Shown piece by piece: positions 1 through 64,000 of a DNA stretch of 64,000 bases (position 1 is the stretch's first letter; every line of letters begins with the position of its first letter). The stretch is from Clostridia bacterium (GTDB taxonomy: Bacteria > Bacillota > Clostridia > Oscillospirales > Acutalibacteraceae): positions 27,931 through 91,930 of the forward strand of contig JAFXBG010000013.1 in assembly GCA_017521925.1 (NCBI GenBank), in the 5' to 3' direction. The notes beneath the pieces were generated by a model, which was given only the letters and a program-made list of their open reading frames with translations, did no database searches and was not told the origin of the DNA. The translations under genes were made by a program, and so were the position numbers.

Positions 1-1209
1 GCCGGGGCCGCGGCTGGGCTTTGTTTCGCCAACGGAGTAGCTGGGGAAGTTGTAATGGTGCATATAACGCTTGTACTCTTCCTCGTCAATACCGTCTAAA
101 AGCTGCTGGTCAGAAACAGGGCCTAAAGTTGCAACAGTAAGAACCTGTGTCTGGCCACGTGTGAAAAGACCTGAACCGTGAACTCTGGGAAGAACGCCTA
201 CTTCTGATGCAAGAGGACGGATATCATTCATACCTCTGCCGTCAACACGCTTCTGCTCGTCTAAAAGCCAGCGGCGAACAATAAACTTCTGTGTCTTATA
301 AAGGCACTCGTCAATCTTTGCTTCACTTTCGGGATAAATCTCGTCGAACTTCTCGTGAACAGCCTCGTAAATGGGCTTGAGTCTTTCGTCACGAACTGTC
401 TTGTCGTCTGTATCAAGAGCAAACTTGATATCTTCCTCAGAGAAAGCTTTGATAGCCTCGAACATATCGTGGTCAGGCTCGTTTGAGGGATAGCTGAACT
501 TCTCTTTACCAATCTCAGCCTGAATACCCTTAATAAACTCGATAATAGGCTGGTTAGCCTCGTGACCTGCCATAATAGCATTGTACATAACTTCGTCACT
601 TACGCAGTCAGCACCTGCTTCAATCATAGCAACGCGGCTGTCGGTAGAAGCAACAGTAGTAGCCATACGGCTTCTTTCTCTCTGCTCTGCAGTGGGGTTG
701 ATAACGATTTCTCCGTCAACGTAGCCTACAGAAACACTGGAGATAGGACCATTCCAGGGAATGTCAGAAATAGAAAGAGCTAAAGAAACACCAACCATAG
801 CTGCAATTTCGGGAGCACAATCGGGGTCAACGCTCATTACAGTACAAACGATGGAAACATCGTTTCTCATATCCTTGGGGAAAAGAGGACGGATGGGTCT
901 GTCGATAACACGGCTTGTAAGGATAGCCTTCTCACTGGGTCTTCCTTCTCTCTTTAAAAAGCTGCCGGGAATCTTACCAACGGAATAGAGCTTTTCCTCA
1001 AAATCTACTGAAAGAGGGAAAAAGTCAATGCCGTCTCTGGGCTTTGCAGCAGCAGTTACAGCAACGTGAACTACTGTTTCGCCGTAGCGAACAAAGCAAG
1101 CGCCGTTTGCAAGCTGAGTTGTCTTACCTGTTTCGATAACTAAGGGTCTGCCTGCAAATTCGGTTTCAAAAGTTCTGTACTTGTCAAAAGTCATCATAGA
1201 ATTTGCCAT
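1..1209 (-). CDS. pnp: Polyribonucleotide nucleotidyltransferase (PNPase), 3' end cut by window edge
   Basis: Reading the minus strand from the ATG at 1209 gives 403 uninterrupted codons that run off the left edge, so only the N-terminal half or so of a roughly 700-residue protein is here. The first RNase PH domain is recognisable, including the stretch KIPGSFLKREGRPSEKAIL, followed by the alpha-helical linker and the start of the second RNase PH domain (VDGRGMNDIRPL, then LPRVHGSGLFTRGQTQ). PNPase degrades RNA 3' to 5' by phosphorolysis as a cytoplasmic trimer. The start is fixed by an AGGAGG nine bases upstream. It lies directly behind rpsO, the classical rpsO-pnp order, with a large leader hairpin (1260-1313) of the kind used for autoregulation. 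Confidence 0.97.
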   Translation of the reverse strand, partial: MANSMMTFDKYRTFETEFAGRPLVIETGKTTQLANGACFVRYGETVVHVAVTAAAKPRDGIDFFPLSVDFEEKLYSVGKIPGSFLKREGRPSEKAILTSRVIDRPIRPLFPKDMRNDVSIVCTVMSVDPDCAPEIAAMVGVSLALSISDIPWNGPISSVSVGYVDGEIVINPTAEQRERSRMATTVASTDSRVAMIEAGADCVSDEVMYNAIMAGHEANQPIIEFIKGIQAEIGKEKFSYPSNEPDHDMFEAIKAFSEEDIKFALDTDDKTVRDERLKPIYEAVHEKFDEIYPESEAKIDECLYKTQKFIVRRWLLDEQKRVDGRGMNDIRPLASEVGVLPRVHGSGLFTRGQTQVLTVATLGPVSDQQLLDGIDEEEYKRYMHHYNFPSYSVGETKPSRGPG

Positions 1210-1259
1210 AATAAAAATCCTCCTGTAAAAATATATATTTCACAGGGTTTCTGCTGTAT

Positions 1260-1313
1260 TTAGCAATAAAACCAAGCTTTGAATTAAAGGTCAAAGCCTC
1301 GTTTTACCGCTAA
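1260..1313 (-). promoter_or_regulatory. Long imperfect hairpin in the pnp leader
   Basis: On the minus strand TTAGC, GGTAAAAC and GCTTTGA on the left arm pair with TCAAAGC, GTTTTATT and GCTAA on the right arm, leaving only small internal loops; the structure spans 54 bases and ends about 50 bases before the pnp start. In Escherichia coli a comparable leader stem is cut by RNase III and PNPase then represses itself. The same role here is inferred from position and shape. Confidence 0.6.
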
Positions 1314-1325
1314 TCTACAACAAAT

Positions 1326-1354
1326 AAAAACCCTGTAATAAACGAAGTACAGGG
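1326..1354 (-). terminator. Terminator between rpsO and pnp
   Basis: The minus strand shows CCCTGTA, a 10-base loop, TACAGGG, then TTTTTATTT. A second hairpin just upstream (1352-1377, GGGCA-ACGGT pairing with ACCGT-TGCCC) shares its last three bases with this stem, so the two cannot both fold completely. It may be a partial terminator or attenuator that sets pnp expression relative to rpsO. Confidence 0.6.
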
Positions 1355-1390
1355 CAAACGGTGAAAACCGTCTGCCCTTTAAAAGCGTAA

Positions 1391-1654
1391 TTATTTACGG
1401 ATACCGAGACGAGCGATAATAGAACGATATCTCTCGATGTCAACCTTGATGAGGTAGTTGAGAAGAGCTCTTCTCTGACCTACTAACATAAGGAGACCGC
1501 GACGGCTGTGGTGGTCCTTCTTGTGAACCTTGAGGTGCTCAGTAAGGTCAGAAATTCTCTTGGATAAGAGAGCAATCTGAACCTCAGGAGAACCTGTGTC
1601 GCCTTCGTGTGTTGCGTACTCGGCAATAATTGCCTGCTTTTCTTCTTTAAGCAT
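1391..1654 (-). CDS. rpsO: 30S ribosomal protein S15
   Basis: The 87-residue product has the full length and sequence of S15, including [18 protein letters not shown], the HHSRRGLL helix and [11 protein letters not shown]15 binds the central domain of 16S rRNA early in 30S assembly. An AAAGGTGG precedes the ATG. The gene has its own strong promoter (1760-1788) and a structured leader of about 80 bases (1675-1757) in which S15 may repress its own translation, as known for several S15 leaders. pnp follows after a hairpin-rich gap. Confidence 0.98.
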
Positions 1655-1674
1655 TTTTATTCCACCTTTTTAAA

Positions 1675-1757
1675 ATATTACCCACAATCATAGGTACGGG
1701 ACGGTGAAGCGCCTCAATGAAGCATACCCCGTATCTGCGGTTGGGGCTTAAGCCTTG
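1675..1757 (-). promoter_or_regulatory. Structured 5' leader of rpsO, possible S15 autoregulatory site
   Basis: Between the promoter and the rpsO RBS the minus strand is GC-rich in an otherwise AT-rich gap, and TACGGG can pair with CCCGTA across about 27 bases containing two GCTTCA repeats. S15 leaders in different phyla fold differently but serve the same autoregulation; I could not match this one to a named Rfam class by eye. Confidence 0.4.
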
Positions 1758-1759
1758 AT

Positions 1760-1788
1760 ATTATATCACACTAAAACTCAAAAGTAAA
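1760..1788 (-). promoter_or_regulatory. SigA promoter of rpsO-pnp
   Basis: The minus strand carries TTTACT, a 17-base spacer and TATAAT, with TG one base before the -10 (extended -10). Confidence 0.7.
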
Positions 1789-1812
1789 GGGATATTTTAA
1801 ATTTATACCAAA

Positions 1813-2172
1813 TTATTTTTCGTCTACAATCAGGAATTCTCCCATAAAATCAAAGCATGCCTTTTTCTGCTCGCTGTTTAAGAGCCTGTATCTGATTAAA
1901 AAAGTTTTTTCGTCCTTGGCAAGATTGTAGCTGGGCTCCCCTGCCTTGTCTGCCACCCTGCTGAAGTCCTCATTGTCTGACAATAATGTGTTAACATCCA
2001 CACGGAAAATGTCAGCAAGCTTTTTAAGTGTTTTAAGGTCAGGCTCAGTTATTGCTCTTTCGTAGTTGCTATAAGTACTTCTGTCAACGTTAATTTCGTC
2101 TGCAATCTGTTGCTGAGTAAAGCCTGCAGCACTTCTGAGCTGATATATTTTGTGACCAAATTCCTTTGACAT
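1813..2172 (-). CDS. XRE-family helix-turn-helix transcriptional regulator
   Basis: The 119-residue product begins with a Cro/C1-type HTH (about residues 8-63: IYQLRSAAGFTQQQIADEI, then VDRSTYSNYERAITEPDLKT) and ends with a short unassigned tail (about 70-119). Such proteins are cytoplasmic DNA-binding repressors or activators. AAGGAGG precedes the ATG. It stands alone, divergent from tRNA-Thr, with a palindrome (2234-2249) in its upstream region that could be its own operator. No phage genes are nearby, so it is more likely a chromosomal regulator than a prophage repressor. Its targets are unknown. Confidence 0.85.
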   Translation of the reverse strand: MSKEFGHKIYQLRSAAGFTQQQIADEINVDRSTYSNYERAITEPDLKTLKKLADIFRVDVNTLLSDNEDFSRVADKAGEPSYNLAKDEKTFLIRYRLLNSEQKKACFDFMGEFLIVDEK

Positions 2173-2233
2173 AACACTGCCTCCTTATCTGATTCGGACC
2201 CTTGTTTCTATTCTATAGTGGGAATTTTTCACT

Positions 2234-2249
2234 TTCACTAAAACGTGAA
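2234..2249. promoter_or_regulatory. Palindrome upstream of the XRE gene, candidate operator
   Basis: TTCAC-N6-GTGAA is a perfect inverted repeat about 62 bases upstream of the XRE start; another TTCAC half-site sits at 2228-2232. The regulator binding its own operator is inferred. Confidence 0.4.
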
Positions 2250-2295
2250 TTATCCTCACAAAGAAATTTAAAAACAAGACTTTCCAAATTAAATA

Positions 2296-2324
2296 TTGAA
2301 AACAGCCTGCAAATATAGTATAAT
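2296..2324 (+). promoter_or_regulatory. SigA promoter of tRNA-Thr
   Basis: TTGAAA, 17-base spacer, TATAAT, about 25 bases before the tRNA. Confidence 0.75.
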
Positions 2325-2348
2325 TATTAAGTTATAAATTATTCATTT

Positions 2349-2424
2349 GCTGATGTAGCTCAGTCGGTAGAGCAGCTGATTCGTAATCAGCAGGTCGCGT
2401 GTTCAAGTCACGTCATCAGCTCCA
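2349..2424 (+). tRNA. tRNA-Thr (anticodon CGT)
   Basis: A full cloverleaf can be drawn: acceptor GCTGATG/CATCAGC, D-arm GCTC/GAGC, anticodon stem GCTGA/TCAGC with loop TTCGTAA (anticodon CGT, reading ACG), T-arm GCGTG/CACGT with TTCAAGT, discriminator T and an encoded CCA. Confidence 0.95.
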
Positions 2425-2429
2425 TAAAA

Positions 2430-2463
2430 CTCTTTCTGTTTTTCGGAAAGGGTTTTTATTTTT
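2430..2463 (+). terminator. Terminator of tRNA-Thr
   Basis: CTCTTTC pairs with GAAAGGG and is followed by TTTTTATTTTT. Confidence 0.8.
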
Positions 2464-2510
2464 GCAATATATAAATCAATGCTTATTATATACACTGTTT
2501 CGCTTTTTTC

Positions 2511-2539
2511 TTGCATTGGAATATATATAATGATACAAT
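2511..2539 (+). promoter_or_regulatory. SigA promoter of the MIF-like/yjbQ/murF genes
   Basis: TTGCAT, 17-base spacer, TACAAT; 28 bases upstream of the MIF-like start. Confidence 0.6.
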
Positions 2540-2567
2540 AGCACTATAAATTATTGGAGGTAAGGTT

Positions 2568-2909
2568 ATGCCATTTATCAATACTAAAGTTACAACAGAA
2601 ATCCCTAAGGAAAAAGAAGAAATTTTAAAAGCTGAGCTTGGTAAGGCAATTACTCTTATCGGCAAGGGTGAGGCTTATCTTATGTTAGGTTTTGAGGACA
2701 ACTGCCGCCTGTGGTTTCAGGGAAACCAGCAGGGAGACACCGCCTATGTCGAGGTTGCTCTTTTAGGTAAGGTTACAAAAGAAAATGCCGCAAAGCTTAC
2801 ATCAGCTATCTGCGACATTATGAATAAAGAACTCTCAATTTCTCCTGACAGGGTGTACGTTAAGTTCTCCGAAACAGATATATGGGGATTTAATAACATT
2901 GTTTTTTAA
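2568..2909 (+). CDS. MIF-like tautomerase (macrophage migration inhibitory factor family)
   Basis: The 113-residue product has the length and the signature end of the MIF family (LSISPDRVYVKF, then WGFNN). The two catalytic residues of MIF tautomerases are kept: Pro2, which becomes the N-terminal base after Met removal, and Lys33 in IGKGEAY. Members form trimers and tautomerise phenylpyruvate or D-dopachrome in vitro; the physiological substrate in bacteria is generally unknown. No signal peptide is present, so it is predicted cytoplasmic. GGAGG precedes the ATG, and yjbQ follows after nine bases, suggesting one transcript with yjbQ and murF. Confidence 0.88.
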   Translation: MPFINTKVTTEIPKEKEEILKAELGKAITLIGKGEAYLMLGFEDNCRLWFQGNQQGDTAYVEVALLGKVTKENAAKLTSAICDIMNKELSISPDRVYVKFSETDIWGFNNIVF

Positions 2910-2918
2910 GGTGAGAAT

Positions 2919-3335
2919 ATGAAAAGTTTCAGAAAAGAACTATGGTTCAATATTCCTCAAAGACGAGGTCTTGTGAATATTACAAGAGACGTTCAAAACG
3001 CAATTAACGAAAGCGGTATTAAAGAAGGCCTCGTGCTTGTTAATGCTATGAACATCACCGCTTCGGTTTTCATAAACGATGACGAGTCAGGACTTCACAG
3101 GGATTACGAAAGATGGCTTGAAAAGCTTGCTCCCGAAAAGCCTTACAGCCAGTATGACCACAACGGATTTGAGGACAATGCCGATGCCCATTTAAAACGT
3201 ACAATTATGGGCAGAGAGGTAGTATGTGCCATTACAAACGGCAAGCTGGATTTTGGCACCTGGGAGCAAATTTTTTACTATGAGCTTGACGGCAAACGCA
3301 ATAAACACGCACTCATTAAGATCATAGGAGAGTAA
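2919..3335 (+). CDS. yjbQ: YjbQ / UPF0047 family protein
   Basis: The 138-residue product matches the YjbQ (UPF0047) family: the central [15 protein letters not shown] region, [12 protein letters not shown], and the C-terminal [18 protein letters not shown] block with conserved His and Trp. E. coli YjbQ has weak thiamine-phosphate-synthase activity when overproduced, so the family is sometimes called secondary thiamine-phosphate synthase, but the native role is unsettled. It is predicted cytoplasmic. GGTGAG precedes the ATG and the stop lies one base before murF, so translation is probably coupled. Confidence 0.9.
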
Positions 3336-3336
3336 T

Positions 3337-4695
3337 ATGAAAAACTTTACCATAAGCGAAATTATTGATGCCTCCGGCGGCAAGTTTTTCGGTGACCTGG
3401 ATTTACTTTCAAAGGAAGTTTCATTTATCACTACTGATAGCCGAAAAGCAGGCAAAGGCGGTGTTTTTGCCGCTATTGTGGGAGAAAGAGTAGACGGTCA
3501 CAGCTTTATCCCCCAATGTGTGGAAATCGGAATAATCTGCTCTATTGCAGAACGTGCACCCTCTGACGGCTCTGCTCATATTCTGGTAGAAAATACTCCC
3601 GAAGCTCTTCGTAAAATCGCCAAAGCTTACCGCGAAAAGTTCGATATTCCTTTCATAGGCATTTCAGGCTCTGTTGGCAAAACCAGCACCAAAGAGATTA
3701 TTTCAGCTACTCTTTCAGAGCATTTTCATACCCACAAAACCCAGGGTAATTTCAACAACGCCTTAGGTGTTCCCATTACACTTTTTGCTCTTGAAGAAAC
3801 CCACACCGCCGCCGTTATTGAAATGGGTATTTCTGATTTTGGCGAAATGAGCATACTTGCCGAAATGGCTCAGCCCGATATTGCCGTGCTTACAAATGTA
3901 GGTAAATGCCACCTTGAAAACCTTAAAGATTTAGATGGCGTTTTAAAAGCAAAAACCGAAATGCTTAATTACCTGAAAAAAGGCGGAACTGTAGTACTTA
4001 ACGGTGACGACGTAAACCTCAGAAAAGCAGAAATTCCCGAGGGGTCCAAAGTTATTTACTATGGACTGGGTGAAAACAATGATGTTTTCGCTACCGATAT
4101 CAAAAGCGATAACGAAAGCTTTACCGACTTTACTGTGCATACCAAAGACGGTCAGTTCAAGGCTCGTATAAACTCTTTGGGCAATCATATGGTACAGAAT
4201 GCTTTGGCGGCAGTATCAGTTGCAAAAGTCCTGGGACTTACTGAAAAAGAGATTATTGACGGACTTAACAATTACCGTACAATAAGCGGCAGAGCAAATA
4301 TTATAAAGACAGAAAAGCTTACCGTTATCGACGATTGCTACAATGCAAACCCTGAGTCTATGAAGGCTTCCCTTAAGACCCTCTCTAACTTTGACGGCAG
4401 ACGTGTAGCACTTTTAGGCGATATGAAGGAGCTTGGCGAAAAGGAAAGAGAACTCCATTTCGAAATTGGCAAGCTTGCGGCTGAGCTTAATCTTGACCTG
4501 CTTATTACTGTAGGCGACCTGGCTTTGGAAATGTACAAAGCTGCCCGCCCTCATATAGATGCAGAGTGGTATCAGAGCATCGAAGAAGCAAAGCTATATA
4601 TGTACGAAATGCTGACTATCGGCGATACCGTTCTGGTCAAAGCCAGCCACAGTATGAAGTTTGATGAACTTGTTGAATTAATAAAAGAACTGTAA
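3337..4695 (+). CDS. murF: UDP-N-acetylmuramoyl-tripeptide--D-alanyl-D-alanine ligase
   Basis: The 452-residue length is normal for MurF. The Mur ligase N-domain (about 1-100) is followed by the ATP P-loop ISGSVGKT (109-116), the central-domain ENLKDLDGVLKAKTEML region, and the C-terminal domain with DDCYNANPESMKASL and LGDMKELG. MurF adds D-Ala-D-Ala to UDP-MurNAc-tripeptide, the last cytoplasmic step of the peptidoglycan precursor. The canonical mur/dcw neighbours are absent; it is the last gene of a short operon and is followed by a strong terminator at 4711. Confidence 0.97.
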   Translation: MKNFTISEIIDASGGKFFGDLDLLSKEVSFITTDSRKAGKGGVFAAIVGERVDGHSFIPQCVEIGIICSIAERAPSDGSAHILVENTPEALRKIAKAYREKFDIPFIGISGSVGKTSTKEIISATLSEHFHTHKTQGNFNNALGVPITLFALEETHTAAVIEMGISDFGEMSILAEMAQPDIAVLTNVGKCHLENLKDLDGVLKAKTEMLNYLKKGGTVVLNGDDVNLRKAEIPEGSKVIYYGLGENNDVFATDIKSDNESFTDFTVHTKDGQFKARINSLGNHMVQNALAAVSVAKVLGLTEKEIIDGLNNYRTISGRANIIKTEKLTVIDDCYNANPESMKASLKTLSNFDGRRVALLGDMKELGEKERELHFEIGKLAAELNLDLLITVGDLALEMYKAARPHIDAEWYQSIEEAKLYMYEMLTIGDTVLVKASHSMKFDELVELIKEL

Positions 4696-4710
4696 AACAT
4701 ATCACATAGA

Positions 4711-4738
4711 AAAAAGCTCCCGAATTCGGGAGCTTTTT
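4711..4738. terminator. Bidirectional terminator between murF and the amylase gene
   Basis: AAAAAGCTCCCG and CGGGAGCTTTTT form a 12-bp stem with an A-tract on one side and a T-tract on the other, serving both convergent genes. Confidence 0.9.
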
Positions 4739-4744
4739 GTTGTT

Positions 4745-6802
4745 TCATATTAAGCCTGCGATTACTTTCTGAATCTGTGTTGCGTCCTTAACGTTAACCT
4801 TGCCGTCTTCGTTAAAGTCTGCAAGTAAGGTCTGGATATCGTCAAACTCTAACATCTTTGCTGTATTTTTCTGGATTGCTGTTGCATCCTTGATATTAAG
4901 CTTACCGTCCATATTTACGTCGCCAAGCTCAAAGTCGCCTGTGTCGGGTCTTACTGCACCGCCAACCTGCTCAATGAGGATTGTGCCGTTCTTACCGCTA
5001 TTAAATGTAACCTTACCGCCCTCAACAGTAGCTTTTTCGCCTGTGTATACATTCTCAACTTCTGTACCGTTTGAGAAAGCACCGCTCATTGTAATTGCAA
5101 CATCTGTATTTGCATCAGCATCAATTACGCAAACAACCTTGTCATAAACATCGTTCTTGTCGTAAATTCTTGCGAATGCAGTGCCGTTTGTAGCCTCAAG
5201 CATTTTGTGAGAACCTGCGCCAACTGCAACGTGGCTGTTTCTGAACTTACCGACTGTCTGCCAATGTACAAGGTAATCAGCACTTTCGTTTGCATTTGTG
5301 TCCACGTCTGCCCAGTTCATAAAGCTTCTGTTTTCGTGGTCGTGGATTGTACACTCAACGTACTGACGGTTGCTCTCATCACCGTAGAAAATCTGAACAC
5401 CGCCGGGAAGTAAAAGAAGTGCAGAAGCCTGATAATAAAGGTCTTTTCTGCAAAGGCCTGTATCATGAGAGGAAATGTATGTAAGAGCGTTGAAATCCTC
5501 GTCCTTGTTGATTGTATCAGCATAGGTCTGGTATGTTTTGTTGATGTTTGATGCCTTAAGCATACCGTTATCTGCACCGCCGGATGCATTGGGAGAGAAT
5601 GCAAAGTTAATCATAGAATCGAAGCCTGAGTCATAATAGTCATTCATAATAAGATTCTGACCAAAATGCTCACCTGTCATCCAGAACTCTTCGTCCCAAT
5701 CTGCACCGATTGCATCGGGGTTGGCTGTTCTCCAGTTCTCCAGAGCCTTTGTGCAAGCCTCATCAAGAGCCTTCCATGAATCAAGGTCAACGTGCTTTGC
5801 AGTGTCGCATCTGAAACCGTCAATACCATATTCTTCAACCCACTGTGCATACCAAGCAACAATGTGGTTTCTTACAGTCTTTTCGCCAAGGCTGTACTTT
5901 TCAAAGGTTGCATCAAGCTCAGCTGTCTTTTCTTCCAGTGTACCTTCGCGTGTCCATTTTGTTACAAGAATCTGAGGAAGCTCAACAGCACCCTCTGCCT
6001 CTGTCTTAAAGTCGGGCAGATATGTAACAGACTCCTGAAGAGGGCCTACGCCGTTGTTGTCATAACCTGCAATACCTGCACGCATCCAATCCTTGCCCCA
6101 CCAGTTAAGCCACTGGTCAGCACCTGTATTGTAGTCGATTTTGCCGTGATAGTTGGTCTGGTTTACAGCACTATAGTTATAGTAAACATCTTCCCAACCC
6201 TCTTTAAGTACGCCGTAGCCGTACTCGTTCATATCATATATGTTATTGTAACCGGGATGGTTCATAACAACGTCCATAACTACTCTGATGCCTTTTGCGT
6301 GAGCGGCATCAATCATAGCCTTGAACTCTTCCTCGGTACCAAAGTTCTGGTCAAGCTCTGTAAAATCAAGAGCATAGTAGCCGTGGTATGCATAATGAGG
6401 GAATGAGTTTTTACCGTCACCGCCAACGGAGTAGCCGTGCTGCTGCTCATACCAGCCTGAAACCCAGATTGCGTTAACACCAAGGTCATTAAAGTAGCCT
6501 TCGTTGATTTTTTCGGTAAGGCCCTTGAAGTCACCGCCCTGGAAAGAAGCAACTGTGTTATAGTCTGCAACGTTGCCGTTCTGGTCAAGACCTCTGTTGT
6601 AGCTGTGGTCGTTAGCTTCATTGCCATTTGCAAAACGGTCAGTTAAAAGAAAGTAAACAGTTGCGTTGTCCCATGTAAAGTCAGATGCACTTGTGGGAAG
6701 CGCATTGTTGCTTTCTGCGTTTGCTGTAAATGCTACTGCACCCATACTCATTACCATAATAAAGGTAATCACAAGGCACAGAGCTCTTCTTAATTTGCTC
6801 AT
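4745..6802 (-). CDS. Secreted GH13 alpha-amylase with C-terminal type I dockerin
   Basis: The 685-residue protein starts at the ATG at 6802, behind GAAAGGACG; an upstream in-frame start would lie in the promoter. Residues 1-29 form a signal peptide ending TANA. The GH13 catalytic motifs are region I DVVMNH (177-182), nucleophile Asp333 in GFRCD, acid/base Glu378 in WMTGEHF, and Asp447 in SSHDTG; the pattern resembles MalS-type alpha-amylases. A beta-rich domain follows, then a dockerin (about 622-685) with two calcium loops, DVNMDGKLNIKDATAIQK and DFNEDGKVNVKDATQIQK. It should hydrolyse alpha-1,4-glucan outside the cell while docked to a cohesin scaffold. No cohesin gene is in the window. It has its own promoter at 6834-6862. 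Confidence 0.95.
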   Translation of the reverse strand: MSKLRRALCLVITFIMVMSMGAVAFTANAESNNALPTSASDFTWDNATVYFLLTDRFANGNEANDHSYNRGLDQNGNVADYNTVASFQGGDFKGLTEKINEGYFNDLGVNAIWVSGWYEQQHGYSVGGDGKNSFPHYAYHGYYALDFTELDQNFGTEEEFKAMIDAAHAKGIRVVMDVVMNHPGYNNIYDMNEYGYGVLKEGWEDVYYNYSAVNQTNYHGKIDYNTGADQWLNWWGKDWMRAGIAGYDNNGVGPLQESVTYLPDFKTEAEGAVELPQILVTKWTREGTLEEKTAELDATFEKYSLGEKTVRNHIVAWYAQWVEEYGIDGFRCDTAKHVDLDSWKALDEACTKALENWRTANPDAIGADWDEEFWMTGEHFGQNLIMNDYYDSGFDSMINFAFSPNASGGADNGMLKASNINKTYQTYADTINKDEDFNALTYISSHDTGLCRKDLYYQASALLLLPGGVQIFYGDESNRQYVECTIHDHENRSFMNWADVDTNANESADYLVHWQTVGKFRNSHVAVGAGSHKMLEATNGTAFARIYDKNDVYDKVVCVIDADANTDVAITMSGAFSNGTEVENVYTGEKATVEGGKVTFNSGKNGTILIEQVGGAVRPDTGDFELGDVNMDGKLNIKDATAIQKNTAKMLEFDDIQTLLADFNEDGKVNVKDATQIQKVIAGLI

Positions 6803-6833
6803 AATATACGTCCTTTCATAATTTGATAATATA

Positions 6834-6862
6834 AATATATCACAAACAATTACAGGTTGCAA
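6834..6862 (-). promoter_or_regulatory. SigA promoter of the amylase gene
   Basis: Minus strand TTGCAA, 17-base spacer, TATATT, with a TG one base before the -10. Confidence 0.7.
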
Positions 6863-6887
6863 CAACGAGCTTTATCATTATTTTATA

Positions 6888-7202
6888 TTAACTGCAGAAT
6901 TCGTTCAGGGCTTTTTGCATATCTTCTTCGCTCTGATACGAAATACCTCGATTAAGCTTTTTCTGTATATCTGATGGTAAAGAGCTTACAGCACGGGTTG
7001 TTTCGATAAAAGGTGAAGTCATATTTTCCTTATACACCACAATCCTGTCACCTTTAGCCTTTATAATATACTCTGTACGGGGAATTTCTGCGTTAATCCT
7101 GGCAGGAGCAGAGTTTGTTTCGCTGGTAACGGGGATAATAAAACCCGACGCCAGCACGCAAGCCAGCACTATAACTGATGTAATGTAAAAAAGTTTTTTC
7201 AT
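6888..7202 (-). CDS. Small secreted protein with BofC C-terminal-like domain
   Basis: The 104-residue product has an N-terminal signal or membrane segment (about 5-25) and a C-terminal half (about 45-104: TEYIIKAKGDRIVVYKEN, then VSSLPSDIQKKLNRGI) that resembles the C-terminal domain of BofC, a forespore-secreted regulator of SigK activation in Bacillus. Many clostridial genomes carry such short stand-alone BofC-C proteins of unknown role. GGCGGTGA precedes the ATG. It lies upstream of the amylase gene in the same direction, but the amylase has its own promoter, so the two are probably independent. The family call rests on pattern memory only. Confidence 0.6.
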   Translation of the reverse strand: MKKLFYITSVIVLACVLASGFIIPVTSETNSAPARINAEIPRTEYIIKAKGDRIVVYKENMTSPFIETTRAVSSLPSDIQKKLNRGISYQSEEDMQKALNEFCS

Positions 7203-7301
7203 AATATATCACCGCCACAGTTATTTTTTCACAAAAAATTCCTGTTATTCACTAGTCTTACTGTAAGGTTATTAAAAAATACACAAATATCAAAAAATCC
7301 T

Positions 7302-7330
7302 TTGTTTTTTAAAGGCGTTAGTGGTATACT
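7302..7330 (+). promoter_or_regulatory. SigA promoter of the class A PBP gene
   Basis: TTGTTT, 17-base spacer, TATACT. A longer reading frame begins inside this promoter at 7321, which argues for the start at 7405. Confidence 0.65.
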
Positions 7331-7404
7331 GTAGGATGTATAGATATTTGCGTATTACAAATTTTAAGTTAAAATCAAAACAGCGTTTTAACGGAGGCTC
7401 AAAT

Positions 7405-9690
7405 ATGCGTACAACTGACATAAGTAAATATAAAGAAAAAGAAGCCAAGAAAAAGGATGCCAAAAACGCAGGTCCTGTAAAAACTGTGCTTAACTGCGGG
7501 ATAAAAGTTCTGCTTACAGTTTTGCTTGTTTGCTTTATAGCAGGTGTTATTGTTTGCTTCAATGTGCTTATCTACCTTGTAGGGCTTTATTCCCAGCCCT
7601 CAGGTATTGACCTTGACGCCAGAAGCCTTAACCTGTCAAGCTTCGTGTATGTTCAGAATCCCGAAACCGAGGAATTTGAAGAATATCAGATTCTTTACGG
7701 CTCTGAAAACCGCGAATGGGTTGAATATGACCAGATGCCTCCTCACCTTTTTGATGCTATTATCGCTATTGAGGACAGACGTTTTCTCCAGCATAATGGT
7801 GTAGACTGGATAAGAACAGGCAGTGCGGTAATCAACCTCGCTACCAAGGGTGATGACTCATACGGCGGTTCAACGATCACCCAGCAGCTTATCAAAAACC
7901 TTACCCAGGACGACGAAGCCAGCATCAACCGTAAGGTACGTGAAATTATTAAAGCCTTAAAGGTTGAGCAGGAGTACTCTAAGGATGAAATCATTGAGGC
8001 TTACCTTAATGTTGTTAACTTCGGCGGCAGCTGTCAGGGTGTTCAGGCAGCAGCTAACAGATATTTTGATAAAGACATTTCAGAATGCTCTGTTGCAGAA
8101 TGTGCTGCTATTGTAGGCATTACTCAGAACCCCTCAGCCTGGGATCCCTTTATTTATCCCGATAACAACCAATACCGACGTGAGCTTATTCTTGACACAA
8201 TGTACGATCAGGAAAAGCTTACCAAAGCAGAGTACGATGCCGCTATGGAGGAATCCGCAAATATGCAGTTTGCAGATCCCTCTGAGGGTAATGTTGATAT
8301 AAACGTAGGCGACGTTCAGAACTGGTATCAGGATGAGCTGGTGTATGACCTTGCAGCAGACCTTGCCGAGTACTATAACATTACCGAAGATGCTGCTATC
8401 GACAAGCTTTACACTGAGGGTTACAAAATCTACTCTGCAATGGATATAGAGGCTCAGGAGATTATCGAAGAGGAAGCACTTAATATCGACAAATCCTCAG
8501 ACCCTGACCTTCAGATTGGTATGTCCCTTATAGGTCCTGACGGCAGAGTTATTGCTACGGCAGGTTCTTCCCTCAAAAAGGAAGCCAACCTTATTCACAA
8601 CCGTGCTACCATGTCTTTCTTACAGCCCGGCTCTTCAATCAAGCCCGTGGTGGCTTATCCCTACGCTTTGGAGCGTAACCTTATTCACTATTCGTCCTAT
8701 ATTCCTGACAAGCCTCTGGAAAGCTGGGTATATGACGATGGTTCTCACGGACCTTACAACTGGTATGATGACAATCACAAAAACGGTCTTATGACCTTTG
8801 ATGCTATAGAATGGTCTTCTAACTGCTGTGCCGCACAGTGTATTGAAATGATTGGCGGCCCTGAGATAGCTTATGACCACGCAACCACCTGTCTGGGTCT
8901 TAATCATCTTAACGAAGATGACCGATTCGCTACTGCCAGCTTATCTCTTGGCGGTATGAACGGCGGTGTATCCGTAAGAGAAATGGCTAATGCTTACACC
9001 TATCTTATTAACGGCGGTATGCATTACGAGCCCTACACCTACTACTATGTAACCGACAGCCGCGACAATATTATTCTTGATAACCGCAACAGAGTTGGCG
9101 TTCAGGCTTATTCCAAGGACACCGCAACCATTATGAACCGTCTTCTTAACTATAATATCGAAAACTGCAGTCACACCACCGCCAGCTATGCATCCGTATA
9201 CGGATGGGAAATCTGCGGTAAAACAGGTACTACCAACGACGATAAAGACAGCTGGTTCTGCGGTGTTTCTCCTTATGCTTCTTTAGCAGTATGGACAGGC
9301 TTTGATGACCCTGCCGAAATTTGGGGAACCTCAAATGCTGCAGATGCATTCTCAAGAGTAATGGGCAGATACCTTGAAGATAAGGAATACAAAGACTATG
9401 ACCTTTCAGAAGGTGTTGTAGAGGCTGAGTACTGCACAATTACAGGCAAGCTTGCGGATAAAACCTGTAAATCAAAAGCGACCGGCTATTACACTGAGGA
9501 CAATATGCCCTCTAAATGTAAGAGCCATGCAGGCTTTATTGAAAAGGAAACCAAACCTTCAGGCGATACCGAATTTGACAAGCCTACAGAAACAACAGAA
9601 GCAACTATAGGCATTGAGATTGAAATCGAAACAAATGCACCTACGGTTCCCACAACTACAGAACCTGTAGAAACAACCGTAACCAACTAA
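7405..9690 (+). CDS. Class A penicillin-binding protein (transglycosylase/transpeptidase)
   Basis: The 761-residue protein begins at the ATG behind CGGAGG. A basic cytoplasmic tail leads to a membrane helix (about 32-60). The GT51 glycosyltransferase domain carries catalytic Glu123 in AIEDRRF and GGSTITQQLIKNL. The transpeptidase has SxxK at 410-413 (SSIK), SxN at 471-473 and KTG at 606-608. It polymerises and cross-links peptidoglycan outside the membrane. The last 40 or so residues are Thr/Glu-rich (TTEPVETT) and probably disordered. Two extra Cys residues follow the SxN motif. The hom gene begins 31 bases downstream. Confidence 0.96.
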   Translation: MRTTDISKYKEKEAKKKDAKNAGPVKTVLNCGIKVLLTVLLVCFIAGVIVCFNVLIYLVGLYSQPSGIDLDARSLNLSSFVYVQNPETEEFEEYQILYGSENREWVEYDQMPPHLFDAIIAIEDRRFLQHNGVDWIRTGSAVINLATKGDDSYGGSTITQQLIKNLTQDDEASINRKVREIIKALKVEQEYSKDEIIEAYLNVVNFGGSCQGVQAAANRYFDKDISECSVAECAAIVGITQNPSAWDPFIYPDNNQYRRELILDTMYDQEKLTKAEYDAAMEESANMQFADPSEGNVDINVGDVQNWYQDELVYDLAADLAEYYNITEDAAIDKLYTEGYKIYSAMDIEAQEIIEEEALNIDKSSDPDLQIGMSLIGPDGRVIATAGSSLKKEANLIHNRATMSFLQPGSSIKPVVAYPYALERNLIHYSSYIPDKPLESWVYDDGSHGPYNWYDDNHKNGLMTFDAIEWSSNCCAAQCIEMIGGPEIAYDHATTCLGLNHLNEDDRFATASLSLGGMNGGVSVREMANAYTYLINGGMHYEPYTYYYVTDSRDNIILDNRNRVGVQAYSKDTATIMNRLLNYNIENCSHTTASYASVYGWEICGKTGTTNDDKDSWFCGVSPYASLAVWTGFDDPAEIWGTSNAADAFSRVMGRYLEDKEYKDYDLSEGVVEAEYCTITGKLADKTCKSKATGYYTEDNMPSKCKSHAGFIEKETKPSGDTEFDKPTETTEATIGIEIEIETNAPTVPTTTEPVETTVTN

Positions 9691-9721
9691 TTTTGAAAAC
9701 CAAAGGTAGGAGTGAACATAA

Positions 9722-10963
9722 ATGATATCAGTGGCAATTATGGGACACGGAGTTGTCGGCTCAGGCGTTGACGAAATCATCCGTACCCATAAAGAAAGAC
9801 TCTTCTCAGCTATAGGTGAAGAGCTTGATGTAAAATATATCCTTGATTTAAGAGAATTCCCTTCAAGCCCCCACGCTGACAGATTCACAAAGAATTTTGA
9901 GGATATTATCTCTGACGTTGAGGTAAGAATTGTTGTAGAGGCTATGGGCGGTCTTAACCCTGCTTATGACTTTACAAAAAGATGTCTCAAGGCAGGCAAA
10001 AGCGTAGTTACCTCTAATAAAGAGCTTGTTGCACAGCATGGTGCAGAGCTTCTGCAGATTGCTAAGGATAACAACGCAAACTATCTTTTCGAAGCAAGTG
10101 TAGGCGGCGGTATTCCTATTATCCGTCCCTTAAGCAAATGCCTTGCAGCCAACGAGGTTGATGAAATCGCAGGTATCTTAAACGGTACCACCAACTTTAT
10201 TCTTACAAAAATGATTTCCGAGGGAATGGGTTTTGACGATGCATTAAAGCTTGCTCAGGAACTCGGCTACGCTGAGAAAGACCCAACAGCTGACGTTGAA
10301 GGTCATGATGCATGCAGAAAAATCTGTATACTGGCATCGTTAGCTTACGGCAAACACATTTACCCCGACAACGTACATACAGAGGGCATCTCCAAAATTA
10401 CCCTTGAAGATGTTAAGTATGCTGAAAACTGGGGCGGCGTAATCAAGCTTATCGGCCGTTGCAAGGTAGAAGATGACGGCAGAATGGATATTGGTGTTGC
10501 ACCTATGTTTGTTCCTTCAAAGAGCCAGCTCGCAAACATCAACGATGTATTCAACGGTATTATGGTTCGCGGCGACTGCACAGGCGACGTAGTATTCTAC
10601 GGTAAAGGTGCAGGTAAGCTTCCCACAGCTTCTGCTGTTGTGGCTGACGTTATCGACTGTGCTCTGCACTTGAAACGCAGAAAGCTTATTTTCTGGGCAG
10701 ATTGCAAAGAGAATAACCTTCTCCCCAAGAATGAAAGCAAATCCGCACTCTACATCCGCGTAAATACAGCGGACAAAGAGGATGCATATAATAAAGTAAC
10801 TGCAGCTTTAGGCGAGGTTTCTGTGCTTACCCGTGAAAACGAGCCTGCAGATGAAACTGCTTTTGCTACAAAGTCTGAGGTTAAATACGGCGAAGCTATT
10901 GATGCTATAAACGCTATCGAAGGCATCTCTGTTCTCTCCGTTATAAGAATCGGAAACTTATAA
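9722..10963 (+). CDS. hom: Homoserine dehydrogenase
   Basis: The 413-residue protein shows the NAD(P)-binding GHGVVG loop at 8-13, the SVVTSNKELVAQHG segment, the substrate region LNGTTNFIL and GYAEKDPTADVEGHDA, and a C-terminal ACT-like domain (about 340-413). It reduces aspartate semialdehyde to homoserine in the threonine/methionine branch. AGGAGTG precedes the ATG. It is followed after 22 bases by aspartate kinase, so the first and third steps of the aspartate pathway are co-transcribed. No lysine or threonine leader was seen upstream. Confidence 0.97.
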   Translation: MISVAIMGHGVVGSGVDEIIRTHKERLFSAIGEELDVKYILDLREFPSSPHADRFTKNFEDIISDVEVRIVVEAMGGLNPAYDFTKRCLKAGKSVVTSNKELVAQHGAELLQIAKDNNANYLFEASVGGGIPIIRPLSKCLAANEVDEIAGILNGTTNFILTKMISEGMGFDDALKLAQELGYAEKDPTADVEGHDACRKICILASLAYGKHIYPDNVHTEGISKITLEDVKYAENWGGVIKLIGRCKVEDDGRMDIGVAPMFVPSKSQLANINDVFNGIMVRGDCTGDVVFYGKGAGKLPTASAVVADVIDCALHLKRRKLIFWADCKENNLLPKNESKSALYIRVNTADKEDAYNKVTAALGEVSVLTRENEPADETAFATKSEVKYGEAIDAINAIEGISVLSVIRIGNL

Positions 10964-10985
10964 TACTGAAAGGGTTATATATACT

Positions 10986-12200
10986 ATGAGTTTAATTGTT
11001 CAGAAGTTCGGCGGCTCTTCCGTTGCCGACAAAGACAGAGTAATGAATGTTGCCTCCATTGTGGCAGACACCTACAAAAAAGGCAACGACGTTGTAGTTG
11101 TTGTTTCTGCTCAGGGCGACACTACAGACGACCTTATTGCTAAGTATAAGGAAATCGACGAAAATGCAAGCAACCGTGAAAAAGATATGCTTTTGGCAGC
11201 AGGCGAGCAGATTTCTATATCTCTTCTTGCAATGGCACTTCACAAGTTAGGTTGTCCCGCAATTTCACTTTTAGGCTGGCAGGCAGGCTTTGCTACCTCT
11301 TCTTCTCACACAACCGCAAGAATCAAGAAGGTAGACACAACCCGTCTTAAGGCTGAAATTGCAAAGAAGCAGATTGTTGTTGTAGCAGGCTTCCAGGGCC
11401 TTAACAAATACGACGACATCACAACACTCGGCCGCGGCGGTTCTGACACAAGTGCAGTTGCTATTGCTGCTGCAATGCACGCTGACCTCTGCCAGATTTA
11501 CACCGACGTTGAAGGCGTTTACACAGCAGACCCCAGAAAGATTCCCGAAGCAATTAAGCTTAACGAAATCTCTTACGACGAGATGCTTGAGCTTGCATCC
11601 TTAGGTGCACAGGTTCTTAACAACCGCAGCGTAGAGCTTGCAAAGAAATTCGGAATTGAGCTTGAAGTACTTTCAAGCTTAACACATAAACCCGGTACAA
11701 TAGTAAAGGAGAAACCTAAAATGGAAAAAATTCTTATCAGCGGTGTAGCTAAAGACACCGATATAGCACGTATTTCTGTTACAAACATTCCCAACGAGCC
11801 CGGCTTTGCTTTCAAGATGTTCTCACTTCTTTCTGCAAAGAACATCAATGTTGACATTATTCTCCAGTCCATCGGCAGAAACAACACAAAGGACATCACT
11901 TTCACTGTTGCTAAGGACAACGGCGCTAAGGCTGTTGAAATCTTAGAGAATAACTACATCAACAAATACGATGGTGCTCAGGTTCTTCTTGATGACTCTG
12001 TTGCTAAGGTTTCTATCGTTGGCTCCGGTATGGAAAGCCACCCCGGCGTTGCTTCCGATATGTTCGAGGCTCTTGCTGACGCACAGATTAACATTTCTAT
12101 GATTTCTACTTCTGAAATCAAGATTTCTGTTCTTATTGATGCTGACTATGCAGATAAGGCTGTACGTGTTCTTCACGACAAATTCTTCTCAGAGGTTTAA
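10986..12200 (+). CDS. lysC: Aspartate kinase, with predicted internal start for a beta subunit
   Basis: The 404-residue protein has the KFGGSS motif (7-12), the GRGGSDTSAVAIA substrate loop and two C-terminal ACT domains (about 262-404). It phosphorylates aspartate, the entry to lysine, threonine and methionine synthesis. Codon 246 (ATG at 11721) is preceded by AAAGGAG at a proper spacing, in frame; Bacillus subtilis aspartokinase II makes its beta subunit from an internal start at the same place in the protein. The whole ACT region (159 residues) would be made separately. A strong terminator follows. Confidence 0.97.
   Translation: MSLIVQKFGGSSVADKDRVMNVASIVADTYKKGNDVVVVVSAQGDTTDDLIAKYKEIDENASNREKDMLLAAGEQISISLLAMALHKLGCPAISLLGWQAGFATSSSHTTARIKKVDTTRLKAEIAKKQIVVVAGFQGLNKYDDITTLGRGGSDTSAVAIAAAMHADLCQIYTDVEGVYTADPRKIPEAIKLNEISYDEMLELASLGAQVLNNRSVELAKKFGIELEVLSSLTHKPGTIVKEKPKMEKILISGVAKDTDIARISVTNIPNEPGFAFKMFSLLSAKNINVDIILQSIGRNNTKDITFTVAKDNGAKAVEILENNYINKYDGAQVLLDDSVAKVSIVGSGMESHPGVASDMFEALADAQINISMISTSEIKISVLIDADYADKAVRVLHDKFFSEV
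11705..11723 (+). promoter_or_regulatory. Internal ribosome binding site and start codon within lysC
   Basis: AAAGGAG at 11705-11711, then a nine-base spacer and an in-frame ATG at 11721. It would yield the regulatory ACT-domain polypeptide alone. Confidence 0.6.
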
Positions 12201-12226
12201 TCAATAAAACTTAAAAGTTTTCCTAT

Positions 12227-12262
12227 CCCCTGCGGAGTTACCGCAGGGGGTTTTAGTTTTTT
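12227..12262 (+). terminator. Terminator of hom-lysC
   Basis: CCCCTGCGG and CCGCAGGGG form the stem, followed by GTTTTAGTTTTTT. Confidence 0.9.
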
Positions 12263-12279
12263 ATATATTTTTTATAAAT

Positions 12280-12308
12280 TTGACTAAAATGCAAATAAAT
12301 GGTAAAAT
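12280..12308 (+). promoter_or_regulatory. SigA promoter of the LytTR/GHKL operon
   Basis: TTGACT, 17-base spacer, TAAAAT. Confidence 0.65.
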
Positions 12309-12339
12309 ATCATAAATATTTATTCGCGAGGTACCTGAA

Positions 12340-13050
12340 TTGAATTTTGCAATTATTGACGATGATAAGGTTTTTTCCGAAAAACTTTCTGACCATATAT
12401 CAGAATTCTGTAACAGCGAAACCATCAGCTGTTCTGTTACCCTTATGGATCCTCAACAGATTTTTACAAGTGACACAGAACTTCTTGCCTACGACGTTAT
12501 TTTTCTGGATATAGAAATGCCTCAGATAGGCGGAATTGAACTTGCACATAAAATCAATCAACTCAAGGGCTCAAAAGAAACACCGTACATTGTTTTTGTC
12601 ACTGCACGTGACAATCTTGTATTTGATGCTTTGCAGGCTTTCCCCTATTCATTCATCAGAAAATCCCATATTACAGAAATCAACGCCTGTGTACATAACC
12701 TTTACACAAAGCTCTGCTCTACCCCCACCTATAAAATCAAATCAGGCAGAGACATTAAAACACTGGAAATCAAAAATATACTGTACCTTGAAAAGCAAGG
12801 AAATTACACTGCTTTTATTACTTCTACAGGAATATTTCTTGAAAGATCTGTAATTGATGACAAACATAAAGATTTGCAAGAACACGGATTTTTAAGACCT
12901 CATATAGGCTATCTGGTAAATGCCACCCATATTACAGGTTTTACAGGTGCAAACATTACCCTTTCCTGCGGAAAAGAAATCAACGTAAGTCGTAATTATA
13001 AGCAGAGTTTTAAGGCAGATTTCAATGAATGGCTGGTGAAAATCAAATGA
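12340..13050 (+). CDS. LytTR-family response regulator (AgrA/ComE type)
   Basis: The 236-residue protein has a receiver domain with the acidic pocket IDDD (6-9), phospho-acceptor Asp57 in VIFLDIEMP and VTA near residue 90, and a C-terminal LytTR DNA-binding domain (about 135-232: IKNILYLEKQGNYTAFIT, then LRPHIGYLVNATHI). The start codon is TTG, eight bases after GCGAGGT. Such regulators bind paired direct repeats in promoters of bacteriocin, competence or virulence genes. It overlaps the sensor kinase by four bases. No AgrB or AgrD gene lies nearby, so the signal is unknown. Confidence 0.93.
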   Translation: MNFAIIDDDKVFSEKLSDHISEFCNSETISCSVTLMDPQQIFTSDTELLAYDVIFLDIEMPQIGGIELAHKINQLKGSKETPYIVFVTARDNLVFDALQAFPYSFIRKSHITEINACVHNLYTKLCSTPTYKIKSGRDIKTLEIKNILYLEKQGNYTAFITSTGIFLERSVIDDKHKDLQEHGFLRPHIGYLVNATHITGFTGANITLSCGKEINVSRNYKQSFKADFNEWLVKIK

Positions 13051-14372
13051 TAGGTATAGCAGTTGAGCTTCTTACAAACCTTTTTCAGGCATTTATGTTT
13101 TCAACCTTCTTATATCTTTATTTTGACAAACCGCAAAACAAACTGAAACGCAGGCTTTCATACTGGGGCTATGTAACCATACTCTTTGTTGCATGCTCAT
13201 TGTTCACTTTTACCGGTGACCACATCAATCTCAGCACCTTCTATCTGGACTCTTTGCTTTGTATTTCGATACTTGTATCCTACTGTGTAATTTTCCTGAA
13301 AGGTAAGCTGTATATGAGAATTATTATTCCGATTTTCAGCTTTGGAATAAACGCTTTTGTATCATATACTACAAGCTATCTTATGGTTTTCTTTACAGGC
13401 TATTCGGCAGAAGAATTCTTTACTGTGTCCACCTATTCCCGCTACACAATTCTTGTTACGGTTAATGTTGTTACTGCTTTGCTTTTGTGGCTGGTTCTTA
13501 AGCTCAAACCCGCCAAAATTCAGCTTTTGGGCTTGTTTGAGGTTTTCGCTTTTGCCTCAATTCCTATATTGTGTACGGTAATACTTTACTGCTGTATGTT
13601 TATTTATCAGTCATCAGATTTCAAAGGCAATATACTTATTTACCTTATGATTTGCTGCCTCTGTATGCTGATAATCGGCGTACTTATTTATTTTCTGCTT
13701 ATACGCCTTAGCAAAGCAAATGCTGCAAAAACCAAGCTTCTTCTTATATCACAGCGTTCAAAGCTTTACGAAGAAAGTATACTTGCCACCAACAGACAGA
13801 TTGAAAAAGTTTCTAACGAAAAGCACGACATAAAAAACAAAATCAGCACTCTGCAAAAACTTATTGAAAACAGAAGTTACGATGATGCCGTTAAGCTATG
13901 CCGCGAAACCACAACCGCATTGACATCTGCATATACCCCAATATGTACAGATAATCCCACACTTAACGCAATTGTAAATGTTGAGCTTGAAAAAGCGGCA
14001 ACAAATCATATTGATCTCACGATAGATATATCCAATACCCTTCATTTTCTTAATTCTGCTGATACCGTATCTGTAATCGGCAATCTCTGCGATAATGCTA
14101 TAGAGTACCTTTCACAAATACCTGTTGCTGACAGGCGGATGGTACTCAAAATCAAAACTCACCTCAATTTTTGCATTATATCCTGTCAGAACAAAACCAA
14201 TGGACAGGTGCTTAAATCTAACCCTTACCTGCTTACCAGCAAAAGTGAGCCTGACGAACATGGCAAGGGGCTTTCTATACTGAGAAAAATCACAACAGAG
14301 CACGACGGAGACCTGATTATTAAAGAAAATGATAACCATATTTCAGTAAGTGTAATACTAAGAATTAAATAA
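13047..14372 (+). CDS. GHKL-domain sensor histidine kinase (AgrC type)
   Basis: The chosen ATG (13047) overlaps the regulator's stop as ATGA and has GGTGA upstream; an in-frame ATG at 13029 is possible but less well placed. The 441-residue protein has six or seven membrane helices in the first 210 residues, a coiled linker, the phospho-acceptor box EKHDIKNKIS, and a GHKL ATPase domain with IGNLCDNAIEYL and HGKGLSIL. This is the architecture of HPK10 peptide sensors such as AgrC. Its partner is the LytTR regulator just upstream. A terminator follows at 14379. Confidence 0.92.
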   Translation: MIGIAVELLTNLFQAFMFSTFLYLYFDKPQNKLKRRLSYWGYVTILFVACSLFTFTGDHINLSTFYLDSLLCISILVSYCVIFLKGKLYMRIIIPIFSFGINAFVSYTTSYLMVFFTGYSAEEFFTVSTYSRYTILVTVNVVTALLLWLVLKLKPAKIQLLGLFEVFAFASIPILCTVILYCCMFIYQSSDFKGNILIYLMICCLCMLIIGVLIYFLLIRLSKANAAKTKLLLISQRSKLYEESILATNRQIEKVSNEKHDIKNKISTLQKLIENRSYDDAVKLCRETTTALTSAYTPICTDNPTLNAIVNVELEKAATNHIDLTIDISNTLHFLNSADTVSVIGNLCDNAIEYLSQIPVADRRMVLKIKTHLNFCIISCQNKTNGQVLKSNPYLLTSKSEPDEHGKGLSILRKITTEHDGDLIIKENDNHISVSVILRIK

Positions 14373-14378
14373 TTCTGC

Positions 14379-14412
14379 AAACCGACCCGAAATTAGGGTC
14401 GGTTTGTTTTTA
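14379..14412 (+). terminator. Terminator of the LytTR/GHKL operon
   Basis: AAACCGACCC and GGGTCGGTTT form a 10-bp stem followed by GTTTTTAT. Confidence 0.88.
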
Positions 14413-14426
14413 TCCTTCGATACATA

Positions 14427-14456
14427 TTGACATTACCGCCCGAAAAAAGCTAAAAT
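14427..14456 (+). promoter_or_regulatory. Promoter of the HHH protein gene
   Basis: A perfect TTGACA, an 18-base spacer and TAAAAT, 36 bases upstream of the start. Confidence 0.65.
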
Positions 14457-14492
14457 AAACCTGAAAACAAAAACACTGCTAAGAGGTGTGAA

Positions 14493-14834
14493 ATGAAAGA
14501 TATAGGAAAAGCAAGGTTTATTATTTTTCTGTTGGGACTTTTTCTTACAGTTTCTGTATTTTTTATTGCTCTTCTCCCTGTAAACTCCCACGAATTGCTC
14601 AAAGCACAACCGAAAACCACCCTGCCTGAAGGTGTTCATATTCCAATTAATATCAATACCGCCCACAAGGAAACTCTGTGCCTTTTAGACGGCATATGGA
14701 ACACCACCGCAGACAATATAATTACCTACCGCGAAGAACACGGAGGATTTAAAACCATAGAGGAAATCAAGAATGTCCGCAGAATAGGCGAAAATACTTT
14801 TGAAAAAATCAAAAACTATATCTGCGTAGACTAG
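14493..14834 (+). CDS. Membrane-anchored ComEA-like helix-hairpin-helix protein
   Basis: The 113-residue product has one N-terminal membrane helix (about 8-30) and a C-terminal tandem helix-hairpin-helix DNA-binding domain (about 50-112: ININTAHKETLCLLDGI, ITYREEHGGFKTIEEIKNV, RRIGENTFEKIKNYI). That is the ComEA plan without the SLBB domain. ComEA binds incoming DNA at the outer face of the membrane during transformation. AGAGGTG precedes the ATG. No comEC or pilus gene adjoins it; its closest neighbour is the LytTR two-component pair, though it has its own promoter. Confidence 0.82.
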   Translation: MKDIGKARFIIFLLGLFLTVSVFFIALLPVNSHELLKAQPKTTLPEGVHIPININTAHKETLCLLDGIWNTTADNIITYREEHGGFKTIEEIKNVRRIGENTFEKIKNYICVD

Positions 14835-14851
14835 CAATGAATCATATAAAA

Positions 14852-14888
14852 ATAGAGATGTATCCGTAAATAGGACACATCTCTTTTT
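14852..14888. terminator. Bidirectional terminator between HHH and LysR genes
   Basis: AGAGATGT-ATCC pairs with GGAC-ACATCTCT, followed by TTTTTACTTTT on the plus strand and flanked by an A-rich run that serves the minus strand. Confidence 0.75.
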
Positions 14889-14919
14889 ACTTTTATCAAC
14901 TGCTTTCGAATCAATGACC

Positions 14920-15801
14920 TTACACGGCATACTTATGGTTTATCATATCCACAAGTTCTCTGGCAGGCAAAGGCAAAGAGTGACCTGCTTTTTGGGCAAG
15001 GATAATTTCTCTTGCGGGAAGGGGTTCTGTTAATGAAATTGTGCGGATATCGCTTTCTGATTCAAGAAATTGTTCAGGTACAAAACCTACCCCAAGACCA
15101 TACTTTACAAGGGGCAGAATCTGGTCAGCAGTAGCAGCTTCAATATCAGGAGAAAAGTGACAATTGTGCTTTAAAAATTCTTTTGAATAGAAATCAAAAG
15201 TAGAGCTGCCTGCCCCTAAAGAAATTATAGGACAATCCGCCAGCTCTGCCACAGTCATTTCATCCTTTATATTAAAGGTTTTACTGCAAACAGGAACTTC
15301 ACGAATGGGTGCAAGCTTTGTAACACGCATCTTGTTGGTAAAATCCGCGGGGGTAGTGACAATTGCAATATCTACCAGTTTATTTTCAGTCATTTTTAAA
15401 GCCTGAGGTGTTGATACATTCAGTATCTTAATTCTCACTCCGGGAAACATTTGATGATAACGGCTGAGAACAGGCAGCAAGCAACACCTTAGTGCGATTT
15501 CTGTAGCACCAATAGAAACCACCCCCTGGTCCATACTGTGTTTTGCACTGACTGCTTTCTCACCTGCCTGAATATGCTCAAAAGCAACTGAAATATGCTC
15601 ATACAGTTCTTTACCATCATCAGTCAACCGCACACCTTTGTTGGTGCGTTCAAACAAAGTGCATCCCAGCTGTTTTTCAAGCATCTTAATTGCCCTGGTA
15701 AGGTTGGGCTGGTTGCTGTACATAACCTCTGCCGCACGGGTAAAGCTTTTGTATTTAGCTACATTGTAAAAGATTTTATAATAGTCATAACTTATATTCA
15801 T
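14920..15801 (-). CDS. LysR-family transcriptional regulator
   Basis: The 293-residue protein has the N-terminal LysR winged HTH (about 5-63: FYNVAKYKSFTRAAEVMYSN, QPNLTRAIKMLEKQLGCTLF) and a periplasmic-binding-like effector domain (about 90-290). I place the start at 15801, seven bases after GGAGA; an ATG four codons upstream overlaps that SD. It is divergent from the PQ-loop membrane gene at 15918, and an inverted repeat typical of LysR sites (15823-15846) lies in the shared region, so it probably controls that gene and itself. The effector is unknown. Confidence 0.95.
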   Translation of the reverse strand: MNISYDYYKIFYNVAKYKSFTRAAEVMYSNQPNLTRAIKMLEKQLGCTLFERTNKGVRLTDDGKELYEHISVAFEHIQAGEKAVSAKHSMDQGVVSIGATEIALRCCLLPVLSRYHQMFPGVRIKILNVSTPQALKMTENKLVDIAIVTTPADFTNKMRVTKLAPIREVPVCSKTFNIKDEMTVAELADCPIISLGAGSSTFDFYSKEFLKHNCHFSPDIEAATADQILPLVKYGLGVGFVPEQFLESESDIRTISLTEPLPAREIILAQKAGHSLPLPARELVDMINHKYAV

Positions 15802-15822
15802 AGAAATCTCCATATCATTTCG

Positions 15823-15846
15823 GTATATCTTATATGGCGGATATAC
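15823..15846. promoter_or_regulatory. Candidate LysR operator
   Basis: GTATATC-N10-GATATAC is a perfect inverted repeat just upstream of the -35 of the divergent gene and 21 bases from the LysR start. Confidence 0.6.
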
Positions 15847-15848
15847 AT

Positions 15849-15877
15849 TTTACACATATTACATTTTGCATTATAAT
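15849..15877 (+). promoter_or_regulatory. Promoter of the PQ-loop gene
   Basis: TTTACA, 17-base spacer, TATAAT; the -35 begins three bases after the inverted repeat at 15823-15846. Confidence 0.7.
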
Positions 15878-15917
15878 ACTGTTAAAACAAGATGTCAACA
15901 CAGAAAGGGCTATACAA

Positions 15918-16241
15918 ATGGAGATTTCGCTTATTTTAGAGTTAATGGAAGCATTCACAATACTTTGCTTTGGTTTATCTTGGCCGATTTCTATAAGAAA
16001 ATCATATGTATCAAGAACCGCCAAAGGCAAAAGCTTGTTCTTTGAGGTATTTCTGCTTATCGGATATGCTATAGGAATTTTTCGTAAAATAATTCAGCTT
16101 ACGGTTCTGGACTGTTCAGGCGGACTTTTCTACCTCGGCTTTTTCTTCTATATCCTCAATTTTATAGAGATATCAATAGACGTTGCACTTTATTTCCGCA
16201 ATTGCAAATACGACAAATTAGCCGCTGCTACAGCTAAGTAA
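15918..16241 (+). CDS. Small membrane protein, PQ-loop/SemiSWEET-like
   Basis: The 107-residue product contains three hydrophobic helices (about 7-27, 43-63, 72-95) and, after the first, FGLSWPISIRKSYVSRTAKG, which resembles the first helix and loop of PQ-loop proteins; SemiSWEETs of this size dimerise to move small sugars. A transport role here is a guess. The start is placed after the promoter, behind AAAGGGC; a reading frame opening at 15834 lies upstream of the promoter. It is divergent from a LysR regulator, which suggests a substrate-controlled transporter. A terminator follows at 16271. Confidence 0.75.
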   Translation: MEISLILELMEAFTILCFGLSWPISIRKSYVSRTAKGKSLFFEVFLLIGYAIGIFRKIIQLTVLDCSGGLFYLGFFFYILNFIEISIDVALYFRNCKYDKLAAATAK

Positions 16242-16270
16242 AAACCAAATAAAGTTTCTCCTAACCAAAA

Positions 16271-16302
16271 CCTTCGCTATAATTCTTAGCGAAGGTTTTT
16301 TA
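16271..16302 (+). terminator. Terminator of the PQ-loop gene
   Basis: CCTTCGCTA and TAGCGAAGG pair, followed by TTTTTTAT. Confidence 0.88.
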
Positions 16303-16463
16303 TGGTCCGGGTGACAGGAGCACGACGGTTGCAACTTTAGCTGCAACCTTATGGCTCGGCTACCCAATGCTACGCATTCGGTACCAGCCTCACCGCTCTG
16401 TGCTAAAAACAGTCCACAGGACTGTTTTCTTAACGCCCAGACCTTCTCAGGTTCGACTCCTGT
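16303..16463. repeat. Palindrome-rich element with tRNA-derived ends
   Basis: The left 18 bases (16303-16320) match, with one difference, the acceptor end of the nearby tRNA-Pro (16514-16531), read on the minus strand. The right end carries a T-arm sequence, CAGGTTCGACTCCTGT (16448-16463), on the plus strand. Between them are stems GGTTGCA/TGCAACC (16327-16348) and AAAACAGTCC/GGACTGTTTT (16406-16428), and a short AATGC/GCATT hairpin. No intact D-arm or anticodon arm is present. It looks like a non-coding, tRNA-derived mobile or recombination remnant. A minus-strand reading frame across it is not credible as a gene. Confidence 0.6.
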
Positions 16464-16475
16464 ATTCATAGAAAA

Positions 16476-16510
16476 TAAAAACGACCCAATCTATTGATTG
16501 AGTCGTTTTT
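16476..16510 (-). terminator. Terminator of tRNA-Pro
   Basis: On the minus strand ACGACTCAATC pairs with GATTGGGTCGT and is followed by TTTTTATTTT. Confidence 0.85.
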
Positions 16511-16513
16511 GTT

Positions 16514-16590
16514 TGGTCCGAGTGACAGGAGTCGAACCTGCGGCCTCTTGAACCCCATTCAAGCGCGCTACCAAACTGCGCTACACCCGG
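16514..16590 (-). tRNA. tRNA-Pro (anticodon GGG)
   Basis: Minus-strand cloverleaf: acceptor CCGGGTG/CACTCGG with one wobble, D-arm GCGC, anticodon stem CTTGA/TCAAG with loop ATGGGGT (anticodon GGG, reading CCC/CCT), T-arm with GTTCGACTC, discriminator A, encoded CCA. Confidence 0.95.
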
Positions 16591-16607
16591 ATTGGACAAC
16601 GGTAGTT

Positions 16608-16636
16608 ATTATACCACTAAGTTTGTGAAAATGCAA
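16608..16636 (-). promoter_or_regulatory. SigA promoter of tRNA-Pro
   Basis: Minus strand TTGCAT, 17-base spacer, TATAAT. Confidence 0.75.
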
Positions 16637-16687
16637 GTGTTTTTTTGAAAAAAACTGAACTTTTTATCATTTTATAAATAATAAGGA

Positions 16688-18448
16688 TTATCGTTGTTCT
16701 ATTTCTCTAAGTTTCGGCGTTACATAAACCGTTTTCTGCTCGGTATAAATTACTTTGCCGGGCTTAGCTCCCTGGGGTTTATTTACCCGCCTTATTAAAG
16801 TATAGTCTACAGGCACCTGTGAAGAGTCCTTGGCTTTGCTGAAATAGGCGGCAATTTGTGCAGCCTCTAAAATAGCCTGGTCACTTACCTCTCTGCCGTC
16901 AGTAACTATAACCGCATGGCTTCCGGGAATATCTTTGGTATGAAACCAAAGGTCGTTTTTGTTTGCGGTTTTCAGGGTAAGCAAATCGTTCTGGCGGTTA
17001 TTCCTGCCTACCAGAATTTTAAAACCGTCACTTGTTTCAAATTCTCTGAAATCAGGCTTTAAAGCTTTCGCTTTGCGGTTATTTTTTTCGCTTTTATTCT
17101 CTTTAAGATATCCCTCTGAAATAAGCTCCTGACGGATACTGCTTAAGTCCTGCTCGCTTTCTGCCCTGTGGATTTCGTCAGCAACGGTTTCAAGGTAACT
17201 AAGCTCTTCGGCAGAGTTTTCAATCTGCACCCTAAGCATTTTATCTGCAGTTTTTGCTTTGGCATAGTCCTTATAATATTTCTGGGCATTCTGCTGGGGA
17301 GTTTTGGTTACATCAAGGGCAATGCGGATTGTAGCAGCATTTTCGTCATAAAAATTAATTACGTCTGCGTAAGGCACTCCCTTTTTGATAAGGTGCATAT
17401 TAGCACCTATCAGGTCGCCTGTTATACGCAGAATTTCTCTGTCCTGACATTTCTCAAGCTCTACCTTCTGCACAGAGATTTTACGTGCCAGACGCTCAAT
17501 ATTATTAGACACAAGTCTGGACAAAGAGTGAGACTTAACCCTCATTCGCTCCTGGCTTTCACGGGTATGATAAAAAGCATCCAGAGCTTTGCAGAAGCTT
17601 TCAAACTCAAACTTCTGTACGCTGTCGCCATACTGAGAAATGGGCATAAATGCAAAATCGAAAAGCTTGCCCTGATTGTTTTTCAGTGTTACAGCGTAAG
17701 ACTCAGGGTTTAACACCTTCTCTTTAATCAGTGTTAAAGCTTCTTTTAAACTTTGCCATTCGCTGTTGTTCATCAAGTCTTTATCTGTATCGGGTGCACC
17801 TGTAGAAATATAGGCAAGCTCTCTGCAAATCACAGGAGAAATACCGGTAAGTGTATTTAAAATTGCCTTATCCAGACGGCTGTCCTCAGAATTTTCTATG
17901 GCATTGATAATACTCTCGGTATCCTCGGTTTCAATACTAAGTTTATCCTGTGAAGGGGGCATTTCGTAAACAAGAGAAGGCAGTACAAGTCGCTTTGAAG
18001 AAAGGGTAACATCCACCCTTTTTAAAGCATCTATAATCACACCTTCGCCGTCAATAAGCACAATATTGCTGTGTTTACCCATAATTTCAACCGCAAGAGT
18101 AAGTTTTACTTTGTCACCAAGTTCGTTAACTGAGTCAAAGTCAAACATAAGCATTCGCTCTAATCCGGGCTGACGAATCGCAGTAAGCTTTGCAGAGGTA
18201 AGACGCTTGCGAAGAAGCATACAGAACATAGGCGGTTTATCGGGATTTTCTACGGAATATTCGGTAATGCCTACTCTGGGAGAATCCGCACGGGTAGAAA
18301 TAAGAAGACGTTTGTTGCCGTCAAAAGTTCTTAAATTTATGATAAGCTCATCGCGGTTAGGCTCGTAAACCTGACTTACTCTGGAGTCAACAAGCATACT
18401 TTCAAGTTCTGTTTTTATATGTCGCAAAAATATTCCGTCAAGTGCCAC
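16688..18448 (-). CDS. rqcH: Rqc2 homologue RqcH (NFACT/FbpA-like)
   Basis: The 586-residue protein has the NFACT-N domain (MALDGIFLRHI at the start, MLLRKRLTSAKL near 80), helix-hairpin-helix and coiled-coil middle (about 270-440), and the C-terminal NFACT-R domain with KNDLWFHTKDIPGSHAVI. RqcH binds stalled 50S subunits and adds C-terminal alanine tails to the nascent chain for degradation; it was earlier annotated as a fibronectin-binding protein. Translation starts at GTG behind GGGAGAG. It is the last gene of the murA-walJ-rlmH-rqcH series. Confidence 0.95.
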   Translation of the reverse strand: MALDGIFLRHIKTELESMLVDSRVSQVYEPNRDELIINLRTFDGNKRLLISTRADSPRVGITEYSVENPDKPPMFCMLLRKRLTSAKLTAIRQPGLERMLMFDFDSVNELGDKVKLTLAVEIMGKHSNIVLIDGEGVIIDALKRVDVTLSSKRLVLPSLVYEMPPSQDKLSIETEDTESIINAIENSEDSRLDKAILNTLTGISPVICRELAYISTGAPDTDKDLMNNSEWQSLKEALTLIKEKVLNPESYAVTLKNNQGKLFDFAFMPISQYGDSVQKFEFESFCKALDAFYHTRESQERMRVKSHSLSRLVSNNIERLARKISVQKVELEKCQDREILRITGDLIGANMHLIKKGVPYADVINFYDENAATIRIALDVTKTPQQNAQKYYKDYAKAKTADKMLRVQIENSAEELSYLETVADEIHRAESEQDLSSIRQELISEGYLKENKSEKNNRKAKALKPDFREFETSDGFKILVGRNNRQNDLLTLKTANKNDLWFHTKDIPGSHAVIVTDGREVSDQAILEAAQIAAYFSKAKDSSQVPVDYTLIRRVNKPQGAKPGKVIYTEQKTVYVTPKLREIEQR

Positions 18449-18516
18449 ATTAATCTCTCCCTTCTAAATAATTTTAACCCACCGTTAATGTAAGTTAACC
18501 TCTTAACTAAAACTGT

Positions 18517-18550
18517 CCAAAGGCGGAATTGCCCTCCCGTGGCTAACGGG
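18517..18550 (-). repeat. Dispersed stop-codon-associated repeat, copy 1
   Basis: On the minus strand it begins at the base after the rlmH TAA stop: CCCGTTAGCCACGGG (a small hairpin), then AGGGCAATTCCGCCTTTGG. Close relatives lie at 30427-30457 and 40038-40069, also at stop codons. The rest of the 102-base gap holds only the rqcH RBS. Confidence 0.7.
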
Positions 18551-19033
18551 TTATTTATGATATTTTCCGCCTGTGCTTATCTGAAAAGCACGATATACTT
18601 GCTCTAAAATCATTACTCTGAAAAGCTGATGCGGGAAGGTCATAGGGCTTACGGAAAGCCTTAAATCTGCTCTGCGTTTAACATCGTCAGAAAGTCCGAA
18701 AGAACTGCCGATAATAATATCTACACGGCTCTTACCCTCAACACTTATTCTGTCAAAAAGTTTGGAAAGTTCTTCGCTCGGCATCATTTTGCCCTCAATG
18801 CACATAGCAATTACAAAAGAATCCTTACCTATCTTTGCAAGGATTTTTTCGCTCTCGCTTTTAAGGGCATTGGTTATTTCAGAGTCGCTGACTTTATCAG
18901 GAATCTTGGTTTCGTCCAGCTCAGTAATATTTAATTTGCAAAAAGCAGAGAGTCTTTTTGAATACTCTTTTATAGCATCGGTAAGAAATTTTTCCTTAAG
19001 CTTACCTACACAGATAATATTTACATTTAACAT
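18551..19033 (-). CDS. rlmH: 23S rRNA (pseudouridine1915-N3)-methyltransferase
   Basis: The 160-residue SPOUT methyltransferase shows the RlmH landmarks: VGKLKEKFL near the N-terminus, FVIAMCIEGKMMPSEELS, the SAM-binding knot FIIGSSFGLSD-type segment (DIIIGSSFGLSDDV), LSVSPMTFPHQLFRVMILEQ and the terminal YHK. It methylates pseudouridine 1915 in helix 69 on the assembled ribosome. It lies seven bases after walJ in the murA series. A dispersed repeat begins immediately after its stop codon. Confidence 0.97.
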   Translation of the reverse strand: MLNVNIICVGKLKEKFLTDAIKEYSKRLSAFCKLNITELDETKIPDKVSDSEITNALKSESEKILAKIGKDSFVIAMCIEGKMMPSEELSKLFDRISVEGKSRVDIIIGSSFGLSDDVKRRADLRLSVSPMTFPHQLFRVMILEQVYRAFQISTGGKYHK

Positions 19034-19040
19034 AACTGCC

Positions 19041-19829
19041 TCAGAAAATTATAGATTTGCCGTTTGTCTCTACGGGTGCAACTTCAAGGGTAAAATCAAG
19101 CCCCAGTGCCAACCCCTCTTTTGTCAGGCTTTCAAGGGATGTATTGTAAGCAAGGAGCGGAGTATTATTCTCTTTGCTTAAATGACCTAAGATAATGCGG
19201 TTAACACCGCTCTTTACAAGCTCAGGCAATTCCTCAGCACAGGCTTTGTTTGAAAGGTGGCCCTTGTCAGAAAGAATGCGTTTTTTAAGTACATAGGGAT
19301 ACGGCCCGCATCTGAGCATATCAATATCATGGTTTGACTCAATAACCGCAAGGCTTGATTTTTTAATAGCTTCCCTGACATCGGGGAGCATAATACCCAT
19401 ATCCGTTGCAATTGTTGCACGTCTGCCGTCGGGAGTTGTTACGGAATAGGCACAGCTCTCAGCACTGTCGTGAGGTGTATTGTGACGTTCAATAAGCATA
19501 TCGCCGATAGATACCTTTGTTTCTATAACATCTGCAGTAAAACGCGAGCTGAGCTTGTCGCTACGTTCCAGTGCATTTAAAGTACCTTCACTGCCGTACA
19601 CCGTAAAGCCGTAACGTGAAGCCAGTACCTTTAAACCTTGACAATGGTCGCTATGTTCGTGAGTAATAAACACCGCGCGAACATTTCTTAAGTCAAGGTT
19701 ATTGCTTTGCATAGCCATTTCAATCTGCTTACAGCTTCTGCCTGCATCAATAAGTACCCCCTGACCCGAAGACCCTATGTAATAACTGTTGCCTGAGCTT
19801 GAGCTGAATAATGTAACGAATTTTGCCAC
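19041..19829 (-). CDS. Metallo-beta-lactamase-fold hydrolase, WalJ/YycJ-like
   Basis: The 262-residue protein has the MBL metal motif THEHSDHCQGL (about 55-65), the N-terminal FSSSSGNSYYI that marks the YycJ/WalJ group, ATDMG near 140, and the C-terminal LGHLSKENN His. The family is a putative two-metal nuclease or phosphodiesterase; in Bacillus walJ lies in the walRK operon and affects cell-wall and DNA-replication homeostasis. Here it sits between murA and rlmH, a pairing also seen elsewhere in Firmicutes. No signal peptide was seen. Confidence 0.88.
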   Translation of the reverse strand: MAKFVTLFSSSSGNSYYIGSSGQGVLIDAGRSCKQIEMAMQSNNLDLRNVRAVFITHEHSDHCQGLKVLASRYGFTVYGSEGTLNALERSDKLSSRFTADVIETKVSIGDMLIERHNTPHDSAESCAYSVTTPDGRRATIATDMGIMLPDVREAIKKSSLAVIESNHDIDMLRCGPYPYVLKKRILSDKGHLSNKACAEELPELVKSGVNRIILGHLSKENNTPLLAYNTSLESLTKEGLALGLDFTLEVAPVETNGKSIIF

Positions 19830-19891
19830 CGTGATTACCTCTTTAATACAAAAACGGGGAGTACAGATGTACTCCCTGAGTTTTTACTTTA

Positions 19892-21184
19892 TTAAGCTGT
19901 TGTTGCGACTTCATCGTCGGGAACATACTGCTTTTTAATATCTGCACCAATTGCTCTGAACTTGTCGATAATTTCCTCATAGCCTCTTTCAATATAATTG
20001 ATAGAACCTACTTCGGTTTCGCCTGATGCAACCAAGCCTGCAATAATAAGTGCGGCACCTGCTCTTAAGTCTGTAGCCTTAACAGGAGCACCGTGAAGCT
20101 CTTTTACACCCTCGACAACCGCAACTCTGCCTTCAACAGAAATCTTAGCACCCATAAGCAAAAGCTCACGTACATACTGGAATCGGTTATCCCATACATT
20201 CTCTGTAACTATACTTGTTCCCTCAAGGGTTGAGAGCATAGCCACGAACTGAGGCTGACAATCGGTAGGGAAACCGGGATGAGGCATGGTTTTGATGTTA
20301 CAGCTCTTTAAAGGTCTTTTGGAAGCATCAATTCTGACAGCCTCGTCATACTCTTCAACCTCAACACCAATATCGGAAAGCTTTGCGGTAATAGAGTCAA
20401 GGTGCTTGGGAGTAACATTTTTAACAAGCAAACTACCGCGGGTAGCAACGGCTGCCGCCATATATGTGCCTGCTTCTATCTGGTCGGGGATAATGGAGTA
20501 AGTGATACCGTGAAGGTAGTCAACACCCCTGATTTTAATTACATCTGTACCTGCACCGCGGATGTTGGCACCCATAGAGTTCAGGAAGTTGGCAAGGTCA
20601 ACAATATGAGGCTCTTTAGCCGCATTTTCGATAATTGTCTGACCCTCTGCCTTAACAGCTGCGAGCATAATATTCATAGTAGAACCAACGGAAACAGTGT
20701 CAAAATACACGTTGGCACCGTGAAGTCTTGTGTCACACTTTGCCTCAACAATACCGCCATTTACAAGCTCACAGTTTGCACCAAGTGCGGCAAAGCCCTT
20801 AAGGTGCTGGTCAATGGGACGAACACCGAAATTACAACCGCCGGGAAGGGCAACTTTCGCATTATGAAATCTGCCTAAAAGTGCACCGATAAGATAGTAA
20901 GAAGCACGCATACCTCTTACGGAATCATCAGTAGCACTGAAGGTATTTATAGGACGGGAGTCAATCTCAAGGGTGTGTTTATTTACCCTCTTAACGATTG
21001 CACCTAAGTTTTTAAGGATATTTGCAATAAGAGTAACATCACTGATGTTAGGTATATTTTCAATACGACAAGGCTCATCACAAAGGATAGCCGCAGGTAT
21101 AACTGCTACAGCTGCATTTTTTGCACCGCTGATTGTAACCTCACCATGTAAGGGCTTGCCGCCGTTAATTATATATTTATCCAA
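19892..21184 (-). CDS. murA: UDP-N-acetylglucosamine 1-carboxyvinyltransferase
   Basis: The 430-residue protein keeps the catalytic pair Lys22-Asn23 (SGAKNAA) and Cys117 in LPGGCNFGVRP, the residue alkylated by fosfomycin. MurA transfers enolpyruvate to UDP-GlcNAc, the first committed step of peptidoglycan synthesis. Translation starts at TTG (21184-21182) behind CGGAG; no ATG is better placed. A clear promoter lies at 21382-21410, giving a leader of about 190 bases. It heads the murA-walJ-rlmH-rqcH series. Confidence 0.96.
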   Translation of the reverse strand: MDKYIINGGKPLHGEVTISGAKNAAVAVIPAAILCDEPCRIENIPNISDVTLIANILKNLGAIVKRVNKHTLEIDSRPINTFSATDDSVRGMRASYYLIGALLGRFHNAKVALPGGCNFGVRPIDQHLKGFAALGANCELVNGGIVEAKCDTRLHGANVYFDTVSVGSTMNIMLAAVKAEGQTIIENAAKEPHIVDLANFLNSMGANIRGAGTDVIKIRGVDYLHGITYSIIPDQIEAGTYMAAAVATRGSLLVKNVTPKHLDSITAKLSDIGVEVEEYDEAVRIDASKRPLKSCNIKTMPHPGFPTDCQPQFVAMLSTLEGTSIVTENVWDNRFQYVRELLLMGAKISVEGRVAVVEGVKELHGAPVKATDLRAGAALIIAGLVASGETEVGSINYIERGYEEIIDKFRAIGADIKKQYVPDDEVATTA

Positions 21185-21381
21185 ATCTGCACACTCCGAT
21201 AACTTTAAAGTATTATGGTTTATGCTTATTGTGTTAAAAACAAGCTGAAAGTAATTTTGAAAAGCCTCGACGAAACAAAAGAAGCTGAATTTTAGTAAAA
21301 TAACGGCTTTTCTTCTTTGTAGGAATTATACAAATGATATAGACGCTAATTGGTCAGTCTAACCATTTTACCTATACCAAA
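21185..21381 (-). other. Untranslated leader of murA
   Basis: Roughly 190 bases separate the promoter from the TTG start. I see AT-rich sequence with an AAAAG/CTTTT-type weak pairing near 21285-21320 and no recognised riboswitch. Together with the promoter and the yifB 3' end it fills the 21185-21532 gap. Confidence 0.35.
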
Positions 21382-21410
21382 ATAATAATATATCTTAGGG
21401 TTAATGTCAA
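21382..21410 (-). promoter_or_regulatory. SigA promoter of murA
   Basis: Minus strand perfect TTGACA, 17-base spacer, TATTAT. Confidence 0.75.
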
Positions 21411-21532
21411 CCGATATTTTGAATTGTAATACTTTTTGGTAATATTGCTTTTAATTGTTTTTTTATAGCTTATTTTTAATATAAAAACACCAAGGAGCTG
21501 TAATCATTTTGACATAATCTTCCTTAAAAAAT

Positions 21533-23062
21533 TCATTCTGCATCCCAGTATTTTTTATCAAGTGCACGGTACTGCACAGCCTCCAATATATGTGCAGACT
21601 CAATAATCTCGCTTTCATCAAGGTCGGCAATGGTTCGTGCAACTTTAAGCACTCTGTCAAAGGCACGTGCAGACAGATTAAGCTTTTCAAAAGCTTTCTT
21701 AAGCACCGCTTCAGCATCATCACTCATAACACAGATTTTATGCAAAAGTGAAGAAGTTATTCGTGCGTTGCAGGTAATACCTGTACCCTCAAAACGCTTG
21801 TGCTGAATAGCTCTGGCTTTATTTACCCGCTCCTTGATTTTTGATGACGGCTCTCCGCCCTGAGCCTTTCCGCTTAGCTCATCGTAATCCACAGGAGGCA
21901 CCTCAATATGAATATCAATTCGGTCTAAAAGAGGTCCCGACACCCTGCCTAAATATCTGTTTATAGCTTTGGGGTTACAGGTACATTTTCTTTTAGGATG
22001 TCCGTAAAAACCGCAAGGGCACGGGTTCATCGCGGCAATAAGCATTACCGAGCAAGGGTAGCTTACCGTTGCATGAACACGTGATACCGTAACAATGCTG
22101 TCCTCAATAGGCTGACGCAGTACTTCAAGTGCCTGACGTGAAAATTCAGGAAGCTCATCCAAAAACAAAACTCCGCCGTGTGCCAGCGATACCTCACCGG
22201 GCTTCGGAATTGTTCCTCCACCTGAAAGTCCTACAGGAGAAACCGTATGATGAGGGCTTCTGAAGGGTCTTACCCTAACCAGAGACTCTCCCTCAGGAAG
22301 TATGCCTGCCACAGAATGAATTTTTGATGTTTCTATCATTTCGTCAAAGGTCATATCGGGAAGAATTGACGGCATACGTTTTGCGAGCATACTTTTACCT
22401 GCGCCGGGCGGACCGATTAAAAGAACATTATGTCCGCCTGCGGCAGCAATTTCAAGGGCACGCTTTGCTTCAAACTGACCCCTGACCTCTGAAAAATCAG
22501 GCATAGGTGCATTAATAATGCTCAAATTATTTGCTATGGCTTTTTCTATATAGCTTCTGTCTTTAAGATGATTCAGAAGCTCTGTAACATCCCTGACGGG
22601 ATACACGTCTATTCCCTCAACAACTGCACCTTCAGCACCATTTTTAAAAGGAACAAAAACCGATTTGAAACCTGCATCCCTTGCCTTGATAACCATTGGC
22701 AAAACACCGTTTGTAGGTCTTACCTCACCCGAAAGGGAAAGCTCGCCGATAAAAGCAAAGTCGGCAATATCTGTGCTTAGCTGGTCGGTAGCCTTTAAAA
22801 GTGCAATAAGTATAGGCAAATCATATAAGGGACCTTCTTTACGGATATCTGCAGGTGCAAGGTTTACGGTTATGTGCCTTTCAGGAAAAGCAAAACCGCA
22901 GTGAATCATAGCTGTACGAACACGCTCGCGGCTTTCTTTTATGGCTGTATCAGGCAAACCAACAATTTCAAAGGCAACCTGACCCCCTGAAACATCAGCC
23001 TCAACCTCAACAACGTAACTGTCCATACCGAAAAGTCCCATACTGTTACACTTTACAACCAT
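21533..23062 (-). CDS. YifB family Mg-chelatase-like AAA+ ATPase (ComM-like)
   Basis: The 509-residue protein begins with a Lon-like substrate domain (about 1-165, GLFGMDSYVVEVE, VGLPDTAIKESRERV), followed by the AAA+ module with Walker A IGPPGAGKSMLAKR, Walker B GVLFLDELPEF, and the zinc-type NPCPCGFYGHPKRKCTC segment. The family includes ComM, a branch-migration helicase for integrating taken-up DNA. I prefer the ATG at 23062, eight bases after GGGGTG, over a GTG nine bases upstream. Its promoter has a palindrome inside the spacer, suggesting repression. Confidence 0.95.
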   Translation of the reverse strand: MVVKCNSMGLFGMDSYVVEVEADVSGGQVAFEIVGLPDTAIKESRERVRTAMIHCGFAFPERHITVNLAPADIRKEGPLYDLPILIALLKATDQLSTDIADFAFIGELSLSGEVRPTNGVLPMVIKARDAGFKSVFVPFKNGAEGAVVEGIDVYPVRDVTELLNHLKDRSYIEKAIANNLSIINAPMPDFSEVRGQFEAKRALEIAAAGGHNVLLIGPPGAGKSMLAKRMPSILPDMTFDEMIETSKIHSVAGILPEGESLVRVRPFRSPHHTVSPVGLSGGGTIPKPGEVSLAHGGVLFLDELPEFSRQALEVLRQPIEDSIVTVSRVHATVSYPCSVMLIAAMNPCPCGFYGHPKRKCTCNPKAINRYLGRVSGPLLDRIDIHIEVPPVDYDELSGKAQGGEPSSKIKERVNKARAIQHKRFEGTGITCNARITSSLLHKICVMSDDAEAVLKKAFEKLNLSARAFDRVLKVARTIADLDESEIIESAHILEAVQYRALDKKYWDAE

Positions 23063-23093
23063 AACTTGCACCCCAAAATCTCTTAATGTTTAA

Positions 23094-23122
23094 ATTATAA
23101 CACCAAATATTGGTGAACACAA
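23094..23122 (-). promoter_or_regulatory. yifB promoter with palindromic operator in the spacer
   Basis: Minus strand TTGTGT, 17-base spacer, TATAAT. The spacer holds the perfect inverted repeat CACCAAATATTGGTG (23101-23115), where a bound repressor would block RNA polymerase. Confidence 0.65.
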
Positions 23123-23196
23123 ATGCAAATTTTGCTTTTTTTGTCAAAAAACGATAATTTTTTTTACAAAATCTTATATATTTTATAAAATTTTCA

Positions 23197-23225
23197 TTGA
23201 CTTATCGTACATTTTGCGTTATTAT
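23197..23225 (+). promoter_or_regulatory. SigA promoter of the sigma-factor gene
   Basis: TTGACT, 17-base spacer, TATTAT. A longer frame beginning at 23214 would start inside this promoter. Confidence 0.7.
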
Positions 23226-23261
23226 AGTAGAGGTATAAAGTGTATAAGAGGTGACTTTGCA

Positions 23262-23834
23262 GTGCTCCCGCATATTAATGAGCAATTAACTGAGCTTGAT
23301 GACACTGCACTGTGTGCTCTGGTGTGCGGTGGAAATGAGCCTGCATTTGAAGAAATCAGTCACAGATATAAAGGTCTTATCCGCCTTATTTCAAAAGAAT
23401 ACTCTTATCCCGGGTTTGATTCGGGGGACTTTATGCAGTTAGGTCTTATGGGGCTTTACAGTGCCTGTAAAACCTATCAAAGCGACAAATCTATAAGCTT
23501 TAAGAATTTTGCCGCCGTTTGCATAAGGCGTCGCTTTATTTCTCTTGTACGCTCACTTTTAAACCAGAAGTCTGTTCCTGCCGATGCTTTGGTTTCCATT
23601 GACGAGGTGGAAAGTTCAGGCTCTGCATCTGACCCTGAGGATTTACTCCTTGACAAAGAGAACGACAAGCTTTTTTACGAGCTTATAAAGGGTCGGCTGT
23701 CATATATGGAGATGTGTGCCTTAAAAGGCTATGTCAGCGGTCTTTCCTACAGCGAAATCGCACAGAGCACAGGGCTTGACGTTAAAGCTGTTGACAATGC
23801 CCTGCAAAGGGTACGCAAAAAACTGCTTAAGTAA
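23262..23834 (+). CDS. RNA polymerase sigma factor, SigH-like
   Basis: The 190-residue protein shows sigma-70 region 2 (about 23-90: ISHRYKGLIRLISKEY, DFMQLGLMGLYSACKTY, FKNFAAVCIRRRFISLVR) and a region 4 HTH (about 145-188: LSYMEMCALKGYVSGLSYSE, LDVKAVDNALQRVRKKL). It resembles the SigH/Spo0H group that opens sporulation and competence genes. Start is GTG at 23262 behind AGAGGTGA. Because it lacks the usual rlmB or secE neighbours, assignment as the main SigH is provisional. A hairpin (23839-23875) follows immediately. Confidence 0.88.
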   Translation: MLPHINEQLTELDDTALCALVCGGNEPAFEEISHRYKGLIRLISKEYSYPGFDSGDFMQLGLMGLYSACKTYQSDKSISFKNFAAVCIRRRFISLVRSLLNQKSVPADALVSIDEVESSGSASDPEDLLLDKENDKLFYELIKGRLSYMEMCALKGYVSGLSYSEIAQSTGLDVKAVDNALQRVRKKLLK

Positions 23835-23838
23835 TATG

Positions 23839-23875
23839 TCCCGATAAGGATTGGCGGTGCAACTCCGCCACGGGA
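23839..23875 (+). repeat. GC-rich hairpin after the sigma-factor gene
   Basis: TCCCG and GGCGG pair with CCGCC and CGGGA around TGCAACT, starting five bases after the stop codon. No T-tract follows. It shares GGCGG/CCGTGGC-type words with the dispersed repeat at 18517, 30427 and 40038 and may be a distant copy. Confidence 0.4.
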
Positions 23876-23913
23876 TAAAATATTTTATTATTTCCAAAGC
23901 GAGGTAAAATCAA

Positions 23914-24207
23914 ATGTACGAAGACAAGACACTCACTTGCAAAGAATGCGGTAACGAATTTATTTTCTCCGCCGGTGAACAGGAGTTCTACGCAGAGAAA
24001 GGCTTTGTAAATGAGCCCCAGCGTTGCAAGGAATGCAGAATCGCACGCAAGAACGCAGCAAGACCTGCAAGAGAGATGTTCACTACCGTTTGTGCTGAAT
24101 GCGGTGGCGAGGCAACTATCCCCTTCAGACCTATGGAGGGTAAGGACTACTATTGCAGCGAGTGCTTTGCCAAGAAGAAAGAGGCAGAGGCTGCAGACGC
24201 AGAATAA
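23914..24207 (+). CDS. Small protein with two treble-cysteine zinc ribbons
   Basis: The 97-residue product has four CxxC pairs: CKECG near 9, CKECR near 38, CAECG near 60 and CSECF near 80, so it can bind two zinc ions. The tail is Glu/Ala-rich. Such proteins are common in Clostridia and annotated as zinc-binding or CxxC-CxxC proteins without a defined role. AAAGCGAGG precedes the ATG. It could be co-transcribed with the sigma factor 79 bases upstream. Confidence 0.8.
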   Translation: MYEDKTLTCKECGNEFIFSAGEQEFYAEKGFVNEPQRCKECRIARKNAARPAREMFTTVCAECGGEATIPFRPMEGKDYYCSECFAKKKEAEAADAE

Positions 24208-24249
24208 TTTTTTCGGACTTTGATTCGAACATATATTATTTGTGAACAG

Positions 24250-24280
24250 GCACCTTGAGTTTTCCTCAGGGTGCTTTCTG
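24250..24280 (+). terminator. Probable terminator after the zinc-ribbon gene
   Basis: GCACCTTGAG pairs with CTCAGGGTGC; the following TTTCTGCTT is a weak T-tract. Confidence 0.55.
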
Positions 24281-24309
24281 CTTATCAAGCGATTTCCTGT
24301 AAAAAACAG

Positions 24310-24338
24310 TAGCAATTTTTCTTAACCTGTGGTATAAT
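24310..24338 (+). promoter_or_regulatory. Promoter of DUF1858-trmK-nif3
   Basis: A weak -35 (TAGCAA), 17-base spacer and TATAAT preceded by TGG, an extended -10. Confidence 0.5.
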
Positions 24339-24366
24339 GTTGTAAATTAATTTTGGAGGTAATATT

Positions 24367-24567
24367 ATGGCAAAGGTAACTAAAGATTCCATTATCGGTG
24401 ATGTTCTTGATATGTACCCCGATACTGCTGAATATTTTTTTGAGATTGGTATGCATTGCTTAGGATGTCCCTCAGCAAGAGGCGAGTCTATCGAGATGGC
24501 ATGTGCTGTTCACGGCACAGACCCTGAGGCTTTAATCGCAAAAATTAATGCACACATCGGCGAGTAA
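24367..24567 (+). CDS. DUF1858 domain protein
   Basis: The 66-residue product matches DUF1858, a small redox-type domain often found beside hybrid-cluster proteins: TIGDVL-like IIGDVLDMYPDTAEYF, then the paired cysteines CLGCPSARGESIEMAC. The function is unknown; a disulfide or metal role is usually proposed. GGAGGT precedes the ATG. Its TAA stop overlaps the trmK ATG by one base, so translation is coupled. Confidence 0.88.
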   Translation: MAKVTKDSIIGDVLDMYPDTAEYFFEIGMHCLGCPSARGESIEMACAVHGTDPEALIAKINAHIGE

Positions 24568-25226
24568 TGCGTCCGCTTTTTACTCTTAACAACCGCCTTT
24601 CTCTTTGTGCAGAAATGGTGCGTAAAGGTGCAAAAATTGCCGACATAGGCACAGACCACGCTTATCTGCCCGTATGGCTTGTCCGTGCGGGCTTTGCGTC
24701 ATTTGCCCTTGCTTGCGACATTAAAGCTGAACCTTTAATGCAAGGCGAGCTTACCATAAAAAAATACCACGCCGAGGATTTAGTCGAAACCCGACTTTGC
24801 GACGGACTTAACGCAGTAAACCCTGAGGAAGCTGACGACATAATCATTGCAGGTATGGGCGGAGAAACCATTGTGCACATTTTAAGCGATGCTAATTGGC
24901 TTAAAGATAAAAGCAAAAATCTTATCTTACAGCCAATGTCAAAGCACGAGCTTGTTATCAATTATCTTTACAAAAACGGCTTTGAGCTTAAAGAGCACAA
25001 ATGCACCACCTGCGACGGCAAAATATACACCGCTTTCCTGGCAAGCTACACAGGAAACACAAAGACCCCCGATGAGGTTTTCACCTACACAGGGCTTCTT
25101 AAAAATGACGATGAAAACGACCTGAGATTTCTTAACTCTACAGTAAACCACCTTGAGAAAAAATCAAATGCCAATCCACATTTCGGCGAAATAGCCGATA
25201 AAATAAAAGCGAGGTTTTTGTTATGA
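24567..25226 (+). CDS. trmK: tRNA (adenine22-N1)-methyltransferase
   Basis: The 219-residue protein matches TrmK: LSLCAEMVRKGAKIADIGTD with the SAM loop, HAYLPVWLVR, ACDIKAEPL, AGMGGETIVHIL, and LQPMSKHELVINYLY. It methylates A22 in the D-loop of certain tRNAs, a Gram-positive modification essential in some species. It overlaps nif3 by four bases (ATGA), the pairing trmK-nif3 (yqfN-yqfO) being standard in Firmicutes. Confidence 0.95.
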   Translation: MRPLFTLNNRLSLCAEMVRKGAKIADIGTDHAYLPVWLVRAGFASFALACDIKAEPLMQGELTIKKYHAEDLVETRLCDGLNAVNPEEADDIIIAGMGGETIVHILSDANWLKDKSKNLILQPMSKHELVINYLYKNGFELKEHKCTTCDGKIYTAFLASYTGNTKTPDEVFTYTGLLKNDDENDLRFLNSTVNHLEKKSNANPHFGEIADKIKARFLL

Positions 25227-25978
25227 CCTTAATTAAAGATATAGTTGAATTTTGCGAGGAGTTTGCCCCCTTTGACACTGCCGCAAGCTTTGACAATGTC
25301 GGACTTCTTATAGGCAGTGAAAACACAGAAGTCACAAAGGTACTTCTTGCCCTTGATATTACAAAAGAAGTTATAGCTGAGGCTAAAGAAACAGGTGCCC
25401 AGCTTATCATAAGCCACCACCCTGTTATTTTTAATCCCCTTAAAAGTATGGATAGTAAAAGTGTGCCTTACCTTTTAGCTGCAAACTGTCTTTCCGCACT
25501 TTGTCTGCACACAAACCTTGACATAGCATGGGACACAGGTGTAAATTTATGCCTTGCAAATGCTCTTAAGCTTGAAGGAATTACTTTTTACGAGGGCGAG
25601 TTTGTGGTGTCAGGTACTCTCAAGGAAGAAACAACTGCTGAAAACTTTGCAAAATTTGTAAAGGAAAAACTGAATGCACAGGCAGTTACCTGCACAGTTA
25701 AGGATAAACTTATAAAAAACATTTTTATGTGCAGTGGTGCCGGCGGAAGCGAATTTATGAAAGCTGTAGAATTAGGTGCTGATGCATTTATTACAGGCGA
25801 AGCACACCACCATAATTATCTGGAGAGCATCCACAAAAATGTTCCCCTTATTGTGGCAGGTCATTTTGAAACCGAGGATATTGTTATAAATCCCCTTAAA
25901 GAAAAACTGCAGAAAGAATTCAATGAGGTTGAGTTTGTAAAATCCGAGAAACTTACCTCTCCCCTTTATTTTGTTTGA
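25223..25978 (+). CDS. Nif3-like dinuclear metal-centre protein (YqfO type)
   Basis: The 251-residue protein shows the metal ligands of the Nif3 family: LIISHHPVIF (His pair near 67), CLHTNLDIAWDTGVN (His, Asp), and the C-terminal DAFITGEAHHHNY with GHFETED. It is the short form, lacking the inserted PII-like domain of Bacillus YqfO. Family members form hexameric toroids; a GTP cyclohydrolase 1 type 2 label is common but unproven. It ends the DUF1858-trmK-nif3 operon. Confidence 0.94.
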   Translation: MTLIKDIVEFCEEFAPFDTAASFDNVGLLIGSENTEVTKVLLALDITKEVIAEAKETGAQLIISHHPVIFNPLKSMDSKSVPYLLAANCLSALCLHTNLDIAWDTGVNLCLANALKLEGITFYEGEFVVSGTLKEETTAENFAKFVKEKLNAQAVTCTVKDKLIKNIFMCSGAGGSEFMKAVELGADAFITGEAHHHNYLESIHKNVPLIVAGHFETEDIVINPLKEKLQKEFNEVEFVKSEKLTSPLYFV

Positions 25979-25987
25979 CAAAAATCA

Positions 25988-26024
25988 GGCTCCCAAGTTC
26001 AAATAAACTTGGGAGCCTTTTTGT
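25988..26024. terminator. Bidirectional terminator
   Basis: GGCTCCCAAGTT pairs with AACTTGGGAGCC; TTTTTG follows on the plus strand and TGATTTTTG on the minus strand. Confidence 0.9.
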
Positions 26025-26038
26025 ATCCGATATGAATT

Positions 26039-26503
26039 TTAAGATAAAATGCCGTAAGGGCTGCAGTAAAGATTTACTGATGCAGTATAGTCTGTTGAAC
26101 CGATTAAGTTTTTCTGGGTAGCTATAGCAGTAGCCGTTGCACAGTTACCGCTTCTGCTGCAGGAAGTGCTCTTTATAGACCATGTGCTGGCATAAGCATC
26201 AGCACTGCGGGAAACGCTGACGCAGGAAGATGTGGTTCCATTATAGGTAAATGTACCGTTAACTGTTACAGACCACATAACTTCGTCACTGCTGTTAAGA
26301 TATTCCCTTGTCTTATAACCAGATTTGCTTGCAGCTCTGGTGTTATCTTCGTAATATGTAATATATGTTCTTATTTTGTCGCCGTTTTCAAGTACCTCTA
26401 CAAAAGTTTCAGTTATTTCTGTATTTGTCGCACTAACAGGCAGACAGAAAATCATACCGAAAACCATTACGCATAATAATACTAATGCTAAAACTTTCTT
26501 CAT
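26039..26503 (-). CDS. Secreted cysteine-containing protein of unknown function
   Basis: The 154-residue product has a signal peptide (about 1-25, ending PVSA). The mature part is Ser/Thr-rich and predicted beta-strand: EVMWSVTVNGTFTYNGTTSS, then WSIKSTSCSRSGNCATATAI, ending in LYCSPYG. Four cysteines could form two disulfides. I recall similar secreted proteins in gut Firmicutes with no assigned function; this is memory, not a search. It is the last gene of the padR-DUF6120 operon, so its level is probably controlled by PadR. A role as secreted effector or surface factor is speculation. Confidence 0.7.
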   Translation of the reverse strand: MKKVLALVLLCVMVFGMIFCLPVSATNTEITETFVEVLENGDKIRTYITYYEDNTRAASKSGYKTREYLNSSDEVMWSVTVNGTFTYNGTTSSCVSVSRSADAYASTWSIKSTSCSRSGNCATATAIATQKNLIGSTDYTASVNLYCSPYGILS

Positions 26504-26519
26504 TAATCATAACTCCTTA

Positions 26520-26903
26520 TTAATTGTATTCTCCTACTATATCATTACTAACAACTACTTCCTGCTTTTTACGCGAATAATATTCTGAATATAAATACAC
26601 ACAAAAAGCAGACGTCGCGATAGTAGCAAGAACAAGCAAAACCGATAATACAGTTTTAACAATCCTGGTTGTTCTAATTTGCTTTGATATATACTCTATA
26701 TCAACACAACGCAAATAACTGTTTACAACGTCACTGGGATTGCCGTATTTCTCATAAAGCTCTTCCTTGTTGGTGACTTTTGCATCTTCGCAAAAGCCCT
26801 CAATGTCAGAAGCAATCTTTCTGATATACTCCCGCTCGGGTTTTCGCTTTATGGGGAACAATGCTTTTACTTCAATCATATATTCCTTGCAGATTCTATT
26901 CAT
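26520..26903 (-). CDS. Single-pass membrane protein, DUF6120-like, PadR partner
   Basis: The 127-residue product starts at ATG 26903, overlapping the padR stop by eight bases, with GGGAGG upstream. Residues 1-75 are a helical cytoplasmic region (YIRKIASDIEGFCEDAKVTN, YGNPSDVVNSYL) like DUF6120/HAAS signalling domains; a membrane helix follows (about 83-105) and a short tail outside. Proteins of this kind are typically encoded right after padR and are thought to sense an envelope signal and modulate the regulator. The precise ligand is unknown. Confidence 0.75.
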   Translation of the reverse strand: MNRICKEYMIEVKALFPIKRKPEREYIRKIASDIEGFCEDAKVTNKEELYEKYGNPSDVVNSYLRCVDIEYISKQIRTTRIVKTVLSVLLVLATIATSAFCVYLYSEYYSRKKQEVVVSNDIVGEYN

Positions 26904-27246
26904 CCTTATCGTCCTCCCTGTCAAGTATAGTCAGAATATTCTGCACGCCGTTTGTTGTATTGCGGTAACTATCCCTAAGCTCTGCAAGGTAAGCACGACC
27001 GTCTTCTTCAAGGCGGTAGTAAACCCTTGTACGTCTTTTGCCCACAAGCTTTGAATACTCAGAAATTCTGCCGTCATTTCCAAGCTTATAGGCGGCGGCA
27101 TAAATAGTGTTCTGAGAAATCCTCAGCAAGCCTCCGGAATAATCTTCAATACATTTTACAATTTCATACATGTACCTGTCTTTACCTTCAAGAAGCGATA
27201 GAATCAGCATATCGGTAATGCCGTTCATAAAATAATTTTTACTCAT
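26896..27246 (-). CDS. PadR-family transcriptional regulator
   Basis: The 116-residue protein is a PadR winged helix: ITDMLILSLLEGKDRYMYEI, ISQNTIYAAAYKLGNDGRI, then the wing KRRTRVYYRLEEDGRAYL. PadR proteins repress their own operon until a ligand or partner releases them. I start it at the ATG at 27246, where the mRNA has GTGGGGTGTGAAAATATG; frames from 27297 would enter the promoter. That GGGGTGTG is complementary to CACACCCC octamers in the divergently encoded RNA at 27372-27540. It heads an operon with a DUF6120 membrane protein and a secreted protein. Confidence 0.92.
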   Translation of the reverse strand: MSKNYFMNGITDMLILSLLEGKDRYMYEIVKCIEDYSGGLLRISQNTIYAAAYKLGNDGRISEYSKLVGKRRTRVYYRLEEDGRAYLAELRDSYRNTTNGVQNILTILDREDDKDE

Positions 27247-27265
27247 ATTTTCACACCCCACAGAT

Positions 27266-27294
27266 ATTATACAACAAAAAACGTGAAATTTCAA
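27266..27294 (-). promoter_or_regulatory. SigA promoter of the padR operon
   Basis: Minus strand TTGAAA, 17-base spacer, TATAAT, ending 20 bases before the padR start. Confidence 0.75.
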
Positions 27295-27336
27295 CACATA
27301 TTTTTAAAATTAAATATTATAATTAATAAAATATTG

Positions 27337-27365
27337 TTGACAAAACTACAATTTAATGATATATT
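27337..27365 (+). promoter_or_regulatory. SigA promoter of the predicted small RNA
   Basis: Perfect TTGACA, 17-base spacer, TATATT with TG one base before the -10. Confidence 0.7.
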
Positions 27366-27371
27366 ATTTTT

Positions 27372-27540
27372 GGACGTTGTGTTAAGTTTCTTCACACCCC
27401 GCGAACTACACATCGTTCAAAACTCAATTTTCCCACCCCAAATTAGCTTCTGCAGTTTTAGTTATCTAAACAACAGAGGCTTATCTATTTTTACCCCACA
27501 CCCCTTTCGGCACAGCTTTTACGCTGTGCCGATTATTTTT
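27372..27540 (+). ncRNA. Predicted C-rich regulatory small RNA
   Basis: A strong promoter and an intrinsic terminator (CGGCACAGC/GCTGTGCCG, 27508-27531, then ATTATTTTT) define a transcript of about 169 bases with no credible reading frame. A central hairpin is visible: CTTCTG and GTTTTAG pair with CTAAAC and CAGAGG (27447-27479). Three C-rich stretches lie outside it: CACACCCC (27393-27400), CCCACCCC (27432-27439) and CCCCACACCCC (27494-27504). C-rich single strands that mask Shine-Dalgarno sequences are known from Gram-positive sRNAs. TTCACACCCC here is a 10-base complement of the padR RBS. Transcription and targets are unproven. Confidence 0.6.
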
Positions 27541-27625
27541 GTGTACAAAATTTAATGATTTATTTACTAAATATCAAATTTCTTAAAAAACTCTGAAATA
27601 AGTGTAACAAAATGTGTAAAAAAGA

Positions 27626-27654
27626 TTGCAAAGACCACTACATTTTGATATAAT
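27626..27654 (+). promoter_or_regulatory. SigA promoter of trmB
   Basis: TTGCAA, 17-base spacer, TATAAT with extended TG. It lies 86 bases downstream of the sRNA terminator; between them is AT-rich DNA without other signals. Confidence 0.7.
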
Positions 27655-27706
27655 TACTTTGTATTAGTGTAACTATATCTCAAAATATTGTGTTTAAGGT
27701 GATTTT

Positions 27707-28366
27707 GTGCGAATCCGTAAAAAGAAATGGGCTCAGCCTGAGCTTGACGCCTGCAGCTTCTTTGTAAATAACCCTGAGGAACACAGGGGCAAATGGGCAG
27801 ATTTTTTCTGTGATGCTCAGCCTCTGGAGCTTGAAGTTGGCTGCGGCAAAGGTACTTTTGTTGCAGAAAAAGCCCTGAGAAACCCTGACGTAAACTTTAT
27901 TGCAATGGACATTAAAAGCAATATGCTGGGTGTTGGCAGACGTAACATTGTAAGACGTTTTGAAGAAGCCGGCAGAGAGGTTAAAAACATTGCACTGGTA
28001 GCTTTCAATGTTGACCAGATTTTTAGAGTTATAGGGGAAGATGACAAAATTGACAGAATTTACATAAATTTCTGTAACCCCTGGCCAAGAGGCAAGCACA
28101 ACAAACGCCGTCTTACCCACCCTACCAAACTTAACCTTTACAAAAACTTTCTGAAAAAAGGCGGAGAAATCCACTTTAAAACCGACAACGACGAACTTTT
28201 TGAAGACAGCCTTGAATATTTCAAGGAATCAGGCTACGAGCTTTTGAGGGTTGTCCGTGATTTGCATAACAGCGACATTGAGGGCAACATTGTTACCGAG
28301 CACGAAAAGATGTTTTCTGATGAAGGTATTCTTATCAAATACCTTGTAGCAAAGCTTCCTGAATAA
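27707..28366 (+). CDS. trmB: tRNA (guanine46-N7)-methyltransferase
   Basis: The 219-residue protein has the TrmB motifs: LELEVGCGKGTFVAE (SAM loop, about 41-55), INFCNPWPRGKHNKRRLTHP with the substrate-binding core, FKTDNDELF, and the C-terminal TEHEKMFSDEG. The common FPDPWP is FCNPWP here, a variant seen in clostridial TrmBs. It makes m7G46 in the variable loop of tRNAs. Translation begins at GTG behind AAGGTGA. The lipoprotein gene follows after 12 bases. Confidence 0.95.
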   Translation: MRIRKKKWAQPELDACSFFVNNPEEHRGKWADFFCDAQPLELEVGCGKGTFVAEKALRNPDVNFIAMDIKSNMLGVGRRNIVRRFEEAGREVKNIALVAFNVDQIFRVIGEDDKIDRIYINFCNPWPRGKHNKRRLTHPTKLNLYKNFLKKGGEIHFKTDNDELFEDSLEYFKESGYELLRVVRDLHNSDIEGNIVTEHEKMFSDEGILIKYLVAKLPE

Positions 28367-28378
28367 AGGAGTTTTATC

Positions 28379-29689
28379 GTGAATAAGAAATTACTGAGCC
28401 TGGTGCTTGCATCTGCTATGGGTATTTCTATGGCAGGTTGCAGTTCTGTAGGGCTTTCTGTAGATAATTTAATGCATCCGCCAAAAGCGGTAGGCGATAA
28501 GGCTGAAATTCAGTCTTTAATCGACTCTGTTGCAGGCGAGGGCTATACACTCAAATATCCCCAAAGCGGTAACTACCGCTCGGCAATTACCATGAAAGAC
28601 ATTGACTCTGACAGTATAGAGGAGGCAATCGCCTTTTACCTGCCTGTAGGCGACATCGCCAAGGTTCATATGCTTGTTATGGACAGTATAGACAGCAAAT
28701 GGCAACCTGTAGGCGACTTTAAAAGCCAGAGTACTTCTGTTGACAGTCTTAACTTCTGCGACCTTGACGGTAACGGAATTCTCGAAATTGCAACCAGCTG
28801 GAAAACCTATGACGCAAGCGTTAATCAGCTTTCTCTTTATCTTTATGAAGACAACAGCGTCAGGGAGGTTTCATCAGAATACAGTACCTCAAGTGTGCTT
28901 TCGGGTGATTTTACCGATGCTGACGGCGAAGAGCTTTTGCTGCTTTCCCTTTTTTCTACCGACAAAGAGGCAAATGCAACCTTGCTTGACATTAACGAAA
29001 ACAAAAGCGACCTCGAAGTTTTAGGTACTGCTCCTCTTAATCCTGATGTTGTTTCTTACGCTCAGCTTACCGTTGGCAATATTTTTGAAAACCAGGTAGG
29101 TGCAGTTATTGACGGCTGTACTCAGAGCGGTGAGTATAACACTCAGATTCTATACTTCAACTCTTACTTTGACTCCTTGGAACGCATAAGCTTTACTGAA
29201 AACGTGCCATATAACCAGGCACTTCGTTCTTACCCTGTTATGTCTGAGGATATAAACGATGACGGCATTATTGAAGTACCTGCCGCATTCAGGCTAAGCA
29301 TTGAAAATGACCGTACCGATGTAGATGCCGCGGCTGACCTTTACTGGTGTCAGCAAACTCCTTCAGGCACAGTACTGCTTATCTCTCATAAGGCGGCAAG
29401 CTTTGCTTACGGCTTCACATTTGATGTTCCCGAAAAATGGGAAAGCCAGTTTACCGCCCTTACAAGCTACCAAAACAACGAAGTAACATTTTATAAGTGG
29501 AACAAAGATAAAACCGAAGATACTCTGCTTGTAATTAAAATTTTTGATAAAGAAACTGACGAGGATACGGCAGGATATACAACACTTGCCGAAACCGACA
29601 ACCGAATTTACGCTTTTAGAATTCCTGAAGGTGAAAATCCGCTGTTTTTATCCCAGTCGGAAATCAAAGCTTCTTTTGAACTAATGTGA
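28379..29689 (+). CDS. Lipoprotein with VCBS/FG-GAP-like repeats
   Basis: The 436-residue protein has a signal peptide with lipobox MAGC (Cys21), so it is predicted to be lipid-anchored outside the membrane. Internal DIDSDSIEEAIAF, DLDGNGILEIATSW, DADGEELLLLSL and DINDDGIIEVPAAF segments are Asp-rich, evenly spaced and typical of beta-propeller repeat proteins. The function is unknown. It starts at GTG behind AAAGGAG and precedes an OmpR/histidine-kinase pair by 35 bases, which hints at a role as extracellular sensor accessory or as part of the same envelope response. Confidence 0.75.
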   Translation: MNKKLLSLVLASAMGISMAGCSSVGLSVDNLMHPPKAVGDKAEIQSLIDSVAGEGYTLKYPQSGNYRSAITMKDIDSDSIEEAIAFYLPVGDIAKVHMLVMDSIDSKWQPVGDFKSQSTSVDSLNFCDLDGNGILEIATSWKTYDASVNQLSLYLYEDNSVREVSSEYSTSSVLSGDFTDADGEELLLLSLFSTDKEANATLLDINENKSDLEVLGTAPLNPDVVSYAQLTVGNIFENQVGAVIDGCTQSGEYNTQILYFNSYFDSLERISFTENVPYNQALRSYPVMSEDINDDGIIEVPAAFRLSIENDRTDVDAAADLYWCQQTPSGTVLLISHKAASFAYGFTFDVPEKWESQFTALTSYQNNEVTFYKWNKDKTEDTLLVIKIFDKETDEDTAGYTTLAETDNRIYAFRIPEGENPLFLSQSEIKASFELM

Positions 29690-29724
29690 TTTTAATATAG
29701 ATTATGTGAAAGGTGGTAAACCCT

Positions 29725-30426
29725 ATGAAAAAAATTCTTGTTTGTGAAGACGAAGCCGCTATCCGCGATTTTGTTGTAATCAACTTACGCCGTGCAGGCT
29801 ATGATGTTGTAGAGGCTGACTGCGGCGAGGTTGCTTTGCAGAAATATGAAGAACACGGCGGCGACTTTGATGTTGCTATCCTTGATATTATGATGCCCGG
29901 CATTGACGGCTTGCAGGTTTGCAAAGAGCTGAGAAACAAAAACGGCTCTATCGGTATTATTATGCTTTCTGCCAGAACTCAGGAAATGGACAAGGTTACG
30001 GGTCTTATGCTTGGTGCTGACGACTATGTTACAAAGCCTTTCTCTCCTTCTGAGCTTACAGCCAGAGTTGATTCCTTATACCGCCGTGTAGCTCTTGCTG
30101 AACAGAAGGCAGAAAACAACTTTAAGGAAGAGCTAAAGTCAGGTATCTTTACCCTTAACCTGAGAAACCGCACTCTTACCAAGAGCGGTACCGTTATTGA
30201 GCTTACACAGGTTGAATTCCAGATTATGGAGTACTTTTTCTCTAATCCCCAGACAGCTCTGGACAGAACCGACATCCTTAACCACGTATGGGGCGAGGCT
30301 TATGTTGGTGAGGAAAAGATTGTTGACGTTAACATAAGAAGACTGAGAATGAAGGTTGAGGACGAACCCTCTAACCCCAAGTACATTGTTACTGTATGGG
30401 GCTTAGGCTACAAATGGGATGCATAA
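29725..30426 (+). CDS. OmpR/PhoB-family response regulator
   Basis: The 233-residue protein has a receiver domain with acidic residues ED near 8, phospho-acceptor Asp54 in AILDIMMPG, LSAR and K near 104 (VTKPFSP), and an OmpR winged helix (about 135-232: LTQVEFQIMEYFFSNPQTAL, VDVNIRRLRMKVE). I start it at ATG 29725, eight bases after AAAGGTGG. It pairs with the histidine kinase at 30583. The resemblance is to PhoP/ResD-type regulators in general; the regulon cannot be named from sequence. Confidence 0.93.
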   Translation: MKKILVCEDEAAIRDFVVINLRRAGYDVVEADCGEVALQKYEEHGGDFDVAILDIMMPGIDGLQVCKELRNKNGSIGIIMLSARTQEMDKVTGLMLGADDYVTKPFSPSELTARVDSLYRRVALAEQKAENNFKEELKSGIFTLNLRNRTLTKSGTVIELTQVEFQIMEYFFSNPQTALDRTDILNHVWGEAYVGEEKIVDVNIRRLRMKVEDEPSNPKYIVTVWGLGYKWDA

Positions 30427-30457
30427 CCGTTAGCCACGGTGGGCAATTCGCCTTTGG
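30427..30457 (+). repeat. Dispersed stop-codon-associated repeat, copy 2
   Basis: It begins at the base after the response-regulator TAA: CCGTTAGCCACGG (hairpin), then TGGGCAATTCGCCTTTGG. It matches copy 1 nearly throughout. Downstream, before the kinase gene, CTTACCTATTCA occurs twice in tandem (about 30535-30561), so this 156-base gap is repeat-derived. Confidence 0.7.
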
Positions 30458-30582
30458 ATAGGTTTATTCAGATGCAACGTTTCATTAACAGCGGGTCGTA
30501 TTATTAGTCGAACACGTAGTGTGACGCTACACCTCTTACCTATTCAATCTTACCTATTCACTAAATTATCGGAGGACGGCAA

Positions 30583-31986
30583 ATGTTTAAAGGCATTACC
30601 AAGCGTTGGGTGCTTAATACCCTGCTTGTCGTTATTGTTGTTGTTTTGTTTGTTGTGTTCTGCCTTTCTTATGCCGTCAGGATTTACTACTACCACTCGG
30701 TAAGTCAGACCTTAAGTGGTGAAAGTGCTGAGTTTGTAACTGTTCTTAACAATTCAACCTCGGCCTCTTCAACCTTTGCTTCTACAGCAAGAGGTTACGT
30801 GGAAAATTTCGATGGCAAAGAGAAAATGGAGATTACAGCCATTGATGCATCAGGCAAGGTTATTATTACTTCTACCGGCTTTACGCCTGATTCTACCGAG
30901 CAGATGCCTGACTATCAGAAAGCAACATCAGAAAATCTTAACTTTTATGAATGGACAGGAAAGCTGTCCTCAGGCGAAAACGTTAAAGCTGTAACACGTC
31001 TTGTCAGAAATTCTGAGGGCGAATGTGTGGGTGCTGTAAGATGCATTATTTCTCTTACAGATATTGACCGCACTGTAGGCACTGCTATTGCAGTCTTTTG
31101 CGGCGTAGGTCTGCTTATTGTGTCACTGGTACTTTTTTCGGGTATTTATTTTATCCGCTCCATTGTTACACCTGTAAGAGAACTTTCCGAAACCGCAAAG
31201 AAAATTGCCCAGGGTGACTTTGGCACAAGAATCGAGAAAACACACGATGATGAAATCGGTGATTTGTGCGATTCTATCAACAATATGGCTACAGAGCTCG
31301 GAGCCGCTGACAGACTTAAGAACGACTTTATCTCCAGTGTTTCTCACGAACTGAGAACTCCTCTTACCGCTATCAAGGGTTGGGCTGAAACTATGCAGTA
31401 CTGCGGCACTGTTGACAAAGAAACCTTTGACAAGGGTATGGACATTATTGTTAAAGAATCTTCTCGTCTTACCTCTATTGTTGAGGAGCTTCTGGACTTC
31501 TCCCGTCTTCAGAGCGGCAGAATGATGATTATGAAAGAAAAGCTGGATATTTTAGCCGAGCTTGACGACGTTCTTTATATGATGAAAGAACGTGCCATAA
31601 GTGAAGAAAAACATCTGCTTTATGATAAACCCGAGTCTATGCCTCCTGTATTCGGCGATAAAAACAAGCTCAGGCAGGTGTTCATAAACATCATCGACAA
31701 TGCTCTTAAATACACCCAGAGCGAAGGTGTTGTAGGTATTCAGGTGCTGGAACAAGGCAAGTTCCTTCACATTGTGGTTACCGATACAGGCTGCGGAATT
31801 GCTCCTGACGATTTACCAAGAATCAAAGACAAGTTCTACAAAGCAAACCAGAATGTCCGCGGTTCGGGCATTGGTCTTGCTATTGCTGATGAAATTATTA
31901 CTCTGCACGACGGCAGTCTTGATATCCAGAGCGGTATCGGCGTGGGTACAACAGTTACTATCTCAATTCCCGTTGCAGAAGATTAA
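30583..31986 (+). CDS. Sensor histidine kinase (HAMP-HisKA-HATPase)
   Basis: The 467-residue protein has two membrane helices (about 10-33 and 168-192) enclosing an extracellular sensor of about 130 residues, a HAMP linker (about 193-245), the dimerisation box SSVSHELRTPLTAIKGW with phospho-acceptor His255, and the ATPase domain with IIDNALKYT, VTDTGCGIA and GSGIGLAIADEI. It should phosphorylate the OmpR regulator encoded just upstream. CGGAGG precedes the ATG. The 156-base gap from its partner is unusually long and is filled by repeat sequence. Confidence 0.95.
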   Translation: MFKGITKRWVLNTLLVVIVVVLFVVFCLSYAVRIYYYHSVSQTLSGESAEFVTVLNNSTSASSTFASTARGYVENFDGKEKMEITAIDASGKVIITSTGFTPDSTEQMPDYQKATSENLNFYEWTGKLSSGENVKAVTRLVRNSEGECVGAVRCIISLTDIDRTVGTAIAVFCGVGLLIVSLVLFSGIYFIRSIVTPVRELSETAKKIAQGDFGTRIEKTHDDEIGDLCDSINNMATELGAADRLKNDFISSVSHELRTPLTAIKGWAETMQYCGTVDKETFDKGMDIIVKESSRLTSIVEELLDFSRLQSGRMMIMKEKLDILAELDDVLYMMKERAISEEKHLLYDKPESMPPVFGDKNKLRQVFINIIDNALKYTQSEGVVGIQVLEQGKFLHIVVTDTGCGIAPDDLPRIKDKFYKANQNVRGSGIGLAIADEIITLHDGSLDIQSGIGVGTTVTISIPVAED

Positions 31987-32014
31987 CGTACATATAGAAA
32001 GGAAGGTATGTGTT

Positions 32015-33007
32015 ATGTCACAGGAAAATACTAAAAAAATAACATCAATAGGTGGCAGTGCCCTTATCGAAGGCATTATGATGCGAGGTCCCAAGAAAAC
32101 CGTGGTAGCGGTACGCACTGCTCCGGACAAAATAGAAACCGAGGAGCTTGAGGTTAAAACCTTAAGCAGTAAATCTAAATTCTTCAGAGTGCCTTTTATC
32201 CGCGGAATTGCAGGTATGATTGACTCTTTGAAGCTGAGCTACAAATCCCTTATGCTTTCAGCTAACAAGGCTATCGACTCTATTGAAGTAGAAGAAGAAA
32301 AAATGAGCAGGTTCGAAAAGTGGCTTAACGACAAATTAGGCGAAAAGCTTATGAATGTCATTATGACCATTGCTTCTGTTTTAGGTGTTGCTCTTGCAAT
32401 AGTGCTTTTTATCTGGGTTCCCTCTCTTCTTTACGGTTTACTTCAGCCTTTACACCCTGTATTTGATAATCAGCTTTTACGTTCAACCTTTGAGGGCGTT
32501 TTAAGAATTGCACTTTTCTTAGGCTACATAATCATTGTTTCTCAGATGGAAGATATGAAACGTGTATTTATGTATCATGGTGCTGAGCATAAGACTATCT
32601 TCTGCTACGAAGCTGATGAAGAGCTTACTGTAGAAAATGTCAGAAAGCACAAACGTTTCCATCCCCGTTGCGGTACAAGCTTTATGATTATTATGCTTCT
32701 TTTAGGCATTATAATCGGACTTTTTGTTCCTTCTTTTGCATATCTCGGCATCTGGGGCACCGTGCTGAGAGCTGCAATTAAAATTCTCCTTTTACCCCTT
32801 ACTGTTGGCATCGGATACGAGCTTATCAAGCTTTGTGGCAAATACGACAACCTCTTTACCCGTATAATTGCCGCTCCCGGTATGTGGGCACAGCGTATTA
32901 CTACCCGCGAGCCTGACGACTCTATGATTGAGATTGCAATTGCCGCTATTACTCCCGTAATTCCCGACGACGGTTCTGACATTGTAAACAAGGGTTGCTG
33001 TAAATAA
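32015..33007 (+). CDS. DUF1385 family membrane protein (YqhQ-like)
   Basis: The 330-residue protein begins at ATG 32015 after AAAGGAAGG; an open frame upstream of it overlaps the kinase gene and is spurious. It carries the family signature: GGSALIEGIMMRGP at the start and FMYHGAEHKTIFCYEA (about 187-202), with four to five membrane helices between about 125 and 290. The biochemical role is unknown. In many Clostridia this gene directly precedes prmC and prfA; here prmC follows after two bases, so a link to translation termination is often suggested. Confidence 0.92.
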   Translation: MSQENTKKITSIGGSALIEGIMMRGPKKTVVAVRTAPDKIETEELEVKTLSSKSKFFRVPFIRGIAGMIDSLKLSYKSLMLSANKAIDSIEVEEEKMSRFEKWLNDKLGEKLMNVIMTIASVLGVALAIVLFIWVPSLLYGLLQPLHPVFDNQLLRSTFEGVLRIALFLGYIIIVSQMEDMKRVFMYHGAEHKTIFCYEADEELTVENVRKHKRFHPRCGTSFMIIMLLLGIIIGLFVPSFAYLGIWGTVLRAAIKILLLPLTVGIGYELIKLCGKYDNLFTRIIAAPGMWAQRITTREPDDSMIEIAIAAITPVIPDDGSDIVNKGCCK

Positions 33008-33009
33008 AA

Positions 33010-33858
33010 ATGAAAATTATCGACGGCTTTAAATTAATCAAAAAAAAGCTCACCGAGGCAGGAGCAGAGTCTCCTGCCTTTGATGCATCAGAGCTTATTT
33101 CATATGTACTGGGTACACCTTACTCACCCAGGCTTGATAAAGAAAAAGAGCTTACAGAAGTAGAGTTTGATACCTTACTTTCTCTTGCAGAAAGGCGTGC
33201 AAAGGGCGAGCCTTTGCAGTATATTTTAGGTCAGTGGGAATTCTACGGTTTTCCTTTTAAAGTGGGAAAAGGTGTGCTTATTCCCAGAGATGATACTGAA
33301 GTAGCTTTAAGGGCATCTTTCCCTCATCTTGACAAGATAGAAAACCCGAAAATTCTTGATTTATGCGCAGGAAGCGGTACTATCTGTGTAACCCTGAAAA
33401 AGCTTTATCCCAAAGCTGAGGTTACTGCTGTTGAGATTTCAGAGGATGCTTTTTACTATTTAAAGGAAAACGCAAGGCTCAACAATGCCGACATAAACCT
33501 GATAAATGACGATATATTTAATGTATACAAGAATTTTGAGGACAATTACTTTGACCTGATAATTTCAAATCCGCCTTATCTAACCACCGAGGAGCTTGGC
33601 TCTATGCAAAAAGAGCTTTACTTCGAGCCTGCCCTGGCTCTTGACGGGGGTGAGGATGGATGCGACTTTTACAGACGGATAATTCCCCTCTATTCGCCCA
33701 AACTAAAGGCAGGCGGTCAGCTTATTTTTGAGCTTGACGGCAAAGAAGCAGAGTACACAAAAGCCATGATGGAAACAGCAAATTACAAAGATATTGAGAT
33801 TTTTGACGATTTAGGCGGCATCCACAGGGCGATAAAAGGGACTTTGTTCGAGTTTTAG
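33010..33858 (+). CDS. prmC: Release factor glutamine methyltransferase
   Basis: The 282-residue protein has the PrmC helical N-domain, LIPRDDTEV, the SAM loop [15 protein letters not shown], and the catalytic [12 protein letters not shown] (NPPY). It methylates the Gln of the GGQ motif in peptide release factors. The gene follows DUF1385 after two bases with no separate promoter. prfA, the usual next gene, is missing; recA follows instead with its own promoter that begins 32 bases after the stop. Confidence 0.95.
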
Positions 33859-33890
33859 AAAATTTGTTCGAGATTTTTGCCCTGTTTTTA

Positions 33891-33919
33891 TTGATTTTAA
33901 GAAAAGTTTATTTTATAAT
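33891..33919 (+). promoter_or_regulatory. SigA promoter of recA-recX
   Basis: TTGATT, 17-base spacer, TATAAT. Upstream, TTTGTTCGAG occurs twice exactly 20 bases apart (33843-33852 and 33863-33872). I see no canonical Gram-positive LexA box (GAAC-N4-GTTC) here. Confidence 0.7.
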
Positions 33920-33962
33920 ATTGTTGTATCAAAAAACACATTCCCGTAAAGGAGAAATAAAT

Positions 33963-35069
33963 ATGGCACTTGATAAAAACAAAGCATTAGAGACCGCTTT
34001 AGGTCAGATTGAAAAGCAGTTCGGCAAGGGTGCAGTTATGCGTCTTGGCCAGAACTCCACACTTAATGTTGAGCACGTTTCCACAGGCTCACTTTCTCTT
34101 GACATTGCTCTTGGCATCGGCGGTCTTCCCAGGGGCCGAATTATTGAAATTTACGGACCTGAATCCTCAGGTAAAACCACACTTTCTCTTCACTGTATTG
34201 CAGAGGGTCAAAAAGACGGAGGTAACGTTGCTTTTATCGATGTTGAGCATGCACTTGACCCTGTTTATGCCGCCGCTTTAGGTGTTGACGTTGACTCTCT
34301 TTTAGTTTCTCAGCCCGACACAGGTGAGGACGCTTTGGAAATTGCCGAGGCACTTATCCGCTCAGGTGCTATTGACGTTATTGTTATCGACTCTGTTGCA
34401 GCTCTTGTTCCCAAGGCTGAAATCGAGGGTGAAATGGGCGACAGCCACGTAGGACTTCAGGCACGTCTTATGTCTCAGGCTCTCAGAAAGCTTGCAGGTG
34501 CAATTTCCAAATCCAACTGCGTTGCAATTTTCATCAACCAGCTCAGAGAAAAGGTTGGCGTAGTTTACGGCAACCCTGAAGTTACCCCCGGTGGCAGAGC
34601 ACTTAAGTTCTACAGCTCTGTTCGCCTTGAAGTAAGGCGCGGTGAAATCCTTAAGCAGAACGGTGAGATGCTGGGTTCACGCACACGCGTTAAGGTTGTT
34701 AAGAACAAGATTGCGCCTCCCTTTAAAGAGGCAGAGTTTGACATTATGTACGGTGAAGGTATTTCCCGCGTTGGCGAGCTTGTAGACCTTGCAGTAAAGG
34801 CAGATGTTATCCAGAAGGCAGGTGCCTGGTTCAGCTTTGGCGAACGCAGACTCGGTCAGGGCAGAGATAATGTTAAGATTCTGTTCCAGCAGGAGCCTGA
34901 GCTTGCCGCAGAGATTGAAAAGAAACTCTGGGAAAACATCGACAAGCTTACTGCTAAACCCGGTAAAACTGCAAAGGCTGCCGTTGCCGTAAAGCCTGTA
35001 GAGGTAGCTCCTGCTGAAGCTCCCAAGGCTGCAAAGGGTGCAAAAATTGATATTTTAGTTGAAGACTAA
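33963..35069 (+). CDS. recA: Recombinase A
   Basis: The 368-residue protein begins with [20 protein letters not shown] and has Walker [10 protein letters not shown] (65-73), Walker [11 protein letters not shown], the L2 loop region [20 protein letters not shown], and an Ala/Lys-rich C-terminal tail. RecA forms filaments on single-stranded DNA for strand exchange and SOS induction. AAAGGAG precedes the ATG at 33963; a longer frame from 33864 crosses the promoter and is rejected. Its stop overlaps the recX start by one base. Confidence 0.98.
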
Positions 35070-35680
35070 TGATTATTACTGCAATTGAACCCCGTCGCAA
35101 ATCCCTTTCGGCGATTTATATCGACGGGGAATTTGCCGTTAAACTTGACACAGAAACTGTGCTTTCTGAGCGTCTTAAAATAGGCGAGGAAATAGATGAC
35201 GACAGGCTTTATGAGCTTATTAAAACCTCTGATGCAAGACGTGCAAAAGAAAAAGCCTTGTGGCTTATTTCTTACCGCGACCATTCAGAAGGAGAGCTCA
35301 GGCAAAAACTTTCCAAAGATTATGGCGAAGAAGCCGTAGACAAGGCTATTGAAAAGCTTATGGAATTAGGCTTTATTAATGACGAAAACTTTGCAAAAAA
35401 CTATGCTGAAAGTTTAAGTCGCAAGCACTTATCACAAAGGCAGATTCAGCAGAAGTTAAGGCTTAAAGGCATTGATAAAGAGCTCAGTACTGAAACTGTT
35501 GAGGATTTAGACCTTGATGAAAAACAGGAAATAAGAGCTCTTATTGAGAAAAAATATATACGCAAACTCTCTGACGAAGGTGACTTAAGACGTACAATCG
35601 CCGCACTTCAAAGGCGGGGATTCGGCTACTCTGACATTAAGTCAGTAATTAATGAGTTCAGAGAATTTGATGAATACTGA
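35069..35680 (+). CDS. recX: Regulatory protein RecX
   Basis: The 203-residue protein has the RecX three-helix repeats: ALWLISYRDHSEGELRQKLS, KLMELGFINDENFAKNYAES, RKHLSQRQIQQKLRLKGI and RRTIAALQRRGFGYSDIKSV. RecX binds and limits RecA filaments. Its ATG overlaps the recA stop (TAATG), making translation of inhibitor and target coupled. rimO follows after 17 bases. Confidence 0.95.
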   Translation: MIITAIEPRRKSLSAIYIDGEFAVKLDTETVLSERLKIGEEIDDDRLYELIKTSDARRAKEKALWLISYRDHSEGELRQKLSKDYGEEAVDKAIEKLMELGFINDENFAKNYAESLSRKHLSQRQIQQKLRLKGIDKELSTETVEDLDLDEKQEIRALIEKKYIRKLSDEGDLRRTIAALQRRGFGYSDIKSVINEFREFDEY

Positions 35681-35697
35681 TACTCCGAGGGAAAATT

Positions 35698-37029
35698 ATG
35701 GGTGAAAATATCAAGGTGTCTATTGTGTCCTTAGGCTGTGCCAAGAACCGTGTAGACGCAGAAATGATGCTTTATAAATTAAAGGAGGCAGGCTTTATCT
35801 TAAAAGATGACCCTGCTGACGGTGATGCTGTAATTATTAACACCTGTGGCTTTATTGAAAGTGCCAAGCAGGAAAGCATCGAAGAAATCTTAGAGCTTGC
35901 AAAGCTTAAGGAAGAGGGCAAGATCAAGGCTCTTATAGTAAGCGGTTGCCTTGCTGAAAGATACAAAACAGACATCAAAAAAGAAATGCCCGAGGTAGAC
36001 GCCGTTATCGGTCTTGGTGCCAATGGTGATATTGTTGAGGTTGTAAGGAAAGCTCTTAATAAGGAAAATTACGAATCCTTCCCCGACAAAGAGCTTATGC
36101 CTCTGGACGACAAACGCATAGGCTCTACACTTCCTCATTATGCTTACCTTAAGGTGGCTGACGGTTGTGACAACAAATGCACCTACTGTGCAATTCCTAT
36201 GATAAGAGGACGTTTCCGCTCACGCACTATGGAAAGTATTCTTGATGAGGCTAAGGAGCTTGCAGAACGCGGTGTTAAAGAGCTTAACGTAATCGCTCAG
36301 GACACTACACGTTACGGTGAAGATATCTACGGCAAGCTTATGTTGCCTGAGCTTTTAAAAGAACTCTGCAAAATCGGGGGCATTGAGTGGATACGTGTAC
36401 TTTACTGCTATCCCGACAGAATCACCGACGAGCTTATTGATACCATTGCAAAGGAAGACAAGATTCTCAAGTACATAGACTTACCCCTGCAGCATTGTAA
36501 CGGCAGAGTATTAAAAGCAATGAACCGCAGAGGCGACAAAGAAAGCCTTACCGCTTTAATAAATAAAATTCGCGAACGAATTCCCGGCGTGGTGCTTCGA
36601 ACAACCCTTATTACAGGCTTCCCCACCGAAACCGATGAAGAATTTGACGAGCTTGCCGAGTTTGCCAAGGAGCTTAAATTCGAGCGTTTGGGTTGCTTTC
36701 CTTATTCAACTGAGGAAGATACTCCTGCCGCAGAGCTTGAGCAGGTTGACAAAGACATTAGAGGCTACCGCGCAGACGCAATTATGCGTAGTCAGGAGCT
36801 TGTTATGGAAGATTACTGCCAGTCAAAAATCGGCACAACAGTAAAGGTTCTGGTTGAAGGCTTTGACAGATATGCCGAATGTTTCTTTGGCAGAAGCTAC
36901 GCCGATGCTCCTGAGGTTGACCCCAATGTTTTCTTCACAAGTGAAGACAAGGTTACCATTGGCGAATTTTACGATGTTGAGGTTACAGACTTTCTGGAAT
37001 GTGACCTTATCGGTGAGGTAGTAAAATGA
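35698..37029 (+). CDS. rimO: Ribosomal protein S12 methylthiotransferase
   Basis: The 443-residue radical SAM enzyme has the UPF0004 domain with three conserved cysteines (SLGCAKNRVD, INTCGF, VSGCLAERY), the radical SAM cluster CDNKCTYCAIP, and a C-terminal TRAM domain. CAIPMIRGRFRSR and the family order favour RimO over MiaB. It adds a methylthio group to Asp88-equivalent of S12 using two [4Fe-4S] clusters. GAGGG precedes the ATG; it overlaps pgsA by four bases, a frequent Firmicutes pairing. Confidence 0.94.
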   Translation: MGENIKVSIVSLGCAKNRVDAEMMLYKLKEAGFILKDDPADGDAVIINTCGFIESAKQESIEEILELAKLKEEGKIKALIVSGCLAERYKTDIKKEMPEVDAVIGLGANGDIVEVVRKALNKENYESFPDKELMPLDDKRIGSTLPHYAYLKVADGCDNKCTYCAIPMIRGRFRSRTMESILDEAKELAERGVKELNVIAQDTTRYGEDIYGKLMLPELLKELCKIGGIEWIRVLYCYPDRITDELIDTIAKEDKILKYIDLPLQHCNGRVLKAMNRRGDKESLTALINKIRERIPGVVLRTTLITGFPTETDEEFDELAEFAKELKFERLGCFPYSTEEDTPAAELEQVDKDIRGYRADAIMRSQELVMEDYCQSKIGTTVKVLVEGFDRYAECFFGRSYADAPEVDPNVFFTSEDKVTIGEFYDVEVTDFLECDLIGEVVK

Positions 37030-37610
37030 ATTTACCAAACAAACTGACAGTTTTAAGAATCATTCTTGTTCCCATTATGATTGCCGCTTTGCTTATTCCC
37101 TTTCCCCACCATGTTCTGGCGGCAGGTCTTATTTTTGGCGTAGCATCAATTACAGACTGTCTTGACGGACAGATTGCAAGAAAACGTAATTTAATCACAG
37201 CTTTCGGCAAATTTGCCGACCCGCTGGCTGATAAAATTCTTGTTATAGCCTCCCTTGTGTGCTTTGTGTCCCTTGGCTGGTGCGATCCTATTTTGCCTAT
37301 TGTAGTTCTTTTCCGCGAGTTTGCCGTAACCTCCGTAAGACTTGTGGCAGCTTCAAAGGGCAACGTTGTTGCCGCAAATTTCTGGGGCAAGCTTAAGACT
37401 GTTTCCCAGATTGTAGCAATCGCTGCCATCTTTGCAATGCAGTATTTCACCGAACTTTGCACACTTGGCATTATTCCTCTTGATACAGCTGTTTTCAGCG
37501 GTATTTTCTTTATTATCGGCGAGGTTCTTCTGTGGATAACAGGCGTTGCAACCATTATTTCAGGTTTAATTTACATAATCCAGTGTAAGGAATATATATC
37601 CGATTTTTAA
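37026..37610 (+). CDS. pgsA: CDP-diacylglycerol--glycerol-3-phosphate 3-phosphatidyltransferase
   Basis: The 194-residue membrane protein carries the CDP-alcohol phosphotransferase signature DGQIARKRN, then GKFADPLADK (spacing DG-x2-AR-x8-G-x3-D-x3-D). About five to six membrane helices follow. It makes phosphatidylglycerophosphate, precursor of phosphatidylglycerol, at the inner face of the membrane. The ATGA overlap with rimO implies coupled translation. It ends the recA-recX-rimO-pgsA operon; a new promoter follows six bases after the stop. Confidence 0.95.
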   Translation: MNLPNKLTVLRIILVPIMIAALLIPFPHHVLAAGLIFGVASITDCLDGQIARKRNLITAFGKFADPLADKILVIASLVCFVSLGWCDPILPIVVLFREFAVTSVRLVAASKGNVVAANFWGKLKTVSQIVAIAAIFAMQYFTELCTLGIIPLDTAVFSGIFFIIGEVLLWITGVATIISGLIYIIQCKEYISDF

Positions 37611-37616
37611 TTTTTG

Positions 37617-37645
37617 TTGCATTTTTGAAAGAAAGTGTATATAAT
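37617..37645 (+). promoter_or_regulatory. SigA promoter of the T-box/cysE/cysS operon
   Basis: TTGCAT, 17-base spacer, TATAAT. Confidence 0.75.
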
Positions 37646-37651
37646 GTTATA

Positions 37652-37905
37652 AAACATAAGCGTTGAGCGGGAGAAGTAACCGATAGACGAGACTTCACAG
37701 AGATTGCGGCAAATGCTGAAAGCCGCAAAGGTGTCGGCGGTAAAATGCACCCGTGAGCTTCCTTGGGGAAATCCTTTTTAAAGGAGTGTATCTGAGGTCG
37801 GCAGACCCCGATATCGGTCACAAAGGGCTGTGTGTATACATAGCTGAATTTGGGTGGAACCACGGTATAAGCCGTCCCTTTTTGGGACGGCTATTTATAT
37901 TTTCT
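37652..37905 (+). promoter_or_regulatory. Cysteine T-box riboswitch
   Basis: The leader ends with the T-box sequence GGGTGGAACCACGG (37852-37865) and the terminator AGCCGTCCC/GGGACGGCT (37870-37892) with a T-rich tail. The stem I region contains AGTA and, on its 3' side, the candidate specifier TGC (37746-37748) in AAAATGCACCC, matching cysteine. Uncharged tRNA-Cys should stabilise the antiterminator and switch on cysE-cysS. The 85 bases between the terminator and cysE hold only the RBS. Confidence 0.93.
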
Positions 37906-37990
37906 TCGGAAATATAAATAGCCGAGCCACAACATTTGCCACAAGGCAAACATTATTTACCCAAATTCCACTTATTTCGAGGTGATTTAT

Positions 37991-38629
37991 ATGTTCGATA
38001 CACTCAAATCCGACCTTAACGCCTATATGGAACGAGACCCTGCGGCAAGGTCACGCTTTGAGATTTACTTTTTATATTCAGGCTTCAAGGCAGTACGCGC
38101 ATACAGACGTGCCAACTGGTTTTACAGACATAATATGAAGTTTCTGGCACGTTGGATTTCACAAAACGCCAGACGGAGAACCGGCGTTGAAATTCACCCC
38201 GGTGCAACTATAGGCTCAGGTCTTGTTATTGACCATGGCATGGGCGTTGTTATTGGTGAAACCACTGAAATCGGCAACGACTGCACCATTTACCAGAACG
38301 TTACCCTTGGCGGTACAGGTAAAGACCACGGCAAACGTCACCCAACGCTGGGCAACAATGTGCTTGTCGGCACAGGTGCAAAGGTCTTAGGTCCCTTTAA
38401 AGTTGGCGACAATGCAAGAATTGCCGCAGGTGCCGTTGTTCTTTCAGAAGTACCCGAAAATGCAACAGCGGTTGGTGTGCCTGCAAGAGTTACGCGAATT
38501 AACGGTGTCAAGGTAACCAACGACAGCCTTGACCAGATTCATATTTCAGACCCTGTTTCTCAGCAGCTTTGTAAACTCGAACATGAGATATCGGTTCTTA
38601 AGTCTAAGTTAAAGGAGTTAGAAAAATGA
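37991..38629 (+). CDS. cysE: Serine O-acetyltransferase
   Basis: The 212-residue protein has the short N-terminal helical domain and the left-handed beta helix with hexapeptide repeats (HPGATIGSGLVIDHGMGVVI, TIYQNVTLGGTGKDHGKRHP, NNVLVGTGAKVLGP). It acetylates serine, the first step of cysteine synthesis. I start it at ATG 37991 after GAGGTGA; the GTG at 37982 overlaps that SD. The last 25 residues form a coiled tail. It overlaps cysS by four bases, and the T-box controls both. Confidence 0.96.
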   Translation: MFDTLKSDLNAYMERDPAARSRFEIYFLYSGFKAVRAYRRANWFYRHNMKFLARWISQNARRRTGVEIHPGATIGSGLVIDHGMGVVIGETTEIGNDCTIYQNVTLGGTGKDHGKRHPTLGNNVLVGTGAKVLGPFKVGDNARIAAGAVVLSEVPENATAVGVPARVTRINGVKVTNDSLDQIHISDPVSQQLCKLEHEISVLKSKLKELEK

Positions 38630-40044
38630 TACTTTATAATACCTTAGGTCAGAAAAAGCAGGAATTTGTTCCTTTTGAAGAAGGCAAGGTAAGAATGTAC
38701 ACCTGCGGACCTACCGTTTACCACTTTGCTCATATTGGCAATCTTCGTACCTATATTATGGAAGATGTGCTTGAAAAACACCTTCGCTACTCAGGATATG
38801 ATGTTAAGCGTGTTATGAACATTACCGACGTCGGCCATCTTTCCAGCGATGCCGACACAGGCGAGGATAAGATGCTCAAAGGGGCAAAACGTGAGCATAA
38901 AACTGTCCTTGAAATTGCAGATTTTTATACAAAGGCTTTCTTCTCTGATTGTGCTAAGCTCAACATCAAAACCCCCGATGTTGTAGAGCCCGCTACTCAG
39001 TGTATTCCTGAGTTTATCGAAATGGTAGAAAAACTTCTGGACACAGACTATGCTTACATTTCCGAGGGTAATGTTTACTTTGATACCTCAAAGCTTGATA
39101 ACTACTATGTTTTTGGTAACCAGACCGAAGAGGACCTTGCCGTAGGTGTTCGTGACAGTGTTACCGAAGACACCGCCAAGAGAAATAAAACCGACTTTGT
39201 TTTGTGGTTTACAAAATCCAAATTTGACGATCAGGAGCTTAAGTGGGACAGCCCTTGGGGCAACGGATACCCCGGCTGGCATATTGAGTGCTCTGCCATT
39301 AGTGTAAAGCACCTGGGCGAACACCTTGATATTCACTGCGGCGGTGTTGACAATGCATTCCCCCACCACACCAACGAAATTGCACAGAGTGAAGCATATC
39401 TTGGCCACAAATGGTGCGGTCATTGGTTCCATGTTCTTCATCTTCTTGATTCTACAGGCAAAATGAGCAAGTCTAAGGGTGAGTTCCTTACAGTTTCTCT
39501 TTTAGAGAGCAAGGGCTACAACCCCCTGGCATACCGTATGTTCTGCTTACAGAGCCACTACCGCAAGCCCCTTACCTTTACTTACGAAAGCTTAAACAAC
39601 ACAACTCTTGCTTACAACAAGCTTGTTACAAAAATTGCAGCTATGGATGCAAAGGGTGAGGTTGACGAGGCTAAAGCCTCAGAGTATATCGCAAAATTCA
39701 AGGAAGCTTTAGACAACGACCTTAATACATCCTTGGCTCTCACCTGTGTTTATGACGTACTTAAGGCAGACACAAACGATGCTACAAAGCTTTTCCTTTT
39801 AAAGGACTTTGACAAAGTTTTAAGCCTTAGTCTTATCGAAGAAGCTGAGAAAATAAAAGCTGAAAAAGCAGAAAAGAATAACTCTGTAGATGCTGAAAAG
39901 GTAGAAGCTCTTATTGCCCAAAGAACTGAAGCAAGAAAAAACAAAGACTGGGCAACAGCCGACAGAATCCGCGACGAGTTAAACGCAATGCACGTTGTTG
40001 TTACCGATACTCCCGAAGGCATCAAGTGGCACGTTGACCGCTAA
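38626..40044 (+). CDS. cysS: Cysteinyl-tRNA synthetase
   Basis: The 472-residue class Ia synthetase has MYTCGPTVYHFAHIGNLRTY (zinc Cys and HIGH motif), WHIECSAIS with the second Cys, GGVDNAFPHHTNEIAQSEA, and GKMSKSKG (KMSKS), then the DALR and C-terminal region. It charges tRNA-Cys, the very tRNA sensed by the T-box upstream. The TAA stop lies inside copy 3 of the dispersed repeat (40038-40069), so the last codons are repeat-derived. Confidence 0.98.
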   Translation: MILYNTLGQKKQEFVPFEEGKVRMYTCGPTVYHFAHIGNLRTYIMEDVLEKHLRYSGYDVKRVMNITDVGHLSSDADTGEDKMLKGAKREHKTVLEIADFYTKAFFSDCAKLNIKTPDVVEPATQCIPEFIEMVEKLLDTDYAYISEGNVYFDTSKLDNYYVFGNQTEEDLAVGVRDSVTEDTAKRNKTDFVLWFTKSKFDDQELKWDSPWGNGYPGWHIECSAISVKHLGEHLDIHCGGVDNAFPHHTNEIAQSEAYLGHKWCGHWFHVLHLLDSTGKMSKSKGEFLTVSLLESKGYNPLAYRMFCLQSHYRKPLTFTYESLNNTTLAYNKLVTKIAAMDAKGEVDEAKASEYIAKFKEALDNDLNTSLALTCVYDVLKADTNDATKLFLLKDFDKVLSLSLIEEAEKIKAEKAEKNNSVDAEKVEALIAQRTEARKNKDWATADRIRDELNAMHVVVTDTPEGIKWHVDR

Positions 40045-40106
40045 CCGCGGTGGGTAGTTCCGCCTTTGGTAATATTAGTGGTAATATTGACCGCCGTTAA
40101 CGGCGG
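40038..40106 (+). repeat. Dispersed stop-codon-associated repeat, copy 3, plus a 16-bp palindrome
   Basis: CCGCTAACCGCGGTGGG and TAGTTCCGCCTTTGG (40038-40069) match copies 1 and 2 with a few changes and include the cysS stop codon. TAATATTAGTGGTAATATT follows, then a perfect palindrome CCGCCGTTAACGGCGG (40091-40106). Confidence 0.65.
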
Positions 40107-40132
40107 AATTACAAATTGCATATAAATTTTTT

Positions 40133-40170
40133 AAGGTGCAGAAGGTTCATTACGCTTTCTGCACCTTTTG
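40133..40170 (+). terminator. Terminator of cysE-cysS
   Basis: AAGGTGCAGAAG pairs with CTTTCTGCACCTT around TTCATTACG, followed by TTTG. Confidence 0.7.
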
Positions 40171-40209
40171 AATTATCTCAAAATAAGCACGACGTCCTCA
40201 GACGAATAA

Positions 40210-40250
40210 AATTAAAAACACCGCCTTGAATTGATAAAACTCAAAGCGGT
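40210..40250 (-). terminator. Terminator of the 73-residue protein gene
   Basis: On the minus strand ACCGCTTTGA pairs with TCAAGGCGGT and is followed by GTTTTTAATTTT. Confidence 0.75.
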
Positions 40251-40255
40251 TTAGA

Positions 40256-40477
40256 TTAATCGTATCTTGTGTTATTAATTGCAGATTTAACGGCAAATTT
40301 AAGTTTTTCAAGAGGGCTTACCTGTGTGTCGGTTAAATCCAGCATTTTAGGTGGAATGTTTGAAGCAGATGTAAAGGAATGCATACGGATATCTATTTTT
40401 TCTTTCTGCACAAGTGCAAAAAGTTCGCTGATACTTTCAACACTGTCTACGGCATTTAAAAGCTCAGTTCTGTTCAC
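40256..40477 (-). CDS. Small uncharacterised protein, 73 residues
   Basis: I place the start at GTG 40477, seven bases after a strong GAGGAGG; in-frame ATGs upstream lie in or before this SD. The product (LLNAVDSVESISELFALVQK near the start, IPPKMLDLTDTQVSPLEKLK later) is short, soluble and probably helical. I do not recognise a family. The gene has its own promoter and terminator, so it is likely expressed as a single unit. Confidence 0.65.
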   Translation of the reverse strand: MNRTELLNAVDSVESISELFALVQKEKIDIRMHSFTSASNIPPKMLDLTDTQVSPLEKLKFAVKSAINNTRYD

Positions 40478-40508
40478 AGGCATTCCTCCTCTCATTTTAC
40501 TATTTATT

Positions 40509-40537
40509 ATTATATACAAATTACAGGTCCTTTTCAA
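40509..40537 (-). promoter_or_regulatory. SigA promoter of the 73-residue protein gene
   Basis: Minus strand TTGAAA, 17-base spacer, TATAAT. Confidence 0.75.
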
Positions 40538-40562
40538 TTGTCATATTACCTCAACTTACATA

Positions 40563-40591
40563 TTTACAGTATGAAAAATTTGTGGTATCCT
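40563..40591 (+). promoter_or_regulatory. Promoter of the GH25 gene
   Basis: TTTACA, 17-base spacer, TATCCT; moderate match. It is divergent from the promoter at 40509-40537. Confidence 0.5.
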
Positions 40592-40625
40592 GTCTATATG
40601 CAAAAATTAAAGGCGGTATATGATT

Positions 40626-41624
40626 ATGGAAGAAAATTTTGCTCCAAAGCCTGCTGATGAGGTTAAAAATACCGAGCCAAAAGCAAAGAAAAGCTTTAAA
40701 ATCCCTTTTGGTCTTTCAAAAAAGCTTTTTGCCCTTGTGTGTATTTTGCTGGCAATTATTATTGCTTTAGGCTCTGCGTTTTCTGTTTCTATGGTTAAGC
40801 TTTACAGAAGCCGTCGCCACGGTGCCGTTTACGATATGGACAGTGAGCTGACCCTTGCCGAAAAAGGCGATATGGTGCCTATCTGGAATCCTGATTTCGG
40901 CTATGGTGCTATTCCTGCTCTTGAGGGTGTACCCGTTGCAACCTACAAAGAAGAAAACTTTCTCACTGACTCAAAGGGACTCAAATATTACTACGAAAAC
41001 GGTGAAATCGCCTCTTACACAGGTATTGATGTTTCTTCATTTAACGGCTACATCGATTTTGATGCTGTCAAAGATTACGGCATCGACTTTGTTATTGTGC
41101 GTTTAGGCGGAAGAGGCTACGGCGAAGAAGGCGTAGTTTTTGAGGATGATTACGCCCTTAGAAACCTGACAGAAGCCAGAAAAGCAGGGCTTATGGTGGG
41201 TGCTTACTTCTTCTCTCAGGCAATTTCAGCCGAGGAAGCAACAGAAGAAGCAAATTTCTGCCTTGATTTACTTGACGGTTTTTACCTTGATTACCCCTTA
41301 GTCTTTGACTGGGAAACCATTGACTCCGCTGAAAATCCCAGAACAGAAAACATAACTGCAGAAACTCTGACAGAATGTGCAAAAGCTTTCTGCGATACTG
41401 TTAACAGAGCAGGTTACATTCCCTGCCTTTATACCGACAGCAAAAAAGCATATATGAAGTTTGACCTTTCAAAGCTTAACGGCGTTGATATATGGTATGC
41501 TTTTTACAACGACGAACCTGATATGTATTATAACTATATGATGTGGCAGTATTCCTGCACAGGATATGTTGATGGCATTGAGGGTGACGTTGACCTTAAC
41601 ATTTGTTTTAAAAATTATAAGTGA
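40626..41624 (+). CDS. Membrane-anchored GH25 lysozyme (muramidase)
   Basis: The 332-residue protein has a cytoplasmic N-tail, one membrane helix (about 33-56), and an extracellular GH25 domain (about 125-332) with TGIDVSSFNGYIDFD, FVIVRLGGRGYG, GAYFFSQAIS and the acidic pair in LVFDWE. Such enzymes cut the beta-1,4 bond between MurNAc and GlcNAc. The start is ATG 40626, nine bases after AAAGGCGG; an ATG six bases earlier is too close. luxS follows after ten bases, so the two are probably co-transcribed. Confidence 0.92.
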   Translation: MEENFAPKPADEVKNTEPKAKKSFKIPFGLSKKLFALVCILLAIIIALGSAFSVSMVKLYRSRRHGAVYDMDSELTLAEKGDMVPIWNPDFGYGAIPALEGVPVATYKEENFLTDSKGLKYYYENGEIASYTGIDVSSFNGYIDFDAVKDYGIDFVIVRLGGRGYGEEGVVFEDDYALRNLTEARKAGLMVGAYFFSQAISAEEATEEANFCLDLLDGFYLDYPLVFDWETIDSAENPRTENITAETLTECAKAFCDTVNRAGYIPCLYTDSKKAYMKFDLSKLNGVDIWYAFYNDEPDMYYNYMMWQYSCTGYVDGIEGDVDLNICFKNYK

Positions 41625-41634
41625 GGATAAAATT

Positions 41635-42087
41635 ATGGAAATGATTGCAAGCTTTCAGATTGACCACAATACTTTAAAACCCGGTTGCTATGTATCCCGC
41701 ATTGACGGCGACATTACAACCTATGACTTAAGATTTATCAAACCAAACACACCTCCCTACATTGACACAAAGGCTCTGCACACTATTGAGCATCTTTTTG
41801 CAACCTATGCACGCAACAGCCGCTTTGGAGGCAATATCATTTATTTCGGGCCTATGGGTTGCCGCACAGGCTTTTACCTTATTGTAAGAGAGCTTTCTTC
41901 CCTTGACACTCTTACCCTTATCCGCGAAACCCTTGAAAGTGCTATTAACCATCAGGGCGAAATCCCCGGAAGTAAGCCTGTTGAGTGCGGAAATGCCGCT
42001 GAACACGACCTTGAAGGTGCAAAAGCCGAGATGACAAAATATTACGAAACTATTAAGGATTTAACAATTTTTGACTTACAGTATTAA
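41635..42087 (+). CDS. luxS: S-ribosylhomocysteine lyase (AI-2 synthase)
   Basis: The 150-residue protein keeps the metal motif HTIEH (His49, Glu52, His53), the catalytic Cys76 in GPMGCRTGFYL, and a C-terminal ECGN Cys ligand. LuxS cleaves S-ribosylhomocysteine into homocysteine and the precursor of autoinducer-2. It starts at ATG 41635 after GTGAGGA. No pfs (SAH nucleosidase) gene adjoins it. It sits behind a lysozyme gene rather than in a methionine operon, and no terminator was seen before the next promoter. Confidence 0.96.
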   Translation: MEMIASFQIDHNTLKPGCYVSRIDGDITTYDLRFIKPNTPPYIDTKALHTIEHLFATYARNSRFGGNIIYFGPMGCRTGFYLIVRELSSLDTLTLIRETLESAINHQGEIPGSKPVECGNAAEHDLEGAKAEMTKYYETIKDLTIFDLQY

Positions 42088-42165
42088 AAACTATTGGTAG
42101 TTTGCACAAACTTAGCTATTATCCTTTGTGCAACAGTATCGTAAATCCCGAAAAAATATTAAAAA

Positions 42166-42222
42166 GGTTGCAAAACTGTACATTTTTAGGTATAATTAGC
42201 CTTGTGTTACAGTTTTGTAACC
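42166..42222 (+). promoter_or_regulatory. M23 gene promoter flanked by a 15-bp inverted repeat
   Basis: TTGCAA (42168-42173), 17-base spacer and TATAAT (42191-42196) form the promoter. GGTTGCAAAACTGTA (42166-42180) and TACAGTTTTGTAACC (42208-42222) are inverted copies with one mismatch, separated by 27 bases. The left arm covers the -35 and the right arm lies past the expected start site, so this is a DNA operator pair rather than an RNA hairpin. Confidence 0.7.
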
Positions 42223-42273
42223 TTTCTTTTTGTAAGGATTTTTATGATACAAATTTGAAAAAGGAGCATTTTT

Positions 42274-43722
42274 CTGAGTACTAAATTTATTAATAACAGG
42301 GGCTTCGACAAAATCGACTCCCTTAAAAGAAACGGACGACTCAAAAAATTCAATAAAAAACTTTTAAGATTTATTAAACGTATAGGCACAGAAATTTCCC
42401 GCGATGCCGCTCATATTTCTAAGAAATTCAAAGACATCACCTGGGAAACACTTACACTTAAAAAGTTCTTTAAAGGTATCCGCAAGCTTTGCCTGCCTAC
42501 TTCTACCTTTAAGCAGCTTACAACTCCCCGCGGTATTTTCAATGTCACCGTTCCTGCGTTGGCATTGGTGCTTTTTGTTTTTACAATCTGCTTCTGGACA
42601 ATGGGCGACTATTCGCTTAACGTTACATACAAAGACAACTTTGTTGCCACAATTTCAAACGAAGCTGTACTTACCGAGGCTACTGCCCAGGTTAACAATG
42701 CTTTGTCTGCCGTTAAGACCAACGACAAAACCGTTACTCCTACAATGCAGATTTCCTCACCTTATTCAGGCACATCAAAATCAGGTGCCAAGGACGTTTA
42801 CACAAAGCTTGTAGGTATTAATGCAGGCATTGTAAATGATGCATCAGGACTTTTTGTTGACGGTGTTTTCTTTGGTTCGGCACTTAATTACGACGAGCTT
42901 AACGCTTTACTTACCGCTCATCTGGATGCTGCCAAAGAGGGCTATGACGGTACAACCACCACAACATTTAGTAACAACGTTCAGATTAAAAAGGACGTTT
43001 ATTCTGCAGACACTCTTATGACTGCAAATGCACTTTTTGAGTCTGCAAAGCCTTACCTTTCTGTTAGACTTGAAACAGACTTCACCATTGAGTATGACAA
43101 AGCTTATTCAACGATTTATGAATATGACGACACTCAGCCTGATAATTACTATGAAGTAATTCAGGAGGGCGAAAATGGTATGCAGGAAGTTTACTATCGC
43201 CTTGTTTATGTTGACGGTGTGCAGACAGATGCTATTGTAAAGAACAGCACAACCACTACCGCACCTGTTGACGAAATCGTCAGAGTCGGTACTCTTGAAT
43301 CAGGAACCGGCACAGGTGATTTTATGTGGCCTGTACCTGCTGCCAACAACATTTCAAGCCTTTTTGAGTATCGTTGGGGTTCTTTCCACCACGGTATAGA
43401 TATTGCTGATATCGGCATTTACGGTGCTGATATTGTAGCATCTGACACAGGTATTGTTACCTTCTCAGGCTGGGATGATTCAGGCTATGGTTTAATGATT
43501 ATCATTGACCACGGCAACGGCTACCAGACTATGTATTCTCATTGCGACGATCTTTATGTAGAAGAGGGCGAGCTGGTATACCAGGGTGACTCTATTGCAG
43601 CTGTAGGCTGTACAGGTATGTCAACAGGCGACCATCTCCACTTTGAAATCTGGGAAGACGGCACCGCAGTTAACCCCTGCGAGTATATGTACTACGACGG
43701 CTACACAACAATTGACTATTAA
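42274..43722 (+). CDS. Membrane-anchored M23 metallopeptidase with G5-like domain, apparent CTG start
   Basis: The frame is open from 42259 and the only start well placed behind AAGGAG (42261-42266) is CTG at 42274, seven bases on; no ATG or GTG fits before the membrane helix. The 482-residue protein has a basic cytoplasmic region (1-90), a membrane helix (about 93-113), a G5-like segment (YEVIQEGENGMQEVYYRLVY) and a C-terminal LytM/M23 domain with HHGIDIAD, YSHCDDLYV and HLHFE zinc ligands. It should cleave peptidoglycan cross-links outside the cell. A four-codon ATG frame lies just upstream. Confidence 0.88.
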   Translation: MSTKFINNRGFDKIDSLKRNGRLKKFNKKLLRFIKRIGTEISRDAAHISKKFKDITWETLTLKKFFKGIRKLCLPTSTFKQLTTPRGIFNVTVPALALVLFVFTICFWTMGDYSLNVTYKDNFVATISNEAVLTEATAQVNNALSAVKTNDKTVTPTMQISSPYSGTSKSGAKDVYTKLVGINAGIVNDASGLFVDGVFFGSALNYDELNALLTAHLDAAKEGYDGTTTTTFSNNVQIKKDVYSADTLMTANALFESAKPYLSVRLETDFTIEYDKAYSTIYEYDDTQPDNYYEVIQEGENGMQEVYYRLVYVDGVQTDAIVKNSTTTTAPVDEIVRVGTLESGTGTGDFMWPVPAANNISSLFEYRWGSFHHGIDIADIGIYGADIVASDTGIVTFSGWDDSGYGLMIIIDHGNGYQTMYSHCDDLYVEEGELVYQGDSIAAVGCTGMSTGDHLHFEIWEDGTAVNPCEYMYYDGYTTIDY

Positions 43723-43735
43723 TTATTCGTAATAC

Positions 43736-43770
43736 ACCTTCGACCATATTCTGGTCGGAGGTTTTTGTTT
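43736..43770 (+). terminator. Terminator of the M23 gene
   Basis: ACCTTCGACCA pairs with TGGTCGGAGGT and is followed by TTTTGTTTG. Confidence 0.85.
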
Positions 43771-43783
43771 GTCTTAATAATTA

Positions 43784-43812
43784 TTTACTTTCTCGGGGGT
43801 CTGTGGTATATT
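43784..43812 (+). promoter_or_regulatory. Promoter of the zinc-ribbon membrane protein gene
   Basis: TTTACT, 17-base spacer, TATATT. Confidence 0.6.
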
Positions 43813-43840
43813 ATAATAAATACATAAAGAGGTGTTTTAA

Positions 43841-44092
43841 ATGAAGTTTAAAACAAAAAAGAAAATCATAGTATTTTCTACTGTTTTCACCTTTGTATTC
43901 TTCCTGTTCAGTTTGTTTTATCATCCCTTTCCTAATCTGCAGAAGGGCATATTGCTGGGCTTAGCTATTATTTCTTTAGTTCTTAATTTTGTGTTACTAA
44001 GATGCCCTTACTGCTCAAAACATATCCGACATCTTAACCAGAACTACTGCGCTTACTGTGGCAGAGAATTTGACGACGAGGAAATTTATTAA
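43841..44092 (+). CDS. Small membrane protein with C-terminal zinc ribbon
   Basis: The 83-residue product has a basic start, two membrane helices (about 8-27 and 33-52) and a rubredoxin-like zinc ribbon, CPYC near 55 and CAYCG near 71. No function is known for this arrangement; zinc-ribbon membrane proteins often act as assembly or sensing partners. AGAGGTG precedes the ATG. The lipoprotein gene follows after 27 bases. Confidence 0.75.
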   Translation: MKFKTKKKIIVFSTVFTFVFFLFSLFYHPFPNLQKGILLGLAIISLVLNFVLLRCPYCSKHIRHLNQNYCAYCGREFDDEEIY

Positions 44093-44119
44093 TAATTTAT
44101 ATAGTTGAGAGGTAATTTT

Positions 44120-44806
44120 ATGAAAAAAATACTTTGCATTTTATTTATATTTATTATGGTTTTTTCACTGGGTGCATGTAATTCCAACACCGATATAGAT
44201 ATCGAACCCGCCAAAACTAACATCAGCAAAGACGGCGTAGATGAATTTATGAGTATACTGGAAGCAGAAACTGCAACAAATGATAGTTTTGACTTTGAAG
44301 AAGAGAACTGCTATAACGTTACACCCGAAGAAATTCTGGAAGAAACAGATATGCAGATTTTTAAATTCTCTGATTCCTGCTATTCTTTTTTAATGTCAGA
44401 TGGCAAAATCTATTCCCTGTGCGAATTCTTCGGCGGATATGGTTTTGTGGATGCACTTCCCTGTGATTTTAACAACGACAATAAAAAGGACTTGCTTGTG
44501 GCTTCTTCCTGGGGCTCAGGTATGCACCGAGGTGAAATTTCTGTTTTTCAGTCAGGCAATGTAGGCCCTACGGTTATTTTTGACACCTCAAGCGGTGAAA
44601 CCCTTTACACAGATTTAGCTCTGGAAATGACACCCTTAAGCGTATTTACAGGCAAGAAAAAGGACACAGACCTTGTTTTTGGAGTATGGGGTGTTGAGGT
44701 TAACTCAGAAAACGATAACCTGGCTGACTTAACCGTTGAGTATCTTGAGCCGGTAGGATATGTAAAGAACGAAAATAATCGTGCAGTTTTTGTACTTGCA
44801 GATTAA
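44120..44806 (+). CDS. Putative lipoprotein of unknown function
   Basis: The 228-residue product has a signal peptide with lipobox LGAC (Cys20) and therefore should be lipid-anchored outside. One segment, DFNNDNKKDLLVASSWGSG, resembles a VCBS/FG-GAP calcium repeat as in the lipoprotein at 28379. I do not recognise the rest. I start it at ATG 44120 after GAGAGG, five codons after a less well placed ATG. It is probably co-transcribed with the neighbouring membrane protein genes. Confidence 0.7.
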   Translation: MKKILCILFIFIMVFSLGACNSNTDIDIEPAKTNISKDGVDEFMSILEAETATNDSFDFEEENCYNVTPEEILEETDMQIFKFSDSCYSFLMSDGKIYSLCEFFGGYGFVDALPCDFNNDNKKDLLVASSWGSGMHRGEISVFQSGNVGPTVIFDTSSGETLYTDLALEMTPLSVFTGKKKDTDLVFGVWGVEVNSENDNLADLTVEYLEPVGYVKNENNRAVFVLAD

Positions 44807-44835
44807 AAATAAACTTTCTTATATATCAGAATACC

Positions 44836-45693
44836 ATGAAACCATTTTTAGGAATTGACATCTCAACAAATACAGAAAACGAAATTAAAAACGGTACCGA
44901 ACTTTTAACCCAGACAACTCCTCCTGAACTTCTGGCAAAGCTTGAAAATGCCACAAACAAGCTTGAAAAGGTGGTAAAAAAAGCAGAGCTTCCGGGATTC
45001 TGGCAGTTTGTACACTTTGTAACCGGCCTTTTGGGGTTTATTTTCGGCATCGGCGCAGTAGGTTCACTTATTTTTGGTACCTTTCGCGAAGGCATAAAAA
45101 ATGCCCCTTGGTTATACATAACCTTTTTAGTCTGTCTGGTTATATGGACAATACTTACACTTATTGGTTCAAAAAAGAAAAATAAAGTGTACGGCGCTAA
45201 AGAAAACCTTAAAACAAAAGACGATGCACTTGGAGTTTACGATGAAATTCTCAACTGCCTTGGTGTACCTGAAAATGCTGAGGAAGTCGATATTCTATGT
45301 TGCAGATATAAAATTGAAAACGGACAACCAAAGGTTTTCGATTTTCCCACACAGCCTGATTTTTTAAATCTTAATTTCAGTATTTATAAAGATACCCATA
45401 ACCTCTACCTTGCAAATACAGGTGGCAAATATGCTTTTCCCCTTAACTCCCTAAGGACAATCCGCACAATTGGCGAAGGTGCTACTATACCAAGTTGGTA
45501 TAAAGACAAATCTTACCAAAGCGAAGAATTCAAGCCTTACGGATTTTTCAAAAACCGTTTCGGCGTACTTTGTGTTCCCAATTATCACATTCTGGAGCTT
45601 GTGGCAAACGGCGAGCTTTTGTGGATTTACTTTCCAAACTATGAAATCAGAACAATCGAAAATCTAACAGGCCTTAAAGCCTGGGGAGAATAA
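44836..45693 (+). CDS. Two-helix membrane protein of unknown function
   Basis: The 285-residue product has an N-terminal coiled region (about 20-50, LLAKLENATNKLEKVVKKAE), two membrane helices (about 55-80 and 92-111) and a cytoplasmic C-terminal domain (about 115-285) with CLGVPENAEEVDILCCRYK and aromatic-rich WYKDKSYQSEEFKPYGFF, perhaps a PH-like fold. I recognise no family. The SD is weak (ATCAG), so translation may depend on the gene 29 bases upstream. Confidence 0.65.
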   Translation: MKPFLGIDISTNTENEIKNGTELLTQTTPPELLAKLENATNKLEKVVKKAELPGFWQFVHFVTGLLGFIFGIGAVGSLIFGTFREGIKNAPWLYITFLVCLVIWTILTLIGSKKKNKVYGAKENLKTKDDALGVYDEILNCLGVPENAEEVDILCCRYKIENGQPKVFDFPTQPDFLNLNFSIYKDTHNLYLANTGGKYAFPLNSLRTIRTIGEGATIPSWYKDKSYQSEEFKPYGFFKNRFGVLCVPNYHILELVANGELLWIYFPNYEIRTIENLTGLKAWGE

Positions 45694-45694
45694 A

Positions 45695-45727
45695 ACGGGC
45701 GGTATCAACCGCCCGTTACTGTTTTTA
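45695..45727 (+). terminator. Terminator overlapping the spoVAC 3' end
   Basis: ACGGGCGGT pairs with ACCGCCCGT around ATCA, followed by TACTGTTTTT. The right arm lies in the last codons of the convergent spoVAC gene. Confidence 0.7.
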
Positions 45728-46151
45728 TTATCCAATAAATAACCCCGTACACCACACTTGCCACGGTACCGTAAACAATCACAGGTCCCGCTATTGTAAA
45801 CATCTTAGCCCCAACGCCTAATATAAACCCCTCACTTTTAAACTCTATAGCGGCACTGGTTACTGCATTTGAAAAACCCGTAATAGGCACCAAGGTGCCT
45901 GCACCCGCACATTTTGCAATTTTATCAAACACACCTATCATGGTTAATACTGAGGCTATTAAAATAAGAGTCAAAGATTCATAGGTTCTGCCTTTTTTCT
46001 CATCTGCTCCCCACAGCGAATAAAGGGTAAACAACACCTCACCAAAGGCACAAATTCCGCCCCCAATGAGAAATGCCCTTATGCACTCCATAAAGGTGTG
46101 GCTTGAGGGGGATTTTTCTTTTACCAAATTTGAGTATTTATTCTTGTCCAT
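45705..46151 (-). CDS. spoVAC: Stage V sporulation protein AC
   Basis: The 148-residue membrane protein matches SpoVAC: AFLIGGGICAFGEVLFTLY, KCAGAGTLVPITGFSNAVTS, EGFILGVGAKMFTIAGPVIVYG, with four to five helices. SpoVA proteins form the inner-membrane channel that moves dipicolinic acid into the spore. I start it at ATG 46151, eight bases after GGGTGG. It is alone: no spoVAD or spoVAE adjoins it. A forespore-type promoter is possible at 46188-46216. Confidence 0.95.
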   Translation of the reverse strand: MDKNKYSNLVKEKSPSSHTFMECIRAFLIGGGICAFGEVLFTLYSLWGADEKKGRTYESLTLILIASVLTMIGVFDKIAKCAGAGTLVPITGFSNAVTSAAIEFKSEGFILGVGAKMFTIAGPVIVYGTVASVVYGVIYWIIKTVTGG

Positions 46152-46187
46152 TTTCATCACCACCCTTATTTTTTCCTGAAAATGCTT

Positions 46188-46216
46188 AAATATGAATAAA
46201 TATCTGTTTGCTTTCA
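46188..46216 (-). promoter_or_regulatory. Possible SigG/SigF-type promoter of spoVAC
   Basis: Minus strand TGAAAG, 16-base spacer, CATATTT, near the forespore consensus (TGAATA and CATACTA). It overlaps the -35 of the divergent nifS promoter. Confidence 0.35.
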
Positions 46217-46236
46217 ACGTCTATTAGTGCTATAAT
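46208..46236 (+). promoter_or_regulatory. SigA promoter of nifS-thiI
   Basis: TTGCTT, 17-base spacer, TATAAT. Confidence 0.65.
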
Positions 46237-46267
46237 GTAAGTTGAGAAATTATTGAGGAGGGATATT

Positions 46268-47404
46268 ATGGGTTTTCATTATCTTGACAACAGTGCAACA
46301 ACACGTGTAAGCGAAGCCGCTGCTAATAAGGCGATTGAACTGATGCGTGAAATTTTCGGCAACCCTTCCTCTCTTCATTCTTTCGGATTTGAGGCTGAAA
46401 AGGAACTTTCCGCCACCCGTATGACAATTGCCGAGGTAATAGGTGCAAAAGAAAACGAAATCTTCTTTACCTCAGGCGGAACAGAATCCAACAATATCGC
46501 CCTTATGGGTGCGGCTGAGGCTCTGAAAAGACGCGGCAACAAAATTGTCACAACGGCAATTGAACACCACTCGGTTCTGGATACCGCAAAGCACCTTGAA
46601 AGCTTAGGCTTTGAGGTTGAATTTGTGTATCCTAAAAACAAAAACGGTTTTGATATTAAAGACTTTGAGTCTGCCATTACAGATAAAACCATACTGGTTT
46701 CTGTTATGATGACCAACAACGAAACCGGACTTATGCCCCCTATTGCTAAAATCCCCGCCATTATTAAACGCAAAGGTGCTCCTGCACTTTTTCATATTGA
46801 TGCCGTACAGGGTTTTGGCAAAGAAACCATAAACGTCAGCTCCCTTAAGTGCGACTTAATGAGCATAAGTGCCCACAAAATCCACGGGCCAAAAGGCACA
46901 GGTGCTCTTTACATCAGAAAAGGAGTGCGTGTTCTGCCCCGTACTTTCGGCGGTAAGCAGGAAGCTAAGATTCGCCCCGGCACAGAAGCTTTGCCCCTTA
47001 TAGGTGCATTCGGTGTTGCGGCAAGTGAAATCAATGTTTCCAAAAACCGTGAGAAAATTCTGGAGCTTAACACTTACTTAAGACAAAAACTCACTGAGTT
47101 TGATGATATAATTATTAACTCACCCGATGACGCATCTCCCTACATACTTAACTTTTCGGCAACAGGTATCAGAAGCGAAACTATGCTTCATCACCTGTCA
47201 GACTTTGGAGTTTATGTTTCTTCGGGCAGTGCCTGCTCAAAGGGTGGCAAAAGCCACGTTTTGTCAGCACTTAAAATAGACGACGACCTGGCTGACAGTG
47301 CCATAAGGGTAAGTTTTTCCAAGGAAAACACAAAGGAAGACATAGACGCACTCTTAGAAGCACTTGCAGCAGGACTTAATACATTACAGAGGAAAAGAAA
47401 ATGA
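46268..47404 (+). CDS. Cysteine desulfurase (NifS/IscS class)
   Basis: The 378-residue PLP enzyme begins YLDNSATTRVSE, has TSGGTESNNIAL, the PLP lysine in SISAHKIHGPKGTGALY, and the catalytic Cys in SSGSACSKGG. It releases sulfur from cysteine as a persulfide. It overlaps thiI by four bases; this pairing in Firmicutes (NifZ-ThiI in Bacillus) supplies sulfur for 4-thiouridine in tRNA. GAGGAGG precedes the ATG at 46268; five codons upstream in frame are not needed. Confidence 0.96.
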   Translation: MGFHYLDNSATTRVSEAAANKAIELMREIFGNPSSLHSFGFEAEKELSATRMTIAEVIGAKENEIFFTSGGTESNNIALMGAAEALKRRGNKIVTTAIEHHSVLDTAKHLESLGFEVEFVYPKNKNGFDIKDFESAITDKTILVSVMMTNNETGLMPPIAKIPAIIKRKGAPALFHIDAVQGFGKETINVSSLKCDLMSISAHKIHGPKGTGALYIRKGVRVLPRTFGGKQEAKIRPGTEALPLIGAFGVAASEINVSKNREKILELNTYLRQKLTEFDDIIINSPDDASPYILNFSATGIRSETMLHHLSDFGVYVSSGSACSKGGKSHVLSALKIDDDLADSAIRVSFSKENTKEDIDALLEALAAGLNTLQRKRK

Positions 47405-48567
47405 AAGAAGTAGTTTTAGTCAAACTGGGCGAAATTGCCCTTAAGGGACTTAACCGCCGCACATTTGAGGATGTGCTTAAGAAAAACATAAAAAAAGCTC
47501 TTTACGGCTTAGGTTGGTTTAAGTTAAGCATTGCCCAGTCCACCATTACCGTTACTCCTGAAAGCAAGGATGTGGATATGGACAAGGTTGAAGACGCAAT
47601 CTCAAGAGTTTTTGGTATTGTAAGCTACACACGTGCCTGCGTTTGCGAGAAAGATATGGAAGATATTTACGCAAAAGCACCGGTTTATCTTGAGGATATT
47701 TTATCTGAGGCGAAAACTTTTAAAGTAGAAGCTAAAAGAAGCGATAAAAAGTTCCCCCTTAAATCCCCTGAAATATGTATGGAGTTAGGCGGACTTATTT
47801 TAGAAAAATTCCCTCATCTTACTGTTGATGTTCACAATCCCGACGTAAAGGTAACAGTTGAGGTAAGAGATTTTGCCGCATATGTTCACGCCGACAGCAA
47901 AAAGGGTGCAGGCGGTATTCCCGTCGGCACAGGCGGTAACGGTTGTATTCTCATAAGCGGCGGTATCGACTCCCCTGTTGCAGCATATATGATGGCAAAA
48001 AGAGGCATCAAACTTACTGCTGTTCATTTCCAGAGCCCTCCTTACACAAGTGAGCGAGCTTTGGAAAAAGTTAAGAAGCTATTAAAGCTTGTAAGCCGTT
48101 ACAGCGGCAGCATTACAATGCTTACCGTTCCTTTTACAAAAATTCAGGAAAAAATCCGCGACGATTGCCCTGAAGAGCTTTTCACAATTATTATGCGCCG
48201 TATTATGATGCAGATTTCTGAGCGTATTGCCAAAGATTATGACTGCACCGCCCTTATCACAGGCGAAAGCTTAGGCCAGGTTGCAAGCCAGACAATCCAC
48301 GCAATTGCCTGTACGGACGAAGCCGCAAATATGCCTGTGTTCAGACCTTTGATAGGAATGGATAAAGAGGAGATTATCAGAATCTCACGCAAGATTGACA
48401 CATTTGAAACATCTATTGAGCCTTATGAAGATTGCTGCACAATCTTTACTCCCAAACATCCACGCACAAGACCTGTGCTTAAGTTTGTAAAATATGCAGA
48501 GGAAGAAGCAAACTTTACTGAGCTTATAGAGGAAGCAATCAAGAACGTAGAAATAACAGAAATCTAA
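47401..48567 (+). CDS. thiI: tRNA 4-thiouridine synthetase
   Basis: The 388-residue protein has an N-terminal ferredoxin-like and THUMP region (about 60-165) and a PP-loop ATPase ILISGGIDSPVAAYMMAKRG, with LITGESLGQVASQT and CCTIFTPKHP. It lacks the C-terminal rhodanese domain of the E. coli protein, as normal in Gram-positives, so sulfur must come directly from the adjoining desulfurase. It makes s4U8 in tRNA and may serve thiamine synthesis. Confidence 0.96.
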   Translation: MKEVVLVKLGEIALKGLNRRTFEDVLKKNIKKALYGLGWFKLSIAQSTITVTPESKDVDMDKVEDAISRVFGIVSYTRACVCEKDMEDIYAKAPVYLEDILSEAKTFKVEAKRSDKKFPLKSPEICMELGGLILEKFPHLTVDVHNPDVKVTVEVRDFAAYVHADSKKGAGGIPVGTGGNGCILISGGIDSPVAAYMMAKRGIKLTAVHFQSPPYTSERALEKVKKLLKLVSRYSGSITMLTVPFTKIQEKIRDDCPEELFTIIMRRIMMQISERIAKDYDCTALITGESLGQVASQTIHAIACTDEAANMPVFRPLIGMDKEEIIRISRKIDTFETSIEPYEDCCTIFTPKHPRTRPVLKFVKYAEEEANFTELIEEAIKNVEITEI

Positions 48568-48590
48568 ATTTTTACATATCAGGAGGACCT

Positions 48591-50684
48591 ATGAGAGCAG
48601 AGCTGTTTTCTTTAAGACGCACCCCTGACGAGGTAGCCGAGCTTAACAATCAGTCCAAAAGCCTGTATACCAGACTTGATGAAATTACAAACACACACAT
48701 AATTATCAATACAGAGGTTGACAGAAATCCTAAGCGTATCTGCAACGCTTTCAGAGAAAGCGTTCAGGCTGACGACGGAATCGAAGGCTACATATTTGCA
48801 AACGCCATTGACACCGAGGACAGCAGTTCTTTTGTGGAGTTATTCACGCCTGTTATGTCTCTGATTGAAGATGCACAACAGTGCAGTATTTCCTATAAAG
48901 AGAATGATGAAACCCTTGAAAATCACGTAAACGTTTACGCATTCAACTGTAAAGGAACCAAGATTAAGGGTTACTGCTTTTATGCACTTAATAAACGTTT
49001 TATTGCATTACCTGCATTTGAAACCGTAGAAGGCATAGACTTTGTGGAATTTTTCACCGATGCTGTACTCAGTGCTAAATCCGTGCTTAAGAAAAAGAAG
49101 GAAAAATACCCCACAGGTATCATTACCCTTAATAAAGATAAAATAAACTACTACAAGCCTAAAAAAGTCAAAAGAAACTATTTTATGAGCTTTATCCCCT
49201 GCAAAGGCGACAGCATAGGCGATGTTATCAGAAAGCTTATTGTGCTTATTGCAATAGCAGGCTTTATTGCAGGTGCTGTAATACTTCTTAACTTCTATGT
49301 TTTTATGCCAATGGGCAACCAGACTGTAATTGACGAAATCCAGCAGGTTTTCTATGCCACACAGGACGAAGTTGTTTATGCAACCAATGACGAAGGTGAA
49401 GTAGTAGAAGTCAAGACCACAGTAAAAAACTGGAAGGGTCTTAAGAAAATCAACAAAGAAATTGTTGCATGGGTAAAAATTGACGGCACTAAAATAGACT
49501 ACCCTGTTTTACAGCATAAGGGAGATAATGCCGACAGCCAGTTCTACCTTTACCGCAATTACAAACAGGACTATTCCGACTTTGGAAGTATTTTTGTTGA
49601 TTACCGTTGTGAAGAAGAAGGCATAGACTCAAAGAACTTTATTCTTCACGGCCACAATATGGGCAGTGATGACTCTATGTTCGGTCAGCTTATTAACTAC
49701 GCCCGCACATCAGGCTCAACAAAAGGTAACGTGGATTTCTATAAAAAAGCACCTATTGTTACTATCGACACTCCGGACGGCACAGAAGAATATGTTATCT
49801 TCTCATTGATGAAGATTGACGTTTCAAATGACCTTGAAAATGTTTTTGATTACCTTAAGACTGATTTTGACTCTACTGCAAGATTTATGAATTTTGTGTA
49901 TAACATCAAAATTCGTTCTTACCTTGATGTAGACGTTCCCATTAACGAAAACGACCAGCTTCTGACACTTTCCACCTGCTCTTACGAAACTGACAATATG
50001 CGTACCATAGCAGTTGCCAGAAAGCTGAGAGACAGCAATGAGGATTTGTCCAAATACATCAAAAAAGCAAAACCCGCAAGCCCTGTAAGCATTGCAAGTT
50101 CTACCTTCCGCACAGAGTATAGCGCAGGCAACACTCCATGGTATGACGGAAACGGCAAAGTTAAAGGCGACGAATCAGTAATCTACATGAAACAAAGTGA
50201 AATGTATACTGTTGAGTTCCTTGACGCCAAGGGCAAAGCAATGTCAACTCAGATTATTATCAAAGGCAAAGACGCCAAGGCTCCCAAAGAGCCTCCCAGA
50301 AAAGCCGCAGAAGGCAGATATTACTTTGTTTTCAAGGGTTGGGATACAGACTTTACCAATGTAACCAAGGACTTAACCGTTAAGCCTGTGTTTACCAAAA
50401 AGAAAATGCCTGTAGAAACCAAACCCACCACCGAACCTACAACCGCAAAGCCAACCGAGGCACCGGAGGTTATCCCTGATACAGAGCCTCCTGTGGTTAC
50501 AGAAGCTCCTGAAACCAAGCCTCCCAAAACCGAGGCACCTACAACTGCAGCTCCTACAACTGCACCGCCTACAGAAGCTACCACAGCCACAGAAGCTTTA
50601 ACCACCGCGACTCCCACAACAGTTACAGATGCACCCGAAACTCAGCCAATTACAGAAACTGTTCTGTCAGAGCCATCGGCTTAA
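48591..50684 (+). CDS. Class B sortase fused to an InlB-type repeat and Thr-rich tail
   Basis: The 697-residue protein has a soluble N-terminal domain of about 200 residues, one membrane helix (about 218-240), and a sortase B domain with IVAWVKIDGTKIDYPVLQ, His355 in LHGHNMGSDDSMFG, Cys463 in TLSTCSYE and the Arg in RTIAVARKL. After it comes a Listeria-Bacteroides (Flg_new/InlB B) repeat, YTVEFLDAKGKAMS to FKGWDTDFTNVTKDLTVKPV, then about 75 residues of PTTEPTTAKP-type sequence. It would link surface proteins to peptidoglycan. A long N-domain and added C-terminal modules are unusual. AGGAGG precedes the ATG. Confidence 0.9.
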   Translation: MRAELFSLRRTPDEVAELNNQSKSLYTRLDEITNTHIIINTEVDRNPKRICNAFRESVQADDGIEGYIFANAIDTEDSSSFVELFTPVMSLIEDAQQCSISYKENDETLENHVNVYAFNCKGTKIKGYCFYALNKRFIALPAFETVEGIDFVEFFTDAVLSAKSVLKKKKEKYPTGIITLNKDKINYYKPKKVKRNYFMSFIPCKGDSIGDVIRKLIVLIAIAGFIAGAVILLNFYVFMPMGNQTVIDEIQQVFYATQDEVVYATNDEGEVVEVKTTVKNWKGLKKINKEIVAWVKIDGTKIDYPVLQHKGDNADSQFYLYRNYKQDYSDFGSIFVDYRCEEEGIDSKNFILHGHNMGSDDSMFGQLINYARTSGSTKGNVDFYKKAPIVTIDTPDGTEEYVIFSLMKIDVSNDLENVFDYLKTDFDSTARFMNFVYNIKIRSYLDVDVPINENDQLLTLSTCSYETDNMRTIAVARKLRDSNEDLSKYIKKAKPASPVSIASSTFRTEYSAGNTPWYDGNGKVKGDESVIYMKQSEMYTVEFLDAKGKAMSTQIIIKGKDAKAPKEPPRKAAEGRYYFVFKGWDTDFTNVTKDLTVKPVFTKKKMPVETKPTTEPTTAKPTEAPEVIPDTEPPVVTEAPETKPPKTEAPTTAAPTTAPPTEATTATEALTTATPTTVTDAPETQPITETVLSEPSA

Positions 50685-50697
50685 ATGAGGTGAGAAT

Positions 50698-51129
50698 ATG
50701 AAATGTAATCTCGTTTTTTATCTTGCCAGAAAAACAAGCTACTGCGAAAAAGCATTAAAAAAAGCTTTAACCGAAATTGACACAGAGCTTCACAGGGTGT
50801 GTGCCTCTACAACCCCTGTTATGTTAGGCGAAAAGCTTACCGAGGCACTAAAAACCTGCAATCTGGTGTTTATTATCGGTGGTTTGGGATTTTCAGGCGA
50901 AAACAGACTCTCTGATGTTTTGTCTCGTGCCTTAGCTGCTACTAAGGTTAAAATCGGCGATGTACGCAGACTTTCAAACACTATAGGCAAAAACTCCGGT
51001 TATCTTATACGCTCGGGCAACCAGCTTATTGTTGCTTTACCTGATAACCCTGAAGAGCTTACGGCTATGCTCAGCCCTCAGCTTAAATCCTATATCGCTG
51101 ATATGTATAATCTTAACTACAGTGAATAA
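50698..51129 (+). CDS. MoaB/CinA-like molybdopterin-binding-fold protein
   Basis: The 143-residue product resembles the MoCF-biosynthesis fold: CNLVFIIGGLGFSGENRLSD stands where MoaB and CinA have TGGTG and a following Asp, and GKNSGYLIRSGNQLIVALPDNPEEL matches the CinA C-part (LPGxPxE). The classic TGGTGxTxxD is altered to IGGLGFSGEN, so catalytic activity is doubtful. No molybdenum cofactor gene is near. GAGGTGA precedes the ATG, 13 bases after the sortase gene. Confidence 0.7.
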   Translation: MKCNLVFYLARKTSYCEKALKKALTEIDTELHRVCASTTPVMLGEKLTEALKTCNLVFIIGGLGFSGENRLSDVLSRALAATKVKIGDVRRLSNTIGKNSGYLIRSGNQLIVALPDNPEELTAMLSPQLKSYIADMYNLNYSE

Positions 51130-51135
51130 CACTTT

Positions 51136-51167
51136 AACCGTCGGAAAATTTTCCGACGGTTTTTTAC
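51136..51167 (+). terminator. Terminator after the MoaB-like gene
   Basis: AACCGTCGGAAAA pairs with TTTTCCGACGGTT, followed by TTTTTAC. Confidence 0.88.
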
Positions 51168-51176
51168 TGTGCACTA

Positions 51177-51205
51177 TTGCCAAGGAGCCGCGTATAATGT
51201 ATAAT
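51177..51205 (+). promoter_or_regulatory. SigA promoter of the GH13 gene
   Basis: TTGCCA, 17-base spacer, TATAAT; 29 bases upstream of the ATG. Confidence 0.7.
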
Positions 51206-51233
51206 ACTTTTATTAACTTTCACGGAGGACCAT

Positions 51234-52526
51234 ATGGCAAACTTTATTCCTAACGAATGTATTTTTTATCACATCTATCCCTTGGGCTTTGTTGGTGCAC
51301 CTAAGGAAAACCAAGGCACAAGCACCGCTTTGACCAGAATTAATAAAATCACCGAGCATATCGCACATATGAAAAGCTTAGGTGTAAATGCTCTTTATTT
51401 AGGACCTGTGTTTGAGTCAAAGTATCACGGCTATGATACCAAAGACTACAGACTTATTGACTCACGTCTTGGCAGTAACGAGGACTTCGAAAGCTTCTGC
51501 AAAAAGCTTGACGAAAACGGCATAGACCTTATTTTAGACGGCGTTTTCAACCACGTAGGCAGGCACTTTTTCGCCTTTGAGGATATTAAGGAAAAACGCG
51601 AGGCGTCTCCCTACTGCAGTTGGATTTCAGGCTTGAGATTTGATATGAACAACAGCTACAATGACGGTTTTCATTATGATGCCTGGCAAGGTCACGAGGA
51701 GCTTGTTAAACTTAATCTCAGAAACGAAGCTGTTATCTCCTATCTTCTTGAAAGTGTAGGAATGTGGATTGATAAATTCGGCATAAAGGGTCTTCGTCTT
51801 GATGCTGCCGATTGTATTGACCACGATTTTTTCAGAAGACTGAGAAAATTCACAACAGAAAAACGTCCGGACTTCTGGCTTATGGGCGAGATTATCCACG
51901 GCGACTACCGCATCTGGGCTAATAAAGAAATGCTTCACTCGGTAACCAACTATGAAATGCATAAAGGTTATTACTCGGGCGTTAACGACAAAAATATGTT
52001 TGAGCCCGCCCACGGTTTACTCCGTGAATATGGCGACTGGGGACTTTACAAAGACCTTGTACTATATAATTTTGTCGATAACCACGACATCAACCGTCTG
52101 GCAAGTTACCTTAAAACCACTGACAACATAAAAAACATATACACTATGCTTTTCACCGTACCGGGGACTCCTTCCATTTATTATGGCAGCGAATACGGTA
52201 TCAAGGGTGAAAAAGCAAACCACAGCGACGCTCCCCTTCGACCCTGTTGGGATGACATAGTAATCCCCGAAAACGGTCAGGAGCTTTTTGAGCATATTGC
52301 AAAGCTTGCTGAAATAAGAAAAGCGTCAAAAGCACTTAAATACGGCGACTTTAAGCAGGTGCAACTGGAAAACCAGTGCTTTGTTTACAGCCGCAGTTTC
52401 GAAAACGAAACCGCCGTAATAGCCGTAAACATTGCAGACACACCCAAAAGCCTCTGCCTTAATGTAAACGGTAGAGAACTAAGGCTTGAACTTGATGCTT
52501 TTGGCTCACAGATAACTCATATTTAA
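51234..52526 (+). CDS. Cytoplasmic GH13 glycosidase (alpha-amylase/neopullulanase type)
   Basis: The 430-residue protein has no signal peptide. GH13 motifs are region I DGVFNHVG (about 101-108), region II GLRLDAADCIDHD with nucleophile Asp, region III FWLMGEIIHGD with acid/base Glu, and region IV FVDNHDINR. The C-terminal part is the usual beta sandwich, with no carbohydrate-binding domain. It should degrade imported maltodextrins, complementing the secreted dockerin amylase at 4745. CGGAGG precedes the ATG; the K+ channel gene follows after nine bases. Confidence 0.93.
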   Translation: MANFIPNECIFYHIYPLGFVGAPKENQGTSTALTRINKITEHIAHMKSLGVNALYLGPVFESKYHGYDTKDYRLIDSRLGSNEDFESFCKKLDENGIDLILDGVFNHVGRHFFAFEDIKEKREASPYCSWISGLRFDMNNSYNDGFHYDAWQGHEELVKLNLRNEAVISYLLESVGMWIDKFGIKGLRLDAADCIDHDFFRRLRKFTTEKRPDFWLMGEIIHGDYRIWANKEMLHSVTNYEMHKGYYSGVNDKNMFEPAHGLLREYGDWGLYKDLVLYNFVDNHDINRLASYLKTTDNIKNIYTMLFTVPGTPSIYYGSEYGIKGEKANHSDAPLRPCWDDIVIPENGQELFEHIAKLAEIRKASKALKYGDFKQVQLENQCFVYSRSFENETAVIAVNIADTPKSLCLNVNGRELRLELDAFGSQITHI

Positions 52527-52535
52527 GGTGATAGT

Positions 52536-52949
52536 ATGAAAAAACTCAGGGTTTTGCGGGCTGTTTTAAAGAAAACTCAGGCAGATAAAATTATACTTGG
52601 TTTTGTAGTGTTTCTGTTTATCTGTGCCTTTATTATACTTTTGGTCGAGCCCGATATTACGAGATACACAGACGCTTTGTGGTACTGCTACGCAGTATTC
52701 TCTACCATAGGCTTTGGCGATATTGTTGCCACCGCTTTTATTACCAAGGTGCTGTCGGTACTTATCACCGTGTATGCTTTGTTTGCCGTTGCCGTTGTAA
52801 CAGGTGTTGTGGTAAGCTTTTACAACGGCTGTGTTGAACAGCAGTTCAAAGAGTCAAAAACTGCTTTTTTAGATAAACTTCAACGACTTCCTGAGCTTTC
52901 GAAAGAAGAGCTTGAGGAAATGGCCCAAAAAGCAAAGAAATGGAAATAA
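52536..52949 (+). CDS. Two-helix potassium channel
   Basis: The 137-residue product has two membrane helices (about 20-42 and 70-95) flanking a pore helix and the selectivity filter STIGFGD (about 63-69), as in Ion_trans_2/KcsA-like channels. It would form a tetramer that conducts K+. There is no RCK or cyclic-nucleotide domain; the last 35 residues are charged and helical. AAGGTGA precedes the ATG. The link to the upstream GH13 gene is probably only transcriptional. Confidence 0.9.
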   Translation: MKKLRVLRAVLKKTQADKIILGFVVFLFICAFIILLVEPDITRYTDALWYCYAVFSTIGFGDIVATAFITKVLSVLITVYALFAVAVVTGVVVSFYNGCVEQQFKESKTAFLDKLQRLPELSKEELEEMAQKAKKWK

Positions 52950-52951
52950 AC

Positions 52952-52985
52952 AGAAGCCTCCCAATAAAGGGAGGCTTCTTTGTGT
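52952..52985. terminator. Bidirectional terminator after the K+ channel gene
   Basis: AGAAGCCTCCC pairs with GGGAGGCTTCT, followed by TTGTGTT on the plus strand; it also lies just past the adhesin stop on the minus strand. Confidence 0.75.
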
Positions 52986-52996
52986 TATACGGAAGT

Positions 52997-55900
52997 TTAT
53001 TCTTCTTTACGTTTATAAACCTTAGCTGTAATTATGCTCATACCACCTGCTACAAAGAGCACCGCAATCCAAAGTGCAGGATTGAAGGCATCCCCTGTTA
53101 TAACAATGTCAGGTTGCTCAGGCTTTTCTGTAGGCTGAGGCTCTGTTGCTTTAGGTTCAGTTGCCTGAGGCTCTGTTACAATAGTAGTTTCAGCAGGCTC
53201 TGTTGTCTTTGTGGGTTCTGTTGGTTCTGTCTTAACAGGCTCTGTTACCTTTGTGGTTTCTGTCGGCTCTGTTTTAACAGGCTCTGTTACCTTAGTGGTT
53301 TCTGTCGGCTCTGTCTTAACAGGCTCTGTTGCCTTTGTGGTTTCTGTCGGCTCTGTCTTAACAGGCTCTGTTACCTTTGTGGTTTCTGTTGGTTCCGTCT
53401 TAACAGGCTCTGTTACCTTCGTATTTTCTGTTGGCTTTGTATCAATAGTAACCGTAGAGGTTGGCTCAGTAGTATTTACAGTATTCTCAAATTTAATACC
53501 ATCGGTGATTGCAACCTCAAGGTCTACACCATGCATATGAGCAAGCTCTATAACCTCATCGCCCTTGCTTTCGTAAACAGTTGCTTCAAGATAATAACTG
53601 CTCAGATTGTGGTGTGCTTCGCTGGTAACAAAAATTTTATAAACAGATTCGTCATAGACTACCTCAGTGTCAGTTCCCTTTGCTTCGGAAATCAGGAACA
53701 CAAAGTATCCTGCCTGGTTGAATTCAAGAGTTTCAAAGCTTATGTTTCCTTCTGCATCGTTCGTTGATTTATCAAGAATCTTACCGCTGATTTTTCTCAG
53801 TTCAAAGGTAAACTCATTGTCAGCAAGGTCTCTGCCTGCAAAAGTCTTAAGTGCATTAATCTTAAGGGTCGCCTTGGAACGGGTCAGGTTTTCAAACACA
53901 GCTTTGTCGACCTCCTCGCCATTGAGGAAATATTCAACCTCCGCCTTGTAGCTGTCGCTGTCCTCAGGTGCCGTTACAGTTACAACTGCATCGTAAACAT
54001 TATGGTCAAAGAAAATCTTTGTATCGGCTTCGTCTAACGTACATTCGTGAGATTCATTAATTGTGTATCTGTAAACACCTTCCTTTGTATATGTAATTTC
54101 GTCAAATGTTGCTGTACCGTTTACAGTAGACTTTGTGTCAATGATATTGCCCTCGGCATCTTTAAGCTCAAAGTTGAACATTCCGTCCTCAGGAGCTTTT
54201 CCGTCAAAAAGTTTATCTGCGCCAAGGGTAACATCTACACTCTTTCTAAGAGTATTTACAAACTCAAAAGGTGCAGGCTCGGTGTCATTTTCAATATCCT
54301 TGCCGTTTATCTTTGTTTCAATCAAATACTCTTTACCGTCATCGCTTAGTGTTACATTGAACTCTATGTCATAAACGGCGGTATCGTAAACAACTGATGA
54401 ATCCTTTCCTCTTTCTTCATAAACCTTAAAGTTATATGTGCCCTCATCATCAAAAATAATCTCGAAAAATTCCACTTTGCCGTTCTCGTCATTATGCATT
54501 CTTTCGTGGAACTTATTGATGTATTCACCTTCAAGAACAAAAGTAAATTCGCCTGATTTAAGCTCTCTGCCCTCTAAGGTTTTCTGTGCACTGAGCCTAA
54601 CCCTGGCAGGAATAATATGATTATTGGTAATAACTGCAGGAGAAGCTTCTGTTACCAACTTGCCGTCAAGGTAAGTTTTACCGTAAGCAATATGTACAGA
54701 GTGGATAGCACCCGGCTGATAACCCTCGGGAGGCTGTGTTTCAATCAAAGCATACTCGTGGCCTGACGGTAAATTTTCAAAACTTACTACGCCCTGCTCG
54801 TCAGAAGATGCCGTTAGTGTTTCAATAACCGCATCACCGGAACATACGTGACAGCTTTCGCCGTAATGCTCAAGGGTAAACACTGCCCCCTCTAACGGGT
54901 GTCCTGTCAAAGAATCTCTTTTGGTAAAGCTGAAGTTACCAAAATAACCTTCAACCTCCGGAATATGATAATCAATACTGTTATCACCAAAAAGAGTCTC
55001 GCCTGTGCTAAAGTCTACTGTCTTGAAATAGAAAGTAGTAGTATCATTTGTGGGAAAAGCCTTGTAAAATTCAAAGCCTTCCATTTCATTTTTAAGTCTT
55101 ACCTTATAACTTACAGAGAGAACGTAATTTCCAATATTGTCTATATAGAAATTCTGGGTAGTGGTAAGCCACCATTTGATAGTTTCTGTTTCGGTATTAA
55201 ATGTTGCAATATCCTTACCGTTTTTGGTATTAATAACTGCATCTGTTTCACTACCGTCGGGATTATAGAAATTAATAAACTCTACATAATCACTCATAGG
55301 GTCAAGGGTATATGCTTCTTCCATTGTTTCTGCAGGAATAAGTTTGATGTCCTCAAGGATATTTTCAAAAGCTGTAAGCAGTTCTGTATTACTGTTACCG
55401 GATGCATAACGATGAATATCCTCGGTATCTTCTGCTTCTTCAATCATAGGACCGCCTGCGATTGCATCTCTGAGCCAGGCCTTGTAGCTTTCGGTTGAAT
55501 TACCTATAACGTGACTGTTACTTGTACGGTCAACTGTGGTATGTGTAGTGTTTTTTGCAGAATTAAGATAATCAGGAATACTCTGAACACCTACATCAAT
55601 ACCTATAGAGAAAATGTTTATACCTGATTTTTTAATAGCAGCGGCAACGTCGTCTGCCTTATCTGCAGCCTTATCGGAGTAGTTAACACCGTAAGTGCAA
55701 ACCTTTCCGGTAACTGAGTCGGCAAAGTAACCGTCAGTACCAACTTTGGATGCATTATAAGCACCTGTCATATAGGTATCATAACCTACAATCTGAGCCA
55801 AGCTTTGTCTTCCGCTCTCAATATATGTAGTGGGAAAACCATCGGTAATAAAGATTATATACTTAAACGCAGCATCGGACTGACTTAAAAGGTTCTGAGC

Positions 55901-56524
55901 AAGTTGCAGTCCGCCTTCAATATTTGTAAACCTTTCGCGGTTGCCTGTAGGTGCAGTAATAGCATTTACCGTTGTCTTAATCCCTGCTGCTTTTTCTGCA
56001 GTATTAAGTGTAGTAAGGGGAACAACTGTGTTTGCATAGGAGTTAAAGGTTACCAGACCAAACCTACGGTCGGTACTGATGTTCTCATCAACAGCGTATA
56101 AATCAAGGAAGGAATTAACCGCCGCCTTTGCGTGGGTAAGACGTGCATCCTTAACATCATATCCTACCGCACCGACACCTAAACCCTGGTGAGTTGAGTT
56201 CATTGTATTGGATACGTCCATAACAACTACAACGTCAACACTCTGGTCAATAACTCTGGGTTTTGCCACAATTTTAAGGGTAATATCAAAATAGTTCTCA
56301 TCCTTTGTTGGGGCAATGGTTTTGCTTACAGCTACTCTATCCTTGTAGAGAGTACCTGATACTGGGTATTCTTTTGGATTCCAACCGCCTGTATACTCAA
56401 TCTGCTGTATGCTGTCGGGAGTATCAATAGCTGAAACCGATGCAAGCGGAATGCAGAATGTTAATATTGTAAGTACAAGAAACATTGAAACAACCCTTGC
56501 AATAACTTTGTTATTTGACATCAT
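52997..56524 (-). CDS. Pilin-like surface adhesin (vWA, SpaA and isopeptide Cna-B-type domains)
   Basis: The 1175-residue protein starts at ATG 56524 after AAAGGAAG and has a signal peptide (about 1-33). A von Willebrand A domain (about 95-390) carries a MIDAS-like DVSNTMNS. Near 530-625 is a SpaA-type domain (FTKRDSLTGHPLEGAVFTLE) with a CHVC pair. Three or four Spy0128-like isopeptide domains follow (QKTLEGRELKSGEFTF, DKLFDGKAPEDGMFNF, LKTFAGRDLADNEFTF). A Thr/Pro/Glu stalk with a 14-residue repeat precedes a sorting-like tail: VITGDAF, hydrophobic helix, KRKEE. It is probably sortase-anchored and adhesive. Confidence 0.93.
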   Translation of the reverse strand: MMSNNKVIARVVSMFLVLTILTFCIPLASVSAIDTPDSIQQIEYTGGWNPKEYPVSGTLYKDRVAVSKTIAPTKDENYFDITLKIVAKPRVIDQSVDVVVVMDVSNTMNSTHQGLGVGAVGYDVKDARLTHAKAAVNSFLDLYAVDENISTDRRFGLVTFNSYANTVVPLTTLNTAEKAAGIKTTVNAITAPTGNRERFTNIEGGLQLAQNLLSQSDAAFKYIIFITDGFPTTYIESGRQSLAQIVGYDTYMTGAYNASKVGTDGYFADSVTGKVCTYGVNYSDKAADKADDVAAAIKKSGINIFSIGIDVGVQSIPDYLNSAKNTTHTTVDRTSNSHVIGNSTESYKAWLRDAIAGGPMIEEAEDTEDIHRYASGNSNTELLTAFENILEDIKLIPAETMEEAYTLDPMSDYVEFINFYNPDGSETDAVINTKNGKDIATFNTETETIKWWLTTTQNFYIDNIGNYVLSVSYKVRLKNEMEGFEFYKAFPTNDTTTFYFKTVDFSTGETLFGDNSIDYHIPEVEGYFGNFSFTKRDSLTGHPLEGAVFTLEHYGESCHVCSGDAVIETLTASSDEQGVVSFENLPSGHEYALIETQPPEGYQPGAIHSVHIAYGKTYLDGKLVTEASPAVITNNHIIPARVRLSAQKTLEGRELKSGEFTFVLEGEYINKFHERMHNDENGKVEFFEIIFDDEGTYNFKVYEERGKDSSVVYDTAVYDIEFNVTLSDDGKEYLIETKINGKDIENDTEPAPFEFVNTLRKSVDVTLGADKLFDGKAPEDGMFNFELKDAEGNIIDTKSTVNGTATFDEITYTKEGVYRYTINESHECTLDEADTKIFFDHNVYDAVVTVTAPEDSDSYKAEVEYFLNGEEVDKAVFENLTRSKATLKINALKTFAGRDLADNEFTFELRKISGKILDKSTNDAEGNISFETLEFNQAGYFVFLISEAKGTDTEVVYDESVYKIFVTSEAHHNLSSYYLEATVYESKGDEVIELAHMHGVDLEVAITDGIKFENTVNTTEPTSTVTIDTKPTENTKVTEPVKTEPTETTKVTEPVKTEPTETTKATEPVKTEPTETTKVTEPVKTEPTETTKVTEPVKTEPTEPTKTTEPAETTIVTEPQATEPKATEPQPTEKPEQPDIVITGDAFNPALWIAVLFVAGGMSIITAKVYKRKEE
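53196..53430 (-). repeat. Tandem 42-bp repeat in the adhesin stalk
   Basis: About five copies encode the 14-residue unit TKVTEPVKTEPTET with small changes (KV to KA, ET to EP). Copies are near-identical at DNA level, so copy number probably varies between strains. Confidence 0.9.
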
Positions 56525-56550
56525 ATATATCTTCCTTTCATCATATATGC

Positions 56551-56841
56551 TCAGCATATCTTCTTATTGCAAACACCTATGAGGTCTCCTGCTTTTTCAG
56601 TTGTAAAGAAAATGCAGGAACCGCAATCGAGGCAGGTTCTGTCCGGATAATATTTATGCACCGCCTCTGAACATCCGTCCTGAGTAGCATTTACCCACAA
56701 AAGCCCGCTTGGGGTTACCCTGGGCGAATATTCAAAATCGGGATAATCGCCGATATATTTATCTGCATCTTCGTTAAATCTGAATACCACTTCGCAGATA
56801 TCACCATCTATTACAAATTGGCGAACTATGGATTTTTCCAC
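56551..56841 (-). CDS. Small cysteine-rich protein upstream of the adhesin
   Basis: The 96-residue product has no signal peptide. Its second half holds a Cys in TQDGCSEAV and CLDCGSCIFF, then GVCNKKIC, a CxxCxxC pattern that could bind zinc or an iron-sulfur cluster. The first half (VEKSIVRQF-like start, FRFNEDADKYIGDYPDFEYS) is probably alpha/beta. I recognise no family. It ends 26 bases before the adhesin start and precedes no other promoter that I can see, so the two are likely co-transcribed. Confidence 0.65.
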   Translation of the reverse strand: MEKSIVRQFVIDGDICEVVFRFNEDADKYIGDYPDFEYSPRVTPSGLLWVNATQDGCSEAVHKYYPDRTCLDCGSCIFFTTEKAGDLIGVCNKKIC

Positions 56842-57191
56842 TTTACTGCCTCCTTTCTATTGTTACAACTATATTTTATATTATAGTTTTCTCTTTGATA
56901 ATGTCTGTTTCAAAGCAAAAAAAGACAATAGCTTTAACGGATTTTAGCTCAGAATGGCTTATATTTTGATATTTAGTGCGAATTTTTTCAAATACAGCAT
57001 TAAGTCTTGTTCGTTTAAACGAACGAGATTAAATTTTGGTAATTTTATAAAAACAATTTTATAAACATTAGTAAATTTCACCAATGGTTTGTGCAGTTTT
57101 TGGCTAAATCCGAGCCGATTTTTCCAAAATCATTGACATTTCAGCTTATATAAGACAAACTATACTAGTATTTTATAATCGGAGGAAAAAT
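56842..57191. other. AT-rich divergent intergenic region with a 24-bp palindrome
   Basis: This 350-base gap separates the minus-strand Cys-rich/adhesin genes from the plus-strand dockerin gene. It is AT-rich and holds the palindrome at 57005-57028. TTGACA occurs at 57133-57138 and TATACT at 57161-57166, but 22 bases apart, too far for a standard SigA promoter. No reading frame or RNA is convincing. Confidence 0.5.
57005..57028. promoter_or_regulatory. Long palindrome, candidate operator between two secreted-protein genes
   Basis: GTTCGTTTAAACGAAC (57009-57024) is a perfect 16-bp palindrome extended to 24 bp (TCT and AGA at the ends, one mismatch). Confidence 0.5.
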
Positions 57192-58895
57192 ATGAAAGCA
57201 AAACGAATTTTATCTGCAATCTTAGCATCGCTGATACTACTATCCACTTTCTGTCTGAGCGTTTCTGCCGCAGCTGATAACCGCTCTCAGCTTGCAGAGC
57301 TTATTCGCGAAGCAGAACAGGGACCTGCTCCCGGCGGAAATTACAACCCCGCAACTGTTTCTGCTCTTATGGACGCTCTTGACGAGGCAAGACTGGTTTA
57401 TGTTAATCCTGAGGCTACTGACGAAGAGCTTCTGGAACAGATTGACAAACTTGACGACGCAATCCATAATCTTGAAAGCTACAATTTTTACAAAACAGGC
57501 TTCTGGAATGCTTTGCAGTATGTAGCAGCTCTTAATCCTGAAGATTTTACCGAAGAAAGCTATAATGCTCTTTATGAAATCTATTTAGAAAATAACATCA
57601 TCGTATATTATCCAAGATCTCAGGAAGAACTTGACGAAGCTACAAAAGCACTCAACGAAGGTATTGCAAATCTTGTTCCTGTCGGTGATGCAACTGCTCC
57701 CGTAGAAACCGCCAAAGACAAGCTTATAAGATTTGTAAACCGTGCAGAGCATTACATCTACGACTACAAAACAATCTATTCTGATGCATCCATAAAAAAG
57801 CTTTCTGATGCTTACAATTATGGCATTAGCTTAATTGAAAACAGCAGTAGTTCTGATAAAGATTTAAACTTTGCCACTGAGAACATCGAAAATGCTATCA
57901 ACGGTCTTGTTATATACACCTGGGACAACCATAATCTTGACCTTGCAATGAAAACTGCCCGCAAATTTCAGAGAGTAAGCGAATATTTCACCGAAGAAAG
58001 CTACGAAAAGTTTTCGGCTGCATACAGAAATGCAGAAACAGTCAAATATAGTGCTCAGTCTCAGAAAGAGGTTGACATCGCTACATTAAACCTCATTAAT
58101 GCTACAAGCGAACTTGAGCCTATTGAAAACCCCACAACTCCTGTGGAAACCGCCGAAAGCAGATACAGGAAGCTTCTTTTTGATGCAAGACAATATTTAA
58201 GGGTAAACGCCGACAACTACACTGAAGTGTCATGCAGAGCTCTCTTTAATGTCATTAACACAGTTAACGCAATTGAGTTTCGCAATGGTGTAAGCGATGA
58301 GGAATACAACAACGCTTCAGATATGCTCGAAGAAGGTATTGCAAACTTAGAATTTAAGCCTGCAGAAACTGACACCGAGCCGGTTGCAACAACTGCTACA
58401 GAGATTTATACTACATCTGTAACAGCAACAGAAAACACCTCAACTGTAACCGAGCCTGCAGAAACTACAGCACCTACAGCAGCAACCTTTGATGAACCTG
58501 AGGAAACTACAGTTATTCCTTGTTCTACAGAAACCATTCCCGAAATCACAACCGAACCCCAGGAAGTAACAACTTCTACTGAAGCTGATACCACACCTAC
58601 AGAAACCGTTAACCTTTACTCTTACTACATTTTAGGCGATGCTGACCAAAGCTCAAAAATCAGCATCAAAGATGCCACAGCTATACAGAAACACATTGCA
58701 AAACTTACAGAGCTTTCTCAAACTGGTATGATTTCAGCTGATGCTAACGAAGACGGTAAGCTTAACATTAAAGATGCAACAGAAATTCAAAAGCACCTTG
58801 CAAACCTGCCCTCTAATAAAAACATCGGCAAAGAATTTGTAACAGATGCTATCCCCATCGAAACTACAGCTCTTGTTTATAAGGCATTCGCTTAA
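57192..58895 (+). CDS. Secreted helical-repeat (FIVAR-like) protein with dockerin
   Basis: The 567-residue protein has a signal peptide (about 1-27). Four helical repeats of about 90 residues follow, each with a pattern like FTEESYNALYEIY and EELDEATKALNEGIANL, similar to FIVAR sugar-binding-associated modules. Then a Thr/Glu-rich linker (about 395-480) and a type I dockerin: DADQSSKISIKDATAIQK and DANEDGKLNIKDATEIQK. In the first calcium loop SSK replaces the usual DGK, which may weaken calcium binding. A short tail follows the dockerin. It is likely a non-enzymatic component of a cohesin-dockerin complex. GGAGG precedes the ATG. Confidence 0.88.
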   Translation: MKAKRILSAILASLILLSTFCLSVSAAADNRSQLAELIREAEQGPAPGGNYNPATVSALMDALDEARLVYVNPEATDEELLEQIDKLDDAIHNLESYNFYKTGFWNALQYVAALNPEDFTEESYNALYEIYLENNIIVYYPRSQEELDEATKALNEGIANLVPVGDATAPVETAKDKLIRFVNRAEHYIYDYKTIYSDASIKKLSDAYNYGISLIENSSSSDKDLNFATENIENAINGLVIYTWDNHNLDLAMKTARKFQRVSEYFTEESYEKFSAAYRNAETVKYSAQSQKEVDIATLNLINATSELEPIENPTTPVETAESRYRKLLFDARQYLRVNADNYTEVSCRALFNVINTVNAIEFRNGVSDEEYNNASDMLEEGIANLEFKPAETDTEPVATTATEIYTTSVTATENTSTVTEPAETTAPTAATFDEPEETTVIPCSTETIPEITTEPQEVTTSTEADTTPTETVNLYSYYILGDADQSSKISIKDATAIQKHIAKLTELSQTGMISADANEDGKLNIKDATEIQKHLANLPSNKNIGKEFVTDAIPIETTALVYKAFA

Positions 58896-58946
58896 CACAA
58901 TATCACCATTTTACCGCTTTGATAACTAATAATAACTAATAAAAAC

Positions 58947-58978
58947 AGGGCACTCCATTTTAAATCGGAGTGCCCTTT
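58947..58978. terminator. Bidirectional terminator
   Basis: AGGGCACTCC pairs with GGAGTGCCCT; TTATGTTT follows on the plus strand and GTTTTTATT on the minus strand. Confidence 0.85.
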
Positions 58979-58994
58979 ATGTTTATTCTGATTA

Positions 58995-59930
58995 TTAAAT
59001 TTTAGAAGCAAGCTCTTCGAAAAGAACCGTTTCGTCCTTTAAGTCCTCGCTTGCCTTTTTGCCCATATAAAATGCAGCTACCATACCGGGGCCAATGTTA
59101 GGAGCACTGCCCTGACCAACGGTTGTAATAATAATTTCTTTGGGTTTAATCTCAGCCTCGATAAGCTTTTTAACTTCTTCAGCGTGTTCTTTTCTTAAGC
59201 TGTGAGTAATAAAAACAATCTGGTTTTCAAGGTCTTCTCCTGTTGCCTTCATATACTCAACAATAATTCTGTATGCTTTTTTATATCCTCTTGTTTTGCC
59301 AAGAACATGGCTTACACCCTTATGGTTAAAATCTGCCATGGCCTTAATGCCCACAAGTGTGCCCATAACAGCGGCGGCGTTAGAAACTCTGCCCATCTTT
59401 TTACAATAGAAAAGGTCATCCATCCAGCCAATCTGGTGAACTCTGTGCTTATTAATCTCTAAAAGCTCGGCTGTTTCCTCAATAGTCTTGCCCATAGCTC
59501 TGTACTGGGAAGCAAGCACACATACCATACCCTCAGATGTAGAATAACGCATAGAGTCAACAATAATAATCTTTCTGTCGGGATATTTTTCCTGTAAATC
59601 TCTTTTAGCATTTACAAACACACCGTACATTCCAGAAAGACCGCCTGAAAGTGTAACACAAAGTACATCCTCGCCTTTCTTAAGAAAAGGCTCTATAATA
59701 TCAACCACCTCACCTATAGCAGGAGTGGAAGTTTTAAAGCTTGCTTTTTTATCAGAAAGTGCCTTAAAGAAAGCAGTGCTTTCCTCCTCAGACCAATCAA
59801 GATTACCCTTAATTTCAGAGCCGTCAGGAAGGTGTACATAACCTCTGGCGTAATCCGCAATACCAAAACGGTCTCTTAAGTCCTTTGTAAGGTCGCAGGA
59901 GGTATCGGAAATAATTGCAAAATTGTACAT
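58995..59930 (-). CDS. DegV family fatty-acid-binding protein
   Basis: The 311-residue protein matches DegV: AIISDTSCDLTKDL at the start, KTSTPAIGEV, VTLSGGLSGMYG, VDSMRYSTSEGMV and the C-terminal GPGMVAAFYMG. DegV/FakB proteins bind a fatty acid and present it to the FakA kinase for phosphorylation and entry into phospholipid synthesis. I start it at ATG 59930 after GAGGGG; the longer frame to 59966 has no SD. No fakA gene adjoins it. Its promoter has a 10-bp palindrome in the spacer. Confidence 0.94.
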   Translation of the reverse strand: MYNFAIISDTSCDLTKDLRDRFGIADYARGYVHLPDGSEIKGNLDWSEEESTAFFKALSDKKASFKTSTPAIGEVVDIIEPFLKKGEDVLCVTLSGGLSGMYGVFVNAKRDLQEKYPDRKIIIVDSMRYSTSEGMVCVLASQYRAMGKTIEETAELLEINKHRVHQIGWMDDLFYCKKMGRVSNAAAVMGTLVGIKAMADFNHKGVSHVLGKTRGYKKAYRIIVEYMKATGEDLENQIVFITHSLRKEHAEEVKKLIEAEIKPKEIIITTVGQGSAPNIGPGMVAAFYMGKKASEDLKDETVLFEELASKI

Positions 59931-59971
59931 TCTCTTAATCCCCTCATATTTATTCTTTATTTTCAAACCGC

Positions 59972-60000
59972 ATTATAGCACACGCGTGTCGCTTTTTCAA
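59972..60000 (-). promoter_or_regulatory. SigA promoter of degV with spacer palindrome
   Basis: Minus strand TTGAAA, 17-base spacer, TATAAT; ACACGCGTGT (59980-59989) is a perfect palindrome inside the spacer. Confidence 0.7.
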
Positions 60001-60064
60001 TAGTTTTTTATCAAATTAAACTATTTTTCCTTATTTTCCCTTATTATCTTCTATAACTCGACAC

Positions 60065-60093
60065 TTTACATTTGAGGAATTTTATAAGATAAT
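60065..60093 (+). promoter_or_regulatory. Promoter of the hydrolase-nrdG-plsY genes
   Basis: TTTACA, 17-base spacer, GATAAT; moderate match. Confidence 0.5.
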
Positions 60094-60132
60094 ATATGTA
60101 TCAGATATATTGAATGAGAGGGATGTTTTATT

Positions 60133-61098
60133 ATGCCTTTTTGGGGTTACCTTATTATTGTCGGTGCTTTAGCAGCTATCCTTATTCCGCTTTACTTTGT
60201 ATTCAGATACACATATAAAATCACCTGGGGTGTAATTGACGAACAGCTTGTTCGCACCTCCAAGGAAAAATGGGCAAGAGATTGCAGTTGTGCAACAAAC
60301 GAAGAACACGTAAGAATGTTTGAAGAAGGTATAGCCTGGGGCGACAAATACCGCGGATTTGCCAATGTTGAAGAAATCAACAATGACGGCTTAAAGCTTT
60401 GCGGCGAATACTTTGACTTTGGTTTTGACAAATGTGCCTTTATTTTACAGGGCAGAGCCGAAAGCCTTCTTTACTCCTACTATTTTGCAGAGCCTTACCG
60501 CAAACTGGGCTTTAACATTCTTGTTATTGATACCCGCGGTCACGGCGAAAGCGAAGGTTACTTTAACGGTTGTGGTATTACTGAAAGCAAAGACGTGCCT
60601 GCCTGGGTTAATCATATTGAGGAAAAATTTGGTATCCATACCTTTGTACTTCACGGCATCTGTATCGGCAGTACATCTGTATTTCTGGCAGCAACTAAAA
60701 AGAACTTCCCCAAAAGTGTCAAGGCTTTGGTTGCCGAGGGTACATATCACAGCTTTTATGAAAGCTTCCGCGAACATCTCAAAGAGCTTAAAAAGCCTAT
60801 CTATCCCGTTGTATGGCAGCTGAGAAGCATCTGCAAACGCCGTTTCGGCATTGACGTTAAAAAGCAGGCTCCTATTGAAGTTGCAGACAAGTTCACCTTA
60901 CCTTTGCTTTTAATGAGCGGTAAGTGCGACAAATACTCCCTGCCCCATAAATGCAAATCACTTTTTGATAAATGTGCATCAACTCAGAAACAGCTTGTTA
61001 CCTTTGATAAGGGTGCACATTCTCACTTAAGAATCAATGCCGCCGAAAAATATGACAACACTATCAAAAATTTCTTAGAGGACATTGAAATCATATGA
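60133..61098 (+). CDS. Membrane-anchored alpha/beta hydrolase with Cys nucleophile
   Basis: The 321-residue protein has an N-terminal membrane helix (about 5-27) and an alpha/beta hydrolase fold: FNILVIDTRGHGESEG, the nucleophile elbow GICIGS (Cys177 where Ser is usual), LLLMSGKCDKYSLP with the acid, and KGAHSHLRI with the catalytic His. Cys nucleophiles are known in dienelactone hydrolases, but the substrate here is unknown. AGAGGG precedes the ATG. It overlaps the nrdG-like gene by four bases. Confidence 0.88.
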   Translation: MPFWGYLIIVGALAAILIPLYFVFRYTYKITWGVIDEQLVRTSKEKWARDCSCATNEEHVRMFEEGIAWGDKYRGFANVEEINNDGLKLCGEYFDFGFDKCAFILQGRAESLLYSYYFAEPYRKLGFNILVIDTRGHGESEGYFNGCGITESKDVPAWVNHIEEKFGIHTFVLHGICIGSTSVFLAATKKNFPKSVKALVAEGTYHSFYESFREHLKELKKPIYPVVWQLRSICKRRFGIDVKKQAPIEVADKFTLPLLLMSGKCDKYSLPHKCKSLFDKCASTQKQLVTFDKGAHSHLRINAAEKYDNTIKNFLEDIEII

Positions 61099-61793
61099 AA
61101 ATAGAAGCCTTACAAAAGCTTACACTTTTAGACTATCCGGGCAAAATGGCAGCGACCGTGTTTACATATGGTTGTAACTTACGTTGCCCCTTCTGCCACA
61201 ATGCTTTGCTTGTAACTGAGGAAAGTGCGGGCGGAATCAGCACTGAGGAAGTGCTGAGCTTTCTTTCAAAAAGAAAAGGTATGCTGGAGGGAGTTTGCGT
61301 TACTGGCGGCGAACCCCTTTTACAGCCTGACATTGAGGATTTTTTAAGAGCCATTAAAGAAATGGGCTTTTCGTTAAAACTTGACACAAACGGAACTTTG
61401 CCCAAAAAACTTAAGGATGTAGTCAGCAAAGGACTTGTGGACTATGTTGCTATGGATATAAAAAACTGCCGTGATAAATATGCTCTTACTTCAGGAAAAA
61501 CCTGTATGGATTTAACCGCCGTTGATGAAAGCATAAAATTCCTTTTAAGCGGTGAAGTAGAAGCAGAATTTCGCACTACTGTAGTTAAAAATCTGCACAC
61601 CGAGGAAGATTTACTGAAAATTACAGACTGGATTTCCGGCTGTGACCGATACTTTTTGCAGCAGTTTGTGGATTCAGGTAATCTTATTGACAATAGTCTT
61701 TCGGGGTATTCTGACAGTGAGCTTACAGCTATTTATAAGCAGGTTAAAAGAAAACTGCCTGTTACAAAACTGAGAGGTATATCGGAAAATTAA
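61095..61793 (+). CDS. Radical SAM activase, anaerobic ribonucleotide reductase activating protein type
   Basis: The 232-residue protein shows KLTLLDYPGKMAATVFTYGC, the cluster motif CNLRCPFC, VCVTGGEPLLQPD and LDTNGTLP, which match the NrdG group of glycyl-radical activases. It would use SAM and a [4Fe-4S] cluster to install a glycyl radical on class III ribonucleotide reductase. nrdD itself is not in the window, so the partner is assumed. Coupled translation with the upstream hydrolase (ATGA) and a 12-base gap to plsY suggest one operon. Confidence 0.9.
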   Translation: MKIEALQKLTLLDYPGKMAATVFTYGCNLRCPFCHNALLVTEESAGGISTEEVLSFLSKRKGMLEGVCVTGGEPLLQPDIEDFLRAIKEMGFSLKLDTNGTLPKKLKDVVSKGLVDYVAMDIKNCRDKYALTSGKTCMDLTAVDESIKFLLSGEVEAEFRTTVVKNLHTEEDLLKITDWISGCDRYFLQQFVDSGNLIDNSLSGYSDSELTAIYKQVKRKLPVTKLRGISEN

Positions 61794-61805
61794 AGGAGAG
61801 GCAAA

Positions 61806-62414
61806 ATGGAATATCTGTGGTGTATATTAATCGGATATATGCTTGGCTCCATCAGCTTTGCAACCATTGTTTCAAAAATTAAAAAAGTAAATCTTAAAGA
61901 AAACGGTACCAAAAATTTAGGTGCAACCAACACCATGCTTGTTATGGGCAAGGGATACGGTGTATTGGTTATGCTGCTTGACGTATTCAAAACAGTATTG
62001 GCAATAAACATTGCAAGAATTATTTTTCCTCAGTTTTATGCCGCAGGCATTCTTACAGGTACATCGTCTGTATTGGGTCATATCTGTCCTTTTTACCTTA
62101 AGTTCAAAGGTGGCAAAGGCCTTGCCTGCTACGCGGGAATGATTTTAGCGCTGGACCCTGTGTTGTTTGTATTTATGCTTGTCCTTTGTGTAGGAATAAT
62201 GATTATTGTAAATCACTCGGTTATTGTTCCTTATACGGCAGCTGTGGTTTTTCCTTTGTTTTACTGCATACAAAATCCCCAGCCTGAAATAATTATCATT
62301 GCGATTTTTGTCGGCGTACTTCTTGCTGTAAGACATATTCCTGATATCATCAGGGCAAAAGCAGGCGGCGACTCTAAAATCAGAGACTATTTCAAAGAAC
62401 AGTTCCGCAAATAA
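61806..62414 (+). CDS. plsY: Acyl-phosphate:glycerol-3-phosphate acyltransferase
   Basis: The 202-residue membrane protein has the PlsY motifs: LIGYMLGSISFATIVSK, TKNLGATNTMLVMGKGYG, HICPFYLKFKGGKG and AVRHIPDIIRAKAGGDSKI, in five to seven helices. It makes lysophosphatidic acid from acyl-phosphate and glycerol-3-phosphate, the first acylation in phospholipid synthesis. AAAGGAGAGG precedes the ATG. A terminator follows at 62466. Confidence 0.96.
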   Translation: MEYLWCILIGYMLGSISFATIVSKIKKVNLKENGTKNLGATNTMLVMGKGYGVLVMLLDVFKTVLAINIARIIFPQFYAAGILTGTSSVLGHICPFYLKFKGGKGLACYAGMILALDPVLFVFMLVLCVGIMIIVNHSVIVPYTAAVVFPLFYCIQNPQPEIIIIAIFVGVLLAVRHIPDIIRAKAGGDSKIRDYFKEQFRK

Positions 62415-62465
62415 TCGGTTTACTGCGAGAGGCTATTTTATTATAAATCGAAAACGTATTGTATC

Positions 62466-62497
62466 AGGACTGCACTTGGCTGTGCAGTCCTTTTTTC
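62466..62497 (+). terminator. Terminator of hydrolase-nrdG-plsY
   Basis: AGGACTGCA pairs with TGCAGTCCT around CTTGGCTG, followed by TTTTTCG. Confidence 0.88.
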
Positions 62498-62559
62498 GCA
62501 TATTTCTACATAACGCACAAATAATATCTGTAACTTTAATTTACGGAGGTGTAGAGAAA

Positions 62560-62784
62560 ATGGGCAAAAACCAGTTTGTAACCCACCGAGATGACGGTTA
62601 CTGGCAGGTTATGGGAGAAGGCAACAAAAAGCCTACAGTAGTTGTGGAAACTCAGCGTGAGGCTATCGCTATTGCTACCGATATTGCCAAAAATCAGAAA
62701 TCAGAGCTTACTGTCTGCGGCAGAGACGGAAAAATCCGCAAGAAAAGCTCTTTCGGCAATGACCCTGTCCCCCCTCACGGTTAA
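62560..62784 (+). CDS. DUF2188 family protein
   Basis: The 74-residue product matches DUF2188: FVTHRDDGYWQVMGEGNKKP, then QREAIAIATDIAKNQKSELTVCGRDGKI and a short SSFGNDPVPPHG tail, which is typical of this small soluble family of unknown role. CGGAGG precedes the ATG at 62560; a longer frame from 62476 overlaps the plsY terminator and is rejected. It is apparently monocistronic. Confidence 0.88.
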   Translation: MGKNQFVTHRDDGYWQVMGEGNKKPTVVVETQREAIAIATDIAKNQKSELTVCGRDGKIRKKSSFGNDPVPPHG

Positions 62785-62795
62785 TAATTAACAAA

Positions 62796-62828
62796 ACCGC
62801 CGTCGGATTTTACTCCGGCGGCGGTTTC
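62796..62828 (+). terminator. Terminator of the DUF2188 gene
   Basis: AACCGCCGTCGGA pairs with TCCGGCGGCGGTT; the T-tract after it is short. Confidence 0.65.
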
Positions 62829-63155
62829 GCAGATATATATTAAGAATTGTGGGGAAAGCTTTACAACAGGACAAAGCTCTCGAACATTTTTGAGAAACCC
62901 TGTCCTTTTTCAGGCAACCTACTGTGCCTGATATATACAAAAAGCATTAAGCTTATTGCTTAAGTTATCTGTATTTTCCTGACTGCACCTGTAGCTTACC
63001 ATACAAAAATCCCACCTGCAACAAAATGGGATAAAAGGCGCATTTTAGGGACGAACAGCACGTTTGCCACTGAGGGCAGTTTCTCTTATGAAAGGGTTAA
63101 TTTAACAGAAAACCTTACATCAACAGCGGGGTCATTAACCATGACAGATAATTAA
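62829..63155. other. Gene-free region with several stem-loops, possible small RNAs
   Basis: No reading frame is credible in these 327 bases. Visible structures: AGGACA/TGTCCT with an inner CTCTC/GAGA stem and a TTTTT tail on the plus strand (about 62868-62916); a minus-strand terminator-like AAGCAATAAGCTTAATGCTT then TTTGT (about 62941-62967); and a minus-strand ATCCCA/TGGGAT stem followed by TTTTTG (63003-63032). I cannot match it to tmRNA, 6S, RNase P or SRP RNA by eye. Confidence 0.35.
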
Positions 63156-63184
63156 CAAAACAAAAGGGCGGTATACTACCACCC
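63156..63184 (-). terminator. Terminator of the arsC/spx-like gene
   Basis: Minus strand GGGTGGTA pairs with TACCGCCC (one wobble) and is followed by TTTTGTTTTG. Confidence 0.75.
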
Positions 63185-63192
63185 TGAAATCT

Positions 63193-63552
63193 TTATTCGC
63201 CTGAAACCGCACTCCGCCACTGTGACTCTTTAAAACCCACAAGTACAAAATCTTCACCCACAAGCAAAGGCCTTTTAACAAGCATACCGTCAGTGGAAAG
63301 CAAATCAAGCATTTGCTCCTCGCTCATAGCAGGGAGCTTGTCCTTAAGTTCCATAGAACGGTACAGAAGTCCGCTTGTGTTAAAAAACTTTTTAAGGGGC
63401 TCAGAGCTTTTCTTAAACCACTGCTTAAGCTCATCGGCACTTGGGTTATCCTCCTTGATATCTCTTAATACATATTCTATATTATTCTCATCAAGCCAAG
63501 CCTGAGCCTTTTTGCAGGTAGTGCACTTAGGATAGCAAATAAACGTAAGCAT
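63193..63552 (-). CDS. ArsC/Spx-family thioredoxin-fold protein
   Basis: The 119-residue product starts with FICYPKCTTCKKAQAWLDEN, where CTTC (Cys10 and Cys13) is the redox pair, and has LRDIKEDNPSADELKQWF and a C-terminal KRPLLVGEDFVLVGF. This matches the YffB/Spx-like branch of the ArsC family more than a true arsenate reductase, and Spx-type contact with RNA polymerase cannot be judged. AGGAGG precedes the ATG. It has its own promoter and terminator. Confidence 0.9.
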   Translation of the reverse strand: MLTFICYPKCTTCKKAQAWLDENNIEYVLRDIKEDNPSADELKQWFKKSSEPLKKFFNTSGLLYRSMELKDKLPAMSEEQMLDLLSTDGMLVKRPLLVGEDFVLVGFKESQWRSAVSGE

Positions 63553-63580
63553 AATAATCCTCCTTTAACATATTGATTTT

Positions 63581-63609
63581 ATTTTATCATATATCTCCAA
63601 ACACCGCAA
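63581..63609 (-). promoter_or_regulatory. Promoter of the arsC/spx-like gene
   Basis: Minus strand TTGCGG, 17-base spacer, TAAAAT with TG one base before the -10. Confidence 0.55.
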
Positions 63610-63639
63610 CAACCCCTCTGCAATTTCGCAGAGGGGTTG
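63610..63639 (-). terminator. Hairpin after the right-edge dockerin gene
   Basis: CAACCCCTCTGC pairs with GCAGAGGGGTTG. It ends directly at the -35 of the arsC promoter; the T-tract is poor (TTGCGGTGTTT), so some read-through is possible. Confidence 0.65.
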
Positions 63640-63660
63640 TCTTAATGTTTAATATAATAT

Positions 63661-64000
63661 TTATGCTGCAGGTTCGCCAATAGGTAAGCCTGTTTCAAGC
63701 TTTGCAACAAACTTCTGAATAGCAGTTGCGTCCTTGATGTTAACCTTGGTATCTGCATTTACATCTGCACGGATAAACTCAGCATCTGTAAGCTCCACAA
63801 TCTTTGCCGCAAACTTCTGAATCTGGGTTGCATCCTTGATGTTTACCTTGCCGTCGCCATTTACGTCGCCAAGGATTCCCTTGTCAACTACAGGCTCGTC
63901 AGGTGTTGCCTCTTTTTCAGGCTCTGCTACTACGTAAATGCTGAAATGCTCGGTTGTAAATACAAGACAGCCGTCTTTGTACTCTGCCTTCATATCGGTA
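63661..64000 (-). CDS. C-terminus of a secreted dockerin protein, 5' end beyond the window
   Basis: The frame is open to the right edge (Thr-Asp precede the first Met), so only the last 113 residues or so are visible. A beta-rich segment, YKDGCLVFTTEHFSIYVVAE, resembles the end of BspA/leucine-rich or other repeat surface proteins. A short acidic linker follows, then a type I dockerin with DVNGDGKVNIKDATQIQK and DVNADTKVNIKDATAIQK; the second loop has ADTK in place of GDGK. The upstream catalytic or binding domain cannot be known from here. Confidence 0.88.
   Translation of the reverse strand, partial: TDMKAEYKDGCLVFTTEHFSIYVVAEPEKEATPDEPVVDKGILGDVNGDGKVNIKDATQIQKFAAKIVELTDAEFIRADVNADTKVNIKDATAIQKFVAKLETGLPIGEPAA

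Follow-up and report, generated by a model that had tools for sequence, protein, structure and literature searches.

A candidate C-rich small RNA divergent from padR and its predicted pairing with the padR Shine-Dalgarno sequence

Introduction

What does the region between the divergently read genes padR and trmB encode in this Clostridia bacterium, and could its product act on padR itself? A sequence-only reading of this DNA proposed a small RNA (sRNA) gene in the gap, with repeated C-rich motifs complementary to ribosome-binding sites. We followed up this proposal in the window, meaning the whole 64,000-nucleotide stretch that was analyzed, and in related genomes. The window comes from a 1.41-Mb assembly that is 72.6% complete. 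The region in question (27337-27540) sits between padR, which is on the minus strand with its ATG at 27246, and trmB, which begins at 27707 on the plus strand.

Results

A candidate sRNA gene

The following features define the candidate gene.

27337..27365, plus strand: sRNA promoter, TTGACA-17-TATATT with TG preceding the -10; 11 of 12 consensus matches
27372..27540, plus strand: candidate sRNA, about 169 nt long, its start being an estimate based on the -10; fold z -7.38
27372..27418, plus strand: hairpin 1, whose loop holds CACACCCC (predicted fold)
27391..27400, plus strand: TTCACACCCC, core of the 13 pairs predicted to form with padR (sequence and pairing prediction)
27432..27439, plus strand: second C-rich motif CCCACCCC, predicted to be single-stranded, in the linker between the hairpins
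27445..27481, plus strand: hairpin 2 (predicted fold)
27493..27504, plus strand: third C-rich motif ACCCCACACCCC, predicted to be single-stranded, in the linker before the terminator
27507..27540, plus strand: intrinsic terminator and T-rich tail (consensus scan)

The sequence-only reading described the promoter correctly in its perfect -35 element (TTGACA, 27337-27342), its 17-base spacer and its TG-extended -10, but the -10 hexamer (TATATT, 27360-27365) is imperfect. The terminator hairpin (27507-27532) has 10 pairs, 7 of which are G-C, and is followed by the T-rich tail. As had been claimed, the interval from promoter to terminator contains no gene with an evident ribosome-binding site. An sRNA of the LhrC/RsaE type is expected to have its own promoter and intrinsic terminator with no gene between them, and that arrangement is recognized here by consensus match only. 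The stretch is AT-rich, and matches resembling promoters are common in it (17 vs 7.9 in shuffles); those resembling terminators are less common (6 vs 2.4).

The predicted fold of 27372-27540 has an energy of -45.9 kcal/mol (z -7.38), which none of 200 shuffles equaled. Its architecture consists of two hairpins and the terminator, with a C-rich loop and C-rich linkers. The motif CACCCC occurs three times against 0.15 expected, a count reached in none of 2000 shuffles; most of our tests were done after the pattern had already been noticed. All three copies are unpaired in the predicted ensemble (0.99-1.0); a hairpin loop exposes one of them and the linkers the other two, a result that bears out the earlier description of a hairpin accompanied by three unpaired C-rich stretches. 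Several unpaired C-rich motifs are likewise what an LhrC/RsaE-type sRNA should carry. UCCC proper is present, by eye, in only one of the three stretches. An Rfam covariance-model scan of the sRNA returned no family at its gathering score, and the matches at E<=10 fell far below the gathering scores. The conclusion that 27372-27540 encodes an sRNA gene, read divergently from padR, is well supported by these sequence features.

The padR cassette

Three genes and a promoter make up the cassette on the other side of the gap.

26039..26503, minus strand: third cassette gene, a secreted 154-aa protein with a signal-like N-terminus (by eye); no Pfam family at cut-off
26520..26912, minus strand: DUF6120 protein (PF19615) with a GNP (GxP) motif and one hydrophobic stretch (by eye)
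26896..27246, minus strand: padR (PF03551, E 1.4e-13)
27266..27294, minus strand: padR promoter TTGAAA-17-TATAAT; start estimated near 27259, leader of about 13 nt

The genes for PadR, the DUF6120 protein and the secreted 154-residue protein likely form one operon. Relatives of padR (E<=1e-12) are present in 22 of 161 genus genomes and relatives of the DUF6120 gene (E<=0.001) in 23, our genome being included in both counts. Homologs of the secreted protein occur at 25 of 33 padR loci (E<=1e-4). At E<=1e-30, a search of 394 order genomes recovered only the padR copy studied here, and no padR was found in viral contigs. The padR relatives that carry names (18 loci) belong to Ruminococcus, Oscillospiraceae, Lachnospiraceae and other records. 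In the five relatives inspected, the surroundings of the cassette differ. Genome G020 (75% complete) has DUF6120 and secreted-protein genes behind a radA-like gene (L072/L184, by eye) and no padR at E<=1e-12, and may hold a cassette that lacks its regulator. Separately, a T-box leader (117.8 bits) lies at 37654-37882.

A probable PadR operator and two classes of divergent transcript

We compared 33 non-duplicate padR loci, using a script rule to call divergent TTGACA promoters. A promoter of the same kind as that of the sRNA was called at 19 of them. One further element abuts it in our window.

27311..27336, no strand assigned: probable PadR operator TAAATATT-N11-AATATTG, abutting the sRNA -35 (presumed binding)

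The left half of this dyad, TCAATATT, stands at the same distance before the promoter at 14 of the 19 loci (our own half is one base off), and the right half, AATATT, directly precedes the promoter at 12. Because the dyad is common to loci with differing downstream genes, we regard the copy at 27311-27336 as probably the PadR operator. Matches to the operator-like pattern were found in 52 of 161 genus genomes. Among 30 such loci that were fetched, CACCCC follows the pattern in L144, L153 and L160, each beside padR; in L157 it lies close behind an operator-like site with no padR there. The 14 loci called as promoter-less were left out of the transcript comparison, and they include L100, from a close relative, as well as L138 and L139, which do hold TTGACA. 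The divergent region of L100 (G068) has no recognizable -35 at the usual place, and an RHS-like stretch follows (by eye).

The first 169 nt of the divergent transcript were folded at each of the 19 loci (306 nt for G104) with 60 shuffles each, a length that in some cases reaches the downstream gene. Four transcripts are structured and C-rich: our own and those of G104 (L098), G090 (L101) and G098 (L102). Their fold z values are -7.05, -4.36, -6.32 and -6.21, and their C contents 28%, 29%, 22% and 25%, respectively. In the remaining 15, z ranges from -2.07 to +1.03 and C content from 5% to 17%. Over 169 to 305 nt, CACCCC occurs three times in our transcript, twice in that of G104 and once each in those of G090 and G098, and it is absent from the first 170 nt of the other 15. 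The counts in the three relatives are marginal against their own shuffles (P 0.02, 0.05 and 0.08), and the motif had been noticed in them by eye before testing. A terminator-like hairpin stands at the end of our transcript and of those from G104 and G090. At L102 in G098, the PadR-type promoter reads towards a pqqD gene (PF05402), and the transcript may be a leader; a pqqD gene under such a promoter hints at a peptide-modification locus with the same control. At 7 of the 19 loci, a leader of 127-227 nt precedes a divergent gene whose protein has a secreted-like start, as called by script. Very short frames, each a start and a stop with at most a few codons between them, follow Shine-Dalgarno-like sequences in the leaders downstream of the PadR-type promoters of L099, L113, L116, L134-L137 and L140.

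Predicted pairing with padR and other targets

The predicted target of the sRNA lies just ahead of the padR start codon.

27250..27259, minus strand: padR Shine-Dalgarno region GGGGTGTGAA, predicted target (pairing prediction)

We scored pairing with opening costs on both sides for 64 window genes, whose starts were predicted by our script. padR was the best partner (rank 1 of 64), with 13 consecutive pairs over its Shine-Dalgarno sequence, in which UUCACACCCCGCG contacts UGUGGGGUGUGAA and two of the 13 pairs are G-U. The energy is -24.0 raw and -16.71 kcal/mol net, compared with -11.54 for the runner-up gene, and only 1 of 300 shuffled RNAs paired with padR equally well. The padR mRNA is estimated to start near 27259, so that the target would stand at the very front of a leader of about 13 nt; computed with this leader, the net energy remains -16.2. 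Complementarity to the padR Shine-Dalgarno sequence, which the sequence-only reading had claimed, came through these comparisons. Its suggestion that yifB is also a target fared worse, as yifB ranks fourth of 64 at -9.9. The DUF6120 and secreted-protein genes of the cassette pair in an ordinary way (229 and 144 of 300 shuffles were as good).

The Shine-Dalgarno complementarity expected of an LhrC/RsaE-type sRNA exceeds chance in our genome but not in the three relatives tested, where 64, 36 and 214 of 300 shuffles paired with padR as well as the transcripts did. None of the G104, G090 and G098 transcripts stands out against padR, the DUF6120 gene or the secreted-protein gene, the best result being the 36 of 300 for G090 and padR. 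We also considered the two DUF6120 copies as targets of the G104 RNA; they rank first and fourth of 68, but 143 and 38 of 300 shuffles did as well, and we rejected this candidate. In our genome, GGGGTG ahead of an ATG is not enriched (40 sites vs 42 for the reversed pattern). Since pairing exceeds shuffles here only and GGGGTG sites are not enriched, the prediction that the sRNA targets padR is supported in its own genome and is not shown to be conserved in the relatives tested.

Our preferred reading, to which we give somewhat less than an even chance, is that of a lineage-specific sRNA that works like LhrC, is repressed by PadR, targets padR and locks the cassette on through a double-negative switch. 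PadR would probably repress the sRNA through the dyad at its -35. The loop of hairpin 1 would pair over 13 positions with the padR Shine-Dalgarno sequence and block padR translation. A signal, perhaps passing through the DUF6120 membrane protein, would relieve PadR repression and allow the sRNA to be made. The sRNA would then keep PadR low, and the double-negative switch would lock the secreted-protein cassette on. The promoter, predicted fold, exposed motifs, terminator and complementarity that enter this scheme are read from the sequence; from them we infer transcription of the sRNA, PadR binding, repression and the signal.

Two rival explanations are the strongest: an sRNA that acts chiefly on other targets, and a remnant that has no function. 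The first would also be PadR-controlled, but its CACCCC loops would mimic the 16S anti-Shine-Dalgarno and its match to padR would be a side effect. This fits the transcripts of G090 and G098, which have CACCCC loops and no padR pairing beyond shuffles. It also fits GGGGTGTG, which precedes the start of a TetR-like gene and of one other gene in an own-genome sample chosen for holding the octamer. We consider this explanation unlikely, as padR pairs better, by 5 kcal/mol, than any other of the 64 genes predicted in the window and GGGGTG before ATG shows no genome-wide excess.

Conservation and relatedness

A search for sRNA homologs in 160 other genus genomes, in which up to 5 candidates per genome were scored, gave only short terminator-like matches in G026 and G074. 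In a set of 59 genomes from the genus and order, our own included, 47 had a match at E<=1, and those inspected were short promoter- or terminator-like stretches. The G104 and G090 transcripts matched only themselves among 161 genus genomes, apart from a 33-base match in G019. A search for the triple CACCCC architecture found matches in 7 of 161 genomes, and the six outside our own were rejected as repeats or coding sequence, judging from the printed bases. In L145 (G028) and L158 (G104), downstream of a match near 1500, a nearly identical noncoding-looking stretch follows CAAAATATTCTTGACA. Both copies contain TTGGACTCTTAGATGAGCCGTTACTTATAGATATCC and have no Rfam match; they may represent a repeat or an RNA not yet described.

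G026, the relative nearest to our genome by TrmB (86%), keeps trmB and NIF3 and has no padR or DUF6120 match. The sequence-only reading had staked its sRNA on conservation of the C-rich motifs in genomes that keep the flanking genes. The outcome is mixed: the sRNA has no more than short terminator-like matches in the 160 other genomes and G026 keeps the flanking genes without the cassette, but three other padR loci carry differing structured, C-rich transcripts with CACCCC in the same place. By sequence search, the other three C-rich transcripts show no counterpart to our sRNA, and all four look too unlike one another to align. In a PadR tree of 33 rows, the four RNA-type loci are ungrouped and require 4 changes, and 500 of 500 shuffles were as low. 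Our locus shares a three-member group with G104 and L099 (support 91/86), and at L099 the divergent gene encodes, by eye, a secreted protein. The RNA-type class may have arisen by repeated swaps at the same promoter, or it may be an RNA that changes fast. A broader account, which we hold with more doubt than belief, is that HAAS-like PadR cassettes of this genus swap their divergent outputs, these being secreted proteins at some loci and a fast-evolving structured CACCCC RNA elsewhere, and that the RNA here pairs with padR to form a repressor-sRNA toggle.

The remnant explanation holds that a padR cassette inserted ahead of a terminator already present there and lost its divergent gene, leaving a functionless transcript of leader length. 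G026, which lacks the cassette, has a 26/27-base match to the sRNA terminator hairpin on the NIF3 side of trmB, about 0.5 kb upstream, and the sRNA terminator may be older than the arrival of the cassette. The length of the leaders at 7 of 19 loci and the lack of sRNA conservation in the genus genomes searched agree with this history. However, the G026 hairpin has a short T run and was not scored as a terminator by our scan. The 15 other transcripts are C-poor with energies near shuffles, and the motif count and fold of our own are far from shuffles. A remnant is, in our judgment, rather unlikely.

An alternative reading of the octamer as a DNA site

The 64-kb window contains three copies of CACACCCC (27252-27259, 27393-27400 and 27497-27504), just where the sequence-only reading had placed them: twice in the sRNA and once at the complement of the padR ribosome-binding site. 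The longer TTCACACCCC is found at 27250-27259 and 27391-27400. The assembly holds 23 copies of CACACCCC compared with 10 of the reversed octamer. Three copies anywhere in 64 kb are not rare (reached by 6 of 100 shuffles), but in 400 simulated windows with matching dinucleotide composition, three inside 253 bp never occurred. This clustering and the copy at the estimated padR start could be read as a DNA site of PadR or another regulator, an alternative raised in the sequence-only reading, rather than as an RNA element. We find that very hard to credit: positions near +22 and +126 of the sRNA would be unusual for an operator, and CACACCCC lies within 460 bases upstream at just one of the 33 padR loci, our own, while the AT-rich dyad at the -35 recurs. 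Least probable of all is a small protein encoded across 27378-27555, where a GTG frame is open throughout but has no clear Shine-Dalgarno sequence, spans the terminator and is matched in length in 21% of 600 shuffles.

Discussion

If the preferred reading is correct, a little-studied envelope-signaling switch of gut Bacillota would gain an RNA arm, and a route by which such a switch could turn bistable would come into view. This reading would also mean that an sRNA was gained by an output swap of a regulator cassette that is sited differently across genomes.

In the open-access papers searched, we found none that joins small RNA, C-rich, Shine-Dalgarno and PadR, and DUF6120 goes unmentioned there. 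The Qrr sRNAs of Vibrio act on the mRNA of aphA, a PadR-family gene. The sRNA proposed here would resemble them in having a PadR-family mRNA as its target, and it differs from them in the bacteria, chaperone, sequence and outcome involved.

In HAAS-PadR pairs, PadR adjoins a small membrane protein with a GxP motif (PMC11237479), and the PadR genes of Listeria PadR operons are autoregulated (PMC6624303). The cassette described here has a stand-alone PadR winged helix (PF03551) beside a DUF6120 protein in which a GxP motif can be read by eye. GNP, GKP and GTP are likewise read by eye in the DUF6120 proteins of our genome, G104, G090 and G020. The DUF6120 protein is a possible HAAS-like partner of PadR. 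It differs in that it matches no HAAS or DUF1700 model, and none appears among the Pfam matches of five DUF6120 proteins at E<=10. The portions of the two papers drawn on here note no RNA component in either system (PMC11237479, PMC6624303).

The closest known counterparts of the sRNA are the C-rich regulators of low-GC bacteria, in which the C-rich motif is assumed to block Shine-Dalgarno sequences (PMC4132741). RsaE, RNAIII and SprD of S. aureus and FsrA of B. subtilis bind their target mRNAs through such a motif (PMC4132741); theirs is UCCC as against CACCCC here, and their sequences were compared with ours via the Rfam scan only. In LhrC1-5 of Listeria monocytogenes, three redundant C-rich sites bind G-rich sequence that precedes the start codon of lapB (PMC4132741). 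The LhrC motif is also UCCC, with one site in the terminator loop (PMC4132741), whereas of the CACCCC copies here one sits in a hairpin loop and the others in linkers. There are five copies of LhrC, which depend on LisR and target lapB (PMC4132741); the sRNA described here is single-copy, has no Rfam match, is probably PadR-controlled and has the neighboring repressor gene padR as its predicted target. The likeness to LhrC1-5 lies in a short, G-poor RNA that carries three C-rich sites in a loop and in single-stranded parts, and in the predicted pairing of such a site with a Shine-Dalgarno sequence (PMC4132741).
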